64,000 bases of DNA, taken from Bifidobacterium [indicum] DSM 20214 = LMG 11587. GTDB lineage: Bacteria; Actinomycetota; Actinomycetes; Actinomycetales; Bifidobacteriaceae. Made by a program: the position numbers and the translations under genes. Positions 1-64,000 of this stretch are shown here, one piece after another; the first letter of the stretch is position 1, and each line of letters opens with the position of its first letter. The notes beneath the pieces were generated by a model. It made no database searches and had not been told where the DNA came from. It worked only from the letters and a program-made list of their open reading frames with translations. Where the stretch lies: the NCBI RefSeq assembly GCF_000706765.1, contig NZ_CP006018.1, positions 434,001 through 498,000 on the forward strand, given 5' to 3'.

Positions 1-861
<861 letters not shown>

Positions 862-880
862 GTCTGCGTGTCCACATGAT

Positions 881-920
881 CCCCTCAGGCCGGTGCCTGG
901 ACGACACCGGCCACCAGGGG
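881..920 (+). other. rpoB-rpoC intercistronic RNA hairpin
   Basis: GGCCGGTG at 888-895 pairs perfectly with CACCGGCC at 905-912 around a 9-base loop. CCCCT 881-885 extends the stem with AGGGG 916-920 across a small internal loop. No T-run follows, so it does not look like an intrinsic terminator. A transcript-processing or stability element is one possibility. Confidence 0.55.
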
Positions 921-975
921 ACCTGACCAAGACGGAAACTTCAGAGCAGTTACAAGATCAGAGACAGGACATAGA

Positions 976-5103
<4,128 letters not shown>

Positions 5104-5140
5104 TTCGATGAGTTGATTCGAGTTCCGTATAGGACTCGAT

Positions 5141-5191
5141 ACGAAGAAGGGCCCCCGCCCGGTGCGAAACCGGACGGGGGCCCTTCTTCGT
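5141..5191. terminator. Bidirectional terminator between rpoC and the PFNA cluster
   Basis: A 23-base-pair stem with one mismatch runs from 5141 to 5191 around a short GCGAA-type loop. The base of the stem is ACGAAGAAGG and its complement, so either strand ends in a T-containing tract. It lies between two converging genes and can stop transcription from both. Confidence 0.85.
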
Positions 5192-5237
5192 ATATCCGGG
5201 TGGCCTCATGCGCGCACAGACCGCGAGTCAACCAGGC

Positions 5238-7655
5238 TCAGAGAATGTGGCGCAGGGATAATCGCGCTTTCCAACGTCTGAAGCGGGGGAGGCCCTCCAG
5301 AATGGACCGCCGGACCTGGTCCACCAGCTTCCAGTATTCGACGGCTTCCTCGTCCGATACCAGGTGATTGTCGAAGCTTGCCCCGTCGGCCATGGCGCAG
5401 AGCCGATACAGGTCGTCTTCACCAGCGGGTTCAACGATTAAGGGCTCGTGGAGCCCAAGGAGGTCCTGGTTGATGGCTCTGGCCTGTTCCCTTCTGGTTC
5501 CCTTGAGTCTGAGACCCGATTGCCGGGCCAGGCTGTTGATTTGCTTCCATCCCCGCTCGATTCGTTCCTTGGGGGATCCTCCGGTCCTGGCCCGATTCAG
5601 GAGCCATGCCTTGAGTGCCAGGATGGACAGGACCAGCAGGGTCAGTATCCAGAGGGGCGAGGAATAGGCAAGAATCTTCCCGATCAGTGCTCCGTATCTG
5701 GCCCAGAAGGAGGGGCTGGCTTCCTTGTCGGCATCCTGACCGCCGATGTGGGCCCTGCTCTTGGCGCCCTGGTCATCCCTGGGAGGATCGACCAGTGGGG
5801 GCGGTGGCTGCCTGACCAAGGTCTTGGGGTTGGGAGGGGTGAGGTTCAGGTTCCTGTCCGGTGTCCTGGTCTCCTGAGGTGTGGGATAGAAGGGCACCCA
5901 TCCCAACCCCGCCAGGTTGATTTCCACCCAGGCTTCGGCATCCCCTCCCCTGAAGTCCACCGTGGTGCCGCCGCTGGCGTCCTGATGGGTGCGGTCCTTG
6001 CTGATGTCTCCCTGCTTGTCCTTGGGTATGAACCCCAGTACGACCCGGGAGGGGAGCCCCATCTGCCTGGCGAGAAGGGCCATGGCGGAGGCGTATTGTT
6101 CGCTGTCTCCGACCATGGCCTGGGCCTGGAGGAGCTGGTCGATCCGGTAGTCCCCGTGGCCGGAGGGGGAGGGATAATCGCCTTCCAACCCATGGGAGAA
6201 CCAGCCTTCCTGGCGGAGTCTGGCCTCGATTGACAGGGCCTTGGCACCGGGTTGACTCTGGACGGAGGTCACTAGGGCCGCCACCTTCGATAGGGAATCC
6301 GGAGGGTTCGAGACGGGGGGAACCGAGGCCGTCCCTGCCTGGCTGTTCTTGATGGCATCCCGGCTGGGTCTGGCCTTTGTGGTGCCCTGAACCGTATAGG
6401 TGGTATCGGCACCGAGTGGGGCGGTGGTGATGGCGGACTCGGTGGCCTTGTTGTAATAGAGGTCGTTCCTGCTCAATCTGCCTTCGGGGTTGATTGAGCT
6501 TGGCTGCCCGGCCATGGGCACCCAGGCGTGCCCGAAATCCCGATGGATGGTGAAGGTGGCCTCGAAGCTTGTCCCCTCCGTTCCGCCGGTATCGTTTCCG
6601 TCATCAGGGTCGGGGGCGATGGTACTGCCGATGCGTCGGTAATCGGAGGACTGCCCGGGTATGGTGCTGTCGGAGAGGTTCCAGACCTTGCCGTCGTACC
6701 TGTCCATGACGGCCATGCGGACCGGGGTGCCGGCCGGGAGGTCGTGAACGGTTACCAGGGTGTCGTCCTTATGGTCCTTGATGTAGGACCTGTAATCACT
6801 CAGTGGGCTGGTGAACTGGTAGGGGTCAATCGGAGGCCGGTACCGGTCTCGCAGCGCCAGCCGGTCGAGAGGGACCAGAAGGGTACCGGCCAGGGTAATG
6901 GCCAAGGTCAGGGCCAGGACCAGTGACTTGGCGATGACCCTGCCGGGCTGAAGCAGGCCCAGGCGCCAGGACGCCCAGAGAAGAACCAGGATCCACTGGC
7001 AGTACCCCGCAGGCCCGGGGTGCCAACCGTGGCTGGTTCCCAGGAGGGCCGATACACCCATGGTGACGAGTATCGGCAGGATGGACAGGAGAGGGCTGGG
7101 ATCGATACCGCCGTCAGAGCGTACCTCCTGTCCAAGGGGGTGTAGTTCCTCCAGGAAGGCGGCCAGGAAGGAGGTCCACAGGAGCAGGGTCCACAAGGCC
7201 ATGAATCCGCCCGCCTCCCAGCCCAGTGGCGGGTCAATCGAAATCAAGGCTTTGAAGGAGCCGAACGTGGAAGCGAATCCGTCCGCCAGGGTTTGGCTGG
7301 TCGGAAGCACATGGATGAGGGTGGTGCCATTAAGCGTGATGATGGGGCCCAGGATGAACTGGGCCACAAGCAGCAGGCCAACCTGGAGGTATGGCCTGAA
7401 GGCACGGCTGGAGCGGATCAGGGCGATCAGGGCTCCGGTCATGCCGGAGACGAGTCCCACCAGCAGCCATCCTTTGAGGTCCGCGTACACGGGGAGGAGT
7501 TGGATGGCCGCCAGAAGGTTGAGTGGTACCAGGGTCAGGGCGCAAAGTAGACCCCGCACCCGATTCACGGCGCCTACAGGTGCGGTCTGCTCGCCTCCCA
7601 GTACGCGGATGGGGGAGGGGGGTGTCTGGGGTTGCCAGGTCGAAGCGGTCTTCAT
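5238..7655 (-). CDS. TgpA-like membrane protein with degenerate transglutaminase domain (PFNA tgm)
   Basis: A protein of 805 residues. Several membrane segments fill roughly residues 30-280. A long extracytoplasmic part contains a transglutaminase-like fold (about 490-600), another membrane helix lies near 670-695, and a cytoplasmic tail follows. This is the layout of TgpA/DUF3488-transglutaminase proteins. The usual Cys-His-Asp catalytic triad is absent: the segment aligned with GxC carries Ser518 (GDSEQYAS), HAWVE reads EAWVE (Glu574), and FDPTP reads FYPTP (Tyr590). The fold is therefore probably non-catalytic, perhaps a binding module at the cell envelope. The start ATG overlaps the DUF58 stop by four bases (ATGA), indicating translational coupling. 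It is the last gene of the cluster. Confidence 0.85.
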   Translation of the reverse strand: MKTASTWQPQTPPSPIRVLGGEQTAPVGAVNRVRGLLCALTLVPLNLLAAIQLLPVYADLKGWLLVGLVSGMTGALIALIRSSRAFRPYLQVGLLLVAQFILGPIITLNGTTLIHVLPTSQTLADGFASTFGSFKALISIDPPLGWEAGGFMALWTLLLWTSFLAAFLEELHPLGQEVRSDGGIDPSPLLSILPILVTMGVSALLGTSHGWHPGPAGYCQWILVLLWASWRLGLLQPGRVIAKSLVLALTLAITLAGTLLVPLDRLALRDRYRPPIDPYQFTSPLSDYRSYIKDHKDDTLVTVHDLPAGTPVRMAVMDRYDGKVWNLSDSTIPGQSSDYRRIGSTIAPDPDDGNDTGGTEGTSFEATFTIHRDFGHAWVPMAGQPSSINPEGRLSRNDLYYNKATESAITTAPLGADTTYTVQGTTKARPSRDAIKNSQAGTASVPPVSNPPDSLSKVAALVTSVQSQPGAKALSIEARLRQEGWFSHGLEGDYPSPSGHGDYRIDQLLQAQAMVGDSEQYASAMALLARQMGLPSRVVLGFIPKDKQGDISKDRTHQDASGGTTVDFRGGDAEAWVEINLAGLGWVPFYPTPQETRTPDRNLNLTPPNPKTLVRQPPPPLVDPPRDDQGAKSRAHIGGQDADKEASPSFWARYGALIGKILAYSSPLWILTLLVLSILALKAWLLNRARTGGSPKERIERGWKQINSLARQSGLRLKGTRREQARAINQDLLGLHEPLIVEPAGEDDLYRLCAMADGASFDNHLVSDEEAVEYWKLVDQVRRSILEGLPRFRRWKARLSLRHIL

Positions 7656-8983
7656 GAGAGGGTCCTCAACAGCTGAGGTAGGTTTCCCAGGGTGCCCAAC
7701 CGCGCCCGGGTCAGTGTGCCCAGCTGCTGGATGGTTGGTCGTTCTCCTTGTGCTGCGGTCAGGACCATGGATCGGATGGACTTGGGGAGACCTGCTGCCA
7801 TGGTCTCGATATCCGTCTGGTCCGGACGGGAGCCGCTCACCAGCAGGACCAAAGAAGCGTCGGGGATATGGGATTCCATCATGTTGAGCCAGGAGACCGA
7901 GGTTTGACGGACACTTCCCTCGGTGGGCTTCTGGACAGGGAGGATGAGGCTGCAGGCATCAAGGAAGGCACGGGGCGTATCCGTGCGAAGAAGGTCTGCG
8001 TCACGTGTCGGTCGGTTTTGCGATAAGCCGACTCTCCGGTTGCTCATCTGCCCGTCCCTGTTCGATCCGGCATGGTTGCCGGTCTGGCCGGCGGGAATCA
8101 TGGCGGCCAGCGCGCGGTCGTCAAGGAGGCAGCGAGCTCCCAGGGATGCGAAGATGCTGACGGCCAGTTCGAATTCCTCGGCGGTGGAATATGAGGTCGG
8201 GTCCGTATCCATCCAGAGGACGGTATCCGTGCGGAGTGTGGGCTCATACTGGCGGACCATCATGGAACCGGTCTTGGCCGTGGACAACCAGTGGACACGT
8301 TTGATGTCGTCTCCGGGCTCATAGGGGCGTAGAGTATGGAACTCCATATCGTCGTCGACGGTTCCCGAAGTCGTCTGCCCTTCCAGGTCCCGTTGCAGTC
8401 CGGCAGTGATGGAATCAAGGTCAATCGTTCTCGGGTGGACATAAACCTGGTTTCCGGCGGCCAGAACCCTCTGTCGGCGAATCACCCCGAAGGGGTCGCC
8501 TGCCTCCACAGTGACCGGGCCCAAGGATATGGCGCCGCGGCGCAGGGCCTGGAGATTCAGGTGCAGGTGGGCGGACTGTCCGGGCGATAGTGCCGGTACC
8601 GGCAGGTGGGAGGGTTCGGCCCCGACCAGGATGCCGACTCTGCCGCTGCGGGTGGATTGCTTGCCGGGGTTGGTCAGGATGATGGAGAGTTCCGACTCCT
8701 GGCCCACACTCAGATGGGTCCTGTTCAGGTCGACTTCCGCCTTGTATCCCAGATTCCCCATGCTCATGACCATCCCTGCGGCAATCAGGGCCAGGCTGGA
8801 CAGGGCAAGGGCCAGGAGTTCGGCCCAGCCGGTCAGGGCCAGCCCGAGACCGGCAATGACCGCGACCAGGGCCAGTCCCCACCCGAGTGGTGTCACCATG
8901 GAGAGGACCCGGCACCATAAGGCATGGGCGGTCGGTTCACGGACGGTCCCTGAGGTTGGTCGTGAGGTCTTGTCGGAGCTCAT
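7652..8983 (-). CDS. DUF58-family membrane protein
   Basis: A protein of 443 residues starting MSSDKTSRPT at ATG 8983, chosen because a GAAGG ribosome site lies 9-10 bases upstream. An earlier ATG at 8992 would put that site too close. Two hydrophobic segments occur near residues 35-85. The DUF58 signature lies in the middle: LRPYEPGDD followed by RVHWLSTAK and MVRQYEP. DUF58 proteins are regularly encoded between a MoxR ATPase and a transglutaminase-like protein, and are thought to be clients or partners of the MoxR chaperone. It begins just after the moxR stop and overlaps the next gene by four bases. Confidence 0.88.
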   Translation of the reverse strand: MSSDKTSRPTSGTVREPTAHALWCRVLSMVTPLGWGLALVAVIAGLGLALTGWAELLALALSSLALIAAGMVMSMGNLGYKAEVDLNRTHLSVGQESELSIILTNPGKQSTRSGRVGILVGAEPSHLPVPALSPGQSAHLHLNLQALRRGAISLGPVTVEAGDPFGVIRRQRVLAAGNQVYVHPRTIDLDSITAGLQRDLEGQTTSGTVDDDMEFHTLRPYEPGDDIKRVHWLSTAKTGSMMVRQYEPTLRTDTVLWMDTDPTSYSTAEEFELAVSIFASLGARCLLDDRALAAMIPAGQTGNHAGSNRDGQMSNRRVGLSQNRPTRDADLLRTDTPRAFLDACSLILPVQKPTEGSVRQTSVSWLNMMESHIPDASLVLLVSGSRPDQTDIETMAAGLPKSIRSMVLTAAQGERPTIQQLGTLTRARLGTLGNLPQLLRTLS

Positions 8984-8996
8984 TGCGGTCATGCCT

Positions 8997-10277
8997 TCAG
9001 TGCTCTGTTGTGGGCACGGGAACCCCTTCAAGGGCTTCGGCCAGGGCCTGGTGCTCATCGACTCCCGAGAGCCTGGTTTCGGTCTCCAAGACCAGACGGT
9101 GGGCCAGAACAGGGTCGACCAGCTCCTTGACATCATCGGGGATGACATAATCCCGTTCCTGGGAGCATGCCTTGATGCGGGCACACCGTATCAAGGCCAG
9201 GCCTCCACGGATGGATGAGCCCACCTTGATGGCCCTGCTGTGACGCGTGGCCTCGATGATGCGAACGGCGTACTCCACGATGGAGGGATGACAGTAAACT
9301 TTGGAAGCGTACTGGGTCATGGCTGCGATGTCGTCGGCACCGACCACGGCGGTGATCATCCCGGCACGGTCCTTGATATCGGCCTCCTGAAGGATTCGTA
9401 TGCTTGCATCGTGCCCGGGAGCTCCCACGGAGGTTCGAATCAGGAAGCGGTCCATCTGAGCCTCAGGCAGGCTGTAGGTGCCCAACTGTTCAATCGGGTT
9501 CTGGGTGGCCAGGACCATGAAGGGATGGGGCACCTGGTAGGTGCTGCCGTCGACGGTGACCTTTTCTTCCTCCATGACCTCCAGGAGGGCGGACTGGGTC
9601 TTGGGGGAGGCCCGGTTGATTTCGTCGGCCAGAATCATCGAGGCGAAAACGGGCCCCGGCCTGAAGGAGAACCTGCTCTCGGTCTGGTCATAGAAGGTGA
9701 CGCCAACGACGTCCGAGGGGAGGAGGTCTGGGGTGAACTGAATCCGTTTGAATTCCACGTCGATGGACCTGGCCAGTGCCCGTGCCAGCTGGGTCTTGCC
9801 GGTACCGGGATTGTCCTCAAGGAGGACGTGGCCGCCGGCAACCAGGGCCGTGATGCACAGCTCCACGGTCGCCTCCTTGCCCACCACTGCCTTGCTGACG
9901 TTCTCGGAGATGGACCGGAAGAGCCTGGCGAAATCACTGCAGGTCCTTACCGGGCCGGCCTCTGTTGGCCCCTGGGGTGCACTGTGCCGAATCTCGTTGC
10001 TGCCCGTGACCAGTGGACTGAGGTTGGTCTTGTCCTGAATCAGTGGTTTGCTCGCCGCCAGCGACCTGGATTGGTATGCACCCAGCCTGGTGCTGTCTTC
10101 AAGGTCGGTGCGCATCTCCTTGCGGCTGGATGTCCCTGCCCGACCGGCGGGCTGCCTGGGGTTTGCCTGGCCGGGGTGTGCAAGGCTGCCGCCAACATGG
10201 TGGGAACCCACTCTGGTGGCATCGTCCATTGGGGTGTGGGCATTCTGGGTGTGGTCGTCCTGGAATCGGTCATTCAT
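8997..10277 (-). CDS. MoxR-family AAA+ ATPase (PFNA aaa-atp)
   Basis: A protein of 426 residues beginning MNDRFQDD. The first 115 or so residues are a low-complexity hydrophilic extension not typical of MoxR proteins. The AAA+ core then follows: Walker A DNPGTGKTQLA, Walker B ILADEINRASPKTQ, and the MoxR-typical ATQNPIEQLGTYSLPEAQMDRF (sensor/arginine region). MoxR ATPases act as chaperones that assemble or activate partner protein complexes. The start overlaps the stop of the upstream giant gene in the arrangement ATGAATGA, so translation is probably coupled. Confidence 0.93.
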   Translation of the reverse strand: MNDRFQDDHTQNAHTPMDDATRVGSHHVGGSLAHPGQANPRQPAGRAGTSSRKEMRTDLEDSTRLGAYQSRSLAASKPLIQDKTNLSPLVTGSNEIRHSAPQGPTEAGPVRTCSDFARLFRSISENVSKAVVGKEATVELCITALVAGGHVLLEDNPGTGKTQLARALARSIDVEFKRIQFTPDLLPSDVVGVTFYDQTESRFSFRPGPVFASMILADEINRASPKTQSALLEVMEEEKVTVDGSTYQVPHPFMVLATQNPIEQLGTYSLPEAQMDRFLIRTSVGAPGHDASIRILQEADIKDRAGMITAVVGADDIAAMTQYASKVYCHPSIVEYAVRIIEATRHSRAIKVGSSIRGGLALIRCARIKACSQERDYVIPDDVKELVDPVLAHRLVLETETRLSGVDEHQALAEALEGVPVPTTEH

Positions 10278-13200
10278 GTCTGTCAATCCTTGTTCTCTCG
10301 TAAGACCGGCTGGTTGCGTTTGCTTGCGGTTTCCCCCGGTTCCGTGGTTCTGATGGCGCGTATTCCGCTTCCCGGGTGGCCTGTGCTCGACGGCTCTCCA
10401 TGGCTCTCTTCTTGGGTGGACGTGTCCCTGCAAGCGTCAGCTCCCTGGTCGTGGCTGGCGACTGCCCTTCCTCTCCCATGCCGCCGATGCGGCTGATGGC
10501 CTTGAACCGGATGGTATTCCCGGGCCTTGCCATCGAGGCTGGCAGAGTGATTTGCCCCGTGGCCATTCCGGAAGTGCAGCCCAGGGTCCAGGAGTCAGCC
10601 GAGGGGTCGGCTCCCTCGATGGTGACCAGGATGTCCCCGCAGGGCCTGCCGTGGTCGGCGCCCGGGATGAGTGCCAGGTCGATCAGACCGGGGTTGTTGG
10701 TGGGGTCGGACTGCTCTATCTTGCCGAAGGCGGGCGGGTCGGGGTGCGACCAGGTGGAACCGGAGACTGACCGGGCTTCACCGGCACCGGCGAGATTGGA
10801 TGGTGTAACGGTGATGGAGCAGGCCTGTCCGGCATCCTGATGGTCCACGGAGAAGACTGCGCTGGTGGACGTGGGGGAGCGCCCCCTCATCGATCCGCAG
10901 CCTGATCCGGTGGTCTGTATCAGGTATCGGTCAATGGCGGAACCGCGGTTCTCGGGCTGGTCCCACCTCACCGTCAGAGTCTCCTTGGTGTTGCCGTCCA
11001 TGGATAGGTTCCGAACGCCGCCGGGTATCACGTCAGGTCTGGCCGCCAGCGGGGAGGAGGCCGGGGACCATCCGACCTCGTTGTGGGCCTGAACCGTAAA
11101 GCTGTAGTCCTGCCCGTTGGACAGGCCGCTGATGGTGCAGGTGGTGGCTTGCGAGCAGGATTGCTGACCGGAGCCGGTGCTCGACCGGTAGGAGACCCGG
11201 TACTCGTCGATGGGACTCCCGTTGGCGCTCCCCGGCAGCCAGGCCAGCGAGACTGTTCCATCGCCTGCACGGGGGGACCCTGCCAGCATCTTGGGGGCCT
11301 GGGGCCTGTCGACGATACTGACTGTTATGGATGCGCTTACGCGTCGGTCCTTGTCTCTGGTGCCGTCTTCCACGGTCACCAGGACGGTGTTGGTCGAGGC
11401 GCCGATATCCCTATCGGTCTTGATGGTCACCCGTCCGTCCCCGGAGTGTGAGGCGGTCAGCTTGGATGTATCGTCCGTCACCACGCCGACCACCCGCAGA
11501 GGAGTGTCGGGGAAGGGGTTCATGGCCCCGTCCAGCATGTCGACATTGAGGCTCTGCCCCGCCTTGGCCCTGACGGTCCGCGACGGTATCGATGCCAGAG
11601 GCCGGGTGGTCTTTACGACCCTGAAGGTCAGGCCCCCTTTGACGGTGCCGTCCTTATAGGCAATGGTGACGGGGAGGGTTGCCCGGGCACCGGGCGCAGC
11701 CGTCTTGTCCGCGCTGACGGAGAGCTGACCCTGGGGTGTGAGCGATACCTGGATGGGGCCGCTGGCCCCGCTTGTCGAATAGGTGTAGGAGTCGGAGGCG
11801 CTTCCCCGGGGAATCCGGGTCAGGGCTTTCAGGGAGATGGTTTGAGCCGGGTCTCCGGCCACCAGGTCTATGGGTGGAGCCGAGAGGGTGGGCGGTTCTT
11901 CACGCCCTCCCTCAACGGTGATGGGAAGGGTCAGGACGGCCGAGTTGACAATGGTCTTCCCGTCGGGTACTCCATCCTGGGCGGTGAAGGTCAGGGAGGC
12001 AGGCCCGGAATAGTCCCTGTCTGCGGTGAACCTGAGGGTGGTTGGATCCACATAGGGGTCGGACCCGTCGGACTTGGTGGCCGAAACGGAATCGGGTGAC
12101 GCGATTCGGGCGGTCTTGCCTGCTCCCACCCGTACATGGTCGGCGATATCGATGGTGATGCTCTGCCCGGCCCGGACACGCAGATCAGGGGCCTTGGGGC
12201 GGATGGTGGGTGGAAATACCCCGAACGCGGGCACCTTGACGAAGGCCGTGGAGGTAATGCCGTACCTGGTGTTGGTGACCGTGTAGGGGACCGCCCTGGC
12301 TTGATCGGTGAGGTCAATGCTGAGGACTGTGGACCCCGGACCACCCTTGACCCGGGCATGTTCTCCGGCACTGGGATGCACCTCAAGTTTCAGGTCCTCC
12401 ACGGTTCCCGAGGGATTGGACATGGAGTCGGCCAAATCGACCTCGACCGTGCGCTTGTCGATGGTATCGGCAGGGGCCACGTCATAATCCTGCAGGGTCG
12501 GCGGCTGTATCGGAGCCTTGGGGTCCGTGGTGATGGTCAGGGTCGCCTGGTCGCTGATGCCCGCCTGGTTCCTGGCACGGTAGACCACATATGCGGTGCC
12601 GGCCTGGGGTGGTGTGGTCAGGCGGATCATGTTGTCCACCACCTTGGCTTCGCTCACACCGGTGGCCTCCAGATGGGGGTCAAGGGTCAGTGGGGTGTCG
12701 TCTCCCGAAATGTCATTGGACAGGACGGGCACATCCACTGCCATGCCCGGTCTCATGGTCACCTGGTCGTCCCGGCTGAATACGCCCCCGCCTGTGGAAT
12801 TCCGGAAGACTCCGACTCGGATATGGCCCTGGGCGCGTTGTCCCACCCAGTCCTCGACCGCATAGGTGAAATCGTCGGTCCCACTGGAGTCGGCATAGGC
12901 CTCATATATCAGGTAATCGGCCCCGACCTGGGTGATGCGCCCCAGTTTGGGTGCCTGGTTTCCCAGTCCGGACAGTGTGTCACAGTCCCCATCGGGGTCG
13001 ATGCCGGTCAGGGCGACGGGAATCCGGACCTTGGACCCTGCGGCCACCTGGGCCTGTACGTCGTCGGGGGTTGGAGCCGGTTTGTCCTTCTGGTTGCCGG
13101 TATGGACCTCGAAGGTGATGACTCCCGAGGCGGTGTTGCCGAGGTTGTCCTTGACCGTGTAGGTCACGGGATAGGTTCCCGGTTCCTGGCCTGCCTGATA

Positions 13201-15816
13201 ACGCACCACATCGCCGGAGACGAAGACAAGTCCCTTGAAGGTTCCCTGGTCCCTGCCCAGATCGGGTTCCAGGCTGACTGTGGTTCCATCGGGGTAGGTC
13301 ACATGGTCCATGACCCTGACCGTGACCAGGCCTCCCTGCCGGACCTGGGCGCTGATGTTGTCGGCCTTGGGGGTTGAGGATCCCCGATCCAGGGGCGGTG
13401 GCTGCAGGGTGATGGTCCCCTGTGCGTCACCGGCCGAGTTGGCGACGGTGTAGGTGATGTTGACCGGGTGGGAGGGGATCTGACGTGCTGTCAGATAGAT
13501 CCTCTTATGATTGACGATTCCGGCCTTGATGCCCGAAGACGGATCGGCTGATACGGAAGTCAGGGCAAGGACCCCGCCCATGGGATCAAGGTCATTGTCA
13601 AGAGGATCGACGATTGCGGTCTGGTCGGCTCCCAGGAGGGCCACGTCATTGACCGCGACCGGTTTGGCTGCCTCCCCCTTGATCTGGGCCACCTCCAACC
13701 GTGCCAGCCCCTGTGTGGTGTGATCGCCCTGGGCGACGGTGTAGGGCACGTAGTATGTGCCGGGATTCTGGGCGCTGAAGGTGAAGGAGAGGTCCTCGGT
13801 GTTGAACTCCACCCGGGCCTCGTCGGGTTGGCTGATTTTTGCCAGTTGCAGAGGCTGGGCGGAATTGCCGTGTGTGGTTTCCTTCAGATTTATCCTGACG
13901 GTCCTCCCGGGTTGGACCTGCCTGATGACCGGGTCGACCAGGGGACTCAGGGTATTGGCGGGCCTGATGGAGAAGTAGACCAGTCCGTCTCCGCTCTGTC
14001 TCCCATCGGAGACGGTCACTCGTATGCCGACTCGTCCGGATGTGGCGGATCCGGTGGATAGGGTCAGCCTGCCATCGGTCCTTGTCGTGACCGATACCTG
14101 GTCGGAATTGGTGGGGGCTGCCGCAACCAGGGTCATCGTGTCCCCGTCGGGGTCCATGAATCCGGCCAAGGCATTGATGCTGATGGTGGCTCCTTGCTCC
14201 ACCTCGTATTCGGGTGGGGTATCGACCTGCTCGGGGGCCCTGTTTTCCTCGATCATCTTGGCCGGGGCGATTGTCAGGACGATGCCGGCCGAGGACACCT
14301 GCCCGTGGCCGTCGGTGATGGAGTAGTTGATCCGTATGGTGCCGGGGTTGGCTCGTCCTGCATCGACCTGGAGGAATCGGCCATCGTAGACCGGGGCCAG
14401 GGTCACCTCGCCGCTGGAGGTCTGTGCATCGCTGATCTGCAGAACCGAGCAATCCGTCTGGTGGTCGTTGCGTAGGGGGTCCAGGAGGGCCTGGGTTCCC
14501 GCTCGTATCCCGAACTGGTCGTCTTCGGCCTTGATGGACCCGGACCGGCTGTCGCAGGAGGGGGCGAACCGTTGTTGGTTGTTTGCCGAGTCCTCTTTCT
14601 GGTCCCTGGTCTGGGTCTCCTTGACCTCCATGGTTCGCCACTGGACCTTGATCATCTTCGTGGACTCGCGGGGATTCCATACGTTGCCTGCCAGGACGTC
14701 ATTGAGGATGACCTGCCGGTGATTGGCGCGGAAGACCAGGTTGTCGGTCGGGGAGATGGACTGGAGCGTGGACAGGCGGGGATCAGGATCGGATTTCCTT
14801 CCCCCATCCTGCGCTGAGGGCATTGCGCCCCCTGTGCCGCATAGGCGGATGAAGTTGCGGCTGGGCGAGGACCACGCCGCCCAGAGGCAGCCTCCTGAAG
14901 AGACCGGACGGGCGGGTTGTCCGCTCCCGCCGGTGGTGATCAGGGTGGGATCCGTGCCCGGGGCATCCAGATTGACCAGGTGGACACCCCCCTGATCGCT
15001 GACCCCCACCCAGTCGTTACGTTGGATGCGGTCGACCGGGGTCTCCTGTATCGTCAGGTCGCCTGAACTGTGGATTCGGGTGGATCCCTTGGACCAGTAC
15101 AGTGTCCTGCCTGAAAGGACCACTGCCTGGTCTCCGACCACGGCCATCCCATCGGCCTTGATCGGCTTTCCGTCGGTTATGGATTCCAGGGTACGGTGGG
15201 TTTTCCCGCCGGGGCCGTCCACCACCAGTACGGCTCCATCGGAGGGACGGAAGGCGTAGACGGAACCCTGGGGGGTGACGGATACGGCCCCTCCGCGGCC
15301 AAGGGTCAAGATTGGTTGTTGCTGATTCGGGTCCAGGGCTTTCAGGTCATCGCCCCGCCCCACCCACACCTTGCCTGTGGTCCGCTGATGGAGGGCGACG
15401 GTCGGGCCGTTGACAATCTGCTCAACCTGGGTTCCCAGCCTGGTTCGGTCACCGATGCTGGCGGTCGAGGCGTTGATGGGCGACATGGCACCATCCTGCC
15501 CCAGGATGGTGGTGTAGCCGCTCTGCGCCAGGTCGAAGCGGCTGGTATTGGTCGACAAGGCCACGTCGGCCTCGCCGATTCCCGGTTTGAAACGGGCCAC
15601 CTTGCGCTCGTCCTGGGAGGTGATCCAGACGCTTCCATCATCAACCTGTACCTGTTGCCGGTTGATTGTATTCAGCAGGATGGCGCCTGTCGCAATCAGG
15701 ACCAGGGCAATAAAAACCACGACAGGGATGGCCCAGGGGCTGCGCGTCGAGGACATGAGGGAACGGATCCGCTGCCTGATTCGGTGCCGCCGCGAGGGGC
15801 CGCTCCCACTACCCAT
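10270..15816 (-). CDS. Giant membrane-anchored Ig-like/fibronectin type III protein (PFNA fn3)
   Basis: A protein of 1848 residues starting at ATG 15816 behind AAGGAATAAT. A basic N-terminus precedes one membrane helix (about residues 27-50), so almost all of the protein is extracytoplasmic. Residues 50-430 look like a beta-propeller (repeated units such as GSVWITS, GKVWVG, GSVYAF). The long middle consists of tandem Ig/cadherin-like modules with DPDGD and NDxDP calcium-type motifs. Three fibronectin type III modules follow from about 1510 to 1790 (PxAP...YRVSYRS, then YLIQTT). The C-terminus is basic with no LPXTG sorting signal. Such proteins are surface adhesins or receptors; the kinase upstream and the MoxR/DUF58 genes downstream suggest regulated assembly. 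In B. longum the equivalent FN3 protein has been linked to host cytokine binding; whether that holds here is unknown. Confidence 0.85.
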   Translation of the reverse strand: MGSGSGPSRRHRIRQRIRSLMSSTRSPWAIPVVVFIALVLIATGAILLNTINRQQVQVDDGSVWITSQDERKVARFKPGIGEADVALSTNTSRFDLAQSGYTTILGQDGAMSPINASTASIGDRTRLGTQVEQIVNGPTVALHQRTTGKVWVGRGDDLKALDPNQQQPILTLGRGGAVSVTPQGSVYAFRPSDGAVLVVDGPGGKTHRTLESITDGKPIKADGMAVVGDQAVVLSGRTLYWSKGSTRIHSSGDLTIQETPVDRIQRNDWVGVSDQGGVHLVNLDAPGTDPTLITTGGSGQPARPVSSGGCLWAAWSSPSRNFIRLCGTGGAMPSAQDGGRKSDPDPRLSTLQSISPTDNLVFRANHRQVILNDVLAGNVWNPRESTKMIKVQWRTMEVKETQTRDQKEDSANNQQRFAPSCDSRSGSIKAEDDQFGIRAGTQALLDPLRNDHQTDCSVLQISDAQTSSGEVTLAPVYDGRFLQVDAGRANPGTIRINYSITDGHGQVSSAGIVLTIAPAKMIEENRAPEQVDTPPEYEVEQGATISINALAGFMDPDGDTMTLVAAAPTNSDQVSVTTRTDGRLTLSTGSATSGRVGIRVTVSDGRQSGDGLVYFSIRPANTLSPLVDPVIRQVQPGRTVRINLKETTHGNSAQPLQLAKISQPDEARVEFNTEDLSFTFSAQNPGTYYVPYTVAQGDHTTQGLARLEVAQIKGEAAKPVAVNDVALLGADQTAIVDPLDNDLDPMGGVLALTSVSADPSSGIKAGIVNHKRIYLTARQIPSHPVNITYTVANSAGDAQGTITLQPPPLDRGSSTPKADNISAQVRQGGLVTVRVMDHVTYPDGTTVSLEPDLGRDQGTFKGLVFVSGDVVRYQAGQEPGTYPVTYTVKDNLGNTASGVITFEVHTGNQKDKPAPTPDDVQAQVAAGSKVRIPVALTGIDPDGDCDTLSGLGNQAPKLGRITQVGADYLIYEAYADSSGTDDFTYAVEDWVGQRAQGHIRVGVFRNSTGGGVFSRDDQVTMRPGMAVDVPVLSNDISGDDTPLTLDPHLEATGVSEAKVVDNMIRLTTPPQAGTAYVVYRARNQAGISDQATLTITTDPKAPIQPPTLQDYDVAPADTIDKRTVEVDLADSMSNPSGTVEDLKLEVHPSAGEHARVKGGPGSTVLSIDLTDQARAVPYTVTNTRYGITSTAFVKVPAFGVFPPTIRPKAPDLRVRAGQSITIDIADHVRVGAGKTARIASPDSVSATKSDGSDPYVDPTTLRFTADRDYSGPASLTFTAQDGVPDGKTIVNSAVLTLPITVEGGREEPPTLSAPPIDLVAGDPAQTISLKALTRIPRGSASDSYTYSTSGASGPIQVSLTPQGQLSVSADKTAAPGARATLPVTIAYKDGTVKGGLTFRVVKTTRPLASIPSRTVRAKAGQSLNVDMLDGAMNPFPDTPLRVVGVVTDDTSKLTASHSGDGRVTIKTDRDIGASTNTVLVTVEDGTRDKDRRVSASITVSIVDRPQAPKMLAGSPRAGDGTVSLAWLPGSANGSPIDEYRVSYRSSTGSGQQSCSQATTCTISGLSNGQDYSFTVQAHNEVGWSPASSPLAARPDVIPGGVRNLSMDGNTKETLTVRWDQPENRGSAIDRYLIQTTGSGCGSMRGRSPTSTSAVFSVDHQDAGQACSITVTPSNLAGAGEARSVSGSTWSHPDPPAFGKIEQSDPTNNPGLIDLALIPGADHGRPCGDILVTIEGADPSADSWTLGCTSGMATGQITLPASMARPGNTIRFKAISRIGGMGEEGQSPATTRELTLAGTRPPKKRAMESRRAQATREAEYAPSEPRNRGKPQANATSRSYERTRIDRHE

Positions 15817-16029
15817 TATTATTCCTTGCCTTGTGATGATTGCTCCAACAAGAATTCCATAGTGTCATCCCCGGCTCTTTCACGTTGCCGGAAGGGGCTT
15901 CTTTTTTCATCGCCCGCCCATTCGGGATGCCTACGATTCGAGTGTATCTTCCTGCCGTCGAGAAAATCGGCCGGTAGAACAATGTGGATAAATGAGCCGG
16001 ATGGGAAGGATGACGGGCTCCGCTCCTGT

Positions 16030-17523
16030 TCACTGGGTGGCGCAGATTGTGGTTGGCTCCTGGGAGACCCGCTGATCCGCCCGAACCAGACTGACTGCGA
16101 TACAGGTCTGCGTCCCCTCCGCCTGAGGCAGTACAGCCGAAGGTTCATTGGTCTGGGCAGTGGACCCATGCCTGCTGGCCTGATCGGCAAGTGGGTACCA
16201 GACATAGGTGTCGCCGGGCTGGGGATCCGGATTGTCCCAGGTAAAGACGACCTGTGCGCCTTGGTAGGTCCCACTTCCGCCAACGACCGAAGGTACAGGG
16301 GTATGGTCCTCGAAACTGTTCCGCGGAATGGGTCCCTCGGTGTTGGTTGTTTCGGGAATCGTCGTCGAAGTTTCGTTCCCGGGTGCAGTCGTGGCCGCTC
16401 CGGGCCTGATGCTGTCGATGTCTGGCAGAACGAACAGGCCGACCACAAGGGTCACTGCCAGCAGTGTCGCCCCTGCCGCCAGGACCGGTCGCACCCATTT
16501 GCCGGATAGGCGGCCGCCATTCCTTGCCTGGCCTGCATCGCCGTACAACCGTCCTTGGCTGCCAACGTCGGTGGCATCGCTGAGACCATCCCGGCCAGCA
16601 TCGATGCCCAAACCTGTCGTGTGTCCGCCATCGCCCTTGTCGGGGAAGGGGGCGACCCCATCTCCTATGAAGGAGGTCATGTGGCCGTAGAGTTTCTGCT
16701 GTATCTTCTGCATGGCCCGCCCGAAGTCGAGAGCGGTGTAGTATCGGTCGTCCCTATCGTGGGCCATGGCCCGGTCCAGAACCTGTTCGAACATGACCGA
16801 AGCCTCGCCCCCATGCAGAGACGGAAGCCTCTGGTGCATTATGGCCTGGGCCAGCTGATCCTCATTGGCTACCTGATACCCGTATTCAAATGGGGATTGC
16901 CCGGTCAACATACCGAAGAGTGAGGCGCCCAGGGAGTAGATGTCACTGGCCTCGGAACCGCCTGCACTGTTGGCGAGGATCTCGGGTGCCGCCCAGGGTA
17001 TCGAGAGTCCCCTGGCCTCAGCCGTTCCGTAGGTGGAGGCCGAGATGCCGAAATCGGACAGGACGGGAAGGCCCTGCTCGGTTATCAGGAAATTTCCCGG
17101 TTTTACGTCGCGATGGATGATTCCCTTGGTGTGGGCGCTGTAGAGGGCGCTCGCCATCCGCACGCCCAGGTCGAGTGTCTGCTCCTCGTTCAGCCTGGTC
17201 GAGCGCATGATGGTCTTGCAGTTGCCGCCCGATGCGAACTCCAGGATCAGGCAGTCCCGACCGTCCCTGCTGACGACGGCCTGGTGGATGGTCAGGATAT
17301 AGGGGTGGGTGGAGAGCCTGGCCAGATAGTCTGCCTCCCTCAGGAAGAGCCCGTGGGTGGCCTGGCTGTATGCGCTCGCCTTGACGGCCACCGGTCGTGA
17401 GGGTGACTCCTGTTCATACAGATAAACGGATGAGGTGCCTCCCATGCCCAGGGGGCGGACGTAATGGTATCCCGGCAGGTCCGGGGGGTCTGCGGGAGGG
17501 GTTTCGCAAGGTTGGCTCGTCAT
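16030..17523 (-). CDS. Transmembrane eukaryotic-type Ser/Thr protein kinase (PFNA pkb2)
   Basis: A protein of 497 residues. The kinase domain occupies about residues 15-270: glycine loop GMGGTSSVYL, the lysine of AVKAS, catalytic loop HRDVKPGN, metal-binding DFG and the APE segment. A membrane helix follows near residue 345-365. A Thr-rich linker then leads to an extracytoplasmic FN3-like module of about 85 residues, instead of PASTA repeats. The module contains a Cys pair. ATG 17523 (MTSQPCET) is used; GTG 17532, three codons upstream, is an alternative. Neither has a clear ribosome site. It is the first gene of the cluster and diverges from a tyrosine phosphatase gene, so phosphorylation and dephosphorylation may be linked here. 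Confidence 0.92.
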   Translation of the reverse strand: MTSQPCETPPADPPDLPGYHYVRPLGMGGTSSVYLYEQESPSRPVAVKASAYSQATHGLFLREADYLARLSTHPYILTIHQAVVSRDGRDCLILEFASGGNCKTIMRSTRLNEEQTLDLGVRMASALYSAHTKGIIHRDVKPGNFLITEQGLPVLSDFGISASTYGTAEARGLSIPWAAPEILANSAGGSEASDIYSLGASLFGMLTGQSPFEYGYQVANEDQLAQAIMHQRLPSLHGGEASVMFEQVLDRAMAHDRDDRYYTALDFGRAMQKIQQKLYGHMTSFIGDGVAPFPDKGDGGHTTGLGIDAGRDGLSDATDVGSQGRLYGDAGQARNGGRLSGKWVRPVLAAGATLLAVTLVVGLFVLPDIDSIRPGAATTAPGNETSTTIPETTNTEGPIPRNSFEDHTPVPSVVGGSGTYQGAQVVFTWDNPDPQPGDTYVWYPLADQASRHGSTAQTNEPSAVLPQAEGTQTCIAVSLVRADQRVSQEPTTICATQ

Positions 17524-17681
17524 AAAAACCACAATATATCGCGAATTGTGTGGGACCGACAGGTATCCGGACCTATGGTGCTATAAAAGGAGGAATGATG
17601 TCCTGATAAGGTCTGCCGGTTTTGCTCAGTCGAACGTTGCCGGGGGGCATAAGCAGGGAACGCGAGGAAGGTGCAGGGCGG

Positions 17682-18449
17682 ATGGAACGAGTGGGTCATA
17701 TTGACGGACTGTACAATTTCCGCGATCTTGGCGGCATCAGGACCGCTGGCGGACAGGTCAGGTCCGGTCTCCTGTATCGGTCCGAGGCCCTATACGGGCT
17801 GACGGCCGAGGGGAGGCGCCAGGTGGAGGATTCCCCGATAGGTCTCGTGCTTGACCTGCGCACCGGTGACGAGGCCAAGGCCATGCCCGATCCGGTGTTG
17901 GACGGCGTCGAGGATGTGCATATTCCCATGCTTGATGGTGCCATGCCCATCGATGCCGATAGGGAGCGGTCGTTGGAGGCAGGCAGGGAGATGGATGCCG
18001 AGGCTGCACTCCATCAGTCCTATCTCTCCCTGGTGGCACATAACGGCCCGGATTATGTGCAGGTGCTTCACCGCACCGCAAACATGGCTAGGCAGGGACG
18101 CGGAACCTTGATTCACTGTTCGGCGGGCAAGGACCGAACGGGTACGTCCATCGCCTTCCTGCTGGACCTGGTGGGGGCCGACCGTGACCAGGTAGTCGCC
18201 GATTACGCCTCATCCCAGGCCAATCTTTCGGGGGCCTGGAAGGATGCCATGTTGGCGATGATCGCCCAATCCGGTGTCGACTTCCCCAAACGTCTTGAGC
18301 CGATGATCACCATGACCCCGGCTTCCCTGATTCGCGAAATTCTGGACATGATTGACGCTCAATACGGGTCGGTCCGTGAATACCTGCTCGGGAATGGTGC
18401 CGATCCGGACGATATCGCCGACCTCAAGAAGGCCCTGGTCTCCGAGTAG
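17682..18449 (+). CDS. Tyrosine/serine protein phosphatase, PtpB-like
   Basis: A protein of 255 residues starting MERVGHIDG at 17682 with AGGAAGG ten bases upstream; a TTG start at 17622 is possible but less convincing. The N-terminal NFRDLGG motif and the active-site loop HCSAGKDRT (His145 to Thr153, HCX5R signature with Cys146 as nucleophile) define the bacterial Y-phosphatase2 family. The family removes phosphate from phosphotyrosine or phosphoinositides. It is transcribed away from the PFNA kinase gene across about 150 bases, which makes a functional link with that kinase plausible but unproven. Confidence 0.9.
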   Translation: MERVGHIDGLYNFRDLGGIRTAGGQVRSGLLYRSEALYGLTAEGRRQVEDSPIGLVLDLRTGDEAKAMPDPVLDGVEDVHIPMLDGAMPIDADRERSLEAGREMDAEAALHQSYLSLVAHNGPDYVQVLHRTANMARQGRGTLIHCSAGKDRTGTSIAFLLDLVGADRDQVVADYASSQANLSGAWKDAMLAMIAQSGVDFPKRLEPMITMTPASLIREILDMIDAQYGSVREYLLGNGADPDDIADLKKALVSE

Positions 18450-18538
18450 GGAGACTGGCTATCGCCCCTGGCTGTGTGCACCTCAACCGGGTCGTTCCCG
18501 TTGGCCGCGCGGACCAGTCCGAGGCTTACCCTGAAAGT

Positions 18539-21500
18539 ATGAATTCATACAGACCGGTTGATGCGACTCGGGTCCCTTCGGAGGTCCAGGAGTTGATTGA
18601 CGGTGGGCTCAAGGGGGCGAACGGGGAGGACGCCTCCACCCTTCTCATCTCCGGTCCGCCTCGGAGTGGCAAGACCACCGTCGCCACCCAGGCCCTCCTG
18701 GCCGGTATGGATGCATACGGAGACCGCGATGCCTTCATGGTGGTTTCGGGGCGCACCGCTGCGGACCTGATCAGTCGCCAGGTCATCTTGGAACGGGGGA
18801 GCGCCAGCAGGACCCGCCCAGTAGGTACTCTTCAGGCTCTGGCCTTCCAGATACTGACCCAGGTCTCCTCCTTGTCGGAGGACGAAGGGGCACCGCTACC
18901 CAGGCTGCTCAACGGAGCCGAGCAGGATGCCCTCCTGCGTCAGGTCTTGACCGGTCATATCGCTCACGTCCGATCCGGTGACGACTGTGCGGTATGCCGA
19001 CTCCTGGAGCGCTACTTCCAGAGTGGATCCGGCTGGTCCTCCGTCCTGGTCACCCGGTCGGACGGGCAGGTCGAAGGGGTCAGTGACCGGTTCATCGCCC
19101 AGCTGCGTGACATGTTCGCCCGTATGACGGAGCTGGGGGTAACCCCCGAAGACAGGGACCGGCTCCTTTCCGCACTGGATACCCAGGCCATCGACCTCGA
19201 CCAGAAAGAACGCCTGGGGCTGCAGTGGCGTCTGGCCTTCGCCATGAATGACGAATACCTGGCGTGCATCGATCGGACCTACCCGGACGAGTTCCGTCTG
19301 GACCCCTCCTTGCTGATGGTCCGGGCAAGGGAGGGAATCGGAAAGGTCGAAGGGCTGACCCTGCCCAGGCTCCTGGTGGTGGATGACTGGCAGGACGTTA
19401 CCCTTGCCGGCATGGGATTCCTGCAGGCCTTGAATCGGGCCGGGTGCAGCCTGCTTCTGGTTGGCAACTGCGACCAGGCGGTCCAGTCCTTCCGAGGTTC
19501 ATACCCGGAATTCCTGGCAACCCGGTTGACTGGTCTTACTGCCCCGAACCAGGGGGAGGCGCTCCCCATACTGGCCGAGGATTTTGCCTGCCTCAACGCC
19601 CGGCAGGTGGTCCTGCCGCAGCGGCAGATCGTGGCTCCGAGCGCGGCGGGTCAACCCTTGCAGGACGGGCCCGGCTCCTATGCGGACCTGGTGGCTGCCC
19701 GCATATCCCTGGGCATCGCCAGTCTTGAGGAGGAGAATGTCGCTCTTCCCAGCCGGCCGGGTAAGTTGCCGGCCTGGCCCGGTGCCGGGCCCGTTGCCCC
19801 CCTGGCCTCCTCCAATCCGCTCCTTGCCGACGGCTCCGTGTCCGCCCGACTGTTCCACACTCCAGCCCAGGAGGAGGATGACCTGGTCTGGCAGGTCAAG
19901 CATGAATTCCTGACCCTGGGCAGGGATTGGAATGACATGGCCGTCATCGCCCATGACAATGCGACGATTCGTGCCCTGGGCCGCAAGCTCAGGGTGCAGG
20001 GGGTCCCTGTCCGGTATTCGTCGGTGACCAGGCCCCTCAGTGAGGAGACTGTCATCCAGGGGCTCTTCGCCCTGGTCGAGCTGGCCCGGGTTGCGGGGGA
20101 CCTGTCCGCACTGTCGGATGAAGCGACCGGGCCCGGTGGTATTGCCTCCTGGGTCAGGCTGCACCTGAGGACCCTCATGGCCAGCCCGCTTGTCTGTGCC
20201 AGGGTGGGGGACACCGGCCATGAGCGTCCGGTGAGGATGGAGCACCTGGAATCTCTGATGGATTCCATGGCCGTACTGTCCCGAATCCAGTCCTCGGGGG
20301 ACATGCCCGACCCATCGGTCCCGGCGACCGATGGGGTCCTTCCTCAGGAAGCGGGTTCGGATGTCGAAGAGGCCGGTGATGACGAAGGAGCGGACGGGGG
20401 CGAAGGGGAAGGCCGCCCAGAGGAGACCCTGTCGACTCTGCCCGGTCTGGTATCGGTCTGGAGGGACTGGTGCCGCGGCATTCTGACCCAAGGGGCCGAT
20501 GCCGCCCGGCAGGACGGGGTCAGTATTGATGATTCGGTGATATCCGGTGGTGGAAACGACTTGGATATCGAGGGTGGTCTGAGCGTCGATGCCCTGCAGA
20601 CCATGCTCCTTCTGAACCCTCAGGAGTGTGCGCCGACAATCCTGTCCGCCATGGATTCCATCGCCGGTGGCCGCCGGGAGGACCCTGACGTACGCGCCCT
20701 CCGCCGGGCCTTGCGGATTATCCGGACCACTGCCGACCGGGTGGCCGCCCTGCCTGATCCCCAACCCCAGTATGTGCTCTGGGAGGCCTGGGACAGCCTG
20801 GGCCTGGCCGATGACTGGCAGAAGCGTGCCCTGGTGGCCAGCCAGGAGGGCGAGGAGGTCAATGACCGCCTCGATGCCTTGATGCGTCTCTTCCAATATG
20901 CGTCCGGCTCCCAGGGATTCCGCACCATCGAGGCCTTCATGGACCAGGTGCGCAGTATGCAGATCGAGGCGGACTCCCTGGCACATATCGGCCCCGTGGA
21001 ACACGCGGTCACATTAACCACGCCCGCCGGTGCCGCAGCACTGGCCAGGGTCTGGCCTTTGGTATGGATTCCGGCGGTCCAGGACGGCAACTGGCCCAAT
21101 CTGACCCCCCGTGACACCATGTTCGGGGCAGAGGACCTGGCCGACCTTGTTCTCCACAGCCGAATCGGGACGCTTGACCAACCCTCTTCCGGGCATGACC
21201 CCAGGATTCAGTCGGTGCTGTATACCGAGAAGAAGGGGTTCCTGGAGGCTGTGACGCGTGCCGGCGAGCAGGTACGGGTCAGTGCCGTCTGGAATGACGA
21301 TATGGTCCCATCCGATTTTCTTTACGGGTACCTGCCCGAGTTCTATGAGCGGACCGCGGATATGGCCCGAGCCAACTTCACCCCGGTGGGGTCCGGGGGT
21401 GACACGGGCAGGGAATACGGTGGTCTGGAGGTCTCACCCAGGGGGCTGACCGCCGTGGCCCGTTCCCTCCTGGCCAGGCAGGCCCTCCAGGAGGATGGTC

Positions 21501-23014
21501 TGGACCGTGGTCGAGTAGATGATGCCATCGATACCCTGCGACTCCTTTCCAGAGAGGGCTTGCAGGAGGCCGGCCCCAGGTTCTGGCCCTTCCTGTATGC
21601 CGATTTCGATACTGAACGGTCCTCGAACGGAGCATCCGAACGCCCCGATACGGATTCACCGGCCTCCGTTTCCAAGGTGACCGCAGTGGGCGAACCTCCG
21701 GCATTGAAGCCCGGAGCATCGCAACAAGGAGAAGCAGTTGCGACCTCCGCCCAGGTGGTGTCCCTCTCTCCATCCACCGTAGATCAAATCTGGCGCTGCC
21801 CACTGGAATGGGTGCTGAGTGACCGGTATTCCGGTCCACAGCCGAGCAGGGTGGATACCGGCTTCGGTTCCCTGATTCATCAGGTGGCCCAGGAGGCGAC
21901 CAATCGCGGTCTGGACAGGCCTGACCCCGGGAAACTGGGTCGGAATGCTCAATCCCTGGCGGAGCGCAAGTCCATGGTGGGGGCCGAATTGATGGACATC
22001 TACCACGAGTTCGCCCAGAATCCTCCGGCTGGACTCAACCCGAGGGAGCTTTACGGTATCCGCAGCAAGGAGCATCAGGCGGAGGGAATCATCGATAATC
22101 TGGCCTCCTACTTCGTCCATTCCACGACAGACGGCTACGGTTGTGGTGGGAAGGCCCCGGTTCCCGTTGGAAGCCTGGAGGGGGTTCAGAGCGAGCGGTC
22201 CTTCAACGTGACCATAACCATGGAGGACTTCTGCAGGGTATGGAAGGCCACCTTCCCCGGCAATGCGCTGGACCGGGAGCAGTTCTTCAATCTTCTGTCC
22301 GGTCTGGTGGGAGGGTTCCCCGAGGCACTTACCTCGGAGACGTCCGTGCGGTTGTCCGGCAGGATAGACAGGCTGGAAACCCGGTGCATTGACGGTCGTC
22401 ATTACCTGCGTCTGGTGGATTACAAAACCGGTAAGGTGCACAGTCGAGGCGATCTCTTCAATGACCTTCAGCTGGTCTGTTACCAACTTGGTCTGGCCTT
22501 CCAGACCGACGAGGAAAGAAGGCGGTCGGATGCTGAGGCCGGCTGGGTCCTGCCTGGTGCCCCTGACCCCGCCCAGGACGGAATGCTTCCCGTCAGCCAG
22601 TCCCTGCTCTTCGACGTAGGCAGACCTGCCAAGGATGCCAATACAGGAACCAGGCCTGAGGAGGTCCCCTACCAGCCGCCCATCTTCCACGAGGGGACCT
22701 TCACGCCCGCCTACCAGCCGAGAACCGGAGTCCCCGACCCCTCCAAACTGGCTGACCTTGGAGACCTCCCTGCCGAGTCCCCACGCGGGGTTGACCAGGA
22801 GGTCTGGGATCTGGTACGCAATCACGGCGGTGGCTCCCAGATTGTATGGGACCTGACCATGGTGGCCCGGGTCTTCTTTGCCGCCGGAGTCAGCCTTTCG
22901 GCCGACCGCCCCGATGCCCTCTTCGACCCCTCCCGTTGCCGCAGGGATCGCAAGGACGGGGTATGCCCGGCCTGGAAGCGGCTGGCAACCAATCTTCTGG
23001 AGGACCAGGAATGA
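18539..23014 (+). CDS. AdnA-like UvrD-family helicase with RecB-type nuclease domain
   Basis: A protein of 1491 residues from ATG 18539; a GTG at 18476 is an upstream alternative. Walker A is GPPRSGKT (residues 39-46). The expected motif II reads DDWQD, not DExxD, and motif III reads GNCDQAVQSFRG, not GDxxQ, so the motor looks weakened. A large middle region has an acidic low-complexity insertion (around 20350-20420). The C-terminus has a PD-(D/E)XK nuclease with SGRIDRLE and LVDYKTGK. Together with the next gene, which overlaps by four bases, it resembles the mycobacterial AdnAB end-resection complex, in which AdnA is the weaker motor. Both proteins are longer than their mycobacterial counterparts. 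Confidence 0.85.
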   Translation: MNSYRPVDATRVPSEVQELIDGGLKGANGEDASTLLISGPPRSGKTTVATQALLAGMDAYGDRDAFMVVSGRTAADLISRQVILERGSASRTRPVGTLQALAFQILTQVSSLSEDEGAPLPRLLNGAEQDALLRQVLTGHIAHVRSGDDCAVCRLLERYFQSGSGWSSVLVTRSDGQVEGVSDRFIAQLRDMFARMTELGVTPEDRDRLLSALDTQAIDLDQKERLGLQWRLAFAMNDEYLACIDRTYPDEFRLDPSLLMVRAREGIGKVEGLTLPRLLVVDDWQDVTLAGMGFLQALNRAGCSLLLVGNCDQAVQSFRGSYPEFLATRLTGLTAPNQGEALPILAEDFACLNARQVVLPQRQIVAPSAAGQPLQDGPGSYADLVAARISLGIASLEEENVALPSRPGKLPAWPGAGPVAPLASSNPLLADGSVSARLFHTPAQEEDDLVWQVKHEFLTLGRDWNDMAVIAHDNATIRALGRKLRVQGVPVRYSSVTRPLSEETVIQGLFALVELARVAGDLSALSDEATGPGGIASWVRLHLRTLMASPLVCARVGDTGHERPVRMEHLESLMDSMAVLSRIQSSGDMPDPSVPATDGVLPQEAGSDVEEAGDDEGADGGEGEGRPEETLSTLPGLVSVWRDWCRGILTQGADAARQDGVSIDDSVISGGGNDLDIEGGLSVDALQTMLLLNPQECAPTILSAMDSIAGGRREDPDVRALRRALRIIRTTADRVAALPDPQPQYVLWEAWDSLGLADDWQKRALVASQEGEEVNDRLDALMRLFQYASGSQGFRTIEAFMDQVRSMQIEADSLAHIGPVEHAVTLTTPAGAAALARVWPLVWIPAVQDGNWPNLTPRDTMFGAEDLADLVLHSRIGTLDQPSSGHDPRIQSVLYTEKKGFLEAVTRAGEQVRVSAVWNDDMVPSDFLYGYLPEFYERTADMARANFTPVGSGGDTGREYGGLEVSPRGLTAVARSLLARQALQEDGLDRGRVDDAIDTLRLLSREGLQEAGPRFWPFLYADFDTERSSNGASERPDTDSPASVSKVTAVGEPPALKPGASQQGEAVATSAQVVSLSPSTVDQIWRCPLEWVLSDRYSGPQPSRVDTGFGSLIHQVAQEATNRGLDRPDPGKLGRNAQSLAERKSMVGAELMDIYHEFAQNPPAGLNPRELYGIRSKEHQAEGIIDNLASYFVHSTTDGYGCGGKAPVPVGSLEGVQSERSFNVTITMEDFCRVWKATFPGNALDREQFFNLLSGLVGGFPEALTSETSVRLSGRIDRLETRCIDGRHYLRLVDYKTGKVHSRGDLFNDLQLVCYQLGLAFQTDEERRRSDAEAGWVLPGAPDPAQDGMLPVSQSLLFDVGRPAKDANTGTRPEEVPYQPPIFHEGTFTPAYQPRTGVPDPSKLADLGDLPAESPRGVDQEVWDLVRNHGGGSQIVWDLTMVARVFFAAGVSLSADRPDALFDPSRCRRDRKDGVCPAWKRLATNLLEDQE

Positions 23015-26000
23015 AGCAGACAGCAGAGCAGTCGGCCATAGTCGATGCCGGAGTCGAAGATGACCTCCTGGTCGTGGCGGGAGCCGGTTCCGGCAAGACC
23101 ATGACCATGACACAACGCATCATTGCCTTGAATCGGCATGGGGTCCCTTCGGAGCAGATTCTGGGCCTGACCTTCACCCGTAAGGCCGCCTCGGAACTCC
23201 TCTCGAGGGTCTCGGCCGCGGTCATCAGGAACCGTCCCGGTTCGGACCAGGGCCAGGTGGACCCGGAGAGGAACTTCCTCAAGCCTTCGGTCTTCACCTA
23301 TGATGCCTTCTTCCAGTCAATCGTCCGCCAGTATGGACTTCTGGTGGGAATGGACCAGGACACCCAGCCCCTGAGTGCTCCTGGGGCCTTTCAACTGGCC
23401 GCGGGGGTGGTGGCCGAGCATATCGACCTGGTCTTCCCCGACCGCGGTGAGGTCATGGACCAGGTCGAGGGTGGTCTGGATGTGGATGACCCCCTGTCCG
23501 GATTCTCGGCAGCCACCCTCGGCGGACCGGCCCAGGCTGCCAGGCTGGCTCGTGCCAGGGAATTGGGGCAGGATGACGTGGGTTCCGGCACCTTTGAAAC
23601 CACCGTCAACCAGGTCCTGGGGATCACCCATGCCCTGACCTCCTCCATGATCAGTCGGGACTGCCCGGACTTCGACCAGGCCCTGGCCAGGGTACGGGAG
23701 TGGGACCAGGCCTTCATCGATAGGACCGTGGCCCTGATCGATGGTCGTCCCATACCGGATGCCGAACCGACCGAAGCCTCCCTGAAAAGGCCGAGACGAG
23801 CAAAGAAGGACAGCGACGAGGACTATGAGCTCAAGCTGAGGAAAATGCGGAAGAACCGACTGGACTTCCGGCTCTATCAGGCCAATAGGCTGCTCAGGAC
23901 CGTCAGGACCCGGGAGAAGCTCCTGACCCTGGCCGACTACTATCAGCAGGCCAAACGCCAGGCCAACATGGCCGAGTTCGGCGACTTCACCGTAGCCGCC
24001 TTCCAGCTTGTCGACCGATTCCCCGCCATCGGAGCCCATTATCGTCGAAGGTTCACCCACGTATTCCTGGATGAGTACCAGGACACCTCCACCACCCAGG
24101 CGCTTCTCCTGGCCGCCATCTTCCATCCGAACGACAAGGAGGGGGCATCCAGGTCGGCCGTGACCGCCGTAGGGGATCCCTTCCAATCCATCTACGCCTG
24201 GCGTGGTGCCAGCCCGGGAGCCTTCCGCACCTTCCAGTCCCAGTTCGGTATGCTGGCCGACAGGCCCAGTGTCCAGGACGGGCAGGTTGGCGGAATCACC
24301 ACCTTCGGCAGGTCCGAGGACAAGGAACCTCTGACGCTCTCCCGCACCTTCAGGAACTCCAGGATGGTCCTGAAGGCCGCCAATCTCTTGACGGTTCCGC
24401 TCCGGCAGGATACGGGCCGCTTCTCCAGTGCCAGGATGAACGAGGTGGACGTGGCCCGGCTGGAGGCCAGGGAAGGGGCCGACGAGGGGACCGTCGGCCT
24501 GCTTGGCTACAGCACGATTGGCCAGGAGATCGACGCTGTGGTCCGTTTCGCCCTCCACGCCAGGTCACGTTACGGCGGGCACGGTGAGGATGAGCCAGGA
24601 GAGGATCCCGATGCCCCCCATGTGGCCGTCCTTTTTCGGTCCAAGTCCAGGATGCCCCAATATCGGACGGCACTGGAAGCCGCGGGACTGACCTGCCAGG
24701 TGGTGGGATATTCGGCCCTCTTCGACCGGCCCGAAATCATGGATGTCCTGGCCCTGCTCAGGGTGATCTGCGACCATACCGACAGTGATTCGCTGATGCG
24801 CCTTCTGGCTTCGGCCCGGTTCAACATGAATCCCGCCGACTTGCGAGCCTTAGCCTCCCTTGCAGAGACCATCAACGCCGACAGCCAGTACCGTGCTCTT
24901 CTCCAGGCCGGAATGGTGCCCGAAACGGACGACGGCAAGGTCAGGAGAGAACTGGTCCGAGAACATCGGAACCAGGTGCCGAACTCCCTCTTCCTGATTG
25001 ATCTCCTGTTGCGTGATGACCTGGACGACCTGCTCCGGACCTCACGACTCAGTCCGCGTGGACGTACATTGGTCAATAGGGCGGCCGAGGTCATTCGAAC
25101 AGTCCAGTCCCAGTCTTCGGCCTCGGTCAGGCAGGTGGTCATCGCCGCCATCCAGGCCCTGGACCTCGACATCGATCTGGTCCTGGCCCAGGCCATGGAA
25201 CATCCGGACCAGCCTCTTCAACCGAGCCGGGCCAATGCCGGTGTTGAAGCCCTTCTGGAACAGGTCGATACCTACATATCCGAATTACCTGCCGGCCTGG
25301 GGCCCAGTCTTCGAGGATTCGTGGCCTGGGTGGATGCCATGGTCCAAAGTCCCGATCTGCCCGATGAGGGGGCTGGTGGGCATGCCGATGTGACCCTAAT
25401 GACCGTCCACCAGGCCAAGGGTCTGGAATGGGATGCCGTGGCCGTGGTCGGGCTGTCCGCCGGCTCCTTCCCGAGCAAGCAGGGCGACCACCTGAAAATC
25501 GAGACGCTGAGCACCGAGGATTCCCCGGTGGGAGTGCCTTACCGGAACACGGCAAATACCTGGCTGGAGGATCCGCAGGCGGTTCCTGTACCGGTCAGGG
25601 CCGATGCCATGATTCTCCCCAGATTCCCCCATGACGCCCGTCCGGGATCCGAACCGGGGGATGACCTTGGTGGTCTGAGCCTGGCCGATTTGGAGGACGA
25701 GGCAATCGGTGAGATCAGGCACACCGGCGTGGACGATGCCGGGGATGACTACGACTTCCTGAGTGCCAGGGGATACCTGCCGCAGAAAGAGGAATACGGA
25801 AACCGATACCACAACGATGAGCGCCGACTGGCCTATGTGGCCGTGACCAGGGCCAGGCATGACCTCCTCCTGACGTTCAGCACCAAGGCCACCGATACCA
25901 ATCCCGCCCTGAACACCCCCCAGGCCGACCCCGAGAAGGGTGCCTCGAACTTCTGGCGGGAATTGGTCAGGGGTCTGGAAGGCGAAGATGGTGCTGTCAG

Positions 26001-27186
26001 ATTGGATTCCATCGATGGGGGCCAGGATGGGGACGACGGGGAACCGCTTCCCCCCACTCCTCCTGTGGGTCTTCTGGTTGGTCAGGATGCCCAGGCCTTC
26101 CGTCAGGCCCTTGTTCAGGATGCCTTGGACCAGGTGGGCCAGCTGGCAGCCAGGCAGGATGAATCCGACAGGGTCCTCTGGCCGATAACCATGGGGACCA
26201 AGGTGTCGCAGGCCCTGCAACGCAGTGCCGAATGGGTGGGCTTCGACGAGGACCCATCCGGAACCCCGCACGCGAAAGGCAGCCTCTATGCCGACGCGGT
26301 CCGGGTGCTCCAGGTTGGCACCGGAAGGCTGGGTGTTGCCGGTGACCGCCTTGTCACGGACCTGGAGGCTCTGCGCCGTACAGGGCGGAGAATCATCGGG
26401 CATGGCGCTCAGAGTGTCACTTCCATCCAGGCCAGATCGGGCGGGATGGAGGCCGTCAGGGAACGGGAGTATTGGGAGGGCCTGGTCAGGCCTGTGCCCC
26501 GGGTGGCCTCGCCTCTGGCCCAGGCCGGTACCCTCTTCCATGAATGGGCTCAGCGCTACATCATGCCTGACTTCGAACCTTCATCGGGATTGCTTGATGT
26601 GACCGACCAGACCGTGGATGATTCCCTGGTGGAATCACAGACCCCATCCGGGTCAGCCGTTCCCTTGGGGCCGGAGGCCATGGCGGAACGCCGTCGGATG
26701 CTGGCGGATTTGGACAAGGAAGAAGCGGGAAGGAAGCAGGGGGGAAGCGACCGAACGGCCCGGAACCTCAGGATATGGGAGCGGCGTCTGGCTGAATCCG
26801 AGTGGGGGCAAAGGACTCCTGCCTGGGTGGAACGCCCCATCGTGGCGGTACTGGACGGCACCATCGTCAAGGGCAAACTCGATGCCGTGTTCCGCGGGGG
26901 GCTCGACCGGGATGACGGCTCCAAGCTCTACACCATCGTGGACTGGAAAACCGGGGCCCGGCCCACGACCGAGGAGGACATCAGCGAAAAACTGGCCCAG
27001 CTCGACATGTACCGGATACTCCTTTCACGCTTGGAGGGAATCGACCTGTCGACCATCGACGCCTGCCTTTACTATGTAAGTGAGGCCCAGCCATCCCGGC
27101 GGCTGATCAGGGCAAGACCCAGATCCCAGGAGGAGATCCTTCAGGGTTTGCGTCGGGGTGCTCCGCAGGAGTCGGACAACGACTGA
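23011..27186 (+). CDS. AdnB-like UvrD/Rep helicase-nuclease
   Basis: A protein of 1391 residues starting MKQTAEQ at 23011, whose ATG overlaps the previous stop (ATGA). All motor motifs are present: Walker A AGAGSGKT (23-30), LTFTRKAA, DEYQDT, GDPFQSIYAWRGA, TVHQAKGLEWD and YVAVTRARHD. The C-terminal RecB-type nuclease shows GKLDAVF and VDWKTG. It should unwind and degrade DNA from double-strand breaks to start recombination, forming a heterodimer with the preceding protein. An Asp/Gly-rich insertion (about 25660-25790) lies between the helicase motifs, possibly a lineage-specific loop. Confidence 0.9.
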   Translation: MKQTAEQSAIVDAGVEDDLLVVAGAGSGKTMTMTQRIIALNRHGVPSEQILGLTFTRKAASELLSRVSAAVIRNRPGSDQGQVDPERNFLKPSVFTYDAFFQSIVRQYGLLVGMDQDTQPLSAPGAFQLAAGVVAEHIDLVFPDRGEVMDQVEGGLDVDDPLSGFSAATLGGPAQAARLARARELGQDDVGSGTFETTVNQVLGITHALTSSMISRDCPDFDQALARVREWDQAFIDRTVALIDGRPIPDAEPTEASLKRPRRAKKDSDEDYELKLRKMRKNRLDFRLYQANRLLRTVRTREKLLTLADYYQQAKRQANMAEFGDFTVAAFQLVDRFPAIGAHYRRRFTHVFLDEYQDTSTTQALLLAAIFHPNDKEGASRSAVTAVGDPFQSIYAWRGASPGAFRTFQSQFGMLADRPSVQDGQVGGITTFGRSEDKEPLTLSRTFRNSRMVLKAANLLTVPLRQDTGRFSSARMNEVDVARLEAREGADEGTVGLLGYSTIGQEIDAVVRFALHARSRYGGHGEDEPGEDPDAPHVAVLFRSKSRMPQYRTALEAAGLTCQVVGYSALFDRPEIMDVLALLRVICDHTDSDSLMRLLASARFNMNPADLRALASLAETINADSQYRALLQAGMVPETDDGKVRRELVREHRNQVPNSLFLIDLLLRDDLDDLLRTSRLSPRGRTLVNRAAEVIRTVQSQSSASVRQVVIAAIQALDLDIDLVLAQAMEHPDQPLQPSRANAGVEALLEQVDTYISELPAGLGPSLRGFVAWVDAMVQSPDLPDEGAGGHADVTLMTVHQAKGLEWDAVAVVGLSAGSFPSKQGDHLKIETLSTEDSPVGVPYRNTANTWLEDPQAVPVPVRADAMILPRFPHDARPGSEPGDDLGGLSLADLEDEAIGEIRHTGVDDAGDDYDFLSARGYLPQKEEYGNRYHNDERRLAYVAVTRARHDLLLTFSTKATDTNPALNTPQADPEKGASNFWRELVRGLEGEDGAVRLDSIDGGQDGDDGEPLPPTPPVGLLVGQDAQAFRQALVQDALDQVGQLAARQDESDRVLWPITMGTKVSQALQRSAEWVGFDEDPSGTPHAKGSLYADAVRVLQVGTGRLGVAGDRLVTDLEALRRTGRRIIGHGAQSVTSIQARSGGMEAVREREYWEGLVRPVPRVASPLAQAGTLFHEWAQRYIMPDFEPSSGLLDVTDQTVDDSLVESQTPSGSAVPLGPEAMAERRRMLADLDKEEAGRKQGGSDRTARNLRIWERRLAESEWGQRTPAWVERPIVAVLDGTIVKGKLDAVFRGGLDRDDGSKLYTIVDWKTGARPTTEEDISEKLAQLDMYRILLSRLEGIDLSTIDACLYYVSEAQPSRRLIRARPRSQEEILQGLRRGAPQESDND

Positions 27187-27381
27187 ACCAGCAGGGCGGG
27201 CCGCGTACACGCAATGACAAGAACGGGATGCAAACCGGCATGCAGAGCATGGTCGGGGCGGTCCCAGGCAGACCCCGCTCCCTCAGGTGGCGATGGGTGC
27301 CCCTGAGTACATGGTGACCGGAATGGCCGGGGCGGTTTGACGCGCCCATACCTTCCGCGCAGCCAGACGGAGTGACAAGAG

Positions 27382-28125
27382 ATGACAGAGACAAGCCGGC
27401 CCGAACCAGGCCGGACCAGCCCCCGCATGCCTTCGATACGTCCCATGGCCTGGAGCGATATGCCCGACCTGATAAGGGAATTCGAGAGGACCTGGAAGGT
27501 GGAGGCGGACAAGCAGGGCAAGGTTTCGCAGTTAAGCGCGGAACACTTCGTCCTTGACTACCTGACCCAAACCACCCGAGCCCGCATTGCCAGCATGGAT
27601 GGCCGGTTCATGGGGGTCACCCTGCTCAGGGAGGGCGTCGGACCCCTGAGTTTCCTCCAGGCACAGGCCTGCCTGGAATCCGTGGACGCCTCCCTGGGCT
27701 CCACTCCGCTGGGCAGCAAGACCCTGGCCAGCGCCCGGCACTGGCACGCTACGGAGGTGCGTCTTGAGGAGGAGGCCGGTCTGACGACCCCGCCCCAAGC
27801 CGAACTGAAGCTGTTCCTGGTCAGCGGCAGGGCCCGCGGTCACGGCATCGGGCGGCTGCTCTGGCTGGATGCCCTGACGTACATGGACGGAAAGGGAATC
27901 ACCGACTTCTACCTCCATACCGACTCTTCCTGCGATGTTGGGTACTACGACCATCAGGGCATGACCTGCCTGGCCGAGCTCAAGGGCCGGGATTACGCGG
28001 CGTTCTCCGAACAGCAGGGTGCCGATTCCCGCGGTGTCGATCCGGCCTTCTTCGAAGGGGTCGACGACATCTACATCTACGGCGGAAAGGTCCGTGAACA
28101 GCTGGAAAGGTGCGGACGGTCATGA
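27382..28125 (+). CDS. GNAT-family N-acetyltransferase
   Basis: A protein of 247 residues. The acetyl-CoA binding signature RGHGIGRLLW occurs in the segment LFLVSGRARGHGIGRL, followed by the motif B-like helix and FYLHTDSSCDVGYYDHQG typical of GNAT enzymes. The substrate cannot be told from sequence. The 195 bases before it hold no recognisable gene. A GGAGTG ribosome site precedes ATG 27382. The MFS transporter gene overlaps its stop by four bases, so acetylation and export of the same compound is a reasonable guess. Confidence 0.82.
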   Translation: MTETSRPEPGRTSPRMPSIRPMAWSDMPDLIREFERTWKVEADKQGKVSQLSAEHFVLDYLTQTTRARIASMDGRFMGVTLLREGVGPLSFLQAQACLESVDASLGSTPLGSKTLASARHWHATEVRLEEEAGLTTPPQAELKLFLVSGRARGHGIGRLLWLDALTYMDGKGITDFYLHTDSSCDVGYYDHQGMTCLAELKGRDYAAFSEQQGADSRGVDPAFFEGVDDIYIYGGKVREQLERCGRS

Positions 28126-29423
28126 AGGAATCCAGGTCCCCCTTCCTGCGGCTCTTCACCTACCCCGGCGCTGCAGGGTTCTGCCTGGCGGCGGTTCTTG
28201 CCCGACTGCCATTGGGGATGATGGGGTTGGGCATCGTCCTGGCTCTGAACCATATCTACGATAATTGGACCTCGGCAGGCATGATGAGCGCGGTCTATAC
28301 GCTTTGTGCGGCCCTGGTCACCCCCGTCTACGCCCGTCTCTTCGACAGGTTCGGTCAGCGCCGGGTGGGACTTGTGGCACTCATGATCCAGACACTGGCC
28401 ATCCTGGGGTTCGCCTTCGGGGCCATGAAGAGGGTGTCCCTGGGCATTCTCTTCATCCTGGCCGCCCTGATGGGTCTGACTCAGTTCGCCTTCGGGGCCC
28501 TGGTCCGCACGCGTTGGGCCTGGGTCCTGCGGGACGACCGGACCAATCTGCTCAACACGGCCTATGCTCTGGAATCCGGTCTCGATGAGTGCGTCTTCAT
28601 CCTGGGGCCCATCCTTTCCGCCTACCTAGCCACTTCGGTGAACCCGGTATCCCAGCTCTTCCTGCCGGCTGCGGCCCTGCTTGTCGGCGGACTGACCTTC
28701 TTCTCGATGCGGTCCACGGAACCTCCCGCCATCGTCAGGATGGAGACCGCCGCAACCACGGCCGCCGACCACTCGCCGGTCGATGACGGTGGCAGTGTCC
28801 ACCCCGAGGACTCGGACGGGATGAAAGGGGCCCGTTCGGCTCTGGCCTACCCGGGTATACTCCTCCTCTTCGTGGTCTTCATCGTTTTCAACATGAGCTT
28901 TTCGGCCGTTGACGTTTCGGTTACGGCCCTGACCAAGGCCATGGGCAGGGAGGGGGCCGTGGGGCTCCAGCTTGCGCTCTTCGCCCTGGGGTCCCTCTGT
29001 GGGGCCTTGATCTTCGGGTCGGTCAAACTCAAGGGTTCCCGGTGGCGCTACTTGGTGGTCTTCCTGACCCTGCTGACCACCGGTTATGTGGTTTTCCGCC
29101 TGGTCATGGACAATCTGGTCCTCCTGGGTCTGGCCGAGGTGCTCTCAGGCCTATGCGTCTCTCCCATCTTCGCCACGGGCAATCTGATAGTCCGGGAGAG
29201 CGTGGACTCCCGCGCTCTGACAGAAGGCCTCTCCTGGCTGTCCACCGGAGGCTCCATCGGAACCTCGCTGGGGTCCACCCTGGCAGGAATTGCCTTGGAT
29301 AAGTTCGGCCCTCATGGCGGCATGACCATTCCGGCCATCGTCACCTGCTGTGCCATACCCCTGGCAGTCCTGGGATGGATCAGCAGCCGCAGGCGCACGG
29401 CGTCCGCATCGTCGTCGGAATAA
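28122..29423 (+). CDS. Major facilitator superfamily transporter
   Basis: A protein of 433 residues with about twelve hydrophobic segments, split by a central hydrophilic loop (about residues 205-245). A RLFDRFGQRRVG loop between helices 2 and 3 is the MFS signature region. The start ATG 28122 overlaps the GNAT stop (ATGA), with GGAAAGG 12 bases upstream. It is probably an efflux carrier cotranscribed with the acetyltransferase; the substrate is unknown. Confidence 0.85.
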   Translation: MKESRSPFLRLFTYPGAAGFCLAAVLARLPLGMMGLGIVLALNHIYDNWTSAGMMSAVYTLCAALVTPVYARLFDRFGQRRVGLVALMIQTLAILGFAFGAMKRVSLGILFILAALMGLTQFAFGALVRTRWAWVLRDDRTNLLNTAYALESGLDECVFILGPILSAYLATSVNPVSQLFLPAAALLVGGLTFFSMRSTEPPAIVRMETAATTAADHSPVDDGGSVHPEDSDGMKGARSALAYPGILLLFVVFIVFNMSFSAVDVSVTALTKAMGREGAVGLQLALFALGSLCGALIFGSVKLKGSRWRYLVVFLTLLTTGYVVFRLVMDNLVLLGLAEVLSGLCVSPIFATGNLIVRESVDSRALTEGLSWLSTGGSIGTSLGSTLAGIALDKFGPHGGMTIPAIVTCCAIPLAVLGWISSRRRTASASSSE

Positions 29424-29597
29424 GGGTTCTGGTCCGACCCGAATCGGGACCTCCGCCAGCCGCTTCGATACCCGGGAGACCTTCGGAGATGATTCCAAGG
29501 GTCGGCACATCCGCCAGGTGGAAGGAACGGGCCACGGTTGGTGACGGCTCCTAGACTGGGGTCGAGTGCACAAGCAGGACGAGTCACGGAGGTGGGC

Positions 29598-30350
29598 ATG
29601 ATCAGGGTTGCAGTCGTAGGGGCCGCTGGACGAATGGGAACCAGTGTCGTTCAGGCCTTGGAAGAGGCGGATGACATGACCCTCTCCCTTGCCGTCGATG
29701 GTCGGGACGGTCTGGAGGGGATTACCTCCGACAATACCGATGTGGCCGTCGAGTTTACGGTTCCCCAGGCCTCTTTGGACAACGTGCTGACCCTGGTCGG
29801 GCGGGGGGTCGACCTGGTGGTGGGTACAACAGGCTGGACCGATGAGGGACTCGACCAGGTACGGCAGGCCCTGGAGCAGGCCCCCCGTGAGCATCAATCG
29901 GTCTTCATCGCCCCCAATTTCGCGATTTCCGCCGTCCTGGCCGACCACTTCGCCGCCAAGGCTGCCGAGTACTTCACCTCGGCCGAGGTGATTGAACTCC
30001 ACCATCCCGACAAGGTGGACGCTCCATCGGGAACGGCCATCCACACGGCCCAGGCCATCGGGAAGGCCCGGCGTCAGGCCGGCTTGGGGCCGATGCCGGA
30101 CGGCACCCAGGGTGCGGCGGATTCCCGAGGGCAGGTGATTGATGGGGTGCATGTCCACGCCGTTCGCCTGCAGGGCCTGAATGCCCACGAGGAGGTCCTC
30201 CTGGGGAACTCCGGTGAGCAGCTGTCCATCCGTGCAGACAGTTTCGACAGGTCCTCCTTCATGCCCGGTGTGCTCCTGGCTGTGAGAACCATCGCCTCAG
30301 GTTCCCACCCTGGTCTGACCGTGGGGCTGGACCGCTTCCTGGATCTGTGA
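29598..30350 (+). CDS. dapB: 4-hydroxy-tetrahydrodipicolinate reductase
   Basis: A protein of 250 residues that reduces the dapA product with NAD(P)H in the lysine/diaminopimelate pathway, feeding both lysine and peptidoglycan. The start MIRVAVVGAAGRMG (ATG 29598, GGAGG ribosome site) carries the dinucleotide-binding GxxGxxG. GTTGW, APNFAIS and the catalytic HHPDKVDAPSGTA complete the family pattern. dapA follows 79 bases downstream in the same direction. No lysine riboswitch is apparent in the 174 bases upstream. Confidence 0.97.
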   Translation: MIRVAVVGAAGRMGTSVVQALEEADDMTLSLAVDGRDGLEGITSDNTDVAVEFTVPQASLDNVLTLVGRGVDLVVGTTGWTDEGLDQVRQALEQAPREHQSVFIAPNFAISAVLADHFAAKAAEYFTSAEVIELHHPDKVDAPSGTAIHTAQAIGKARRQAGLGPMPDGTQGAADSRGQVIDGVHVHAVRLQGLNAHEEVLLGNSGEQLSIRADSFDRSSFMPGVLLAVRTIASGSHPGLTVGLDRFLDL

Positions 30351-30429
30351 ATGGTCACCAGATGGAACGAGATGTGGCGGGAATGTGCCAAGGCCCGATT
30401 GAGTCCCCATCTGCAAGTAGCGTGAAACT

Positions 30430-31335
30430 ATGACTGAGTCCGAAATCCATCTGATGCCACCTGCCCCCTTCGGCAGGGTCATTCCGGCCATGGTCACCCC
30501 CATGAAGGCCGATGGATCCATGGACTTCCAGGCTGCTGCTGCCTTGGCCCGCAGACTGGTGGCCGATGGGGCCGATGGGATTCTCGTCAACGGCACCACG
30601 GGGGAATCCCCGGTGACCCACATGGACGAAAAGGTCAATCTGGTCCGGGTGGTCAGGCAGGCAGTCGATGTTCCGGTCATTTCGGGTGCCGGGTCCAACG
30701 ACACCGCGCATACGGTCCGCATGGTCGAGATGATTCAGGAGGCCGGGGCGGATGCCCTCCTGGTGGTCATGCCATATTATTCCCGTCCCTCCCAGGACGG
30801 CGTGGTGGCGCACTACCGGTCGGTATGCGAGTCCGCCGATCGTCCGGTCATCCTTTACGATGTGCCTGGCCGTACCGGCCTGCATGTCGAGCTGGACACC
30901 TACCGCCGCCTGTCGGAGCTCAAGCATGTGGAAGCCGTCAAGGATGCCACCGGTGACCTGGCCGCGGTGCCGCAGAAGCGGCAGGAGACCGGGCTGGCAT
31001 GGTATTCGGGTGACGATGGGCTCTATCTGCCCTTCCTGGCCCTGGGGGCAGTCGGTATCATATCGGTCATGGCCCATGTGGCGAGTGGCCCCATGCAGGA
31101 TCTGGCGGCCCGATTCGATACCGGTGACCTGACGGGCGCGCAGCGGCTGGCTGCCACCTTGGCGCCCCTGGTCCAGGCCCTGAACGGCGATGGACAGCAG
31201 GCCGTCATGGCCAAGGCCGCCCTGAAGGTGGCGGGGTCACTCGACGAAACCACGATGAGGCTGCCCAATCTGGGACCCGGTAAGGAGCAGCTCTCCAAGG
31301 CCAAGGCGGGCATGAAGGCCGCCGGTCTTATCTGA
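30430..31335 (+). CDS. dapA: 4-hydroxy-tetrahydrodipicolinate synthase
   Basis: A protein of 301 residues that condenses pyruvate with aspartate semialdehyde at the start of the diaminopimelate branch. The GTTGE motif, Tyr143 in YDVPGRT and the Schiff-base Lys171 in EAVKDAT are all present, with the normal length of the family. It is the second gene of a dapB-dapA pair and precedes the RNase J gene by 50 bases, the same order found in many actinobacteria. Confidence 0.97.
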   Translation: MTESEIHLMPPAPFGRVIPAMVTPMKADGSMDFQAAAALARRLVADGADGILVNGTTGESPVTHMDEKVNLVRVVRQAVDVPVISGAGSNDTAHTVRMVEMIQEAGADALLVVMPYYSRPSQDGVVAHYRSVCESADRPVILYDVPGRTGLHVELDTYRRLSELKHVEAVKDATGDLAAVPQKRQETGLAWYSGDDGLYLPFLALGAVGIISVMAHVASGPMQDLAARFDTGDLTGAQRLAATLAPLVQALNGDGQQAVMAKAALKVAGSLDETTMRLPNLGPGKEQLSKAKAGMKAAGLI

Positions 31336-31385
31336 CCGGGACCGGAAAACGAAACGTCGCCCCTGTATAGGCAGGGGTACAGATA

Positions 31386-33278
31386 ATGGAAACACAAGTG
31401 AGAATGGCTAGAAAAACGCAAGAAGAGAAGACAACAAGCAAGAGCAGGAACAGGCAATCCGCCTCCAAGGGCCGCAACCGGTCCGCAGGCGCAGGCAAGA
31501 AGGGGAACGGCAGGTCGCGTGGTGAATCCCGCGGTCGCCGCAACGGTTCCATGCAGCGAGGAAAGGGGACCCAGGTAGAGCAGCGTCTGGTGGCGCCTCC
31601 CAAGTACCGCAAGGGATCCATGCGGATCGTTCCACTGGGTGGTCTTGGCGAAATCGGCCGCAACATGAATGTGATCGAGTACAACGGACACATTCTGCTC
31701 ATTGACTGCGGTGTCCTCTTCCCCGAAGAGGAGCAGCCGGGTGTGGACCTGATTCTGCCCGACTTCAGCTATATCAAGGACAAGCTGGACCAGATCGATG
31801 CCCTGGTTCTGACCCACGGGCATGAAGACCACATCGGTGGTGTGCCCTACCTGCTCAAGATGCGTCCGGACATCCCTCTGATTGGTTCCAAGCTGACCCT
31901 AGGCTTCGTTGACGCCAAGTGCGAGGAGCACCACCTCAAGCCCACCGAGGTGGAGGTCAAGGGACGCGACAAGCTCAAAGTCGGCCCCTTCAACCTGGAG
32001 TTCGTGTCCGTGACCCACTCCATCCCCGATGCCCTGGCCGTCTCCGTACGGACCCCCGCCGGTCATATCATCGACACCGGCGATATGAAGATCGATCCGC
32101 TGCCCCTTGACCACCGACTGACCGATCTGCGTGAGTTCGGCAAGCTGGGTGAGTCCGGTGTGGACCTGCTCATGGCGGACTCCACCAATGCGGAGGTGCC
32201 TGGATACGTCAAGCCGGAGATCTCCATCTCCCCGGCCCTCGACAAGGCCTTTGCCGAGGCTCAGCGCAAGATCGTCGTGGCCTCCTTCTCCAGCCACGTG
32301 CACCGGGTGCAGCAGGTGGTGGACACCGCCCACAAGTATGGACGCAAGGTGGTATTCGCCGGACGCTCCATGGTGCGTAACATGTCGATCGCCTCCGACC
32401 TCGGATACCTCCATCTGCCCGAGGACACGGTGGTGGACCTCAAGGATGCGCATGACATCCCGGACGAGAAGATCGTTTACATGTGCACGGGTTCCCAGGG
32501 CGAGCCCATGGCGGCCCTGGGCCGTATCGCCGATGGGACCCACCGTGACATCACCATCAACGAGTTCGATACGGTCATCCTGGCCAGCTCCCTGATTCCC
32601 GGCAACGAGCACGGGGTCTATAAGGTCATCAACAAGCTGGTGCGTATGGGGGCCAAGGTGGTCAACCGCGACAATGCGGCCATCCACGTTTCCGGTCACT
32701 CAGACGAGGGCGAGCTCCTGCACTTCTACAACATCGTGCAGCCCAAGTGCGCCATGCCCATCCACGGTGAGAACCGCCACCTGGTGGCCAACGGTCTGAT
32801 TGCCGTCAAGACCGGTGTGGACCCCCAGAACGTCGTCCTGGCTGAGGACGGCGACGTGGTCGACCTCTACCATGGCAAGGCCGCCGTAGTCGGATCCGTG
32901 CCCTGCGGATATGTCTACGTAGATGGTGATTCCGTGGGCGAGCTGACCGATGAGGAGCTGGAGCAGCGCCGCATCCTGGGCACCGAGGGATTCGTCTCGG
33001 CCTTCGCCGTGGTCGACAGCGAGACCGGCAAGGTCGTTTCGGGCCCCAAGGTCTACCTGAATGCGGTCGCCGAGGACGAGAGCGAGTTCAAGTCCATCAA
33101 CGCGCAGGTGGTCGACCAGCTTGAGGATGCCATGGCCAATGGCACCACGGGCACCTACCAACTGCAGCAGCTCATGCGTCGCACCCTGGGCGGGTGGATC
33201 TCCAGGAAGCTGCATCGCCGGCCCATGATTGTCCCGGTCGTGGCCGACGTGGCCACCGATGTGGAGAAGCAGGACTGA
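31386..33278 (+). CDS. rnj: Ribonuclease J
   Basis: A protein of 630 residues with metallo-beta-lactamase and beta-CASP domains; RNase J acts as a 5'-3' exonuclease and endonuclease in mRNA decay and rRNA maturation. The zinc motif HGHEDHIGG starts at about residue 144, preceded by LGGLGEIGRNM. The beta-CASP parts SSHVHRVQQ, CTGSQGEPMAAL and HVSGHSDEGEL are clear. An N-terminal extension of roughly 75 residues is rich in Lys, Arg, Ser and Gly, as in other actinobacterial RNase J proteins, and may bind RNA. The start at 31386 is preferred (AGGGG nine to ten bases upstream); ATG 31404 is possible. Confidence 0.96.
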   Translation: METQVRMARKTQEEKTTSKSRNRQSASKGRNRSAGAGKKGNGRSRGESRGRRNGSMQRGKGTQVEQRLVAPPKYRKGSMRIVPLGGLGEIGRNMNVIEYNGHILLIDCGVLFPEEEQPGVDLILPDFSYIKDKLDQIDALVLTHGHEDHIGGVPYLLKMRPDIPLIGSKLTLGFVDAKCEEHHLKPTEVEVKGRDKLKVGPFNLEFVSVTHSIPDALAVSVRTPAGHIIDTGDMKIDPLPLDHRLTDLREFGKLGESGVDLLMADSTNAEVPGYVKPEISISPALDKAFAEAQRKIVVASFSSHVHRVQQVVDTAHKYGRKVVFAGRSMVRNMSIASDLGYLHLPEDTVVDLKDAHDIPDEKIVYMCTGSQGEPMAALGRIADGTHRDITINEFDTVILASSLIPGNEHGVYKVINKLVRMGAKVVNRDNAAIHVSGHSDEGELLHFYNIVQPKCAMPIHGENRHLVANGLIAVKTGVDPQNVVLAEDGDVVDLYHGKAAVVGSVPCGYVYVDGDSVGELTDEELEQRRILGTEGFVSAFAVVDSETGKVVSGPKVYLNAVAEDESEFKSINAQVVDQLEDAMANGTTGTYQLQQLMRRTLGGWISRKLHRRPMIVPVVADVATDVEKQD

Positions 33279-33321
33279 CGTTTCGTCTGGCGGATTGACC
33301 TGACGGCCTTCTGCGCGAATG

Positions 33322-33363
33322 ATCAAGGCCCCGGCCGCTCGTTGAAGCGGCCGGGGCCTTGAT
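33322..33363. terminator. Bidirectional terminator between rnj and the ABC importer operon
   Basis: An 18-base-pair perfect stem, starting ATCAAGGCCCCGG and closing with the complement, surrounds the loop CGTTGA. It sits between two converging genes. The stem ends in CTTGAT on both strands, giving a short T-containing tail. Confidence 0.85.
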
Positions 33364-33394
33364 GTTGCCGGGAGGGTGCGGACTGACGCTCCGT

Positions 33395-34297
33395 CTACTT
33401 GACTGCGCCTGCCACGATTCCCTGGTTCAGCTTTCGCTGGAAGATCACATAGAAGATGATGGTCGGGATGATGCTGAGCAGGGAGGCCGCTGCCAGGGCG
33501 GTGGCATCCATGGTGTGCTGCCCCTGGATGGTGGCCAGGGCCAGGGGGATGGTCTGCACCGAGTCGTCCATGAGGAAGGCCATGGGAATCATGTACTCGT
33601 TCCAGGTCCATACGAAGAAGAAGACGAAGAGTACGCTGATGGTCGGCCAGGAGATGGGCAGGACGATCCTGCTCAACACCTGCCAGCGGGTGGCGCCGTC
33701 GATGGAGGCCGCTTCAAGGATGGCCTGGGGGAAGGTGCCGTACACCGCCGACAGCAGATAGGTGCCGTAGGCGCTCTGGATCACCGTGAAAATGATGATG
33801 ATGGCGAGCTGGGTGTTGTAGAGTCCCGCCTCCTTGAAGATGGTGTAGAGGGGGTAGAGCAGGGACTCCTGGGGGAGCATATTGGCCAGCATGATCAAGA
33901 GGATGATCCACCTGTTGCCCTTGACCCGTCCGATACCCAGGGCGAAGGAGTTCAGCACGGAGAGCACGACGCCAAGCACGGCCACAACCAGCGAGATTAT
34001 CAGGCTGTTGACGAACTTCATGGGGAAGTTGCTGCTGACCCAGAAGGAGGTGATTCCGTTCATGGTCGGGTGGGCGGGAAGCGAGAGCGGTCCCGTGGCG
34101 TTGTAGTCCCCGATGGTCTTGAAGGCGTTCATGGCCAAAATGAGGAGGGGGAAGAGCATGATCACGGCACCCAGGACCAGGAGGACCAGTGCCACCCAGT
34201 TGCCCCAGCTGCGGATGTGCTTGCTCTTCCTGCCGGACTGCCTGCTCGGGCGTGCGGCGCCGTTCTGCTCTGACATCTGTATGTTTGCCTCTGTCAT
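33395..34297 (-). CDS. Sugar ABC transporter permease, MalG type
   Basis: A protein of 300 residues with six predicted membrane helices. The ATPase-docking EAA loop reads EAASIDGATRWQVLSRIVLP, which is the CUT1-family pattern. It is the last gene of a solute-binding protein - permease - permease operon and starts 15 bases after the other permease. The N-terminus (MTEANIQMSEQNG) could begin at the second Met instead. The ATPase is not encoded nearby, as is usual when a shared MsiK/MalK-type ATPase serves several importers. Confidence 0.93.
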   Translation of the reverse strand: MTEANIQMSEQNGAARPSRQSGRKSKHIRSWGNWVALVLLVLGAVIMLFPLLILAMNAFKTIGDYNATGPLSLPAHPTMNGITSFWVSSNFPMKFVNSLIISLVVAVLGVVLSVLNSFALGIGRVKGNRWIILLIMLANMLPQESLLYPLYTIFKEAGLYNTQLAIIIIFTVIQSAYGTYLLSAVYGTFPQAILEAASIDGATRWQVLSRIVLPISWPTISVLFVFFFVWTWNEYMIPMAFLMDDSVQTIPLALATIQGQHTMDATALAAASLLSIIPTIIFYVIFQRKLNQGIVAGAVK

Positions 34298-34312
34298 TGT
34301 GTGTCCCCTTCC

Positions 34313-35251
34313 CTAGGCCATGTTCTTTTCGACGCGCCCCTGCACCAGGGTGAACACGACGGAGAAGACGATGATCACCAAGGTCAGTGCTGTGGAGATC
34401 GCGGCTCCGTAGCCCACCTGGTGAAGCTGGAAGAACTGGTTGTATGAGTAGTAGGAGGGCACGATTGTGCTCGTGCCTGGTCCGCCCTTGGTAAGCAGAT
34501 AGACCGGGCCGAAGGTCTTCAGAGCACCGATGGTGGCGGTGAGGATGACCACCAGGAGTTCCGGAATGATGGAGGGGAGGGTCACGACCCTGAACTTCTG
34601 CCACCAGTTGGCCCCGTCCAGGCTGGCTGCCTCATAGAGCTCGGGATCGACGCGCTGCAGGCCCGACATGAAGATGACGATGGGGTAGCCCAGCTGTATC
34701 CAGATCAGGATGAACATGAGCACCGGCAGGGCGCTGCCGGGATCGCCCAGCCAATTGTGCTGGAGACCACCGAGCCCGATGCTTTCGAGGAGGGCGTTGA
34801 AGGCGCCATCGTCCGGACGGAAGATCCATCCCATGATGATGGAGGCCACAGCCACGGGCAAGAGCTGGGGCAGGTAGTACAGGGCCCGGATGAAGGAGGC
34901 TGTTCCGGAGTTGAACTTCTTCTGAATCACATCCGTCAGGACGGACGAGATCAGAAGTCCCAGGATGGTGGGGATGATGACGATCGCCACGATGATCCAG
35001 AAGGAGTTGATGAAGGACTTCCAGAAGGTTGCATCGGCGACGAGCCTCTGCCAGTTCTTCAGGCCTACGAAACGGACCGGTCCGACCCCGCGCCAACGGG
35101 TGAAGCTGAGATAGATGTTCCAGACGAAGGGAACGATGATGATGACAGCCAGGGAGAGGATCCCCGGAATCAGATAGGGGATGAACCTGGTTGATTTGTT
35201 GCCCGGCAGCCTTGACGCTGTGGACCGTTTACTGCTACCGCTTTGAGACAT
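34313..35251 (-). CDS. Sugar ABC transporter permease, MalF type
   Basis: A protein of 312 residues starting MSQSGSSKRS at 35251, with GGAGG five bases upstream. Six membrane helices and the EAA loop YEAASLDGANWWQKFRVVTLP place it with the MalF/UgpA permeases. It pairs with the next gene to form the channel for the binding protein encoded upstream. The substrate is a sugar or oligosaccharide but cannot be specified. Confidence 0.93.
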   Translation of the reverse strand: MSQSGSSKRSTASRLPGNKSTRFIPYLIPGILSLAVIIIVPFVWNIYLSFTRWRGVGPVRFVGLKNWQRLVADATFWKSFINSFWIIVAIVIIPTILGLLISSVLTDVIQKKFNSGTASFIRALYYLPQLLPVAVASIIMGWIFRPDDGAFNALLESIGLGGLQHNWLGDPGSALPVLMFILIWIQLGYPIVIFMSGLQRVDPELYEAASLDGANWWQKFRVVTLPSIIPELLVVILTATIGALKTFGPVYLLTKGGPGTSTIVPSYYSYNQFFQLHQVGYGAAISTALTLVIIVFSVVFTLVQGRVEKNMA

Positions 35252-35296
35252 GGCAGCCTCCGAACTCCTCTTTGAAGCTAGTTGATACTGGAAAGA

Positions 35297-35330
35297 CGGA
35301 CGGTGCTTCCGGTCTGGAAGGCACCGTCCG
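35297..35330 (-). terminator. Intercistronic stem-loop after the solute-binding protein gene
   Basis: CGGACGGTGCTTCC and GGAAGGCACCGTCCG form a long stem with a single bulged base and a five-base loop. On the coding (minus) strand it is followed by TCTTT. It lies between the binding protein and permease genes, where a partial terminator or RNA-protecting hairpin commonly makes the binding protein more abundant than the permeases. Confidence 0.65.
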
Positions 35331-35357
35331 GATTTGAAGGTGATTGGATTGCTTGAA

Positions 35358-36665
35358 CTAGTCCTTGACGTCCATGTCCTTGACACCCGAGGTATAGGCA
35401 TCCTTGATGGCTTCCAGGGTCTGGTCAGGGGTCTTGGTTCCGTTCACCAGTTCCTGGAGGGCCGCGGGGATGGCGTCGGTCAGGTTGGAGGCGGGGTAGT
35501 CGGGGTAGTAGGAGAGTGCATTCTCCTTGGAGAACTTGGCGTACTCCTCGGCCATGGCCTTGTTCTTGGGGTTGTCGATGCTGTCGTTGTCTGCGGCCAG
35601 CGGAATTCCGCCGTGCTTGGCAATGCCGTTCTGTTCCTTCTTGGAGAGGACCATGTCAATCAACTGGGCCGCCAGATCCTTGTTCTTGCTCTTCTCGGGG
35701 ATGGTCAGGAGGTTGCCGGTGCATCCCTGGGCGAACTTGGATCCCGGGAGGATGGAGGCATCCCATTCGAATCCCTTGATCTGATCCACGAAACGCCCCT
35801 GGTTCCAGGTGCCGGTCTGGTATATCGGGTATTCGCCCTTGATGAAGGAGGTTGTGGTGTCCTCGGCCTTGAGGCCGGTGGCGTTGCGGGAGATGTAGCC
35901 CTTGTCGAGCCAGTCATTCAGGGTCTTGGTGGCGTAGGTCAGGGACTCGTCCTTCCAGTTCACCTCGTGCTTGTACATCTGCCAGTCCTGGATGAAGCCC
36001 TTGTCGGCCTTGGTTGAAACCAGCTGCCACCAGAGCCACAGCACTCCGAACTCGCCTGCATCGGCGGCGATCGGGGTCACTCCGGCATCCTTGAACTTCT
36101 GGCAGGCGTCTTCGAACTCGGCCAGGGTGGTGGGTTCTTTGATGTTGTACTTGGCGAACATGTCCTTGTTGTAGTAGACCCGCTGGTACTCGGCGTAGTT
36201 GGGGGCGCCGTACCAGGTGTCTCCGCCCATGACGCCCTTCTCGTCATACTTGGCCATGGAGGCGTCCGCCTCGGTGACCTTCTTGTCCCAGCCGTACTTC
36301 TCGACATAGGGTCCCAGGTCGGTCAGGAGCCCCATGGAGGAGAGCATGCCGGCGCTGCCGTTGCCCCTGTTGGACTCCATGATGTCGGGGGCCTGGTCGG
36401 AATTGAGGAACTGGCTGCTGTTCTGGGCGATCTGGGCGAAGGACTTCACCTCGAACTTGACCTTGACACCGGTCTTCTTCGTGAAATCGGCTGCCGCCTC
36501 ACGCCAGGCCATGGTCTGGGCGGCGGTGTCCTTGTCGTAGTACCAGAAGGAGATACTCTCGGGCTTCTTGTCGTCCTTCTGCTCCCCGCCGCCTCCGCAG
36601 CCGGTCAGGGCAGTCACTGCCGAGGCGGCCACCAACAGGGTCGCCAACGCTTTCTTGATTCTCAT
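35358..36665 (-). CDS. Sugar ABC transporter solute-binding lipoprotein
   Basis: A protein of 435 residues starting MRIKKALAT at 36665, with AGGAG six bases upstream. A lipoprotein signal peptide ends in the lipobox LTGC (Cys near residue 23), followed by a Gly-rich linker, so the mature protein is anchored outside the membrane. The body is an extracellular solute-binding protein family 1 fold (FWYYDKDT, YYNKDMF, the YQTGTWNQGR segment). It is the first gene of the importer operon and lies downstream of two LacI-type operators. Confidence 0.93.
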   Translation of the reverse strand: MRIKKALATLLVAASAVTALTGCGGGGEQKDDKKPESISFWYYDKDTAAQTMAWREAAADFTKKTGVKVKFEVKSFAQIAQNSSQFLNSDQAPDIMESNRGNGSAGMLSSMGLLTDLGPYVEKYGWDKKVTEADASMAKYDEKGVMGGDTWYGAPNYAEYQRVYYNKDMFAKYNIKEPTTLAEFEDACQKFKDAGVTPIAADAGEFGVLWLWWQLVSTKADKGFIQDWQMYKHEVNWKDESLTYATKTLNDWLDKGYISRNATGLKAEDTTTSFIKGEYPIYQTGTWNQGRFVDQIKGFEWDASILPGSKFAQGCTGNLLTIPEKSKNKDLAAQLIDMVLSKKEQNGIAKHGGIPLAADNDSIDNPKNKAMAEEYAKFSKENALSYYPDYPASNLTDAIPAALQELVNGTKTPDQTLEAIKDAYTSGVKDMDVKD

Positions 36666-36714
36666 ATTTCTCCTCATTTCCTTTCCGGGCCGGTCGTACT
36701 GGTCCGACCAGCAG

Positions 36715-36728
36715 TAGAAACGTTTCGA
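36715..36728. promoter_or_regulatory. LacI-type operator, proximal copy
   Basis: TAGAAACGTTTCGA contains the perfect palindrome GAAACGTTTC, with the central CG step typical of LacI/GalR-family operators. It ends about 50 bases upstream of the binding protein ATG, so it probably overlaps the promoter or transcript start. It is an exact inverted copy of the distal operator. Confidence 0.7.
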
Positions 36729-36867
36729 TTGCAAAAATCGGCATTGTTTCCGTAAGTTCGGTTTGGTATCCGATTGATCGGGCCGGTCCTGGGTGACCGG
36801 GGCCCTCATCGCTATGCAACCTTTGCGCCAGGCATCTTCACCTCGCTGTCGATTCTTACGATCGTCG

Positions 36868-36881
36868 TCGAAACGTTTCTA
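36868..36881. promoter_or_regulatory. LacI-type operator, distal copy
   Basis: TCGAAACGTTTCTA is the exact reverse complement of the proximal operator, with the centres 153 bases apart. The pair could be bridged by one repressor tetramer. A second palindrome with the same half-site, CGTTT/AAACG, overlaps it on the right. Confidence 0.7.
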
Positions 36882-36979
36882 TAAACGACGATACCATAGG
36901 GGTTTTCTAGAAGTCAATTCTGTGCGCCGCCGGGGTGGAGCTTCTTCGCTTCCCGGTCTGGGCGTCTGCAATCAGGACC

Positions 36980-37822
36980 TCACGCCCTCCTGGCCGGGTT
37001 TGCGACAGGGTTGCCGTTCGCGTCGTAGGTGAAATGGCTCAGCCAGTGGTTGAATCCACCGGCACCCCGTCCGCACCAGATGATTCTTGCGCTCCGGTCG
37101 GCGCAACCGGTCAGGATATGGTTGACCGTTCCTGTTACCAGGTCGTTGGTCAGGCGGTAATCCTGCAGGAGCCCCTTGGCGCGGTGGGTCTCGATCAGGG
37201 TTCGCTGGTGTCGGTCCATCGCCCTCCAGGGATCTACGGCGCAGAAGGCCCGGGCCGGCATACCGAGCCGGTTTGCCTGCATCAGGGCCAGGCCGCCGCC
37301 CATGCTGTGACCGGTCAAGAGGATTGTGGCAGACGTTCCCACCTGTTTCCGGGCCAGTCCCAAGGCATCGTCGGCCATGGCCCTGGCCTCGCCGATCTGG
37401 GACCAGGGGAGGGGAAAGGGAACAAGAAAGGTGGTCAGGGCGGCGAGGATGTCTCTCGAAGTGTCGTCCCTCAGATTGGTGCCGGCAAAGACCACGGTCA
37501 GGTGGCGGTAGTCGGGGCGTCCCTGACGGTCAGGTGTGGTCACCATGCCCTCGAACCCATTGCCGGCACAGTAGTGGGAGCGAATCACCCAGTAGAAACC
37601 CAGAGATTGGTCCAGGAACCGATGCCTGCCGACGTGGGTCAGTCCGTCTCCTCGTGCAACCCCATAGGAGTACTGACAGAGCAGGTTGAGCTGGTGGAGG
37701 TTGAATCCGCCGGTGTGGGGTGCAACGGCCGAGACTGTGCCCGCTGAGCTCTCGTCCGCCAGCCGGCGGTGATGGCGGCATGGTGTCCGGATCGAGGCGC
37801 CGGCTGCCCTGATACCCCTCAT
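36980..37822 (-). CDS. Class 3 lipase-like alpha/beta hydrolase
   Basis: A protein of 280 residues from ATG 37822, chosen for a GGAGAG site seven bases upstream; ATG 37837 would add five residues. The nucleophile elbow is GHSMGGGLALMQANRL (GxSxG), preceded by VVFAGTNLRDD, the lipase-3-type strand with an oxyanion residue. A FCAVDPWRAMD segment and a late His (NHWLSH) could provide the acid and base. No signal peptide is evident, so it probably acts in the cytoplasm. Substrate unknown. Confidence 0.75.
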   Translation of the reverse strand: MRGIRAAGASIRTPCRHHRRLADESSAGTVSAVAPHTGGFNLHQLNLLCQYSYGVARGDGLTHVGRHRFLDQSLGFYWVIRSHYCAGNGFEGMVTTPDRQGRPDYRHLTVVFAGTNLRDDTSRDILAALTTFLVPFPLPWSQIGEARAMADDALGLARKQVGTSATILLTGHSMGGGLALMQANRLGMPARAFCAVDPWRAMDRHQRTLIETHRAKGLLQDYRLTNDLVTGTVNHILTGCADRSARIIWCGRGAGGFNHWLSHFTYDANGNPVANPARRA

Positions 37823-38100
37823 GGTCCTTCTCTCCATCCGCCTGCAAAACCGTCCGACCGGGTGCGGCTCCCCGATCTATCATGACAAGTCCTTTGTCTG
37901 CCGGGGTATTCCCCCGGTTGAGTTCCTAAGGTACCGCAGGCCGCGAAGTTCCGTGCTCGGAGAAAAACCGGCGGGTGTCTTCCTGCTCAGGGGCATTGAT
38001 TAGACTTGTTCTGAGTACCCAAGACCCGGCCCTGGCGTCTGTGCACCCGTTGCCAGTCCCGAGAGGCCGTCGGCATCAACCGTATGTGTGAAAGGAAACC

Positions 38101-40725
38101 ATGCCCGGAGCCAATCTGACGCGTGTGGAAGCAGAAGAACGCGCAACCGTCGTATCGAATGTCACCTACCAGGTCGCCCTGGATCTGACCAAGGGCCCCA
38201 GGACCTTCCTTTCCCAGGCCACCATCGGTTTCGATGCCAAGCCGGGGGAATCGACCTTCCTTGACCTGATTGCCGATGAAGTGAGCGCGATCGAACTCAA
38301 CGGGGAGGGTCTCGACCCCGCCCAGGTCTATCGCGACAGCCGTATCGAACTGGCCGGGCTCAAGGAGCACAACCAGATCAAGGTCACGGCCCTGTGCGTC
38401 TACTCGCGCACCGGTGAAGGCCTCCACCGCAGCGTCGACCCATCGGACGGCAACGTCTACCTGTACAGCCAGTTCGAGGTGCCGGATGCCCGCCGCGTAT
38501 ACGGGGTGTTCGACCAGCCCGACATCAAGGCCACATTCGACTTCACCGTGACGGCCCCCGCCTCCTGGCAGGTTCTTTCCAACATGCCCGCCGTGAGCGA
38601 GGAGGCCCTCGACCAGGAGACCGCCCCCGGCACCCTGGAGGGCGGCAAGAGTGAATCCTGCCGTCGGTGGGTGTTCGAAACGACCCCGGTCATGAGCTCC
38701 TACCTGACCGCCTTCACCGCCGGACCCTATGCCTCCTGGACCAGCGAGTACTCCAACGAGGACGGTCGGACCATCCCCATGGGCCTCTACTGCCGCCAGG
38801 CCCTCAAGGACTCCCTGGCCAAAGACGTCGACTACCTCTTCGATGTGACCAAGAAGGGATTCGCCTTCTACGCCAAAACCTGGGACCTGCCCTTCCCCTG
38901 GGCCAAGTACGACCAGGTCTTCGTGCCGGAGTACAACGCCGGAGCCATGGAGAACATCGGCCTGGTGACCTTCCGCGACTCCTATATCTTTGAATCCAAG
39001 GCCACGGGAGCCCAGATCAACCGCCGTGTCGAGACCGTCCTGCATGAGCTGGCCCACATGTGGTTCGGTGACCTGGTGACCATGAAGTGGTGGAATGACC
39101 TCTGGCTGAACGAGTCCTTCGCGGAGTTCATGTCGACCCTGGCCACCGCCGAGGCCAGCGAGTGGAGCGACGATTGGGCCACCTTCTGCTCCGGCGAGAA
39201 GAGCTGGGCCCTGACCGAGGATCAGATGCCCACCACCCATCCGGTGGTGGCTCCCATCAACGACCTGCACGATACGGAAGTCAACTTCGATGGGATCACC
39301 TACGCCAAGGGTGGCTCCGTATTGAAGCAACTGGTGGCCTGGGTGGGGCGTGACCAGTTCTTCCAGGGCATTCACCAGTACCTGGTTTCCAATTCCTATG
39401 GCAACGCCACACTCAATGACCTCCTGGCAGAGCTGGAGAAGACCAGTGGTCGTGATCTGGGGCGTTGGTCCAAGCTCTGGCTGGAAGAGGCCGGCATCAC
39501 CACCCTGATCAGCAAGGTCCAGACCGATGCTGACGGGGTCATCACCTCCATGGCCATCGACCAGACAGCCCCCGAGGACCATCCTGTTCTGCGTCCGCAC
39601 CACCTGGCCGTCGGGTTCTATGACCTGGACGATCAAGGCCGGGTCGTCCGCACGGATCGGTTCGAACTGGACGTGGATGGCGGCCATACCGAGGTGACCG
39701 CCGCCCAAGGCAGGAAGCGTCCAGCCCTGATCCTGATCAACGATGACGACCTGACCTATGCCAAGCTTCGCTTGGATCAGGCATCGTTGGACTTCGTGTC
39801 CGAGAACCTCTACCGGGTCCAGGACCGTCTGACCAGGGCAGTCATCTGGCTGAGCCTCTGGGACATGACCCGGGATGCAGAGTTCCCCGCCGAGCGCTTC
39901 ATTGGACTCAGCCTCAAGGCCCTGGCAACCGAGCACCAGTCCACCACCTTCCGCTATGCCCTTTCGCAGATTTCGACCGCAGCCCATCACTTTGTGGCCG
40001 GGCGGCGCAGGCAGCCCATGCTCCAGCTCGTTGCCCAGTCGCTCTGGGATCTGGCTCGGAAGGCGGAGCCCGGATCGGATGAGCAGTTCCAGCTGGTTCG
40101 CGCCTACCTGGGCTATGGAGACGATCCCGATTTCGAGGAGACGGCCCGTGGGCTCCTGAGTGGTGATCTGAAGCTGGAAGGGTTGGAAATCGACAACAAC
40201 ACCCGGTGGGTTATCATCCATGCCCTGGCCGCCCACGACCTCCTGGCCGATGGGGAGATCGATCAGGAACTCTCCCGCCATGACACCACCGAGAACCGGG
40301 AGTTCGCCATGGGGGCCCGTGCCGCCCTGCCTACCGCCAAGGCCAAGGACTGGGCATGGGACCAGGCCCTGAATAACCAGGACCTGACCAACTCCCAGAT
40401 CGGGGCGGTGGCTGACGGGTTCTCCGGTTCCGGTCAGGAGAGCCTCTTCGATCCCTACGTGGACCGCTTCTTCGGGGCTGTGGATTGGATCTGGGAACAC
40501 AAGACCTTCCATATTGCGGAGACCCTGCTCAATCCGCTCTCGGCCGGAGGCCTCTACCCGTCATCGGCCGACCCCCGTGCCCTGGTCGAGGCCGGTGATG
40601 CCTGGCTGGATTCCCACCAGGATGCGCCCAAGGCCCTGCGCGGCATGATTGCCCAGAACACGGCAGCATCCCGGCGCTTCCTCAAGGTTCGCTCCTACAA
40701 CGAGCAACTGAGGCGGAACGACTGA
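38101..40725 (+). CDS. pepN: Aminopeptidase N (M1 family)
   Basis: A protein of 874 residues; a zinc enzyme that removes N-terminal amino acids from peptides in the cytoplasm. The substrate-binding GAMEN motif is followed by HELAH (His315, Glu316, His319) and the third zinc ligand in NESFAE. A tyrosine-containing YAKGGSVL segment and the ERAP1-like C-terminal helical domain complete the normal length. AAAGGA precedes the start. A terminator follows 12 bases after the stop. Confidence 0.97.
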   Translation: MPGANLTRVEAEERATVVSNVTYQVALDLTKGPRTFLSQATIGFDAKPGESTFLDLIADEVSAIELNGEGLDPAQVYRDSRIELAGLKEHNQIKVTALCVYSRTGEGLHRSVDPSDGNVYLYSQFEVPDARRVYGVFDQPDIKATFDFTVTAPASWQVLSNMPAVSEEALDQETAPGTLEGGKSESCRRWVFETTPVMSSYLTAFTAGPYASWTSEYSNEDGRTIPMGLYCRQALKDSLAKDVDYLFDVTKKGFAFYAKTWDLPFPWAKYDQVFVPEYNAGAMENIGLVTFRDSYIFESKATGAQINRRVETVLHELAHMWFGDLVTMKWWNDLWLNESFAEFMSTLATAEASEWSDDWATFCSGEKSWALTEDQMPTTHPVVAPINDLHDTEVNFDGITYAKGGSVLKQLVAWVGRDQFFQGIHQYLVSNSYGNATLNDLLAELEKTSGRDLGRWSKLWLEEAGITTLISKVQTDADGVITSMAIDQTAPEDHPVLRPHHLAVGFYDLDDQGRVVRTDRFELDVDGGHTEVTAAQGRKRPALILINDDDLTYAKLRLDQASLDFVSENLYRVQDRLTRAVIWLSLWDMTRDAEFPAERFIGLSLKALATEHQSTTFRYALSQISTAAHHFVAGRRRQPMLQLVAQSLWDLARKAEPGSDEQFQLVRAYLGYGDDPDFEETARGLLSGDLKLEGLEIDNNTRWVIIHALAAHDLLADGEIDQELSRHDTTENREFAMGARAALPTAKAKDWAWDQALNNQDLTNSQIGAVADGFSGSGQESLFDPYVDRFFGAVDWIWEHKTFHIAETLLNPLSAGGLYPSSADPRALVEAGDAWLDSHQDAPKALRGMIAQNTAASRRFLKVRSYNEQLRRND

Positions 40726-40736
40726 ATCCAGGATTC

Positions 40737-40770
40737 GGGCCGGCTCCCTGTGTATCGGGGCCGGCCCTTT
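40737..40770 (+). terminator. Terminator after pepN
   Basis: GGGCCGGC at 40737-40744 pairs with GCCGGCCC at 40760-40767, with an inner CCC/GGG extension, and is followed by TTT-CC-TTT. Confidence 0.8.
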
Positions 40771-40899
40771 CCTTTCCGGTGGAAGTGGTGTGCAAACCCA
40801 CCCGCCCGGAACCGGCCCGTCAGGGTAGGGGCCATAATTAACCTATCGCGTGGAGATGTGCAGGCTCCGGAAACCTGCACACGGAGTCGGAGGAATGAG

Positions 40900-42276
40900 A
40901 TGCCAAGATTATTCGGAACCGATGGTGTTCGCGGATTGGCCAACAGGGCGTTGACCTCGCAGCTGGCCTTGGATCTGGGCGATGCCGCCGTACGGGTCCT
41001 GGGCAAGGGTGCCGACAAGACGGAAGGGCGCAGGCGTGCCCTGATTGGGCGTGACACTAGGGTTTCCGGTGACTTTCTGGCCTCCGCCCTGGCGGCGGGT
41101 ATGTCGGCAGGCGGCTTCGATGTGATTGACGTCGGTATCATTCCGACCCCGGGCATCGCCTACCTGACCAGTGTCCTCAACGTAGAGATGGGCGCGGTCA
41201 TATCGGCCTCCCACAATGCAATGCCCGACAACGGAATCAAGTTCTTTGCACGGGGTGGCTTCAAACTTCAGGATTCCAAGGAGGATCAGATCGAGTCCGT
41301 CCTCGGGCAGGACTGGGAGCGTCCGACGGGTGAGGGGGTGGGCCGGGTTTCCCACGACACGGTGACGGCCACCAACATGTACATCGACCACCTGGTCGAG
41401 GCGGTGGCGCCCATCAACCCCGACAAGACCCAGACCAAACCCCTGGACGGTCTGCGCATCGTCGCCGACTGCGCCAACGGTGCCACCTCGGTGGTGGCCC
41501 CCGAGGCCCTGCGCAGGGCGGGTGCCGATGTGGTGGTCATCAATGCCTCCCCGGACGGTTACAACATCAACAAGCATGCGGGTTCCACACACCCCGAGCA
41601 GCTCCAGGCCATGGTACGGGCTTCGGACGCGACCATGGGGGTGGCCTTCGACGGGGATGCAGACCGCTGCCTGGCGGTCGATGAAGACGGTACCCTGGTC
41701 AACGGGGATCAGATCATGGGCATTCTGGCCAGGGCCAAACAACGTGAAGGCAAGTTGGCCAACGATACCCTGGTGGTCACGGTCATGAGCAACCTCGGGC
41801 TCAAACTGGCCCTGAAAGAGATGGGTATCGTCACGGTACAGACCGGCGTGGGCGACCGGTACGTGCTGGAGGAGATGCTCCGTGGAGGCTACACCCTGGG
41901 CGGGGAGCAGTCCGGCCACGTCATCAACAGGGAGTTCGCCACCACCGGTGACGGCACTCTGACCGCTCTGACCCTGGCCAAGGAGGTTGTGCGCTCGGGT
42001 CGGAGCCTCAAGGAGCTGGCCGCGGACTTTCCCCAACTGCCCCAGCAGCTGATCAACGTGCCCGGTGTGGACAAGAACGCGGCCAGGACCAATGCCAAGG
42101 TCCAGGCGGCAGTGGAACGTGAAGAGGAGCTGCTGGGCGCGACCGGCAGGGTGCTTCTACGCCCGTCCGGCACCGAGCCCCTGGTCCGGGTCATGGCCGA
42201 GGCCGCCACCCAGGAACAGGCCGATCAGGTCTGCGACCGGCTGGCCAAAGTGGTTGCCGAGGAGCTATCCCTCTGA
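40900..42276 (+). CDS. glmM: Phosphoglucosamine mutase
   Basis: A protein of 458 residues beginning MPRLFGTDGVRG at 40900 behind GGAGG. It converts glucosamine-6-phosphate to glucosamine-1-phosphate for UDP-GlcNAc and cell wall synthesis. The phosphoserine is Ser104 in ISASHNAMPDNG. The metal loop is DGDADR, the sugar loop GGEQSGH, and the phosphate loop RPSGTEPLVRVM near the C-terminus. It is followed 50 bases later by def. Confidence 0.97.
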   Translation: MPRLFGTDGVRGLANRALTSQLALDLGDAAVRVLGKGADKTEGRRRALIGRDTRVSGDFLASALAAGMSAGGFDVIDVGIIPTPGIAYLTSVLNVEMGAVISASHNAMPDNGIKFFARGGFKLQDSKEDQIESVLGQDWERPTGEGVGRVSHDTVTATNMYIDHLVEAVAPINPDKTQTKPLDGLRIVADCANGATSVVAPEALRRAGADVVVINASPDGYNINKHAGSTHPEQLQAMVRASDATMGVAFDGDADRCLAVDEDGTLVNGDQIMGILARAKQREGKLANDTLVVTVMSNLGLKLALKEMGIVTVQTGVGDRYVLEEMLRGGYTLGGEQSGHVINREFATTGDGTLTALTLAKEVVRSGRSLKELAADFPQLPQQLINVPGVDKNAARTNAKVQAAVEREEELLGATGRVLLRPSGTEPLVRVMAEAATQEQADQVCDRLAKVVAEELSL

Positions 42277-42326
42277 AGTCCGGACCGGGTAATCGCCCGT
42301 CTGTCTGAAATCCAGGAAAGGCCGCC

Positions 42327-42989
42327 ATGTTCGGAAGAAACGCCAAAATCGACACCGCCCTCAATCATCAGGTCGATGCCCTGCTCTCGGATGCCGGGAG
42401 GAGGGGAATCCTGCCCATCGTCCAGATGGGGGAGCCTGTGTTGCGTCAGAAGACCGAACCCTATACCGGGCAGCTCTCCAAGAAGACCCTGAGCCGACTG
42501 GTCGAGGTCATGCGTAGGACGATGCTGGATGCCCCGGGAGTGGGTTTGGCAGCTCCGCAGATTGGCCTGGGTCTGGCCATTGCGGTGGTCGAAGACCACC
42601 TACGCGATGACGAAGACGACCCCCGGGAGATTGCCGAACTGCCTTTCAGGACCATCATCAACCCCTCCTATGAGCCTGTGGGGAACGCCAGGACGTCCTT
42701 CTACGAAGGTTGCCTTTCCCTGGAGGGGTACCAGGCCGTGCGCAGCCGCTGGCTCGACATCACCGCCAACTGGCAGGATGAGACGGGCAAGAACCATCAG
42801 GAAACCATGCACGGATGGCCGGCCCGTATCTTCCAACACGAGACCGACCATCTATCCGGGGAGGTCTACATCGACCAGGCCGAGATCCGCAGTCTCTCCT
42901 CGGACGACAACCTGAGTGAGTACTGGGCTTTTGATCCCATACCGACCGAAGCCGCCGAGGAGCTGGGATTCGCCTTACAGTCTGAGTGA
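42327..42989 (+). CDS. def: Peptide deformylase
   Basis: A protein of 220 residues that removes the formyl group from nascent proteins. All three family motifs are present: GVGLAAPQIG, EGCLS (metal Cys) and HETDHL (metal His pair with the catalytic Glu). The C-terminus is about 40 residues longer than in the shortest deformylases. The last 15 bases overlap the 3' end of the converging SRAP gene. Confidence 0.97.
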   Translation: MFGRNAKIDTALNHQVDALLSDAGRRGILPIVQMGEPVLRQKTEPYTGQLSKKTLSRLVEVMRRTMLDAPGVGLAAPQIGLGLAIAVVEDHLRDDEDDPREIAELPFRTIINPSYEPVGNARTSFYEGCLSLEGYQAVRSRWLDITANWQDETGKNHQETMHGWPARIFQHETDHLSGEVYIDQAEIRSLSSDDNLSEYWAFDPIPTEAAEELGFALQSE

Positions 42990-43643
42990 GATGTCGTCAG
43001 TCAGCTGAGGCCCGTCGCCCTTGAGGGGAGCGACCTGGTGCTGGACAAGTCCGGCCGACGATTTCCGCCCCAGATCCATGGCCCGGGGGAATACGTCCGA
43101 ACCATCCAGATCGGGGTCAAGCCATTCATCCGCGTTTGCCTCGGTAATCAGCAGGGGCATGCGCTCGTGAACGAGTGCCGCCTCACCCTCGGCCTGGGTT
43201 GTCAGGATGGTGGCTGTCAGCAGCCAGGGGGAGTGCTCATCCTCGCGCCACCAGGAATAGAGCCCCGCAATGGCCAAAGGCGATTTATCCGGGGATTGGA
43301 AATAGAAGGGCCGGTGGTCCTTGGTCCACTCGTAATAGCCGCTTGCAGGAATGATGGCTCGTTGGCATCGTGCCGCATCGGCATAGGTCCGCTTGGTCAG
43401 GGCCGTCTCGACCCGGGCATTGTGGGTCGGGTAATCCAGATGGTCGCTGACGGACCATGATGGTATGAGGCCCCACCTGGCAGGATTGAGGTGGCGGATG
43501 CCGTTCCTGTCCTGGGCGATAATCGCAATCGTCGCCCCGGGTGCGATGTTCCAAGACGACTTGGGAAGATTCGGTGCCCGCTGGGCCTGGTACTGCTCTG
43601 CCAGGCTGGAATAGTCAAAAGCCGCCGAGAATCTTCCGCACAT
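42975..43643 (-). CDS. SRAP-domain protein (HMCES/YedK family)
   Basis: A protein of 222 residues. The start MCGRFS places the reactive Cys at position 2 after Met removal, as in all SRAP proteins. The WNIAPG, RWGLIPSW, NARVET, IIPASGYYEW and LVHERMP motifs are all in order. The family shields abasic sites in single-stranded DNA by forming a thiazolidine crosslink. It converges on def and shares 15 bases with its 3' end. Confidence 0.95.
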   Translation of the reverse strand: MCGRFSAAFDYSSLAEQYQAQRAPNLPKSSWNIAPGATIAIIAQDRNGIRHLNPARWGLIPSWSVSDHLDYPTHNARVETALTKRTYADAARCQRAIIPASGYYEWTKDHRPFYFQSPDKSPLAIAGLYSWWREDEHSPWLLTATILTTQAEGEAALVHERMPLLITEANADEWLDPDLDGSDVFPRAMDLGRKSSAGLVQHQVAPLKGDGPQLTDDISLRL

Positions 43644-43973
43644 GATTCCATAGTAGGTGATGGGCCCCGCGGGTCAATCGGATGGCACGGATGCATCGGA
43701 AAATACCGATGATGGTTGAGTTCCCGCAACCCTCGGGATGGGGTTGGCGCTACCGGGCGATGCATCGATTCCCGGGGTTCGGGGGAGTGTGTCTTCCCAT
43801 AAACGCCGGGGTCGGTAATGACGGTCCGCCGGAGCCGGCGAGATAGAATTAGAGTGTGCTGGCGGGTTAAGTTCGCTTGCGGGAATAAGCACACAAGCAG
43901 CGTTGCTGACACGATGTACCATGTTTCGCGCCGACGGGAAGCCGGCGCATACGTAGTTGACTAAGGAGACGAT
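43644..43973 (+). other. Untranslated region upstream of the alcohol dehydrogenase
   Basis: These 330 bases lie between the divergent SRAP and adh starts. A seven-base inverted repeat, GTGTGCT at 43854-43860 and AGCACAC at 43888-43894, is a possible regulatory site. GCGCCG and CGGCGC near 43929-43949 can form a hairpin in the adh leader. TAAGGAG gives the adh ribosome site. No gene is visible. Confidence 0.4.
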
Positions 43974-45092
43974 ATGCCTCAGAAGATCAAGGCCTCGGTG
44001 GCCTATGGTATCGGTAAGGGATTCGCTCAGCCCGAGGAGATCATCATCGACGACCCCATCGGTGCGGAGGTGCTGGTGGATGTAAAGGCTTCCGGCCTGT
44101 GTCATTCCGACCTCCACCTGGTTGAGGATGATGACAAGTTCTTCCCCTTCCCGGCAGTCATCGGCCACGAGGTGGCTGGAGTTGTGGAGGCCGTGGGGCC
44201 CGAAGTGTCCGGAATCAAGGTGGGCGACCATGTGGTGGCCTCCCTTGAGCAGGTCTGTGGACACTGCGCCAACTGCCTCAAGGGTCAGCCCCAGTCCTGC
44301 ACCCAGCAGCAGGAGTGCGTGCGTGGCGAGGGGGAGAAGCCCCGCCTGTCCTTCCCCGACGGTCGGCCCATCACCCAGGCCTTCGGTACTGGCGGGTTTG
44401 CTGAAAAAGCCCTGATTCACGAGAACCAGTTGGCTGTGGTCAACAACCAGGTCAAGTGGGACGAGGCCGCCTGCATCGGGTGTGCCACCATCACCGGTGC
44501 CGGGGCGGCCATCAATACGGCCCACGTCCGCCCGGGCGATACCGTGGCTGTGATCGGAACCGGCGGCATCGGTCTGAACATCATCTCCGGTGCCAGCATC
44601 TGCGGTGCAAAGAGAATCATCGCCATCGACGTGTTCGACAACAAGTTGGAATTCGCCAGGAAGTTCGGCGCCACCGATGTCATCAACTCCAAGAACGAAG
44701 ACCCGGTCGCCAAGGTTTGTGAACTCACCGACGGCGGCGTGGATGAGGCCTTCGAGGCCATCGGTCTGCAATCGACCATGAAGCAGGCCTGGGACATGCT
44801 CGGCGTCGGAGGCACTGCCTTCCCGATTGGTCTGGCCAAGCCTGATGCCACGATTTCCCTGGAAATCAACCCGGCTGATCTCCTGGTGCATCAGCGTGGA
44901 TTCAAGGGTGTTTGGATGGGATCGACCAATATCAAGCACGACATTCCCATGTATGCCGACCTGGCCGTCGACGGGCGGCTGAACATGCACGATATCGTCA
45001 GCCAGCACATCAAGCTCAGCCAGATTGATGAGGCCTACAAGCAGCTGGTTAAGGGCGAGGTCATCCGTTCCGTCATCACCGATTTCGACTGA
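43974..45092 (+). CDS. Zinc-dependent alcohol dehydrogenase (MDR superfamily)
   Basis: A protein of 372 residues. The catalytic zinc motif is CHSDLH with GHEVAG following; the structural zinc motif is CGHCANCLKGQPQSC with four cysteines. The Rossmann NAD site is IGTGGIGLN. It resembles class III/AdhC-type enzymes that interconvert alcohols and aldehydes with NAD(H). A long leader and its own terminator suggest it is transcribed alone, and probably regulated. Confidence 0.92.
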   Translation: MPQKIKASVAYGIGKGFAQPEEIIIDDPIGAEVLVDVKASGLCHSDLHLVEDDDKFFPFPAVIGHEVAGVVEAVGPEVSGIKVGDHVVASLEQVCGHCANCLKGQPQSCTQQQECVRGEGEKPRLSFPDGRPITQAFGTGGFAEKALIHENQLAVVNNQVKWDEAACIGCATITGAGAAINTAHVRPGDTVAVIGTGGIGLNIISGASICGAKRIIAIDVFDNKLEFARKFGATDVINSKNEDPVAKVCELTDGGVDEAFEAIGLQSTMKQAWDMLGVGGTAFPIGLAKPDATISLEINPADLLVHQRGFKGVWMGSTNIKHDIPMYADLAVDGRLNMHDIVSQHIKLSQIDEAYKQLVKGEVIRSVITDFD

Positions 45093-45143
45093 GCGGCTCG
45101 GCGTCGTGGGTCGGGTCCCGTCCCTCATGCCTACCTGAATCGG

Positions 45144-45183
45144 AAGGGGGTGTCGGATGTGCAGCTGCATCCGACACCCCCTT
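45144..45183. terminator. Terminator after the alcohol dehydrogenase
   Basis: A perfect 16-base-pair stem, AAGGGGGTGTCGGATG with its complement, around TGCAGCTG. It lies between two converging genes and can work in both directions. Confidence 0.85.
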
Positions 45184-45223
45184 GCCATACCCGGTGGCGG
45201 CTGTCGTTCCCCTGCCCCCGGGC

Positions 45224-45928
45224 TTACTCGCTCTGAAGTTCTTCGAGCTCGGCACGAACCTTGTGGAGCTTGGCATAGATCGCATTGCGGTCCTGGGTGG
45301 ATTTTGCCCGCCCATGGTCTCCTGCAAGTTTGCTCTCCTCGTTGAGCAGGGCGGTGATGCGCTCGCGTTTGGCGATGCGCTGGTCCAGATCCCCGCCGTC
45401 CGTGGTTCCCAGGATTACCTGGGCGCAGAGACTGTCCCAAAGGTCGTCCATGGTGGATCCACTGACCTTGAGTCTGGCCTCATCGATGGTCTGGGTCCGG
45501 CCCAGGTGCGTCGCATATTCCTGCTGATGGCCGGGTCGGGTCGGGAGCGCGCGGCGAAGGGCCATGGTGCAGGCGGTCTTCCCCTCCGAGGGATGGATGC
45601 AGACGAAGATGATGCCTGAGGAGCGTAGAGAGGCGATGCGGTCCAGGACATCGACCGGTACATCCTCACTTTTCAGACCGATGGCCATGACCAGGACCTC
45701 GTGGCATCTGATTCCGTCCGCCAGGCCTGTTGTGGCGGGGCGCAGGAGCGAGAGCATGGTAATCGAATCAACCTTTGTGGTGAAATGCTGCCTCAGCCTG
45801 GATGATGCCGGGGGCTTGGTAATGAAGGCCTGGGCGGGCAGGTGGCTCTTGGCTTCGGGGATGGCCGATGTGGCCGGCAGGCCGAGACTGGCGGCGGAAA
45901 CACCTTCGTGGTTCGCAATAGTCATCAT
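45224..45928 (-). CDS. DUF4391-like protein
   Basis: A protein of about 234 residues starting at one of two adjacent Met codons (45928 or 45925) behind AAGG. The pattern TKPPASSRLRQHFTTKVDS followed by LLRPATTGLADG, an EVLVMAIGLK strand and IIFVCIHP resembles DUF4391. The last 45 residues are a charged helix, probably a coiled coil. DUF4391 genes usually sit beside helicase or restriction-type genes; here it stands alone. The family assignment is by eye and moderate in strength. Confidence 0.6.
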   Translation of the reverse strand: MMTIANHEGVSAASLGLPATSAIPEAKSHLPAQAFITKPPASSRLRQHFTTKVDSITMLSLLRPATTGLADGIRCHEVLVMAIGLKSEDVPVDVLDRIASLRSSGIIFVCIHPSEGKTACTMALRRALPTRPGHQQEYATHLGRTQTIDEARLKVSGSTMDDLWDSLCAQVILGTTDGGDLDQRIAKRERITALLNEESKLAGDHGRAKSTQDRNAIYAKLHKVRAELEELQSE

Positions 45929-46267
45929 TGGCCTTTCTCTGGTTGTTCGGGACTGGCGCCCGCTTGGCTGAATGCCATTGTATCCACAGGTCTTCTGTCC
46001 GGGAGGAAACCGTCCGGTTTCAGGCCCTTCTGCTAACCAGGCTGAACGTGAGGTCTTCGGCCTTCGTTTTTCCATGCTCAAGGAGCCAAACCGGCCCTGG
46101 TCGGGGAGGGTGTATCCGCACAACTGTATGGCTGCTTCTGGGCACCGGTGCCGGGTGTACTTAGAAGGTGAAGGTGTTTCGGTGTTTTACAAGAGCGGTT
46201 GAAGTGATTAGAACTGGAAATGGAAGTAGCCTTCGGCATTGTGTTGCCGCATACAAAGGAGTGGGAT
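45929..46267 (+). other. Intergenic region before a small gene
   Basis: These 339 bases separate the DUF4391-like start from a small plus-strand gene. The half near 46150-46260 is AT-richer than its surroundings. No RNA gene, repeat or confident promoter was identified apart from the AAAGGAG ribosome site at 46256-46261. Confidence 0.4.
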
Positions 46268-46471
46268 ATGGACGAAATGACCTTGGTGGACAGGATGAGC
46301 AAGCTGCAAACCATCGACGAACTGGTCGACCTTTCCAAGGAGATCGGTAAGCCTCTCTCATACAACGATGCCGACAAGCTCTTCGGCAGGATCAACCAGT
46401 GCCAGAACGATGCCGCCGAACTCAGCGGTGACACCGTGTCCAAACTGGCCAAGGAGGCCTTCGACATCTGA
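46268..46471 (+). CDS. Small acidic helical protein of unknown function
   Basis: A protein of 67 residues beginning MDEMTLVDRMSKL with AAAGGAG seven bases upstream, a better start than the GC-poor extension from 46220. It is predicted to be helical and acidic, with one Cys and no membrane segment. The heptad-like LQTIDELVDLSKEIGK and the tail ELSGDTVSKLAKEAF superficially resemble RiPP leader peptides, but there is no Gly-Gly cleavage site or core peptide. Not recognised. Confidence 0.6.
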   Translation: MDEMTLVDRMSKLQTIDELVDLSKEIGKPLSYNDADKLFGRINQCQNDAAELSGDTVSKLAKEAFDI

Positions 46472-46604
46472 AGTGGGGTCGTGACGATTCCGAGGCGTTC
46501 GGCGACCCATCGACTATCGATAAGATACATGGGTGACGACGGCATCTTCTATGCCCGAACCGGCTGTAGTGAGGATTGTGAGAGTCCTCGGAAGGGGCAT
46601 GCCC

Positions 46605-47276
46605 ATGGTTTCCTCGATGAATCAGGACCGCACAGCCGCCAGGCAGCTGTATAAGCTCCTGCTCAAGAGATTCGGAAGGCAGGACTGGTGGCCGGCGGAA
46701 TCCCATTTCGAGATGATGGCAGGTGCCATCCTGGTCCAGCACACTGCCTGGCGCAATGTCGATACATCCCTGCGTGGGCTCAAGGCTGCGGGTCTGCTCA
46801 GCCAGGGGGCCCTGGCGCAGGTTTCCGAGGAAGAGCTGGCCTGCATCGTCCGACCCAGTGGGTTCATGAAGTCCAAGAGCCGCGCACTCAAGGGCCTTGC
46901 CTCTTGGCTCGTGAACCGGGGTTATACCGAACCTGACATGATGCCCAGCCGTGATCCGGATCTCAGGGAGGAACTCCTGGCCCTGCCTGGCATCGGAAAT
47001 GAAACCGCGGATGTAATCCGACTGTATGCCTTTGGGCAAAAGTGCTTCATCTGGGATGCCTACGCTCTCCGGATGCTGCGCGCTCTGGACTTGGCGTCTT
47101 GGAGGAACTACGACCAGGCCCTGCGCCACCAGGGGGAGTTCATCGACCTGGACGATTTCACGCTTACTGAGATGAAGGAGTACCACGGGCTGATCGTCAC
47201 AGCCGGTAAGGAGGCTGGGCAGTCGGGTGATTGGGATTTCCTCACCACTCAGACCAGTGAGGCTTCTGGCCGGTGA
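46605..47276 (+). CDS. HhH-GPD base-excision DNA glycosylase, MagIII/EndoIII-like
   Basis: A protein of 223 residues; GGAAGGGG lies about seven bases before ATG 46605. Earlier in-frame starts (46533, 46599) are possible. The helix-hairpin-helix is LPGIGNETAD and the catalytic Asp151 lies in FIWDAYALRML. The position of the EndoIII lyase lysine is Glu133, 18 residues before the Asp as in EndoIII, so this should be a monofunctional glycosylase. The C-terminal four-cysteine iron-sulfur site is absent. Both traits match MagIII-type 3-methyladenine glycosylases. Confidence 0.83.
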   Translation: MVSSMNQDRTAARQLYKLLLKRFGRQDWWPAESHFEMMAGAILVQHTAWRNVDTSLRGLKAAGLLSQGALAQVSEEELACIVRPSGFMKSKSRALKGLASWLVNRGYTEPDMMPSRDPDLREELLALPGIGNETADVIRLYAFGQKCFIWDAYALRMLRALDLASWRNYDQALRHQGEFIDLDDFTLTEMKEYHGLIVTAGKEAGQSGDWDFLTTQTSEASGR

Positions 47277-47341
47277 TGTGAGCTCGCCGATTCGGTGCAC
47301 TCGTTTTCCGTGTGGTGTTGGTTTCGGCCGGCCCGTGGTGG

Positions 47342-48034
47342 TTAGTGTTGTCCGTAGATGTTCTTGTATCGGTTGTTGAGTTTGGTGATGTCGTCGGCGG
47401 GGATGGGGATGGGGGTGCCTATCTGTTCGGCGGCCCATACGGTGTGGGCGACCTCTTCGGTCATGGCTGCGGCCTTGACGGCGTCCTCGGCGTCCTTGCC
47501 GATGGTGAAGGGGCCGTGGTTGCGCATGAGGACGGCGGGGCATCCGGGGTGGTCGGCGAGGGTGTCGACGACGCCTTTGCCGATGGCTTCGGATCCGATG
47601 AGTTCGAAGGGTCCGACGGGGACGTCGCCGCCGAATTCGTCGCCCATCATGGTCAGGGCGCAGGGGATGCTGCGGCCGGTGGCGGCCCAGGCGGTGGCGT
47701 AGGTGGAGTGGGTGTGGACGACGCCGTGGACGTCGGGCATGTGCCGGTAGATGTAGGCGTGGGAGAGGGTGTCGGAGGACGGTGCCTCGGTGCCGTCGAC
47801 GACGTTGCCTTCGAGGTCGGTGACGACCATGGAGGCGGGGGTGAGGTATTCGTAGCGCACCCCCGAGGGTTTGATGACCATGAGGTCGGCGGTCCTGAGG
47901 CGTTGGGAGACGTTGCCCGCGGTCCAGACGACCAGGTTCCATTTGAGCAGCTGTTCGTGCAGGGTGGCGACCTGCTCGCGCACCTGCTTGACCTCGGCAC
48001 GCACCTCAGACGAAAAATCAGCCAAACCAGCCAT
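47342..48034 (-). CDS. araD: L-ribulose-5-phosphate 4-epimerase
   Basis: A protein of 230 residues converting L-ribulose-5-phosphate to D-xylulose-5-phosphate, which enters the bifid shunt. The class II aldolase fold shows TAGNVSQR, the SSDTLSH segment, the zinc ligands HTHS and a third His in RNHGPF. The third codon position is unusually rich in C compared with its neighbours. It diverges from the GH43 gene across a region with a LacI-type operator; araA and araB are not in the window. Confidence 0.94.
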   Translation of the reverse strand: MAGLADFSSEVRAEVKQVREQVATLHEQLLKWNLVVWTAGNVSQRLRTADLMVIKPSGVRYEYLTPASMVVTDLEGNVVDGTEAPSSDTLSHAYIYRHMPDVHGVVHTHSTYATAWAATGRSIPCALTMMGDEFGGDVPVGPFELIGSEAIGKGVVDTLADHPGCPAVLMRNHGPFTIGKDAEDAVKAAAMTEEVAHTVWAAEQIGTPIPIPADDITKLNNRYKNIYGQH

Positions 48035-48080
48035 AACTCACTCCTTTGTTCGATATGGGACCATTGTATATGGTTTTGTG

Positions 48081-48094
48081 TGTTAGCGATAACA
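48081..48094. promoter_or_regulatory. LacI-type operator between araD and GH43
   Basis: TGTTAGCGATAACA is a palindrome with TGTTA/TAACA arms and a GC-type centre, the form recognised by sugar-responsive LacI-family repressors in actinobacteria. It lies about 47 bases upstream of araD and 206 bases upstream of GH43. The regulator is probably the LacI protein encoded at 50774. Confidence 0.7.
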
Positions 48095-48299
48095 ATGCAG
48101 TCATCATATAAGATTCCGTGGATTGGCAGGGGAGTGTTGCGCCTGGGTTGGTGTGAGGGGGCGACCTGATCAATCCGATTTGCCTGCCGGGTTCGGAGTG
48201 TATATAATTCCAGACTGAGACCGGTCACAGTGAAGTTGGACCGCAGAGTCCTAAAGTGGACGGTCGAGAGATTCATGCGAAGGCGCAGAAAGGAAACCA

Positions 48300-49295
48300 A
48301 TGGCGGAGATACCCAATCCCATCGTCCTACAGAGGGCGGATCCCTATGTCATACGGTATAAGGGGACTTACTACTTCACCGGTTCATACCCGGCGTTCGA
48401 TCGGATAGCCCTGCGCAAGGCCTCGAGACTGGAGGACCTGCAACGGGCCGAGGAGGTCGTGATCTGGGAGAAGCATGAGACCGGTCCCATGAGCCACCTG
48501 ATCTGGGCTCCGGAGCTGCACAGGATTCAGAACAAGTGGTACATCTACTTCGGCGCCGCTCCCAACGACGGGCAGTCCGATGACACCTTCAACCATCGGA
48601 TATTCTGCCTGGAAAACGAGGCCGAGGACCCGACCACGGGAACCTGGGTCGAGCGCGGCAAGGTGGAGACCGGTATGGATACCTTCAGCCTGGACGCCAC
48701 CAGTTTCGAACTCAACGGGAGCCAGTACCTGGTCTGGGGTCAGCAGGACCTCGATATTCCCGGTCATTCCAACCTTTACATCGCCCGTATGGAGAACCCC
48801 TGGACCCTGGCCACGACCCCGGTCATGCTGGCCAAGCCCGAATACGACTGGGAGTGCATCCGCTTCAAGGTCTGCGAGGGACCCGCGGTCATCACCCATG
48901 GTGACCGCATCTACATCACCTATTCGGCCTCCGGCACCGGCCCCGAATATGCCATGGGCATGCTCACCGCCGACCTGGATGCCGACCTGCTCGACGCGGC
49001 CTCCTGGAGCAAGTCTCCCAATCCGGTCTTCACCACCAATGCCGAGGCCCATATGTATGGGCCGGGTCATAACTCCTTCACCAAGGCGGAAGACGGCGTG
49101 ACCGACGTCATGGTCTACCACGTACGCAACTACACCGAAATCGTGGGCGATCCGCTCTATGAGCCCAATCGGCAGGCCTGCGCAAAGACCATTTCCTGGG
49201 GTACGGAAGGTCCGATTTTCGGCAAGCCCGAGGCCATGTCCCGCTGGACCCCCACCACCACCGAGGTTCTTCCCCCGGACGGTTCGCACGAGTAG
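48300..49295 (+). CDS. GH43-family glycosidase (probable alpha-L-arabinofuranosidase)
   Basis: A protein of 331 residues without a signal peptide, so it acts inside the cell. The five-bladed propeller residues are visible: catalytic base Asp in ADPYVIRYKG, the pKa-setting Asp in SLDATSFEL, the general acid Glu in CEGPAVI and the metal His in GPGHNSF. The following MFS symporter and the nearby araD point to import and cleavage of arabinose-containing oligosaccharides. Beta-xylosidase activity cannot be excluded. Confidence 0.88.
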   Translation: MAEIPNPIVLQRADPYVIRYKGTYYFTGSYPAFDRIALRKASRLEDLQRAEEVVIWEKHETGPMSHLIWAPELHRIQNKWYIYFGAAPNDGQSDDTFNHRIFCLENEAEDPTTGTWVERGKVETGMDTFSLDATSFELNGSQYLVWGQQDLDIPGHSNLYIARMENPWTLATTPVMLAKPEYDWECIRFKVCEGPAVITHGDRIYITYSASGTGPEYAMGMLTADLDADLLDAASWSKSPNPVFTTNAEAHMYGPGHNSFTKAEDGVTDVMVYHVRNYTEIVGDPLYEPNRQACAKTISWGTEGPIFGKPEAMSRWTPTTTEVLPPDGSHE

Positions 49296-49382
49296 TTCCC
49301 CGATGTACAGGCGGGCGGTCCGCCGGGCCGTCCCCACTGATAACAACCAATACTTCAATGTCAAAAGGCAGATGAGATTATC

Positions 49383-50672
49383 ATGAAATCACTACGCAGA
49401 CCAGTATTCTGGAACTTCGGTCTTCTGTTCTTCTTCTATTTCGCCACCTGGCAGCTGTCGGCCACGTTCCTGCCCATGTGGCTGCAGGATACCGCCGGCA
49501 TGAATGCCACCCACATCGGCATGCTGAACACGATTGCAGCCGTCGGGGCCCTGATCCTGCAGCCCATCTTCGGTCCCTTGCAGGATAAACTGGCCCTTCG
49601 CAAGAACCTCTTCTACTTCGTGGTCATCTGCATACTGTTCGTGGGGCCTCTCTTCAACTGGGTCTTCCTTCCGCTGATTCACTTCAACGAGATTCTCGGC
49701 GCAATCGTGGCCGGTGCCTATCTGAGCCTCTGTCTGAACGGCGGAGTGGGTATTGTCGAGGCCTACAACGAACGTTCGTCCCGCGCCTATGACTTCGAGT
49801 ACGGCCACGCCCGACTCTTCGGTTCGCTCGCCGGTGCCTGCGCCTCATTCGTGGGCGGGTACATGTACTCGGCCAACCCCTCATCCATCTTCTGGGGCAT
49901 GACCTTCTGCGGCGCCGTCCTGATCGTCCTCCTCAGTCTGGTCAAGGTGCCCAAGGACGCCATGGAGCGCGCCGAGGGTATAAACGATACCGAAGTGGGC
50001 GACAAGGAGGAGTTGGAGATCACCAAGGAGGACTTCGCCCGCAACACCTGGCGCAACCGCAGCTTCTGGGGTCTCGTCCTGCTGGTTATCGGTTCCGCCA
50101 CCATGTATGACGTGTTCGATCAGCAGTTCGCCAACTACTTCTCGAAGATGTTCGTCGAATCCAACATGGGCAACCTGGCCCAGGGCGAAGCCCTCTTCGC
50201 CAAGGTCGTGTCGGTGCAGATCCTGCTTGAGGCCTTCTTCATGCTCTTCATGCCCGCTCTGATCAACAAGATCGGTGCCAAGACCGGCCTGATCATCTAC
50301 GGTTCCATCCTCTTCATCAGGGTCCTGGGCTGCGCCTTCATCGCCAGCGTTCCCATGCTGATCTTCTGGCGTCTGCTTGCCTCCCTGGAGATGCCCTTCA
50401 TGCTGGTTTCGGTCATGAAGTACATCACCAGGATCTTCGATAAGAAGATGTCAGCCACGGTCTATATGTACGGGTTCGGCACAGCCAAACAGATCGGTGT
50501 CTCCATCTTCTCGATCGGCATGGGTGTGATGATCACCTCCATGGGCTTCAAGCACGCCTACCTGGTGCTGGCCGTCGTCATCGCCGTGCTCATCCTGCTT
50601 GGTTCCTCCCTGATGCGCTCTGACACCAAGGTCGTGCGTGCCGCGGAATCAGCCAAGGCCGTCGCCGACTGA
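49383..50672 (+). CDS. Oligosaccharide:H+ symporter family MFS permease
   Basis: A protein of 429 residues with twelve hydrophobic segments. The N-terminus FWNFGLLFFFYFATWQLSATF and the FEYGHARLFGSLAGA segment resemble LacY/RafB-type symporters. A charged loop lies between helices 6 and 7. Placed directly after GH43, it probably imports the arabinoside that GH43 cleaves. A terminator follows. Confidence 0.87.
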   Translation: MKSLRRPVFWNFGLLFFFYFATWQLSATFLPMWLQDTAGMNATHIGMLNTIAAVGALILQPIFGPLQDKLALRKNLFYFVVICILFVGPLFNWVFLPLIHFNEILGAIVAGAYLSLCLNGGVGIVEAYNERSSRAYDFEYGHARLFGSLAGACASFVGGYMYSANPSSIFWGMTFCGAVLIVLLSLVKVPKDAMERAEGINDTEVGDKEELEITKEDFARNTWRNRSFWGLVLLVIGSATMYDVFDQQFANYFSKMFVESNMGNLAQGEALFAKVVSVQILLEAFFMLFMPALINKIGAKTGLIIYGSILFIRVLGCAFIASVPMLIFWRLLASLEMPFMLVSVMKYITRIFDKKMSATVYMYGFGTAKQIGVSIFSIGMGVMITSMGFKHAYLVLAVVIAVLILLGSSLMRSDTKVVRAAESAKAVAD

Positions 50673-50698
50673 CCTTTTTGCGGGATGTATCATAAGAT

Positions 50699-50727
50699 GG
50701 CCCCTTGCTCGGGTGGAGCGAGGGGCC
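50699..50727 (+). terminator. Terminator between the symporter and lacI-type genes
   Basis: GGCCCCTTGCTC pairs with GAGCGAGGGGCC, with one G-T pair, around a five-base loop. Only a short TTC follows, so termination may be partial, leaving some readthrough into the regulator. Confidence 0.65.
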
Positions 50728-50773
50728 TTCGCATGTTTGCCGGGACATCCGGTCGGTGCAGGAAAGGTGGGGT

Positions 50774-51787
50774 ATGCGGGACAAGCCGATGACCATCAGG
50801 GATATCGCGAAGGAGGCCGGGGTCTCCAGGGCGACGGTATCGCGCTTCCTCAATGGCGGGCACTGGGTCAGCGAAGAGTCGGCCAAGCGCATTCAGGATG
50901 TCATCGACCGTACCGATTATGTGGCCAATGAGCGGGCTCGATCCCTGGCCACAGGACGTTCCAATTCAGTGGCCTTCCTGCTTGGGGAGCCCCAGGAGCT
51001 CCTCTTCGCGGATCCGAACTTCTCCACCCTGCTCAGGTCCATAGCCGATGAGCTGGGCCGCAAGGGCATGTCGCTGATCATGATGACGACCGACAATGAA
51101 AACGAGAACAGGCGCAACCTGAAATACCTGCGCGGCGGGCACGTCGACGGGGTGCTTCTCGTTGCCTGGCATCTCGGCGTGCGCAAGGGGCTGATCCACT
51201 CCCTGCATGCCATGGAGATGCCGGTGGTCGTTGCCGAATACCCCAGCGTCGACAGTGACTCCACCAGTTATGTGCATGTGGACGACTACCGTGGCGCCAT
51301 CCGCGCCACCCGGTACCTGGCTGAACGTGGTGCAGGGTCCATAGGTATGATTGCCGGCCCTGAGGGGCCATCGGGCACCCTGGCCCGTGTACGCGGATAT
51401 CGCGATGTGGTCAAGGACATGACGGGGGAGCCGGCCTGGATAGAGCACGGCGATTATTCCAAGGACAGCGGGCATGACGCCGCCCTGCGTCTTCTTGACC
51501 GTGCCCCGGACCTGGATGGGATTTTCGCCTCGTCGGATCTGATGGCTGTCGGTGCCATGCAGGCCTTGAGGGAGCGAGGCAAGAGCGTGCCGGGCGATGT
51601 GCAGGTGATCGGATTCGATGATCAGCCCCTGGCCCAGATATCCGAACCGCCCCTGACCACCATGCGCCAGCCTTTCGCAGAAATCGGCAAGCGTATGGTC
51701 GATCAGCTGCTCGTTCTTCTTGAGGGCGGTCTTCCGGTAGGCACCACCCTTCCCCTTGAATTGATTGTTCGCCAGACCACTCGTTAG
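50774..51787 (+). CDS. LacI-family transcriptional repressor
   Basis: A protein of 337 residues starting MRDKPMTIRDIAKEAGVS at 50774 with GGAAAGG upstream. The helix-turn-helix is IAKEAGVSRATVSRFLNG, followed by a hinge helix and a periplasmic-binding-type sugar domain ending in QVIGFDDQP. Its place after the arabinoside genes makes it the likely controller of araD and GH43 through the operator at 48081. The left arm of the large palindrome begins 92 bases after its stop. Confidence 0.92.
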   Translation: MRDKPMTIRDIAKEAGVSRATVSRFLNGGHWVSEESAKRIQDVIDRTDYVANERARSLATGRSNSVAFLLGEPQELLFADPNFSTLLRSIADELGRKGMSLIMMTTDNENENRRNLKYLRGGHVDGVLLVAWHLGVRKGLIHSLHAMEMPVVVAEYPSVDSDSTSYVHVDDYRGAIRATRYLAERGAGSIGMIAGPEGPSGTLARVRGYRDVVKDMTGEPAWIEHGDYSKDSGHDAALRLLDRAPDLDGIFASSDLMAVGAMQALRERGKSVPGDVQVIGFDDQPLAQISEPPLTTMRQPFAEIGKRMVDQLLVLLEGGLPVGTTLPLELIVRQTTR

Positions 51788-51819
51788 GGGAGCGGGCGAA
51801 CGGGGAACCGGATACCGGC

Positions 51820-51857
51820 CTGCTCTGTTCTGACTCAGTCTGAGTCGGCAGTGTTTT
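51820..51857 (+). terminator. Possible terminator after the lacI-type gene
   Basis: GACTCA at 51832-51837 and TGAGTC at 51841-51846, with outer CTGC/GCAG pairing, form a compact hairpin followed by TGTTTT. Confidence 0.6.
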
Positions 51858-51912
51858 ATGGGTACCTTTGACGGGAGGGATGTCCTCTTCAGGGTGGTTT
51901 TCTGTATCGGTT

Positions 51913-52387
51913 CTAGTGAGTATTGGACCGGGAGAAGGGGTCGAAATTCGAATCCTGGTTGCGGACGTATTCCATTTCAGTGGTTGCCCGGTCCGCAGCA
52001 TCAGGGCCGACCATGTCCTCAATGAAGGAGAGGGCCATATCGATACCGGCGGAGATGCCTGATGAGGTGCGGAAGTTCCCATCTACCGTCCAGCGGGCAT
52101 CACGAATCCAGGTGACTCGATCACTTACACTGGTCACCCAGTCGAAGGCCAGGTCGTTCGAAGTCGCTCGGCGGCCGTTCAACAGGCCTGTGGCTGCCAG
52201 CAGGGCCGACCCTGTACAGACGGTCAGCACATGTGAGGCTTCGCATGAAAGATCTCTGAGCCTATCCAACCACTGACGGTCCTTGCTGAGGGGACGTGTG
52301 CCATCGCCACCGGGGATGAGGAGAATCCCGCGATGGTCAATCTCGTTCGGTCCTACGGCGGAGACCGGAACATGACCTGCCCCACAC
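51913..52387 (-). pseudogene. DJ-1/PfpI family protein, N-terminally deleted copy
   Basis: The frame from CGAGHVPVSAVGPNE to the stop is almost identical to the intact copy at 57571-58176, including VCTGSALLAATG with the nucleophile Cys. The first 45 or so residues are gone. They are replaced at a junction near 52387 by sequence from within grpB, so the original start is lost. Any open frame reaching further upstream consists of antisense grpB sequence. This is a deletion-derived remnant. Confidence 0.85.
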
Positions 52388-52737
52388 CTCCTCCAGGTAA
52401 GGCCGACTGCGGATATGAAGCGAATCGTTGAAAAATTGGAAAGTGCCGGTTGGTTCGTCATGTACCAAGACATCAGTCAAGGCGAAATCGACCTCAACAA
52501 GGGGCTATACGGAAGACGGGTTCACCGACAAGGTCTATCGTCTGTACGTTAAGCGGCTTGGAGATTGGGACGAACTGGTTTTCCGGGACTATCTCGAAAA
52601 TCATCCGAAGGTGGCAGCTGACTATGCGGCGCTCAAACTCGACCTACTCTCAAAGTTCAAGTACACCGCACCGCCTACACCGAAGCCAAAACCGCCTTCA
52701 CTCGTACTGTTGTAAAACGGGCCAGAGCCGGCGAATA
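52388..52737 (+). pseudogene. GrpB-family remnant, truncated and twice frameshifted
   Basis: It begins inside the gene at sequence equal to the ADMKRIVEKLESAGW part of GrpB, so about 75 N-terminal residues are missing. The frame breaks at GGGG 52501-52504, the same place as in the right-arm copy. A second break (one base missing) follows after KFKY near 52660. The remainder matches GYTEDGF and LGDWDELVFRDYL of GrpB. No functional product is expected. Confidence 0.85.
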
Positions 52738-52937
52738 AGGGTCCGTGGTCATGTAAAGGACCGGTGGTGCGCTTGCTGTAACTTGCGGGCGCAGTGATGT
52801 TCTTCGACTGATTTGAGTTCCGCATCTGGCCCAGGCCGTTCCCCGTTTGCTATATCATGGCATACGAAACTGCGCAAGTGTAGTTATTGACTTGTGCAGG
52901 TGAGGAGGATAACAAAGGGGAAAGGACTCCGCTCATC

Positions 52938-53789
52938 ATGGATGATGAAACAACCACGCTGCCGACCGCTCAGGACGATACAGTAAGTCGGAAGTGCACG
53001 CAGTCAACACCACCGCCCGAGCGGAACAAAGAAATCAAACGGTTGCCAAAATCAGGCAGGAAATCCTCGTGGATAGCTGTGCTTGTAACTATCCTCCTTG
53101 CTATAGGTACTGCTTCTTGCAGCGAGGCAAAACCGACGGAATCCCTGGGACACCAAGATCTGAGTGTCAAATACGTCGGAACTAGGGAAGATCCTAAAGA
53201 AACACGCGTGGAATTCGAACGCGCCAAAACTAATCTGGCAGTTGCCTCTGATAAAGAAGACAGCTGGAACGTGGAGCAGGTAGCGGCGAAGGCCGAAAAG
53301 AAGGCTGATAAGAAGAAGTCGGGAAAGAAGAAGTCTGGTAAGAAGAACTCCGGAAAGAAGAAGTCTGGTAAGAAGAACTCCGGGAAGAAGAAGGCTGATA
53401 AGAAGAACTCCGAGAAGAAGAAGGAGAAGAAGAAGGAGAAGAAGAAGGCTGAAAAGAGGAAGGCCGAGAAGAAAAAAGCCGAAAAGAAGAAAGCCGAAGA
53501 GGAACGGGCAGCCAGGGAAAGGGCCGAACAGGAACAGGCGGCTCAGCAGGCTGCTGCTGAACAGGCGGCACGGCAGGCAGCTGAACAAGCGGCTCAGGAG
53601 CAAGCTCGTCAGGCTGCTGAGCAGGCGGCACGGCAGCAAGCCCAGATGCAGGCTCCTGCTCCGGATGCAAATGTGGTCTATCCGAACTGTGCCGCGGTAC
53701 GTGCCGCAGGTAGAGCTCCCCTGTATGCGGGGGAGCCTGGATACCACCCCGCACTTGATCGCGATCACGATGGTATAGCCTGCGAATAA
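52938..53789 (+). CDS. Lysine-rich membrane protein with C-terminal Excalibur domain (left arm)
   Basis: A protein of 283 residues starting MDDETTTLP at 52938, with GGGGAAAGG about 12 bases upstream. A basic stretch precedes a hydrophobic segment (about 45-62) ending in ASC, which could be a membrane anchor or atypical lipobox. The middle is dominated by Lys-rich repeats (KKKSG, KKNSG units, then KKAEKK), followed by an Ala/Gln-rich helix. The last 37 residues form an Excalibur domain: NCAAVRAAGRAPLY and DRDHDGIACE, with two Cys and a calcium-loop DxDxDG. It is a paralogue of the protein at 56003-56644. Probably envelope-exposed; function unknown. Confidence 0.85.
   Translation: MDDETTTLPTAQDDTVSRKCTQSTPPPERNKEIKRLPKSGRKSSWIAVLVTILLAIGTASCSEAKPTESLGHQDLSVKYVGTREDPKETRVEFERAKTNLAVASDKEDSWNVEQVAAKAEKKADKKKSGKKKSGKKNSGKKKSGKKNSGKKKADKKNSEKKKEKKKEKKKAEKRKAEKKKAEKKKAEEERAARERAEQEQAAQQAAAEQAARQAAEQAAQEQARQAAEQAARQQAQMQAPAPDANVVYPNCAAVRAAGRAPLYAGEPGYHPALDRDHDGIACE
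53308..53424 (+). repeat. 15-base tandem repeats encoding KKxSGK
   Basis: Near-identical 15-base units such as AAGAAGTCTGGTAAG and AAGAACTCCGGAAAG repeat about seven times inside the Lys-rich coding region. The right-arm paralogue lacks them, so the expansion is specific to this arm. Confidence 0.8.
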
Positions 53790-53815
53790 CGGACAAGGAG
53801 TCCGGCTATTTCAGT

Positions 53816-53862
53816 CCGGTCAGAGTGCTGCCGAGGTTCTTTGCGGCGAGTACTCTGACCGG
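53816..53862 (+). terminator. Terminator of the left-arm Excalibur gene
   Basis: CCGGTCAGAGT pairs with ACTCTGACCGG, extended inward by CT/AG and GCCG/CGGC pairing with a bulge, and is followed by GTTTGTGTTT. The right arm has a homologous hairpin at 55929-55975. Confidence 0.85.
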
Positions 53863-53979
53863 GTTTGTGTTTGGATCAGTTTATTGCGGTCTATGTCTGA
53901 TTAACGACTCCATATCCGGTTGAACGGTTGAATGTCTATACCGTCTTAATTGAAGAACATGCCAGGTGAAACAGGTCTC

Positions 53980-54008
53980 CCGTTCTTCTTGGTCGGCAAG
54001 AAGAACGG
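53980..54008. other. Perfect 12-base-pair hairpin of unknown role
   Basis: CCGTTCTTCTTG and CAAGAAGAACGG flank a GTCGG loop with no mismatch and no T-run on either side. It lies in the part of the left arm that the right arm lacks. Confidence 0.6.
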
Positions 54009-54141
54009 TGGGTGACCTTCATTGAATTAAAGGCAAGGCGTGAGTGTATGGACGCTCCGCGAGAGTGCAAGTGCTTATCCAGCTTCACTGAACACGGGAC
54101 CTCACAACCTGGACGCCAGGCGTGGTACAGTAGTACGCGTT

Positions 54142-54214
54142 GCCCCGGTAGCTCAGGAGATAGAGCACTTCTCTCCTAAAGAAGGTGTCGTGCGTTCGAA
54201 TCGCATCCGGGGCA
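54142..54214 (+). tRNA. tRNA-Arg (CCT), copy 1
   Basis: A 73-base cloverleaf: acceptor GCCCCGG/CCGGGGC with discriminator A, anticodon stem CTTCT/AGAAG, loop CTCCTAA giving anticodon CCT, and T-loop TTCGAAT. CCA is not encoded. It differs from copy 2 (minus strand, 55755-55827) at one base: A at 54158 in the D-loop, where copy 2 has G. This may affect the conserved G18-G19 pair. The minus-strand HTH gene overlaps its 3' half. Confidence 0.93.
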
Positions 54215-54562
54215 CTCTGACGACTCAGGCATAAGGAAATACCTGGGCATTGCAGCCCCTGCCGGAGTCAGTGAACCTTGTTGTATACCCATCCTGTTGA
54301 TTGTCTTCATCATGGAATCATCCATAAGCGCCTCGGGGGTGGTGTCCAAAAAGTTGGCTGTATTGACCAAATCAGGAACCGACCACTGGGTTTTCCCGCT
54401 CAGTTTTACGGATATGGTGGAACGGCGCACTCCGAGGTAATCCGCCAAGCTCGACTGGCTCTTGCCGGTGGCGGTCAGCATGACTTTTACGTTGAAGGAA
54501 ATAACGTTCTCCACCTGATTAGGATCGAGTCGCGTCACTTCCATTTCTTGCACTGAACTCAT
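54176..54562 (-). CDS. HTH (XRE-like) DNA-binding protein ending inside tRNA-Arg 1 (left arm)
   Basis: A protein of 128 residues starting MSSVQEMEV behind AGGAAG. The helix-turn-helix is in SQSSLADYLGVRRSTISVKLSG, with a second helical region to ALMDDS. The tail YFLMPESSECPGCDSNARHLL reads into the antisense strand of the tRNA gene, and the TAG stop overlaps the anticodon. The right-arm homologue ends identically. It resembles phage or plasmid repressors and is divergent from the small HTH gene, across a region with an inverted repeat. Confidence 0.8.
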   Translation of the reverse strand: MSSVQEMEVTRLDPNQVENVISFNVKVMLTATGKSQSSLADYLGVRRSTISVKLSGKTQWSVPDLVNTANFLDTTPEALMDDSMMKTINRMGIQQGSLTPAGAAMPRYFLMPESSECPGCDSNARHLL

Positions 54563-54584
54563 TGCACTTCCTTCTACTATGTCC

Positions 54585-54611
54585 TTGTGATAGCAACACT
54601 TTACATCACAA
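54585..54611. promoter_or_regulatory. Candidate operator between divergent HTH genes (left arm)
   Basis: TTGTGAT at 54585-54591 and ATCACAA at 54605-54611 are perfect inverted repeats whose centres are 20 bases (two helical turns) apart. They sit between the starts of the two divergent HTH genes, as in a CI/Cro-type switch. Confidence 0.5.
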
Positions 54612-54648
54612 CTTGCGTTTCTTCCAGTTCAACACTATGTTGTTCAAT

Positions 54649-54890
54649 ATGAATGAACTAGTACATGCTGGCGTGAACACGAACATGAAGCAGTGGCTAG
54701 CTGATCAGCATATTTCTTACAGGGCTCTGGCTCGGATACTTCGTATCTCTTCCTCGTCAGTCTGCAAGAAAGTAAATGGAGCGTCAGTTGGCAGGCAGAC
54801 GAGCTGCATACATTGAACAAGCAATTCGGCCTTTCTGCTGATTTTGTTCTCGGCTTCTGCGACAAGGCAAAGGTTCTTCAGCCTGTATGA
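54649..54890 (+). pseudogene. Small HTH protein, frameshifted (left arm)
   Basis: From ATG 54649 the frame reads MNELVHAGVNTNMKQWL, then SYRALARILRISSSSVCKKVNG, and then breaks near 54780. In another frame it resumes as VSWQADELHTLNKQFGLSADFVLGF and ends at TGA 54888-54890. The joined sequence aligns over its length with the intact 70-residue protein at 55038-55250 (shared GLS-DFV-G). One or two bases have been gained or lost, so the gene is probably dead. Confidence 0.75.
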
Positions 54891-54892
54891 GA

Positions 54893-54927
54893 TACGGCTT
54901 CCCGTCTAATGCAGATAGGAAGCCGTA
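54893..54927. other. Hairpin at the palindrome centre
   Basis: TACGGCTTCC at 54893-54902 pairs with GGAAGCCGTA at 54918-54927. No T-run follows. It starts just after the frameshifted small HTH gene and may end its transcript, or be a relic of the palindrome centre. Confidence 0.5.
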
Positions 54928-55037
54928 GATGAAATGACCGAAGGTACATCCAGACAATCTTGGCGGAGCGACCGGATGCGCCTGCTGACATTTCATGGGA
55001 GGTCTCTTGGTCGTCAAACCAGGGGCTCCTTTTGATA

Positions 55038-55250
55038 TCAGTCAGTTTTGGCTAGCGGGCTGTCACTAATGCCAATGACAAAATCGGACGATAAACCGAA
55101 TAACCGATGAAGGGCAATCAAGTCGCTTTGCTGCCAGGTGGTATTACCTCGCACTTTATTGCTTACGTTCACAGGAGTCTGGTTCAGCATCCCGGCAAGA
55201 GCAGAATAAGAAAGGCCTCTACTCTGCATCCAGTGGTACATGTTTGACAT
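55038..55250 (-). CDS. Small HTH (Cro-like) protein (right arm)
   Basis: A protein of 70 residues, MSNMYHWMQSRGLSYSALA, possibly starting at the second Met (55241). The helix-turn-helix spans LSYSALAGMLNQTPVNVSNKVRG, followed by a TTWQQSDLIALHRLFGL helix pair. It diverges from the larger HTH gene, a classic repressor/antirepressor layout. Its ribosome site is weak. Base composition is less GC-rich than the chromosome around it. Confidence 0.7.
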   Translation of the reverse strand: MSNMYHWMQSRGLSYSALAGMLNQTPVNVSNKVRGNTTWQQSDLIALHRLFGLSSDFVIGISDSPLAKTD

Positions 55251-55376
55251 AGCCGCTCACTTTGCTTGTTAACTGACATTTAAACAGTAGAGCAAATTTT
55301 GACTTTGTGCAAACCAGGTGTTTAGATGATAAAGAGCAATTCGTTCTGTTAAGCAGATTGAGTGGAGTGATTCACA

Positions 55377-55793
55377 ATGAGTACCGCGAGTATAGAGGCT
55401 GTGCAAGAGACCTCGTACGATCATGCAGATTATGAAGACCAGGTGCTTCGTTTCAACATAAAGATGCTGCTCGCCGCTTCTCCCAGCATTAATCAGACGA
55501 GCCTCGCCAAGCTTTTCCATATCACGACGGCGGGAATGTCATACAAACTCAACAGACCAGGCCGCTTATCTTTCAAGGATGTAATCCTTATCGCCGATGA
55601 ATTAGGCACCTCAGTACAAGCCCTGATGGACGATTCCATCTACCGGCGCATGACGGAATGGGGTCAGGTAAACCAGAAGGGTACAGAAATAGGTAGTCAG
55701 GACCTAGTTGCAGAGAGCAAAGCTAGGTATTTCGTTATGCCTGAGTCTTCAGAGTGCCCCGGATGCGATTCGAACGCACGACACCTTCTTTAG
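55377..55793 (+). CDS. HTH (XRE-like) DNA-binding protein ending inside tRNA-Arg 2 (right arm)
   Basis: A protein of 138 residues beginning MSTASIEAVQE, with GGAG nine bases upstream. The HTH region is NQTSLAKLFHITTAGMSYKLNR and is followed by ADELGTSVQALMDDSI, shared in pattern with the left-arm protein. Identity between the two is low except at the end, where YFVMPESSECPGCDSNARHLL is nearly the same because the frame enters the antisense strand of tRNA-Arg 2 and stops opposite its anticodon. Confidence 0.8.
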   Translation: MSTASIEAVQETSYDHADYEDQVLRFNIKMLLAASPSINQTSLAKLFHITTAGMSYKLNRPGRLSFKDVILIADELGTSVQALMDDSIYRRMTEWGQVNQKGTEIGSQDLVAESKARYFVMPESSECPGCDSNARHLL

Positions 55794-55827
55794 GAGAGAA
55801 GTGCTCTATCCCCTGAGCTACCGGGGC
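55755..55827 (-). tRNA. tRNA-Arg (CCT), copy 2
   Basis: Same 73-base cloverleaf as copy 1 with anticodon CCT, but with G in the D-loop (AGGGGAT), the more usual sequence. TACAGT about ten bases upstream may be its -10 element, with CCGACA 16 bases before that. It is oriented toward copy 1, so the two are an inverted pair about 1.5 kb apart. Confidence 0.94.
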
Positions 55828-55928
55828 AACGCGTACTACTGTACCACGCCTGGCGCCCGTGTCGGGAGGCTCCGTGTTCTGGGAAACGGGGCACTCCGTG
55901 AACCCTGCAACCTGAATGCCTGGAAAAT

Positions 55929-55975
55929 CCGGTCAGAGCACTTGCCATGAGGAATCTCGGCAGCACTGTGACCGG
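55929..55975 (-). terminator. Terminator of the right-arm Excalibur gene
   Basis: On the minus strand CCGGTCACAGTGCTGCC pairs with GGCAAGTGCTCTGACCGG, with one bulge and one mismatch, followed by ATTTTCC. It is homologous to the left-arm hairpin at 53816. Confidence 0.8.
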
Positions 55976-56002
55976 ACTGAAATATGCAGGTTTCCTTACC
56001 TG

Positions 56003-56644
56003 TTATTCGCAGGCTATACCATCGTGGTCGCGATCGAGTGCAGAACGATACCCAGGCTGCCCTGCATAAAGAGGGGCTCTGCCAGCCGCTCGTACCGCAT
56101 CGCAGTTTTGATAGTACGCATACGTATCTGGCGCAGGAGCCGACATCTGGGATCTCTGCTGAATTTGCTGCTGAGCCTGCTGTTGGGCCTGCTGAGCCGC
56201 CTTTTCCTGCTCGGCCTTTTCCTGCTCGACCCGTTCTTGCTCGGCTTTTTCCTGCTCGGCTTTTTCCTTGGCTGCCTTCTCCTCTGCCGCCTTCTTCTCT
56301 TCCTGCTCCTTATCCCACATATCCGCTTTCTGCGAGGCCGTCTTCAAATCGCTCTTGGCGCTATCAAGCTCCATGCGCATTCTTTGAAGTTCATTCTGGG
56401 TATCGGAGTACTTGGCACTCAGGTTTTTGTATTCATGAGATTCAGTAGGTTTTGTCTCGCCGCATGAGGCTGCACCTATACCAACAAGAAAAGCCACAAG
56501 CGAAGTGGCCCACGGGAACTTCTTCCCGGATTCTGACGGCTGCTTTGAATCCTGAGGCTCCTCCGGAGAGGGCGATGACGGCGTTGACTTTCGATTTACC
56601 GTACTGGTCAGGATTTTCGACATTCTTTTTGTTGCATCATCCAT
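56003..56644 (-). CDS. Glutamate-rich coiled-coil membrane protein with Excalibur domain (right arm)
   Basis: A protein of 213 residues starting MDDATKRMSK, with GAGGGGAAAGG upstream. The layout equals the left-arm paralogue: hydrophilic start, hydrophobic segment ending in AASC, and a KPTES motif. A long helix follows, then the Excalibur domain NCDAVRAAGRAPLY...DRDHDGIACE. The helix here is Glu/Lys/Gln-rich (repeats of EQEKA), a likely coiled coil, where the paralogue has Lys-rich repeats. The Excalibur domain suggests calcium-dependent envelope function; the actual role is unknown. Confidence 0.85.
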   Translation of the reverse strand: MDDATKRMSKILTSTVNRKSTPSSPSPEEPQDSKQPSESGKKFPWATSLVAFLVGIGAASCGETKPTESHEYKNLSAKYSDTQNELQRMRMELDSAKSDLKTASQKADMWDKEQEEKKAAEEKAAKEKAEQEKAEQERVEQEKAEQEKAAQQAQQQAQQQIQQRSQMSAPAPDTYAYYQNCDAVRAAGRAPLYAGQPGYRSALDRDHDGIACE

Positions 56645-56833
56645 GATGGACAGAGCCTTTCCCCTCTGTTGATCCCCTTCGACCTGCAGCGAGTCAATTA
56701 CAGCACTCTTGCGCAGTCCGCATACCATAATACCGGAAACAGGATGCGAGCCGGACCGGCAGTACTTGAGGTGAAGCTACGCCCACAAAGCGGGACCGCA
56801 TGCACTGCCGGCTCTCTACACCACCACGGCCCC

Positions 56834-57404
56834 TTATTCGTCGTTCCTGGCCCGCTTTACAACATTACGAATGAAGTCTGTTTTGGCTTCGGTGTAGGCG
56901 GGGCGGTTGTATTTGAACTTTGAGAGCAGGTCGAGTTTGAGCGCCGCATAGTCAGCTGCTACTTTCGGATGACCTTCGAGATAGTCCCGGAAAACCAGTT
57001 CGTCCCAATCTCCAAGCCGCTTAAGGTGCAGATGGTAGACCTTGTCGGCGAATCCGTCTTCCGTATAGCCCCTTGCTGAGGTCGACTTCGCCTCCACTGA
57101 TGTCTTGGTACATGACGAACCAGCCCGCGCTTTCCAGCTCTTCAACGATTCGCCTCATATCCGTATTCGGTCTTACCTGGAGGAGGATATCCACAATTGG
57201 CTTGGCCAACAACCCCGGAACGGAGGTACTGCCAATGTGGTCGATCCTGCTGATTGCATCCCCCAATGTGCTGAGCAGATTCTCTTCTTCCTCCTTGTAA
57301 TAGTCCTCCCACACATCTTGGTGCTCCACAAGCTCAATGGGAAACAAGCGCCATAGTTCTTCCTTGCTCATTTCCGTCAGCCGTTTCCTTGTCATGACCA
57401 GCAT
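56834..57404 (-). pseudogene. GrpB-family protein with one frameshift (right arm)
   Basis: Residues up to SGGEVDLSKG (nucleotidyltransferase-fold GrpB/UPF0157: FPIELVEHQDVW, RIDHIGSTSVPGL, KPIVDILL) are in one frame. After GGGG, CCCC on the plus strand at 57069-57072, the rest continues in another: GYTEDGFADKVYHLHLKRLGDWDELVFRDYL to the end. Removing one G restores a full-length protein of about 189 residues. The same G-run breaks the left-arm copy. A true pseudogene, a programmed shift or an assembly error are all possible. Confidence 0.85.
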
Positions 57405-57570
57405 CCCCCCGCTTGGTAGATTGGATATCAGCCCAGAGACTATGCCTCATAGGCTTGATAGGGTAATCATAAGTTGCACCTGCCGGTTTCGGTGCAGGTC
57501 TTTTCCACGGCAAGGAAGTCATAAGTCCAGATTTCTTGATTGCGGACACCGGACGCGAGGAGCCTAACCA

Positions 57571-58176
57571 ATGGATATGAACATCAACATACTGTTGTTC
57601 GAGGAATTCGAACCTCTCGACGTCTTCGGGCCTTTCGAGGTTTTCTTCAACACCCCTGGTGTCCGAAACCGGCTCTTCTGCCTGGATGGGCCGCAGGTGG
57701 TGTGTGGGGCTGGTCATGTTCCGGTCTCCGCCGTAGGACCGAACGAGATTGACCATCGTGGGATTCTCCTCATCCCCGGTGGCGATGGCACGCGTCCCCT
57801 CAGCAAGGACCGTCGGTGGTTGGATAGGCTCGGAGAACTTGCATCCGAAGCTTCACAGGTGCTGACCGTCTGTACAGGGTCGGCCCTGCTGGCAGCCACA
57901 GGCCTGTTGGACGGCCGCCGAGCGACTTCGAACGACCTGGCCTTCGACTGGGTGACCAGTGTAAGTGATCGAGTCACCTGGATTCGTGATGCCCGCTGGA
58001 CGGTAGATGGGAACTTCCGCACCTCATCAGGCATCTCCGCCGGTATCGATATGGCCCTCTCCTTCATTGAGGACATGGTCGGCCCTGATGCTGCGGACCG
58101 GGCAACCACTGAAATGGAATACGTCCGCAACAGGGATTCGAATTTCGACCCCTTCTCCCGGTCCAATACTCACTAG
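57571..58176 (+). CDS. DJ-1/PfpI family protein (intact copy)
   Basis: A protein of 201 residues from ATG 57571 behind GAGGAG. It has the class I glutamine amidotransferase-like fold. The nucleophile elbow is TVCTGSALLAATG, with the Cys at the strand-helix turn, preceded by GILLIPGG. The FEPLDVFGPFEVF start matches DJ-1/PfpI proteins related to the N-terminal domain of GlxA-type regulators. The C-terminal DNA-binding domain of those regulators is missing. It diverges from grpB. Possible roles include glyoxalase-, amidase- or isonitrile hydratase-like activity; none can be chosen. Confidence 0.87.
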   Translation: MDMNINILLFEEFEPLDVFGPFEVFFNTPGVRNRLFCLDGPQVVCGAGHVPVSAVGPNEIDHRGILLIPGGDGTRPLSKDRRWLDRLGELASEASQVLTVCTGSALLAATGLLDGRRATSNDLAFDWVTSVSDRVTWIRDARWTVDGNFRTSSGISAGIDMALSFIEDMVGPDAADRATTEMEYVRNRDSNFDPFSRSNTH

Positions 58177-58237
58177 AACCGATACAGAAAACCACCCTGA
58201 AGAGGACATCGTACACGTTTCAGGAAGAAGGGATGAT

Positions 58238-59251
58238 ATGAGTGGGGAAGAGGATGTGCAAGGTTCGAAGATTCTGACCGATGTGAGGGAAGCCGGTTCG
58301 AATCAGACGCCGGGCAAGGATGATGCAGACCCTGCCGAGGGGTCGGGTCGCCCTCGGTGGTTGCTTCCGGTTGTTTCGGCCGTTGTTGTGGTTGTGTTTG
58401 TCGTGACTGGCGTAGCCTCCTGGATGGTGGTTTCCGGCAGGGACCATGACCGTGAGGCGGAGCGGTGCTCCCGGGCTGTGGCCCTTCTGGAGAGGCCGGC
58501 CGGCGGGTCAGCCGCCAGGGTGGCGCGCTGGCGGGAGGCGGCTGAGGTTAGCTCCGACCAGGTCAAGGACGTGAAGACGGTGATCGCCATGGCCAGGGCC
58601 GTGAAGAACGCCGGCGGTATCAGGCCGCAGACCTTTGGCTGCGACGCGTCCATGACGACGCAGGACCTGAAGGCTGCTGCCGACAAGGCCGAGGGTCTAA
58701 ACGGCCGGTACGGCGAACTGGACCAGGCCGCGAAGGCGGTCCTGGCCTCCCGCGACGCGAAGGACCTGGACGACGCACGCACCGCCCTAGATGCGAAGAA
58801 GGAAGAGGCCTCCAGACTGCTGGGCGACAGCGACGGGAAGGTGGCGGACAACGTCTCCCGCGAGGCTTTGCAACAGGCCATCGGACAGGCCGAGCAGACC
58901 AAGGGTGACAAGGCACAGGCCTGGCGGGATGCTGTTGGTCCTCTCCAGGCGGCCATCGACCAAGTGAACGCCTCCATGCAGGCCAAGGCCCAGGCGGACC
59001 AGCAGGCCGCAGAACAGGCCGCCCAGGAAGCTGCACGGCAGCAGGCACAGGCCGCCCAACAGACGGCCTCATCCTATCGGCCCTCCTATGGGCAGAACGG
59101 AGGTGGCGGCTGGGCAATCCCCGCACCGGCACAGCAACCCGCACCTTCGTTACAGGGAAGTTCGGGTTACGGAAACTGGCGCGACCGGCTCAAAGGGAAT
59201 ACCACTGGCGGCAATGGTTGTAATCCGGATGGTTCTTGTGGCATTGGCTGA
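58238..59251 (+). CDS. Single-pass membrane protein with extracytoplasmic helical domain
   Basis: A protein of 337 residues starting MSGEEDVQGS at 58238, with AGGAAGAAGGG upstream. One membrane helix (about 43-68, VVVVVFVV) follows a short acidic cytoplasmic part. The outside region is Ala/Asp/Lys-rich and helical, with two Cys (CSRAV and FGCDAS). It then turns into a Gln/Ala coiled coil and a Gly/Pro/Ser-rich tail with CNPDGSC. The layout resembles colicin-transporter-like or cell-wall-associated actinobacterial proteins. It begins 28 bases after the palindrome, so its promoter lies in or next to the right arm. Confidence 0.75.
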   Translation: MSGEEDVQGSKILTDVREAGSNQTPGKDDADPAEGSGRPRWLLPVVSAVVVVVFVVTGVASWMVVSGRDHDREAERCSRAVALLERPAGGSAARVARWREAAEVSSDQVKDVKTVIAMARAVKNAGGIRPQTFGCDASMTTQDLKAAADKAEGLNGRYGELDQAAKAVLASRDAKDLDDARTALDAKKEEASRLLGDSDGKVADNVSREALQQAIGQAEQTKGDKAQAWRDAVGPLQAAIDQVNASMQAKAQADQQAAEQAAQEAARQQAQAAQQTASSYRPSYGQNGGGGWAIPAPAQQPAPSLQGSSGYGNWRDRLKGNTTGGNGCNPDGSCGIG

Positions 59252-59512
59252 TTAGCACAGGAGAAAGCTGCTTTGTGAGCCACTGGCAATCATTGCGTGC
59301 AGCTGATCATCCCTGTAGTCAGGGGTAATCATGGTGACTGTTGTTCCGTGGCGATTTCGGCCATATACGGGCAGAGCATGCCCGACGATATGCGTGGGCG
59401 AAGGTGCAGAAGCTTGCCTGTGCAAGGGTGTAGGTGCTGTATCTGATGGGGAGTGGCGTAGCGCGGTCTGGGTAAAATGAGATCAGCTCTGAATCGTGTT
59501 CGAAAGGCGTAT

Positions 59513-60538
59513 ATGGCGAAGTTCCGGCAGTCTTTTCTGGTTCGACTGGTGTTCGGCTGGTTGGCACGGATTCTGGCCTTGGTCTCCCTGCTGGTGCTGG
59601 GTGCCAGGATGCTGCCTGCCTGGTTTCCTGTCATCCCGTATCTTCCGGACCTTGTGTCGCTTACACCTTGGCTGATTCTGGTCGATCTCCTTGCGCTGGT
59701 CCTTGCGTTGACGGCTTCCAAGTGGATGACCGCCCTGATCCTGGTTGGTGCCTTGGCTCTGAATGTCTCCTGGCAGTACCCCTTTTACAGCGGGGGTCGG
59801 GATATCTCGGATGTGTCCATGACAAGGATGGCCTTGGGGCATCCAGACCGGAACGATGGCGTCGCCCGGGTCATGACCGCGAACGTATACAAGGGGCAGG
59901 CAGACGAGCACGCGATCGTCAACGCTGTCAAGGAGAACCGGGTGGAGGTTCTGGCGCTTCAGGAGACGACGGACGACTTCGTCCAACGGCTTCAAGATGC
60001 CGGTATCGATGAATATCTGCCATATAAAAAGGTGTCCTCGGCCGACGGGATGTATGGCAACGGCCTGTGGACAGCGGCCCCGATGGGGTCACCTTCCCGG
60101 GATGATGTGGATTCCCGGGCCTCCATGATGCCGGCCGGGAGCATCGACTTCAATCAGGGTTCCACCAGCATTCGTTTTATTTCGGTCCATACGACCTCGC
60201 CCACACCCGGGTACTGGTCGGACTGGCGCGACAGCATCGACGACATGAACAGTCTCAAGCAGCACATCCACACCAGGTATGTGCTGATGGGGGATTTCAA
60301 CTCCACGTACGATCATGCCGTGTTCCGTGATTTCCTGGGAGACAGATTCCAGGATGCCGCCCATATGGCTGGGCATGGGATGACCATGAGCTGGCCCACC
60401 GACCGTTCGTGGGTTCCAAGGGCGGTTGCCATCGATCATGTGGTGGTCGACCAGGGCATCAGGGCAAGCCAGATGCAGACCTTGACCATTCCCGGGTCGG
60501 ATCACGCGGCCTTGCTCGCGACGTTGGAGGTTGACTGA
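59513..60538 (+). CDS. Endonuclease/exonuclease/phosphatase family membrane protein
   Basis: A protein of 341 residues beginning MAKFRQSFLV with GAAAGG upstream. Three hydrophobic segments in the first 105 residues anchor it; the rest is an extracytoplasmic EEP domain. The motifs are TANVYKG, LALQET (metal Glu), MGDFNST and SDHAALLATLEV (catalytic His). The family includes nucleases, sphingomyelinases and phosphodiesterases, and the substrate cannot be inferred. It converges on xseB with only 31 bases between. Confidence 0.87.
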   Translation: MAKFRQSFLVRLVFGWLARILALVSLLVLGARMLPAWFPVIPYLPDLVSLTPWLILVDLLALVLALTASKWMTALILVGALALNVSWQYPFYSGGRDISDVSMTRMALGHPDRNDGVARVMTANVYKGQADEHAIVNAVKENRVEVLALQETTDDFVQRLQDAGIDEYLPYKKVSSADGMYGNGLWTAAPMGSPSRDDVDSRASMMPAGSIDFNQGSTSIRFISVHTTSPTPGYWSDWRDSIDDMNSLKQHIHTRYVLMGDFNSTYDHAVFRDFLGDRFQDAAHMAGHGMTMSWPTDRSWVPRAVAIDHVVVDQGIRASQMQTLTIPGSDHAALLATLEVD

Positions 60539-60569
60539 GCGGGGCCGAAAGGACCGGTTCGAACCGAAT

Positions 60570-60890
60570 TCAGGCGTCCAGGTTGGACTGGGTTCCTGCC
60601 TGGGCGCCGGCGCTGGCCTGCTCCTCCTGGGCGGCATCGAGCTTTGCCCGGACCTGACCCAGAAGTTCCTGGGCACGTTTGGCCAGGGCTTCGCCAATCT
60701 CCCACTGTCGCATGGAGGCATCCAGGTCCAGTCCGCCGGCTTCCAGGGCCTGAACCGCCTGGATGAGCTGGTCGCGGGCCTGCTCATAGGGGAGCTTGGC
60801 GATGGTTTCGCGTTCCTTGTCGGTCAGGGCCGAAGCCAGCTCGGGTGCTTCCTGCCTGCCCTTCGTCTGCTTGGTGGATGATTCACTCAT
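60570..60890 (-). CDS. xseB: Exodeoxyribonuclease VII small subunit
   Basis: A protein of 106 residues. The family core LPYEQARDQLIQAVQALEAG, followed by LDLDASMRQWEIGEAL and the helix to LLGQVRAKLD, is complete. Ser/Lys-rich and Ala/Gln-rich tails are added at both ends. It lies 77 bases downstream of xseA in the same direction; the products form exonuclease VII, which degrades single-stranded DNA. Confidence 0.95.
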   Translation of the reverse strand: MSESSTKQTKGRQEAPELASALTDKERETIAKLPYEQARDQLIQAVQALEAGGLDLDASMRQWEIGEALAKRAQELLGQVRAKLDAAQEEQASAGAQAGTQSNLDA

Positions 60891-60967
60891 TGATGCTCCT
60901 TGTGGGATTTGTCAGTTGCTTGGTTCGTATGTGGAAGGCATGCGGGCCATGGCGGCATGGGTCGGTA

Positions 60968-62281
60968 TCAACCGGCTGCAACGACCCTGGTTTCAATCTT
61001 CCCCTCCTTGACCGTAAGGGTCAGGTCCTGGTCCTCGGATACCTGGTCGGGACTGCTGACCACCTTGCCATTGGCGGTCTGTACCACCGCGTAGCCCCTG
61101 TCCAGAGTGGACTGGGGGGAGAGGGCAGTCAGGGAGGATTGGAGTTTCTCCACCGTAAGGGAGGCATCATCCACAATCCGCCGGAGGGCGATGTCCAGGC
61201 GGACCCTGGAATCGTCGACCAGCCGTTGGGGCTTGTCCAGCATGGTCTGCGGCTTGGTGAGACTGGGTCGATTGGCATACCCCTCAATCAACCGTGTCTC
61301 GCCCTCGACCATGGTCTGGATACGGGATTCGATTCGTGTCCGGGCTTCCAGGACGATTGCCTCCTGCTCAACCAGGTCGGGCACCACACGCTTGGCCGCG
61401 TCGGTGGGTGTGGAGGCTCGCAGGTCGGCTGCCAGATCGATCAGGGTCCAATCATCTTCGTGCCCGATGGCTGAAACGATGGGTGTCCGGCAGGCTGCGG
61501 TCGCCCGAACCACGGTCTCGTCGGAGAACCCGAGCAGGTCCTCGAAGCTGCCGCCGCCCCTGGCCACGATAATGACATCGACATCGGGGTCTTGATCGAG
61601 TTTGTTTATGGCCTGGACCACCTCGGGCGGGCACTGCGGTCCCTGCACGTGGGCGTGAACCACTGTGAACTCAATCGTGGGCCAGCGCAGACGGGCATTG
61701 GTGATGACATCACCCTCGGCCCTTGCCTTGGGAGCGCAAATCAATCCGATCCTCGCCGGAAACTCGGGTAGGGGGATCTTGTTCTCCGCGTCGAAGAGAC
61801 CTTCGCCCTTGAGCTTCCGTCTCAGCTCATCGATCTGCTCTTTCAGGTCGCCGGTACCGACGCGCTTGATCCGGTCGGCCATGAAGCTGAGCCTGGTCTG
61901 CTTGGTCCATAGGTCGGGCCGGCCATGCACCACCACGCGGTCCCCCTGGCGGAAGTCCCTGGCCTGGGTGGCGAAGGCCCTGAACCCCATGACGTTGAGG
62001 GATATGTCTTCGAAGTTGTCGCGGAGGGTCAGATATGCCGAACCGGTGCGTCGTGTATTGATCTCGACGATCTGCCCTTCAATCCAGGCCCCGGGCCAGC
62101 GTGCCACTGCATCGTGGTACTTCTGACTGAGTACGCTGACCGGCCACGGGTCCTCCTCGGTGGTGTCCCGTGCCAACCGGGGCAACTGGTCCAGAGGTTT
62201 GGGGGCCGGGCCGCCCGGCCCGGCTGAAACGGCGGGGGCGCTCATCGTTCCGTCCACATCCGAACCCATGTATGCTCGCAC
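60968..62281 (-). CDS. xseA: Exodeoxyribonuclease VII large subunit
   Basis: A protein of 437 residues from GTG 62281, chosen because AGGAGG lies six bases upstream; later Met codons have weaker sites. The N-terminal OB fold (WIEGQIVEIN, YLTLRD) binds single-stranded DNA. The catalytic domain shows IGLICAPKARAEGD, VDVIIVARGGGSFEDLLGF and SAIGHEDD. A long helical region for the small subunit follows, then LDRGYAVV. Length is typical. Confidence 0.96.
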   Translation of the reverse strand: MRAYMGSDVDGTMSAPAVSAGPGGPAPKPLDQLPRLARDTTEEDPWPVSVLSQKYHDAVARWPGAWIEGQIVEINTRRTGSAYLTLRDNFEDISLNVMGFRAFATQARDFRQGDRVVVHGRPDLWTKQTRLSFMADRIKRVGTGDLKEQIDELRRKLKGEGLFDAENKIPLPEFPARIGLICAPKARAEGDVITNARLRWPTIEFTVVHAHVQGPQCPPEVVQAINKLDQDPDVDVIIVARGGGSFEDLLGFSDETVVRATAACRTPIVSAIGHEDDWTLIDLAADLRASTPTDAAKRVVPDLVEQEAIVLEARTRIESRIQTMVEGETRLIEGYANRPSLTKPQTMLDKPQRLVDDSRVRLDIALRRIVDDASLTVEKLQSSLTALSPQSTLDRGYAVVQTANGKVVSSPDQVSEDQDLTLTVKEGKIETRVVAAG

Positions 62282-62714
62282 CTGTTGCCTCCTGACCGCT
62301 GGCTCCGCCGGACAGACCAGCTGACCGGGCTATGCCCCATCCGGCCTGGCCGGTGCCATGAAAAGTCCTTTCAGGGTCTCTCAATACGGGGACAAATACC
62401 CAACGAATATGAGATGGGATGCTGTCCGCCCCCAGGTTCGCAAAGAGGTTGGCAACCCAGCTGTTTCACCAAGGGCAAAATACGATAATCCTGGGGAACA
62501 GCGGGCGGAGAAATGCGCCTGCCTGGTGCAAAATCCTATTGTTCTGCGGCAGCTGGTGGGGTCCCTAAGGAGTGATTGAAAGTGCATCACGGGGAAACGC
62601 CATCAAGTTCGGAGCCGTTGACTCCCTGGCGGTAGCATTGTGAGAGCAAGCCAGGTATTATGAGGGGTTTATTTTTGGTCCCATCATGGCGGTCTCACGG
62701 ATTGAGGTTGTTTC
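62282..62714 (+). other. Intergenic region between divergent xseA and activase gene
   Basis: These 433 bases include the xseA ribosome site at 62288-62293. TATTAT near 62656 is a possible -10 element for the following gene, in a locally AT-rich stretch before it. No RNA gene or coding sequence with its own ribosome site and typical codon use was found. Confidence 0.45.
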
Positions 62715-64000
62715 ATGTCTGAAGGCGTCGACGCCCCAGGTCGGTATAGGGGAACAGAAGCAGGGGAACTTCTGCGCGTGGGGCTTGATATCGGCTCCAC
62801 CACGGTCAAGGCCGTGGTTCTTGGAGTCGAGGACGGGCTGGATCAGGCCCTCTTCAGCGACTATCGCCGACATCACGCCAATGTTCGACAGTGCGTGGCC
62901 GAGCTGGTCACCGACATCAGGCTCGCCCTCTCCGGGGTCGGGCTGGCGAAGAACCCGATCAGTCTCGTCATCACCGGTTCCGGAGGTCTGGAACTGGCCA
63001 GTCAGCTCCAGGCGGAGTTCGCCCAGGAGGTCATCGCCGAAACCGAAGCCATCAACGCCACCTATCCCGAAGGCGATGTCATCATCGAGCTTGGCGGCGA
63101 GGACGCCAAGATCACCTACCTGAAGCCAACCCCTGAGCAAAGGATGAATGGTTCCTGCGCGGGCGGAACAGGTGCGTTCATAGACCAGATGGCCACCCTT
63201 CTCAACACCGATGCTTCCGGCCTGAACGAGATGGCCTCCAGATACAGGACCATCTACCCCATTGCGTCACGTTGCGGGGTTTTCGCCAAATCCGATCTCC
63301 AACCCCTGATAAACGACGGGGCGGCCAAGGAGGACCTGGCCGCGTCAATCTTCAATGCTGTAGCCACCCAAACCATATCCGGTTTGGCCTGCGGCCGACC
63401 CATCCGGGGCAACGTGATTTTCCTGGGTGGACCCCTGTTCTTCATGAGTGAGCTCAGGGAATCCTTCAAGCGCATTCTCCAGGACCGGGTCAGCCGCTAC
63501 ATCATCCCCGAGAACGCCCACCTTTATGTCGCTTACGGGGCGGCCATCATGGCCGGGCGCGGCGATCAGGATGATTCTGATGGTGCGGCGCAGGTGAAAA
63601 CAGACTACTCACCGGATACCGACGTGAATGACCCCTTCGGCCCGGCATGGGGACTGGACCAGGAGGAGGTCGACAGGGCCAGATCCGAGAAGGCCACCGA
63701 CCTGGACAGGCTGGCTCTCAAGGATGCGATGCAGGATGGCCGTACAACGAGTCTGGTCGGCAACGAAGAGGGGAGCGGGGCGGCGGTTCCGGCTGGGCGG
63801 TCCCACCCGGAGGAAGTCACACAGGATGGCTGCCGGACCGGGCATTTCGATCTGTCGTCGTTGGATGGTGTGCTTGCCGCTCTGGCCGGTCTGGAGAACA
63901 TGCCCTCGACGGCCAGGACCATCCGTCCCCTCTTTCTGAATACGCAAGAGCACGAGGAGTTTGACGACCGGCACGGTGCCCAGGTCATCCCAACCGGGGA
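62715..64000 (+). CDS. 2-hydroxyacyl-CoA dehydratase activase-like ATPase (partial)
   Basis: Open from ATG 62715 to the window end, 428 residues so far. The ASKHA-type ATPase core is clear: VGLDIGSTTVKAVVLG (phosphate 1), VITGSGG, IIELGGEDAKITYL (phosphate 2), and the cysteine signatures NGSCAGGTGAF and SRCGVFAKSDLQ that hold the shared iron-sulfur cluster. GPLFFMSEL and VAYGAAIMAG complete the BadF/HgdC family. Sequence after about residue 300 is a less conserved linker. In bifidobacteria such activases are often fused to very large C-terminal domains, which would lie beyond the window; this is expected, not seen. Confidence 0.88.
   Translation, partial: MSEGVDAPGRYRGTEAGELLRVGLDIGSTTVKAVVLGVEDGLDQALFSDYRRHHANVRQCVAELVTDIRLALSGVGLAKNPISLVITGSGGLELASQLQAEFAQEVIAETEAINATYPEGDVIIELGGEDAKITYLKPTPEQRMNGSCAGGTGAFIDQMATLLNTDASGLNEMASRYRTIYPIASRCGVFAKSDLQPLINDGAAKEDLAASIFNAVATQTISGLACGRPIRGNVIFLGGPLFFMSELRESFKRILQDRVSRYIIPENAHLYVAYGAAIMAGRGDQDDSDGAAQVKTDYSPDTDVNDPFGPAWGLDQEEVDRARSEKATDLDRLALKDAMQDGRTTSLVGNEEGSGAAVPAGRSHPEEVTQDGCRTGHFDLSSLDGVLAALAGLENMPSTARTIRPLFLNTQEHEEFDDRHGAQVIPTG

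What the first reader, a model, noticed from the sequence alone, without database searches (positions are those of the whole stretch)
51879..58210. A 6.3-kb imperfect palindrome with six gene pairs
Genes on the two sides of about 54,970 occur in mirror order: pfpI, grpB, Excalibur protein, tRNA-Arg(CCT), larger HTH, small HTH. Coordinate sums of matching features stay close to 110,000, as expected for an inverted duplication. The outer limits are sharp (51879 and 58210). The outer pfpI parts and the tRNAs are nearly identical while the HTH genes are strongly diverged. An old duplication with later gene conversion at the outer parts, or two insertion events of related elements, could explain this. 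No recombinase is present.
Basis: seen in the sequence. Interest (0 to 1): 0.85.

Follow-up and report, generated by a model that had tools for sequence, protein, structure and literature searches.

The report
Two old prophage ends, facing inward
A 6.3-kb mirror-image stretch of a bee-gut Bifidobacterium chromosome turns out to be the native tRNA-Arg locus plus a second, inverted copy that diverged long ago, with the immunity switches of two different vanished phages left back to back in the middle.

Summary
The palindrome is real: arms 51879-54248 and 55725-58210 are homologous, and the left arm has lost 515 bp. It is not one duplicated block.

(1) The two central HTH pairs are divergent repressor/Cro genes of tRNA-integrated prophages of the integration-dependent immunity type. 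Both repressor ORFs run antisense into tRNA-Arg(CCT) and stop inside it. At least 23 other Bifidobacteriaceae have homologues that stop inside tRNA genes, of eight kinds in all. The two repressors are not sisters (AU p = 2e-5), so they come from two different phages.

(2) The only other genome of the species held (G014) has one arm, the right. In the right/G014 comparison the flank, Exc, spacer and grpB are 1-6% diverged. The left arm is diverged 8-14 times as much, uniformly (p = 0.91), about as far as a sister species. Its tRNA nevertheless differs at one base, so it was probably the sole copy somewhere else.

(3) Only the outermost ~350 bp were recently homogenised.

Best reading: a xenologous copy of the locus, joined inverted to the native one. 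Each copy kept its prophage's immunity end, and one deletion removed both phage bodies. An old in-genome duplication, later re-invaded by phages, is the main rival. How the copy became inverted is unknown.

The parts
51879..52387 (-). outer part of left arm: pfpI (DJ-1/PfpI) remnant; outermost ~350 bp 99% identical to the right arm
52387..52388 (.). deletion junction: 515 bp present in right arm (57187-57701) and in G014 are missing; pfpI joined to grpB remnant
52388..52745 (+). left grpB remnant, frameshifted
52887..53789 (+). left gene with C-terminal Excalibur calcium-binding domain, 300 aa
54142..54215 (+). left tRNA-Arg(CCT); single G-to-A change at base 17 (probably D-loop G18) seen in none of the other tRNA-Arg(CCT) sequences compared in the genus
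54176..54562 (-). left phage repressor, 128 aa, ORF ends antisense inside the tRNA (prophage form of an integration-dependent immunity repressor)
54674..54894 (+). left Cro-like HTH gene, divergent from the repressor, frameshifted
54895..55037 (.). junction between the two phage remnants; contains hairpins between convergent cro genes
55038..55250 (-). right Cro-like HTH gene, 70 aa, intact; of those compared closest to the cro of the G026 tRNA-Lys prophage
55377..55793 (+). right phage repressor, 138 aa, ORF ends antisense inside the tRNA; different repressor lineage from the left one
55754..55827 (-). right (native) tRNA-Arg(CCT), identical to the G014 copy
56003..56728 (-). right Excalibur-domain gene, 241 aa
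56834..57404 (-). right grpB, frameshifted by one base in a G run; intact in G014
57571..58176 (+). right pfpI, intact, 201 aa
57860..58210 (.). recently homogenised tract shared with 51879-52229 (3 differences in 351; 17 between right arm and G014)

Best explanation
The right arm (tRNA-Arg(CCT), Excalibur gene, grpB, pfpI) is the native chromosomal locus. The left arm is a second version of the same locus that evolved separately for about as long as a sister species, probably in another lineage where its tRNA was the only tRNA-Arg(CCT). It was later joined in inverted orientation next to the native one. Each copy had a different integration-dependent-immunity prophage in its tRNA. The repressor gene of such a phage lies next to the attachment site, and in the prophage it finishes inside the antisense strand of the tRNA. 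With the two prophages facing each other, a single deletion could have removed both phage bodies and left repressor and cro of each back to back. Afterwards the redundant left copy decayed (515-bp deletion, frameshifts, tRNA change), and ~350 bp at the outer end were copied between the arms, most likely from right to left. If expressed, the two intact repressors would still block superinfection by the two matching phages; the arms permit gene conversion and inversion of the centre. Shown: homology, single-arm relative, non-sister repressors ending in the tRNA, uniform extra divergence, conserved left tRNA, one homogenised outer tract. Inferred: donor, inverted joining, single deletion, immunity.
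For: Single-arm locus in G014, with the tRNA adjoining EEP-xseB-xseA across most of the genus. Repressor ORFs end inside antisense tRNA here and in at least 23 other genomes, over eight tRNA types. In three relatives attL/attR repeats bracket the phage, the integrase lies beside attR, and the rejoined viral repressor is 28-41 aa longer. Phage homologues are annotated immunity repressors with divergent HTH gene and integrase in the same order. Sisterhood of the two repressors is rejected, AU p 2.3e-5. Left/right to right/G014 differences are homogeneous across flank, Exc, spacer and grpB (356:42, p 0.91), while the outer pfpI tract is 3:17 (p 3e-13). The left tRNA has 1 of 74 bases changed where 8-34 would be expected at neighbouring rates (p 0.003 to 1e-18). 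Left/right divergence is comparable to that from the nearest other species held.
Against: No genome held carries the left-arm version, so the donor is unseen. Conversion confined to the tRNA could also keep it conserved. GC content of the arms is alike (0.53 against 0.545), giving no foreign signature. Both arms share a one-base insertion in grpB that G014 lacks. The inverted joining has no visible machinery.
Confidence: 0.58

Rival explanations
1. Old inverted duplication within this lineage. tRNA-Exc-grpB-pfpI was duplicated long before the split from G014, each tRNA copy later received a different prophage, both prophages decayed, and G014 lost the left arm.
For: Needs no donor. Arms have similar GC. 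Conversion between arms is seen and could have kept the tRNA alike. Both arms share a grpB frameshift.
Against: A redundant tRNA copy would be expected to collect many changes over a time that altered 27-46% of neighbouring non-coding sites; it has one. No other genus member held has two copies, and a clean loss in G014 is required.
Confidence: 0.27
2. One inverted duplication of all six genes, with the HTH pairs as paralogues that diverged fast.
For: Mirror order and weak alignability of the HTH region right up to the centre.
Against: The two repressors group with repressors of different prophages, AU p 2.3e-5; the right Cro is closer to the G026 Cro (36/64) than to the left Cro (26/63).
Confidence: 0.05
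3. Assembly artefact, or a wrong order of the centre.
For: An inverted repeat of 509 bp at 97% could mislead a short-read assembler about the orientation of the centre.
Against: The inner arms differ by 10-46%, so they cannot be one sequence read twice; the genome is one closed contig. Only the orientation of the centre is in doubt.
Confidence: 0.04

Closest known systems
Integration-dependent immunity of mycobacteriophage BPs and relatives (PMC4557955; Broussard et al. 2013)
   Same: Repressor gene with the attachment site in its 3' part, divergent Cro-like gene; integration swaps the repressor's C-terminus.
   Different: Here only repressor and cro remain, without integrase or phage body, and two different cassettes face each other.
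Bifidobacterial tRNA-Met prophages Bb423phi2 and 689b-1 (PMC6109161)
   Same: Same type of switch in the same bacterial family: repressor next to the tRNA attachment site, longer viral form.
   Different: Those are near-intact 18-kb prophages at tRNA-Met; here two remnants at tRNA-Arg(CCT). The repressor family seen here uses eight kinds of tRNA gene.
Inverted duplications in bacterial genomes (tandem-inversion duplications; from general knowledge)
   Same: Large inverted repeat around a short centre, homogenised in part.
   Different: The inner arms are diverged to species level, and the centre comes from two separate phage insertions.

Membership tests
integration-dependent immunity repressor/cro cassette | prophage repressor ORF ends within the att core overlapping the host tRNA | tested here: met
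   Both repressors stop at base 54176 / 55793, inside the antisense strand of tRNA-Arg(CCT).
integration-dependent immunity repressor/cro cassette | divergently transcribed Cro-like HTH gene | tested here: met
   HTH genes on the opposite strand, weak PHROG regulator matches; left one frameshifted.
integration-dependent immunity repressor/cro cassette | tyrosine integrase gene directly beyond attP | tested here: not met
   No integrase in the locus; the genome's three PF00589 matches lie 140 kb or more away. Relatives G081, G091 and G041 have one beside attR. The locus is therefore a remnant, not a complete system.
integration-dependent immunity repressor/cro cassette | viral repressor longer, with ssrA-like degradation tag | tested here: inconclusive
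   Cannot be rebuilt in the window (no attR). In three relatives the viral form is 28, 32 and 41 aa longer but ends in no canonical AA tag.
simple inverted duplication | both arms derive from one sequence by one event | tested here: not met
   Outer arms homologous, but the HTH pairs are not sister sequences.

The most novel reading that the evidence does not exclude
The locus is a retained double-immunity module: the cell keeps two unlike phage repressors without the phages, protecting it against two families that use the same tRNA, and the inverted arms allow conversion and inversion of the centre.
Probability: 0.13. Interest if true: 0.65.

Novelty: new variant of a known kind. Interest (0 to 1): 0.42.

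Why it matters
It shows how a tRNA attachment site, its neighbouring genes and the immunity ends of two phages can be combined into a palindrome that keeps two intact repressors after the phages are gone. It also brings to light a large bifidobacterial repressor family whose C-terminus is written by the antisense strand of the tRNA used as attachment site, at eight kinds of tRNA gene in more than 20 species. That is a natural data set for testing how phages change target while keeping an integration-dependent switch.

Tried and rejected
A conversion gradient along the whole arm: rejected, since left/right divergence is a constant multiple of right/G014 divergence except in the outermost tract. 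HTH pairs as duplicates: rejected. A donor of the left arm among 189 genomes of the family and in viral contigs: none. The genome-contig scan with GrpB gave only distant GrpB proteins. The 54 bp left of the palindrome and the ~110 bp at the matching place in G014 have no relatives in the genus. The right repressor has no tblastn match in annotated phages. A central quasi-palindrome (54926-54992, 18 of 23) could be the join or a terminator between convergent genes; not decided.

Full report
Observation. The inverted repeat is real. The arms 51879-54248 and 55725-58210 align in mirror order with E-values down to 0: 97.4% over the outer 509 bp, ~90% over grpB, ~69-77% over the Excalibur-domain gene, 92.5% over tRNA-Arg(CCT) and its flanks. 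Pfam confirms DJ-1/PfpI, GrpB and Excalibur, and ARAGORN both tRNAs. The left arm lacks 515 bp (equivalent to 57187-57701), which truncates pfpI and fuses it to a grpB remnant. The locus exists once in a closed genome of 1,734,546 bp. From genome size and content the organism is probably Bifidobacterium indicum, and G014 (1,755,151 bp) probably the B. coryneforme type strain. This identification is from memory; the two are >98% ANI according to PMC10092428.

Single-arm form. G014, the only other genome of the species held, has LacI, ~110 bp, tRNA-Arg(CCT), Excalibur gene, grpB (intact, 189 aa), pfpI and then the conserved EEP-xseB-xseA genes. Most other genus members have one tRNA-Arg(CCT) just upstream of EEP-xseB-xseA, without Exc-grpB-pfpI. 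One arm is thus ancestral, and the right arm is the native one (95% overall to G014).

The centre. The larger HTH ORFs end inside the tRNA, on its antisense strand. The same holds for homologues in at least 23 other Bifidobacteriaceae genomes, at tRNA-Arg(CCT), Arg(TCT), Lys(TTT), Lys(CTT), Asn(GTT), Glu(TTC), Leu(CAA) and Met(CAT). In G081, G091 and G041 a second copy of the tRNA 3' end lies far away with a tyrosine integrase beside it, and rejoining the ends gives a repressor 28, 32 and 41 residues longer. PHROG and tblastn matches are phage transcriptional and immunity repressors, and the mycobacteriophage and Gordonia phage loci have the order HTH gene (opposite strand), repressor, integrase. 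This is the architecture of integration-dependent immunity (PMC4557955), reported in bifidobacteria for two tRNA-Met prophages (PMC6109161). The centre is therefore two prophage ends without phage bodies. A clear degradation tag was not seen.

Two phages, not one duplication. In the repressor tree the left protein groups with G041, G142, G091 and others, the right with G070/G081 and G026. Holding the two together costs 56 log units, AU p = 2.3e-5. The tree has only 70 columns and several weak forks, but the right Cro is also closer to the G026 Cro than to the left Cro.

History of the arms. Differences left/right against right/G014 are 47:4 (tRNA 5' flank), 225:27 (Exc), 48:6 (spacer) and 36:5 (grpB): homogeneous, p = 0.91. 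In corrected distance the left arm is 8 to 14 times as far from the right as the right is from G014, comparable to the nearest other species held (7 to 10 for MFS, LacI and EEP; more for three genes that differ little from G014). The outermost 351 bp break the rule (3:17, p = 3e-13), with a switch near 57858-57876 (permutation p = 0.012), so they were homogenised recently. The left tRNA differs from the right at one base of 74, where 8 to 34 changes would be expected at neighbouring rates. The right copy matches 23 of 25 other tRNA-Arg(CCT) sequences of the genus exactly. A redundant copy would not be so conserved, so the left arm probably evolved where it was the only copy. The one change is at base 17, most likely G18 of the D-loop, and with the truncated pfpI and frameshifts it looks like recent decay.

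Mechanism. The favoured account is a foreign version of the locus joined inverted to the native one, each with its own prophage, then one deletion through both phage bodies. The inverted joining is inferred and has no direct evidence. An old resident duplication with later, independent phage insertions remains possible. Whether the repressors are expressed and protective is untested.

Noticed in passing
L175-L216 (repressor loci): A family of bifidobacterial phage repressors ends inside the antisense strand of tRNA genes at eight kinds of tRNA, in at least 23 genomes besides this one; the published bifidobacterial case found was tRNA-Met only.
   Followed up: partly
window 57050-57080 and 52485-52515: grpB carries the same extra G (GGGG for GGG) in both arms but not in G014, although flanking sites set the left arm apart: parallel slippage, a very short conversion, or homopolymer sequencing error.
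   Followed up: no
L183 (G025:C8:36000-54500): Two further repressor copies, one followed directly by a tyrosine integrase, lie 8-12 kb from tRNA-Arg(CCT): apparently stacked prophage remnants at the same hotspot.
   Followed up: partly
L058 545-575 (G003:C1:476544-476574): A lone copy of the tRNA-Arg 3' end 5.3 kb from the tRNA, probably the far end of another element at this site.
   Followed up: no
L057 8557-10290 (G014): G014 has about 1.5 kb more than this genome between the membrane-protein gene and EEP.
   Followed up: no
L174 / L189 (G070): A repressor nearly identical to that of G081 but without a tRNA at its end, perhaps the viral or excised form.
   Followed up: no

Follow-up and report, generated by a model that had tools for sequence, protein, structure and literature searches.

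Introduction

Integration-dependent immunity is reportedly known from work by Broussard in 2013 on the mycobacteriophages BPs, Brujita and Charlie. In three papers on mycobacteriophages (PMC9262239, PMC9934374, PMC8092301), this form of immunity involves an attP site within the repressor gene, a tyrosine integrase gene downstream in the circular form, a tRNA gene as attB and a stop codon on the host side; ssrA-like repressor tails are reported in two of them (PMC9262239, PMC9934374). The system is known in mycobacteriophages and predicted in Bifidobacterium breve. In this species, prophages Bb423phi2 and 689b-1, located at tRNA-Met, have the attP-in-repressor layout and an ssrA-like tail (PMC6109161). 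Integrative and conjugative elements of Actinobacteria, according to PMC3218068, have a relaxase, a coupling protein, tRNA sites and a tyrosine integrase.

Here we analyse two repressor-like genes, A and B, in a stretch of 64,000 nucleotides (hereafter referred to as the window) from Bifidobacterium [indicum] DSM 20214 = LMG 11587 (NZ_CP006018.1, positions 434,001 to 498,000); the coordinates of its features are window positions. Like the repressor genes of BPs, Brujita and Charlie, A and B are cut at the core and end in a host tRNA, but, unlike those phages, the window modules have neither integrase nor attR. Bb423phi2 and 689b-1 differ from the window modules in their tRNA and in the clades of their repressors, and have phage rather than conjugative gene content. 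Very probably, two distinct mobile elements each integrated at a tRNA-Arg(CCT) gene, one bringing A as its repressor and the other B.

Organization of the locus

The anatomy of the locus can be read directly. The window contains two tRNA-Arg(CCT) genes, copy 1 (54142-54215, + strand) and copy 2 (55754-55827, - strand), which face inward, toward each other, and a large inverted repeat, with paired arms extending from 51879 to 58210, encloses both loci. Repressor A (54176-54562, - strand, 128 aa) and repressor B (55377-55793, + strand, 138 aa) are CI-like HTH proteins, the 3' ends of which lie antisense to tRNA copies 1 and 2, respectively. The original prediction that both frames end in the antisense strand of the tRNA and stop opposite its anticodon was borne out by the tRNA and ORF coordinates, the stop codon being TAG in both cases. 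A Cro-like gene diverges from each repressor gene: partner A (54649-54892, + strand) is frameshifted after about residue 45, and partner B (55038-55250, - strand, 70 aa) is intact and 56% identical to the partner in a Bifidobacterium xylocopae element (L017, 12711-12902). The Pfam HTH match of A was weak (BetR, E 4e-4; HTH_3, 4.5e-4). In PHROGs, A gave a clear match to phrog_4583, a transcriptional repressor (6.5e-13), and B reached only 7.6e-4. Promoter and terminator scans yielded results no better than those for shuffles.

The left part of the inverted duplication (51879-54244), containing DJ-1/PfpI-like, GrpB-like, excalibur-domain and tRNA pieces, is absent from a genome of the same species (G014), with which the right part (55725-58210) has its arrangement in common. 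The paired excalibur-domain proteins (52887-53789 and 56003-56728), in inverted orientation, have a charged repeat region and are 73-77% alike in parts, the adjoining arms being 91-97% alike.

The tail common to A and B reads YFxMPESSECPGCDSNARHLL. Its sharing despite divergence elsewhere, a further element of the original prediction, is clear: the final 18 residues (MPESSECPGCDSNARHLL) are the same in both proteins, with RYF just before them, although whole-protein identity is 42%. In the antisense DNA, the A and B sides match at 73/74 positions within the tRNA, at 27/29 positions in the next 29 nt (54216-54244, - strand, encoding RYFLMPESSE of repressor A; 55725-55753, + strand, encoding RYFVMPESSE of repressor B) and at no more than 29/91 further out; the tail that they share thus breaks off sharply 29 nt past the tRNA. 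Conservation of the YFxMPESSE piece before the tRNA, as originally proposed, is thus upheld between A and B, and a related motif, resembling PR[YF][FLI][VLIA], is found just before the tRNA in 29 of the 62 repressors tabulated below; this piece seems to be conserved at the protein level, because the motif recurs with varied codons. The 27/29 match outside the tRNA is more than a core requires; gene conversion between the inverted arms may account for some of it. The predicted repressor structure is of low confidence (mean pLDDT 55.5, with residues 95-138 below 50), which only hints that the tail may be unfolded. Transcription antisense to the tRNA would be built into this architecture.

The tail would correspond to the attachment-site core, the 3' part of the tRNA, of elements whose repressor gene contains attP. 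In the circular form, this gene would read through the core into a further tail, with the integrase gene next, in the same direction. Integration into the 3' end of the tRNA gene would cut the repressor at the core and rebuild the tRNA, which would then supply the stop codon of the cut repressor, and the integrase would end up at the opposite end, separated from the repressor promoter. What remains in the window would be two attL-side ends, each with a repressor and its divergent Cro-like gene; everything else, including the integrase, would have been lost. A and B are very probably orphan attL scars; the 3' part of tRNA copy 1 is attachment-core sequence, as expected of an attL-like scar, and copy 2 has the same core. 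The original suggestion, capture of the frames as an element joined the 3' region of the tRNA, was right and can be refined by placing the attachment core inside the repressor gene. No relative of either integrase query was found in the window genome, and no second partial core or attR was found in the window; the attP of A or B cannot, therefore, be rebuilt.

The tRNA-Arg(CCT) site in the genus

We searched 27 genomes of the genus. The tRNA probe matched 26 of them, with two copies in the window genome alone, and repressor B, used as a query, gave matches in 13, mostly to the tail region alone. The tail sequence was present at 11 tRNA-Arg(CCT) loci outside the window genome, and the upstream frame at these loci is broken or short. 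The HTH-only search gave no match at tRNA-Arg(CCT) in the other genomes of the genus. In G014, from the same species, there is a single tRNA-Arg(CCT) and no left arm, and all that is left of the repressor is a remnant. The genus shows decay at this site.

At the tRNA-Arg(CCT) of genome G025 (locus L021), an older A-type remnant is followed by a partial core and then a tyrosine integrase; in all, A-type remnants, then partial cores and integrase pieces, precede the complete tRNA. One of these integrases is a full 441-residue tyrosine integrase, making this decayed element the only one at tRNA-Arg(CCT) with a full integrase. Genome G003 has a partial core and a weak integrase remnant at this tRNA. 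The nested remnants, cores and integrase pieces of L021 (5469-17496) suggest repeated capture of elements at one tRNA-Arg(CCT).

A and B may still repress something, and the host might have retained both to block related incoming elements. We consider this domestication unlikely, albeit worth keeping in view: both frames are open, and at the tRNA-Arg(CCT) genes of other genomes in the genus, no HTH gene of the family is still open, but the Cro-like partner A is frameshifted and G014, of the same species, has kept a remnant only; the codon comparison was saturated in synonymous change, leaving recent selection unreadable.

Phylogeny of the repressors

That A and B are related to repressors located at other tRNAs was observed directly. 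The HTH tree, based on 68 columns, has many open forks and requires at least 18 changes of tRNA. B grouped with the B. xylocopae repressor, located at tRNA-Lys(TTT), with support values of 98/94. The rows closest to A in the tree were repressors at tRNA-Lys(CTT) and tRNA-Lys(TTT), and its HTH was closest to those of repressors at tRNA-Lys(CTT) in G142 and G138 (75% with G138). A and B thus lie in separate clades, each near tRNA-Lys repressors rather than near each other. Their separate nearest relatives indicate that they are not recent copies of each other, and the proximity of both to tRNA-Lys repressors points to two elements that used the same attB. The features common to A and B are those that a shared attB imposes.

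It is very improbable that A and B are diverged copies of a single ancestral host gene at tRNA-Arg(CCT), duplicated along with the tRNA in the inverted repeat. The region is indeed a large inverted repeat, and the near-identity of the tRNA ends would fit their shared ancestry, but the tRNA-side arms are 92% identical, as opposed to 42% for A and B, each of which has closer relatives among the repressors found at different tRNAs in other species, and the duplicated tRNA is confined to one of the 27 genomes. On the HTH tree, we reject a simple copy of one host gene.

The repressor family in Bifidobacteriaceae

Within 189 Bifidobacteriaceae genomes, a profile built from A, B and the repressor of B. 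xylocopae had matches in 83, and an HTH-only profile, free of tail bias, in 86. Among 396 genomes drawn from the phylum, eight outside the family matched the HTH-only profile, weakly, and none of these matches ended in a tRNA. We examined 89 frames of the family (HTH-only matches of E 4.4e-14 or stronger, with L132, of odd length, left out); 63, including window A, end inside an antisense tRNA. Window repressor B and the frame at G081:C1:1360335 were examined apart from this set. A table of 62 repressors, corresponding to the 63 plus window B, minus a few rows, was distributed over tRNA-Met (18), tRNA-Glu (16), tRNA-Asn (11), tRNA-Lys(TTT) (6), tRNA-Arg(CCT) (4), tRNA-Lys(CTT) (3), tRNA-Leu (3) and tRNA-Arg(TCT) (1), with all three antisense frames in use; these counts include near-identical sequences and are not independent, since 11 of the 16 tRNA-Glu repressors have an identical HTH.

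None of 30 generic HTH_3 genes ended in an antisense tRNA. Among 1726 ATG frames, 13 did so, all of them repressors, leaving 0/1713 for the other ATG ORFs (at least 100 aa). Repressor ends in antisense tRNA exceed chance. Scans of viral contigs detected no relatives, repressor B had one weak match in phage records, and plasmid records gave four weak Streptomyces matches.

The A/B tail is one of the three open antisense frames of tRNA-Arg(CCT), and the G170 and G171 repressors read the same tRNA in another (VPRMRFERTTPALGERCSIP). It is very improbable that CPGCDSNARHLL is a protein end selected for a role of its own, the tRNA overlap being secondary. The tail is identical in A and B, which have diverged elsewhere, but relatives end in eight tRNAs, with other tRNA-derived tails in all three frames, and its sequence is also still found next to decayed repressors of other genomes. 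We rejected a selected tail peptide because tails vary with tRNA and frame, and this half of the original prediction is not supported for the tRNA-derived part.

In four genomes (L094, L095, L099 and L100), the repressor, instead of stopping in a tRNA, continues in frame into a cyclophilin-like (peptidyl-prolyl isomerase) gene, identified by eye, suggesting a non-tRNA attachment site. At another locus (L202, G185:C1:171900-174000), a tRNA-Met-like core lies within the repressor tail, the end of which is inside tRNA-Lys(CTT), as though the attachment site had been retargeted.

Attachment cores, integrases and rejoined tails

Relatives bounded by matching cores, with the integrase at the far end, were observed directly, and A and B very probably arrived by site-specific integration. 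The repressor-end core recurs upstream of the paired integrase in 20 of the 24 repressor/integrase pairs tried (all but G186, G106, G055 and G070), and G091 provided a 21st element with a core; G059 has no readable tail, and the matches behind G067 and G091c7 are short (18 and 15 nt, respectively). Cores of up to 47 nt are identical. The integrase gene lies downstream of the rejoined tail or core, in the same direction, in all 19 pairs measured. The element integrase is 42.5% identical to that of Cluster G mycobacteriophages. At L210 (G067:C1:1105600-1107700), a repressor, a core and an L021-type integrase (40% identical) are contiguous, the gene order expected of a circular form or a tandem junction.

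The rejoined tails were LAA-like in 12/12 phage-type tRNA-Met elements (endings FTLAA, FILAA, LTLAA, LILAA, LILAA, FNLAA, LTQAA, LTQAA, LTLAD, FTLVD, YDLVD and FILTA), versus 0/8 other elements (HQSML, HGLGG, PLQNE, CAEHE, YHPFF, PQTQV, DDCAL and ISHKA). With a strict AA ending, the counts were 8/12 and 0/8 (Fisher p 0.005, for rows that are related). The tRNA-Met element of G011, of about 16 kb, has phage-like long genes, named from gene order and length. The elements resemble BPs, Brujita and Charlie in having attP in the repressor, the integrase downstream, a tRNA attB, a host-side stop and, in the tRNA-Met elements, an LAA-like tail. The 12 tRNA-Met elements also match Bb423phi2 and 689b-1, from the same host family, in their attP-in-repressor layout and ssrA-like tail. 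Unlike the mycobacteriophages, the class nearest to the window gives no LAA-like tail, and four of its members have conjugation genes.

A conjugative class of elements

Of the eight non-Met elements, G042, G154 and G162 aside, conjugation genes were found in four (G041, G142, G081a and G081b), and G091 matched the replication-initiator query only. G041 encodes ParB, a topoisomerase, a MobA/VirD2-like relaxase, a TraG-type coupling protein and a large antigen I/II-like adhesin. G081b encodes a relaxase, a T4SS coupling protein, a TraG/TraC-type ATPase and TrbL; G142 has a TrwC relaxase, and G081a matches the relaxase and TraG of G041. This second class is conjugative where examined. In their relaxase, coupling protein, tRNA sites and tyrosine integrase, G041 and G081b are like the integrative and conjugative elements of Actinobacteria, but an attP inside the repressor gene is not described in the accessible part of PMC3218068. 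Near their repressor end, G041, G142, G081b and other stretches (L211-L249) repeatedly have genes for large antigen I/II-like adhesins.

A small divergent Cro-like gene is present in G041, G142, G081a and G081b, and, on visual inspection, the G041 and G142 genes are similar to those of the window. From the relatedness of repressors and Cro-like genes, modules A and B would belong with this second class, and we infer that they originated from conjugative rather than phage elements. No G041 or G142 transfer-gene query (relaxase, type IV coupling/transfer) had a match in the window.

We lean, by a little, towards a broader proposal, in which bifidobacterial conjugative elements use integration as a genetic switch: with attP in a CI-like repressor gene, recombination would rewrite the repressor end and sever the integrase from its promoter, without the phage LAA degradation tag; sites would be retargeted among at least eight tRNA genes, and a newcomer integrating at a resident attL would leave the repressor already there with a foreign tail. 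Such newcomer integration, with its foreign tails, is suggested by the nested junctions in L021 and G091.

No integration-dependent immunity in conjugative elements was found in the open literature searched, one paper, in its accessible text, using the terms for prophages and plasmids separately. An attP in the repressor gene of conjugative elements lacking an LAA tag looks like a new arrangement, provisionally, since the search was limited to open literature.

Element integration accounts for a repeated sequence at tRNA genes that is otherwise puzzling. A phage control strategy of an unusual kind appears to be widespread in bifidobacteria, and in conjugative elements too. The tRNA-derived repressor tails provide a quick way to locate element ends in probiotic and gut bacteria. 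If the conjugative class works as proposed, a single recombination event would set both repression and integrase supply with no degradation tag, and this class would be a simple test case for the evolution of such switches.
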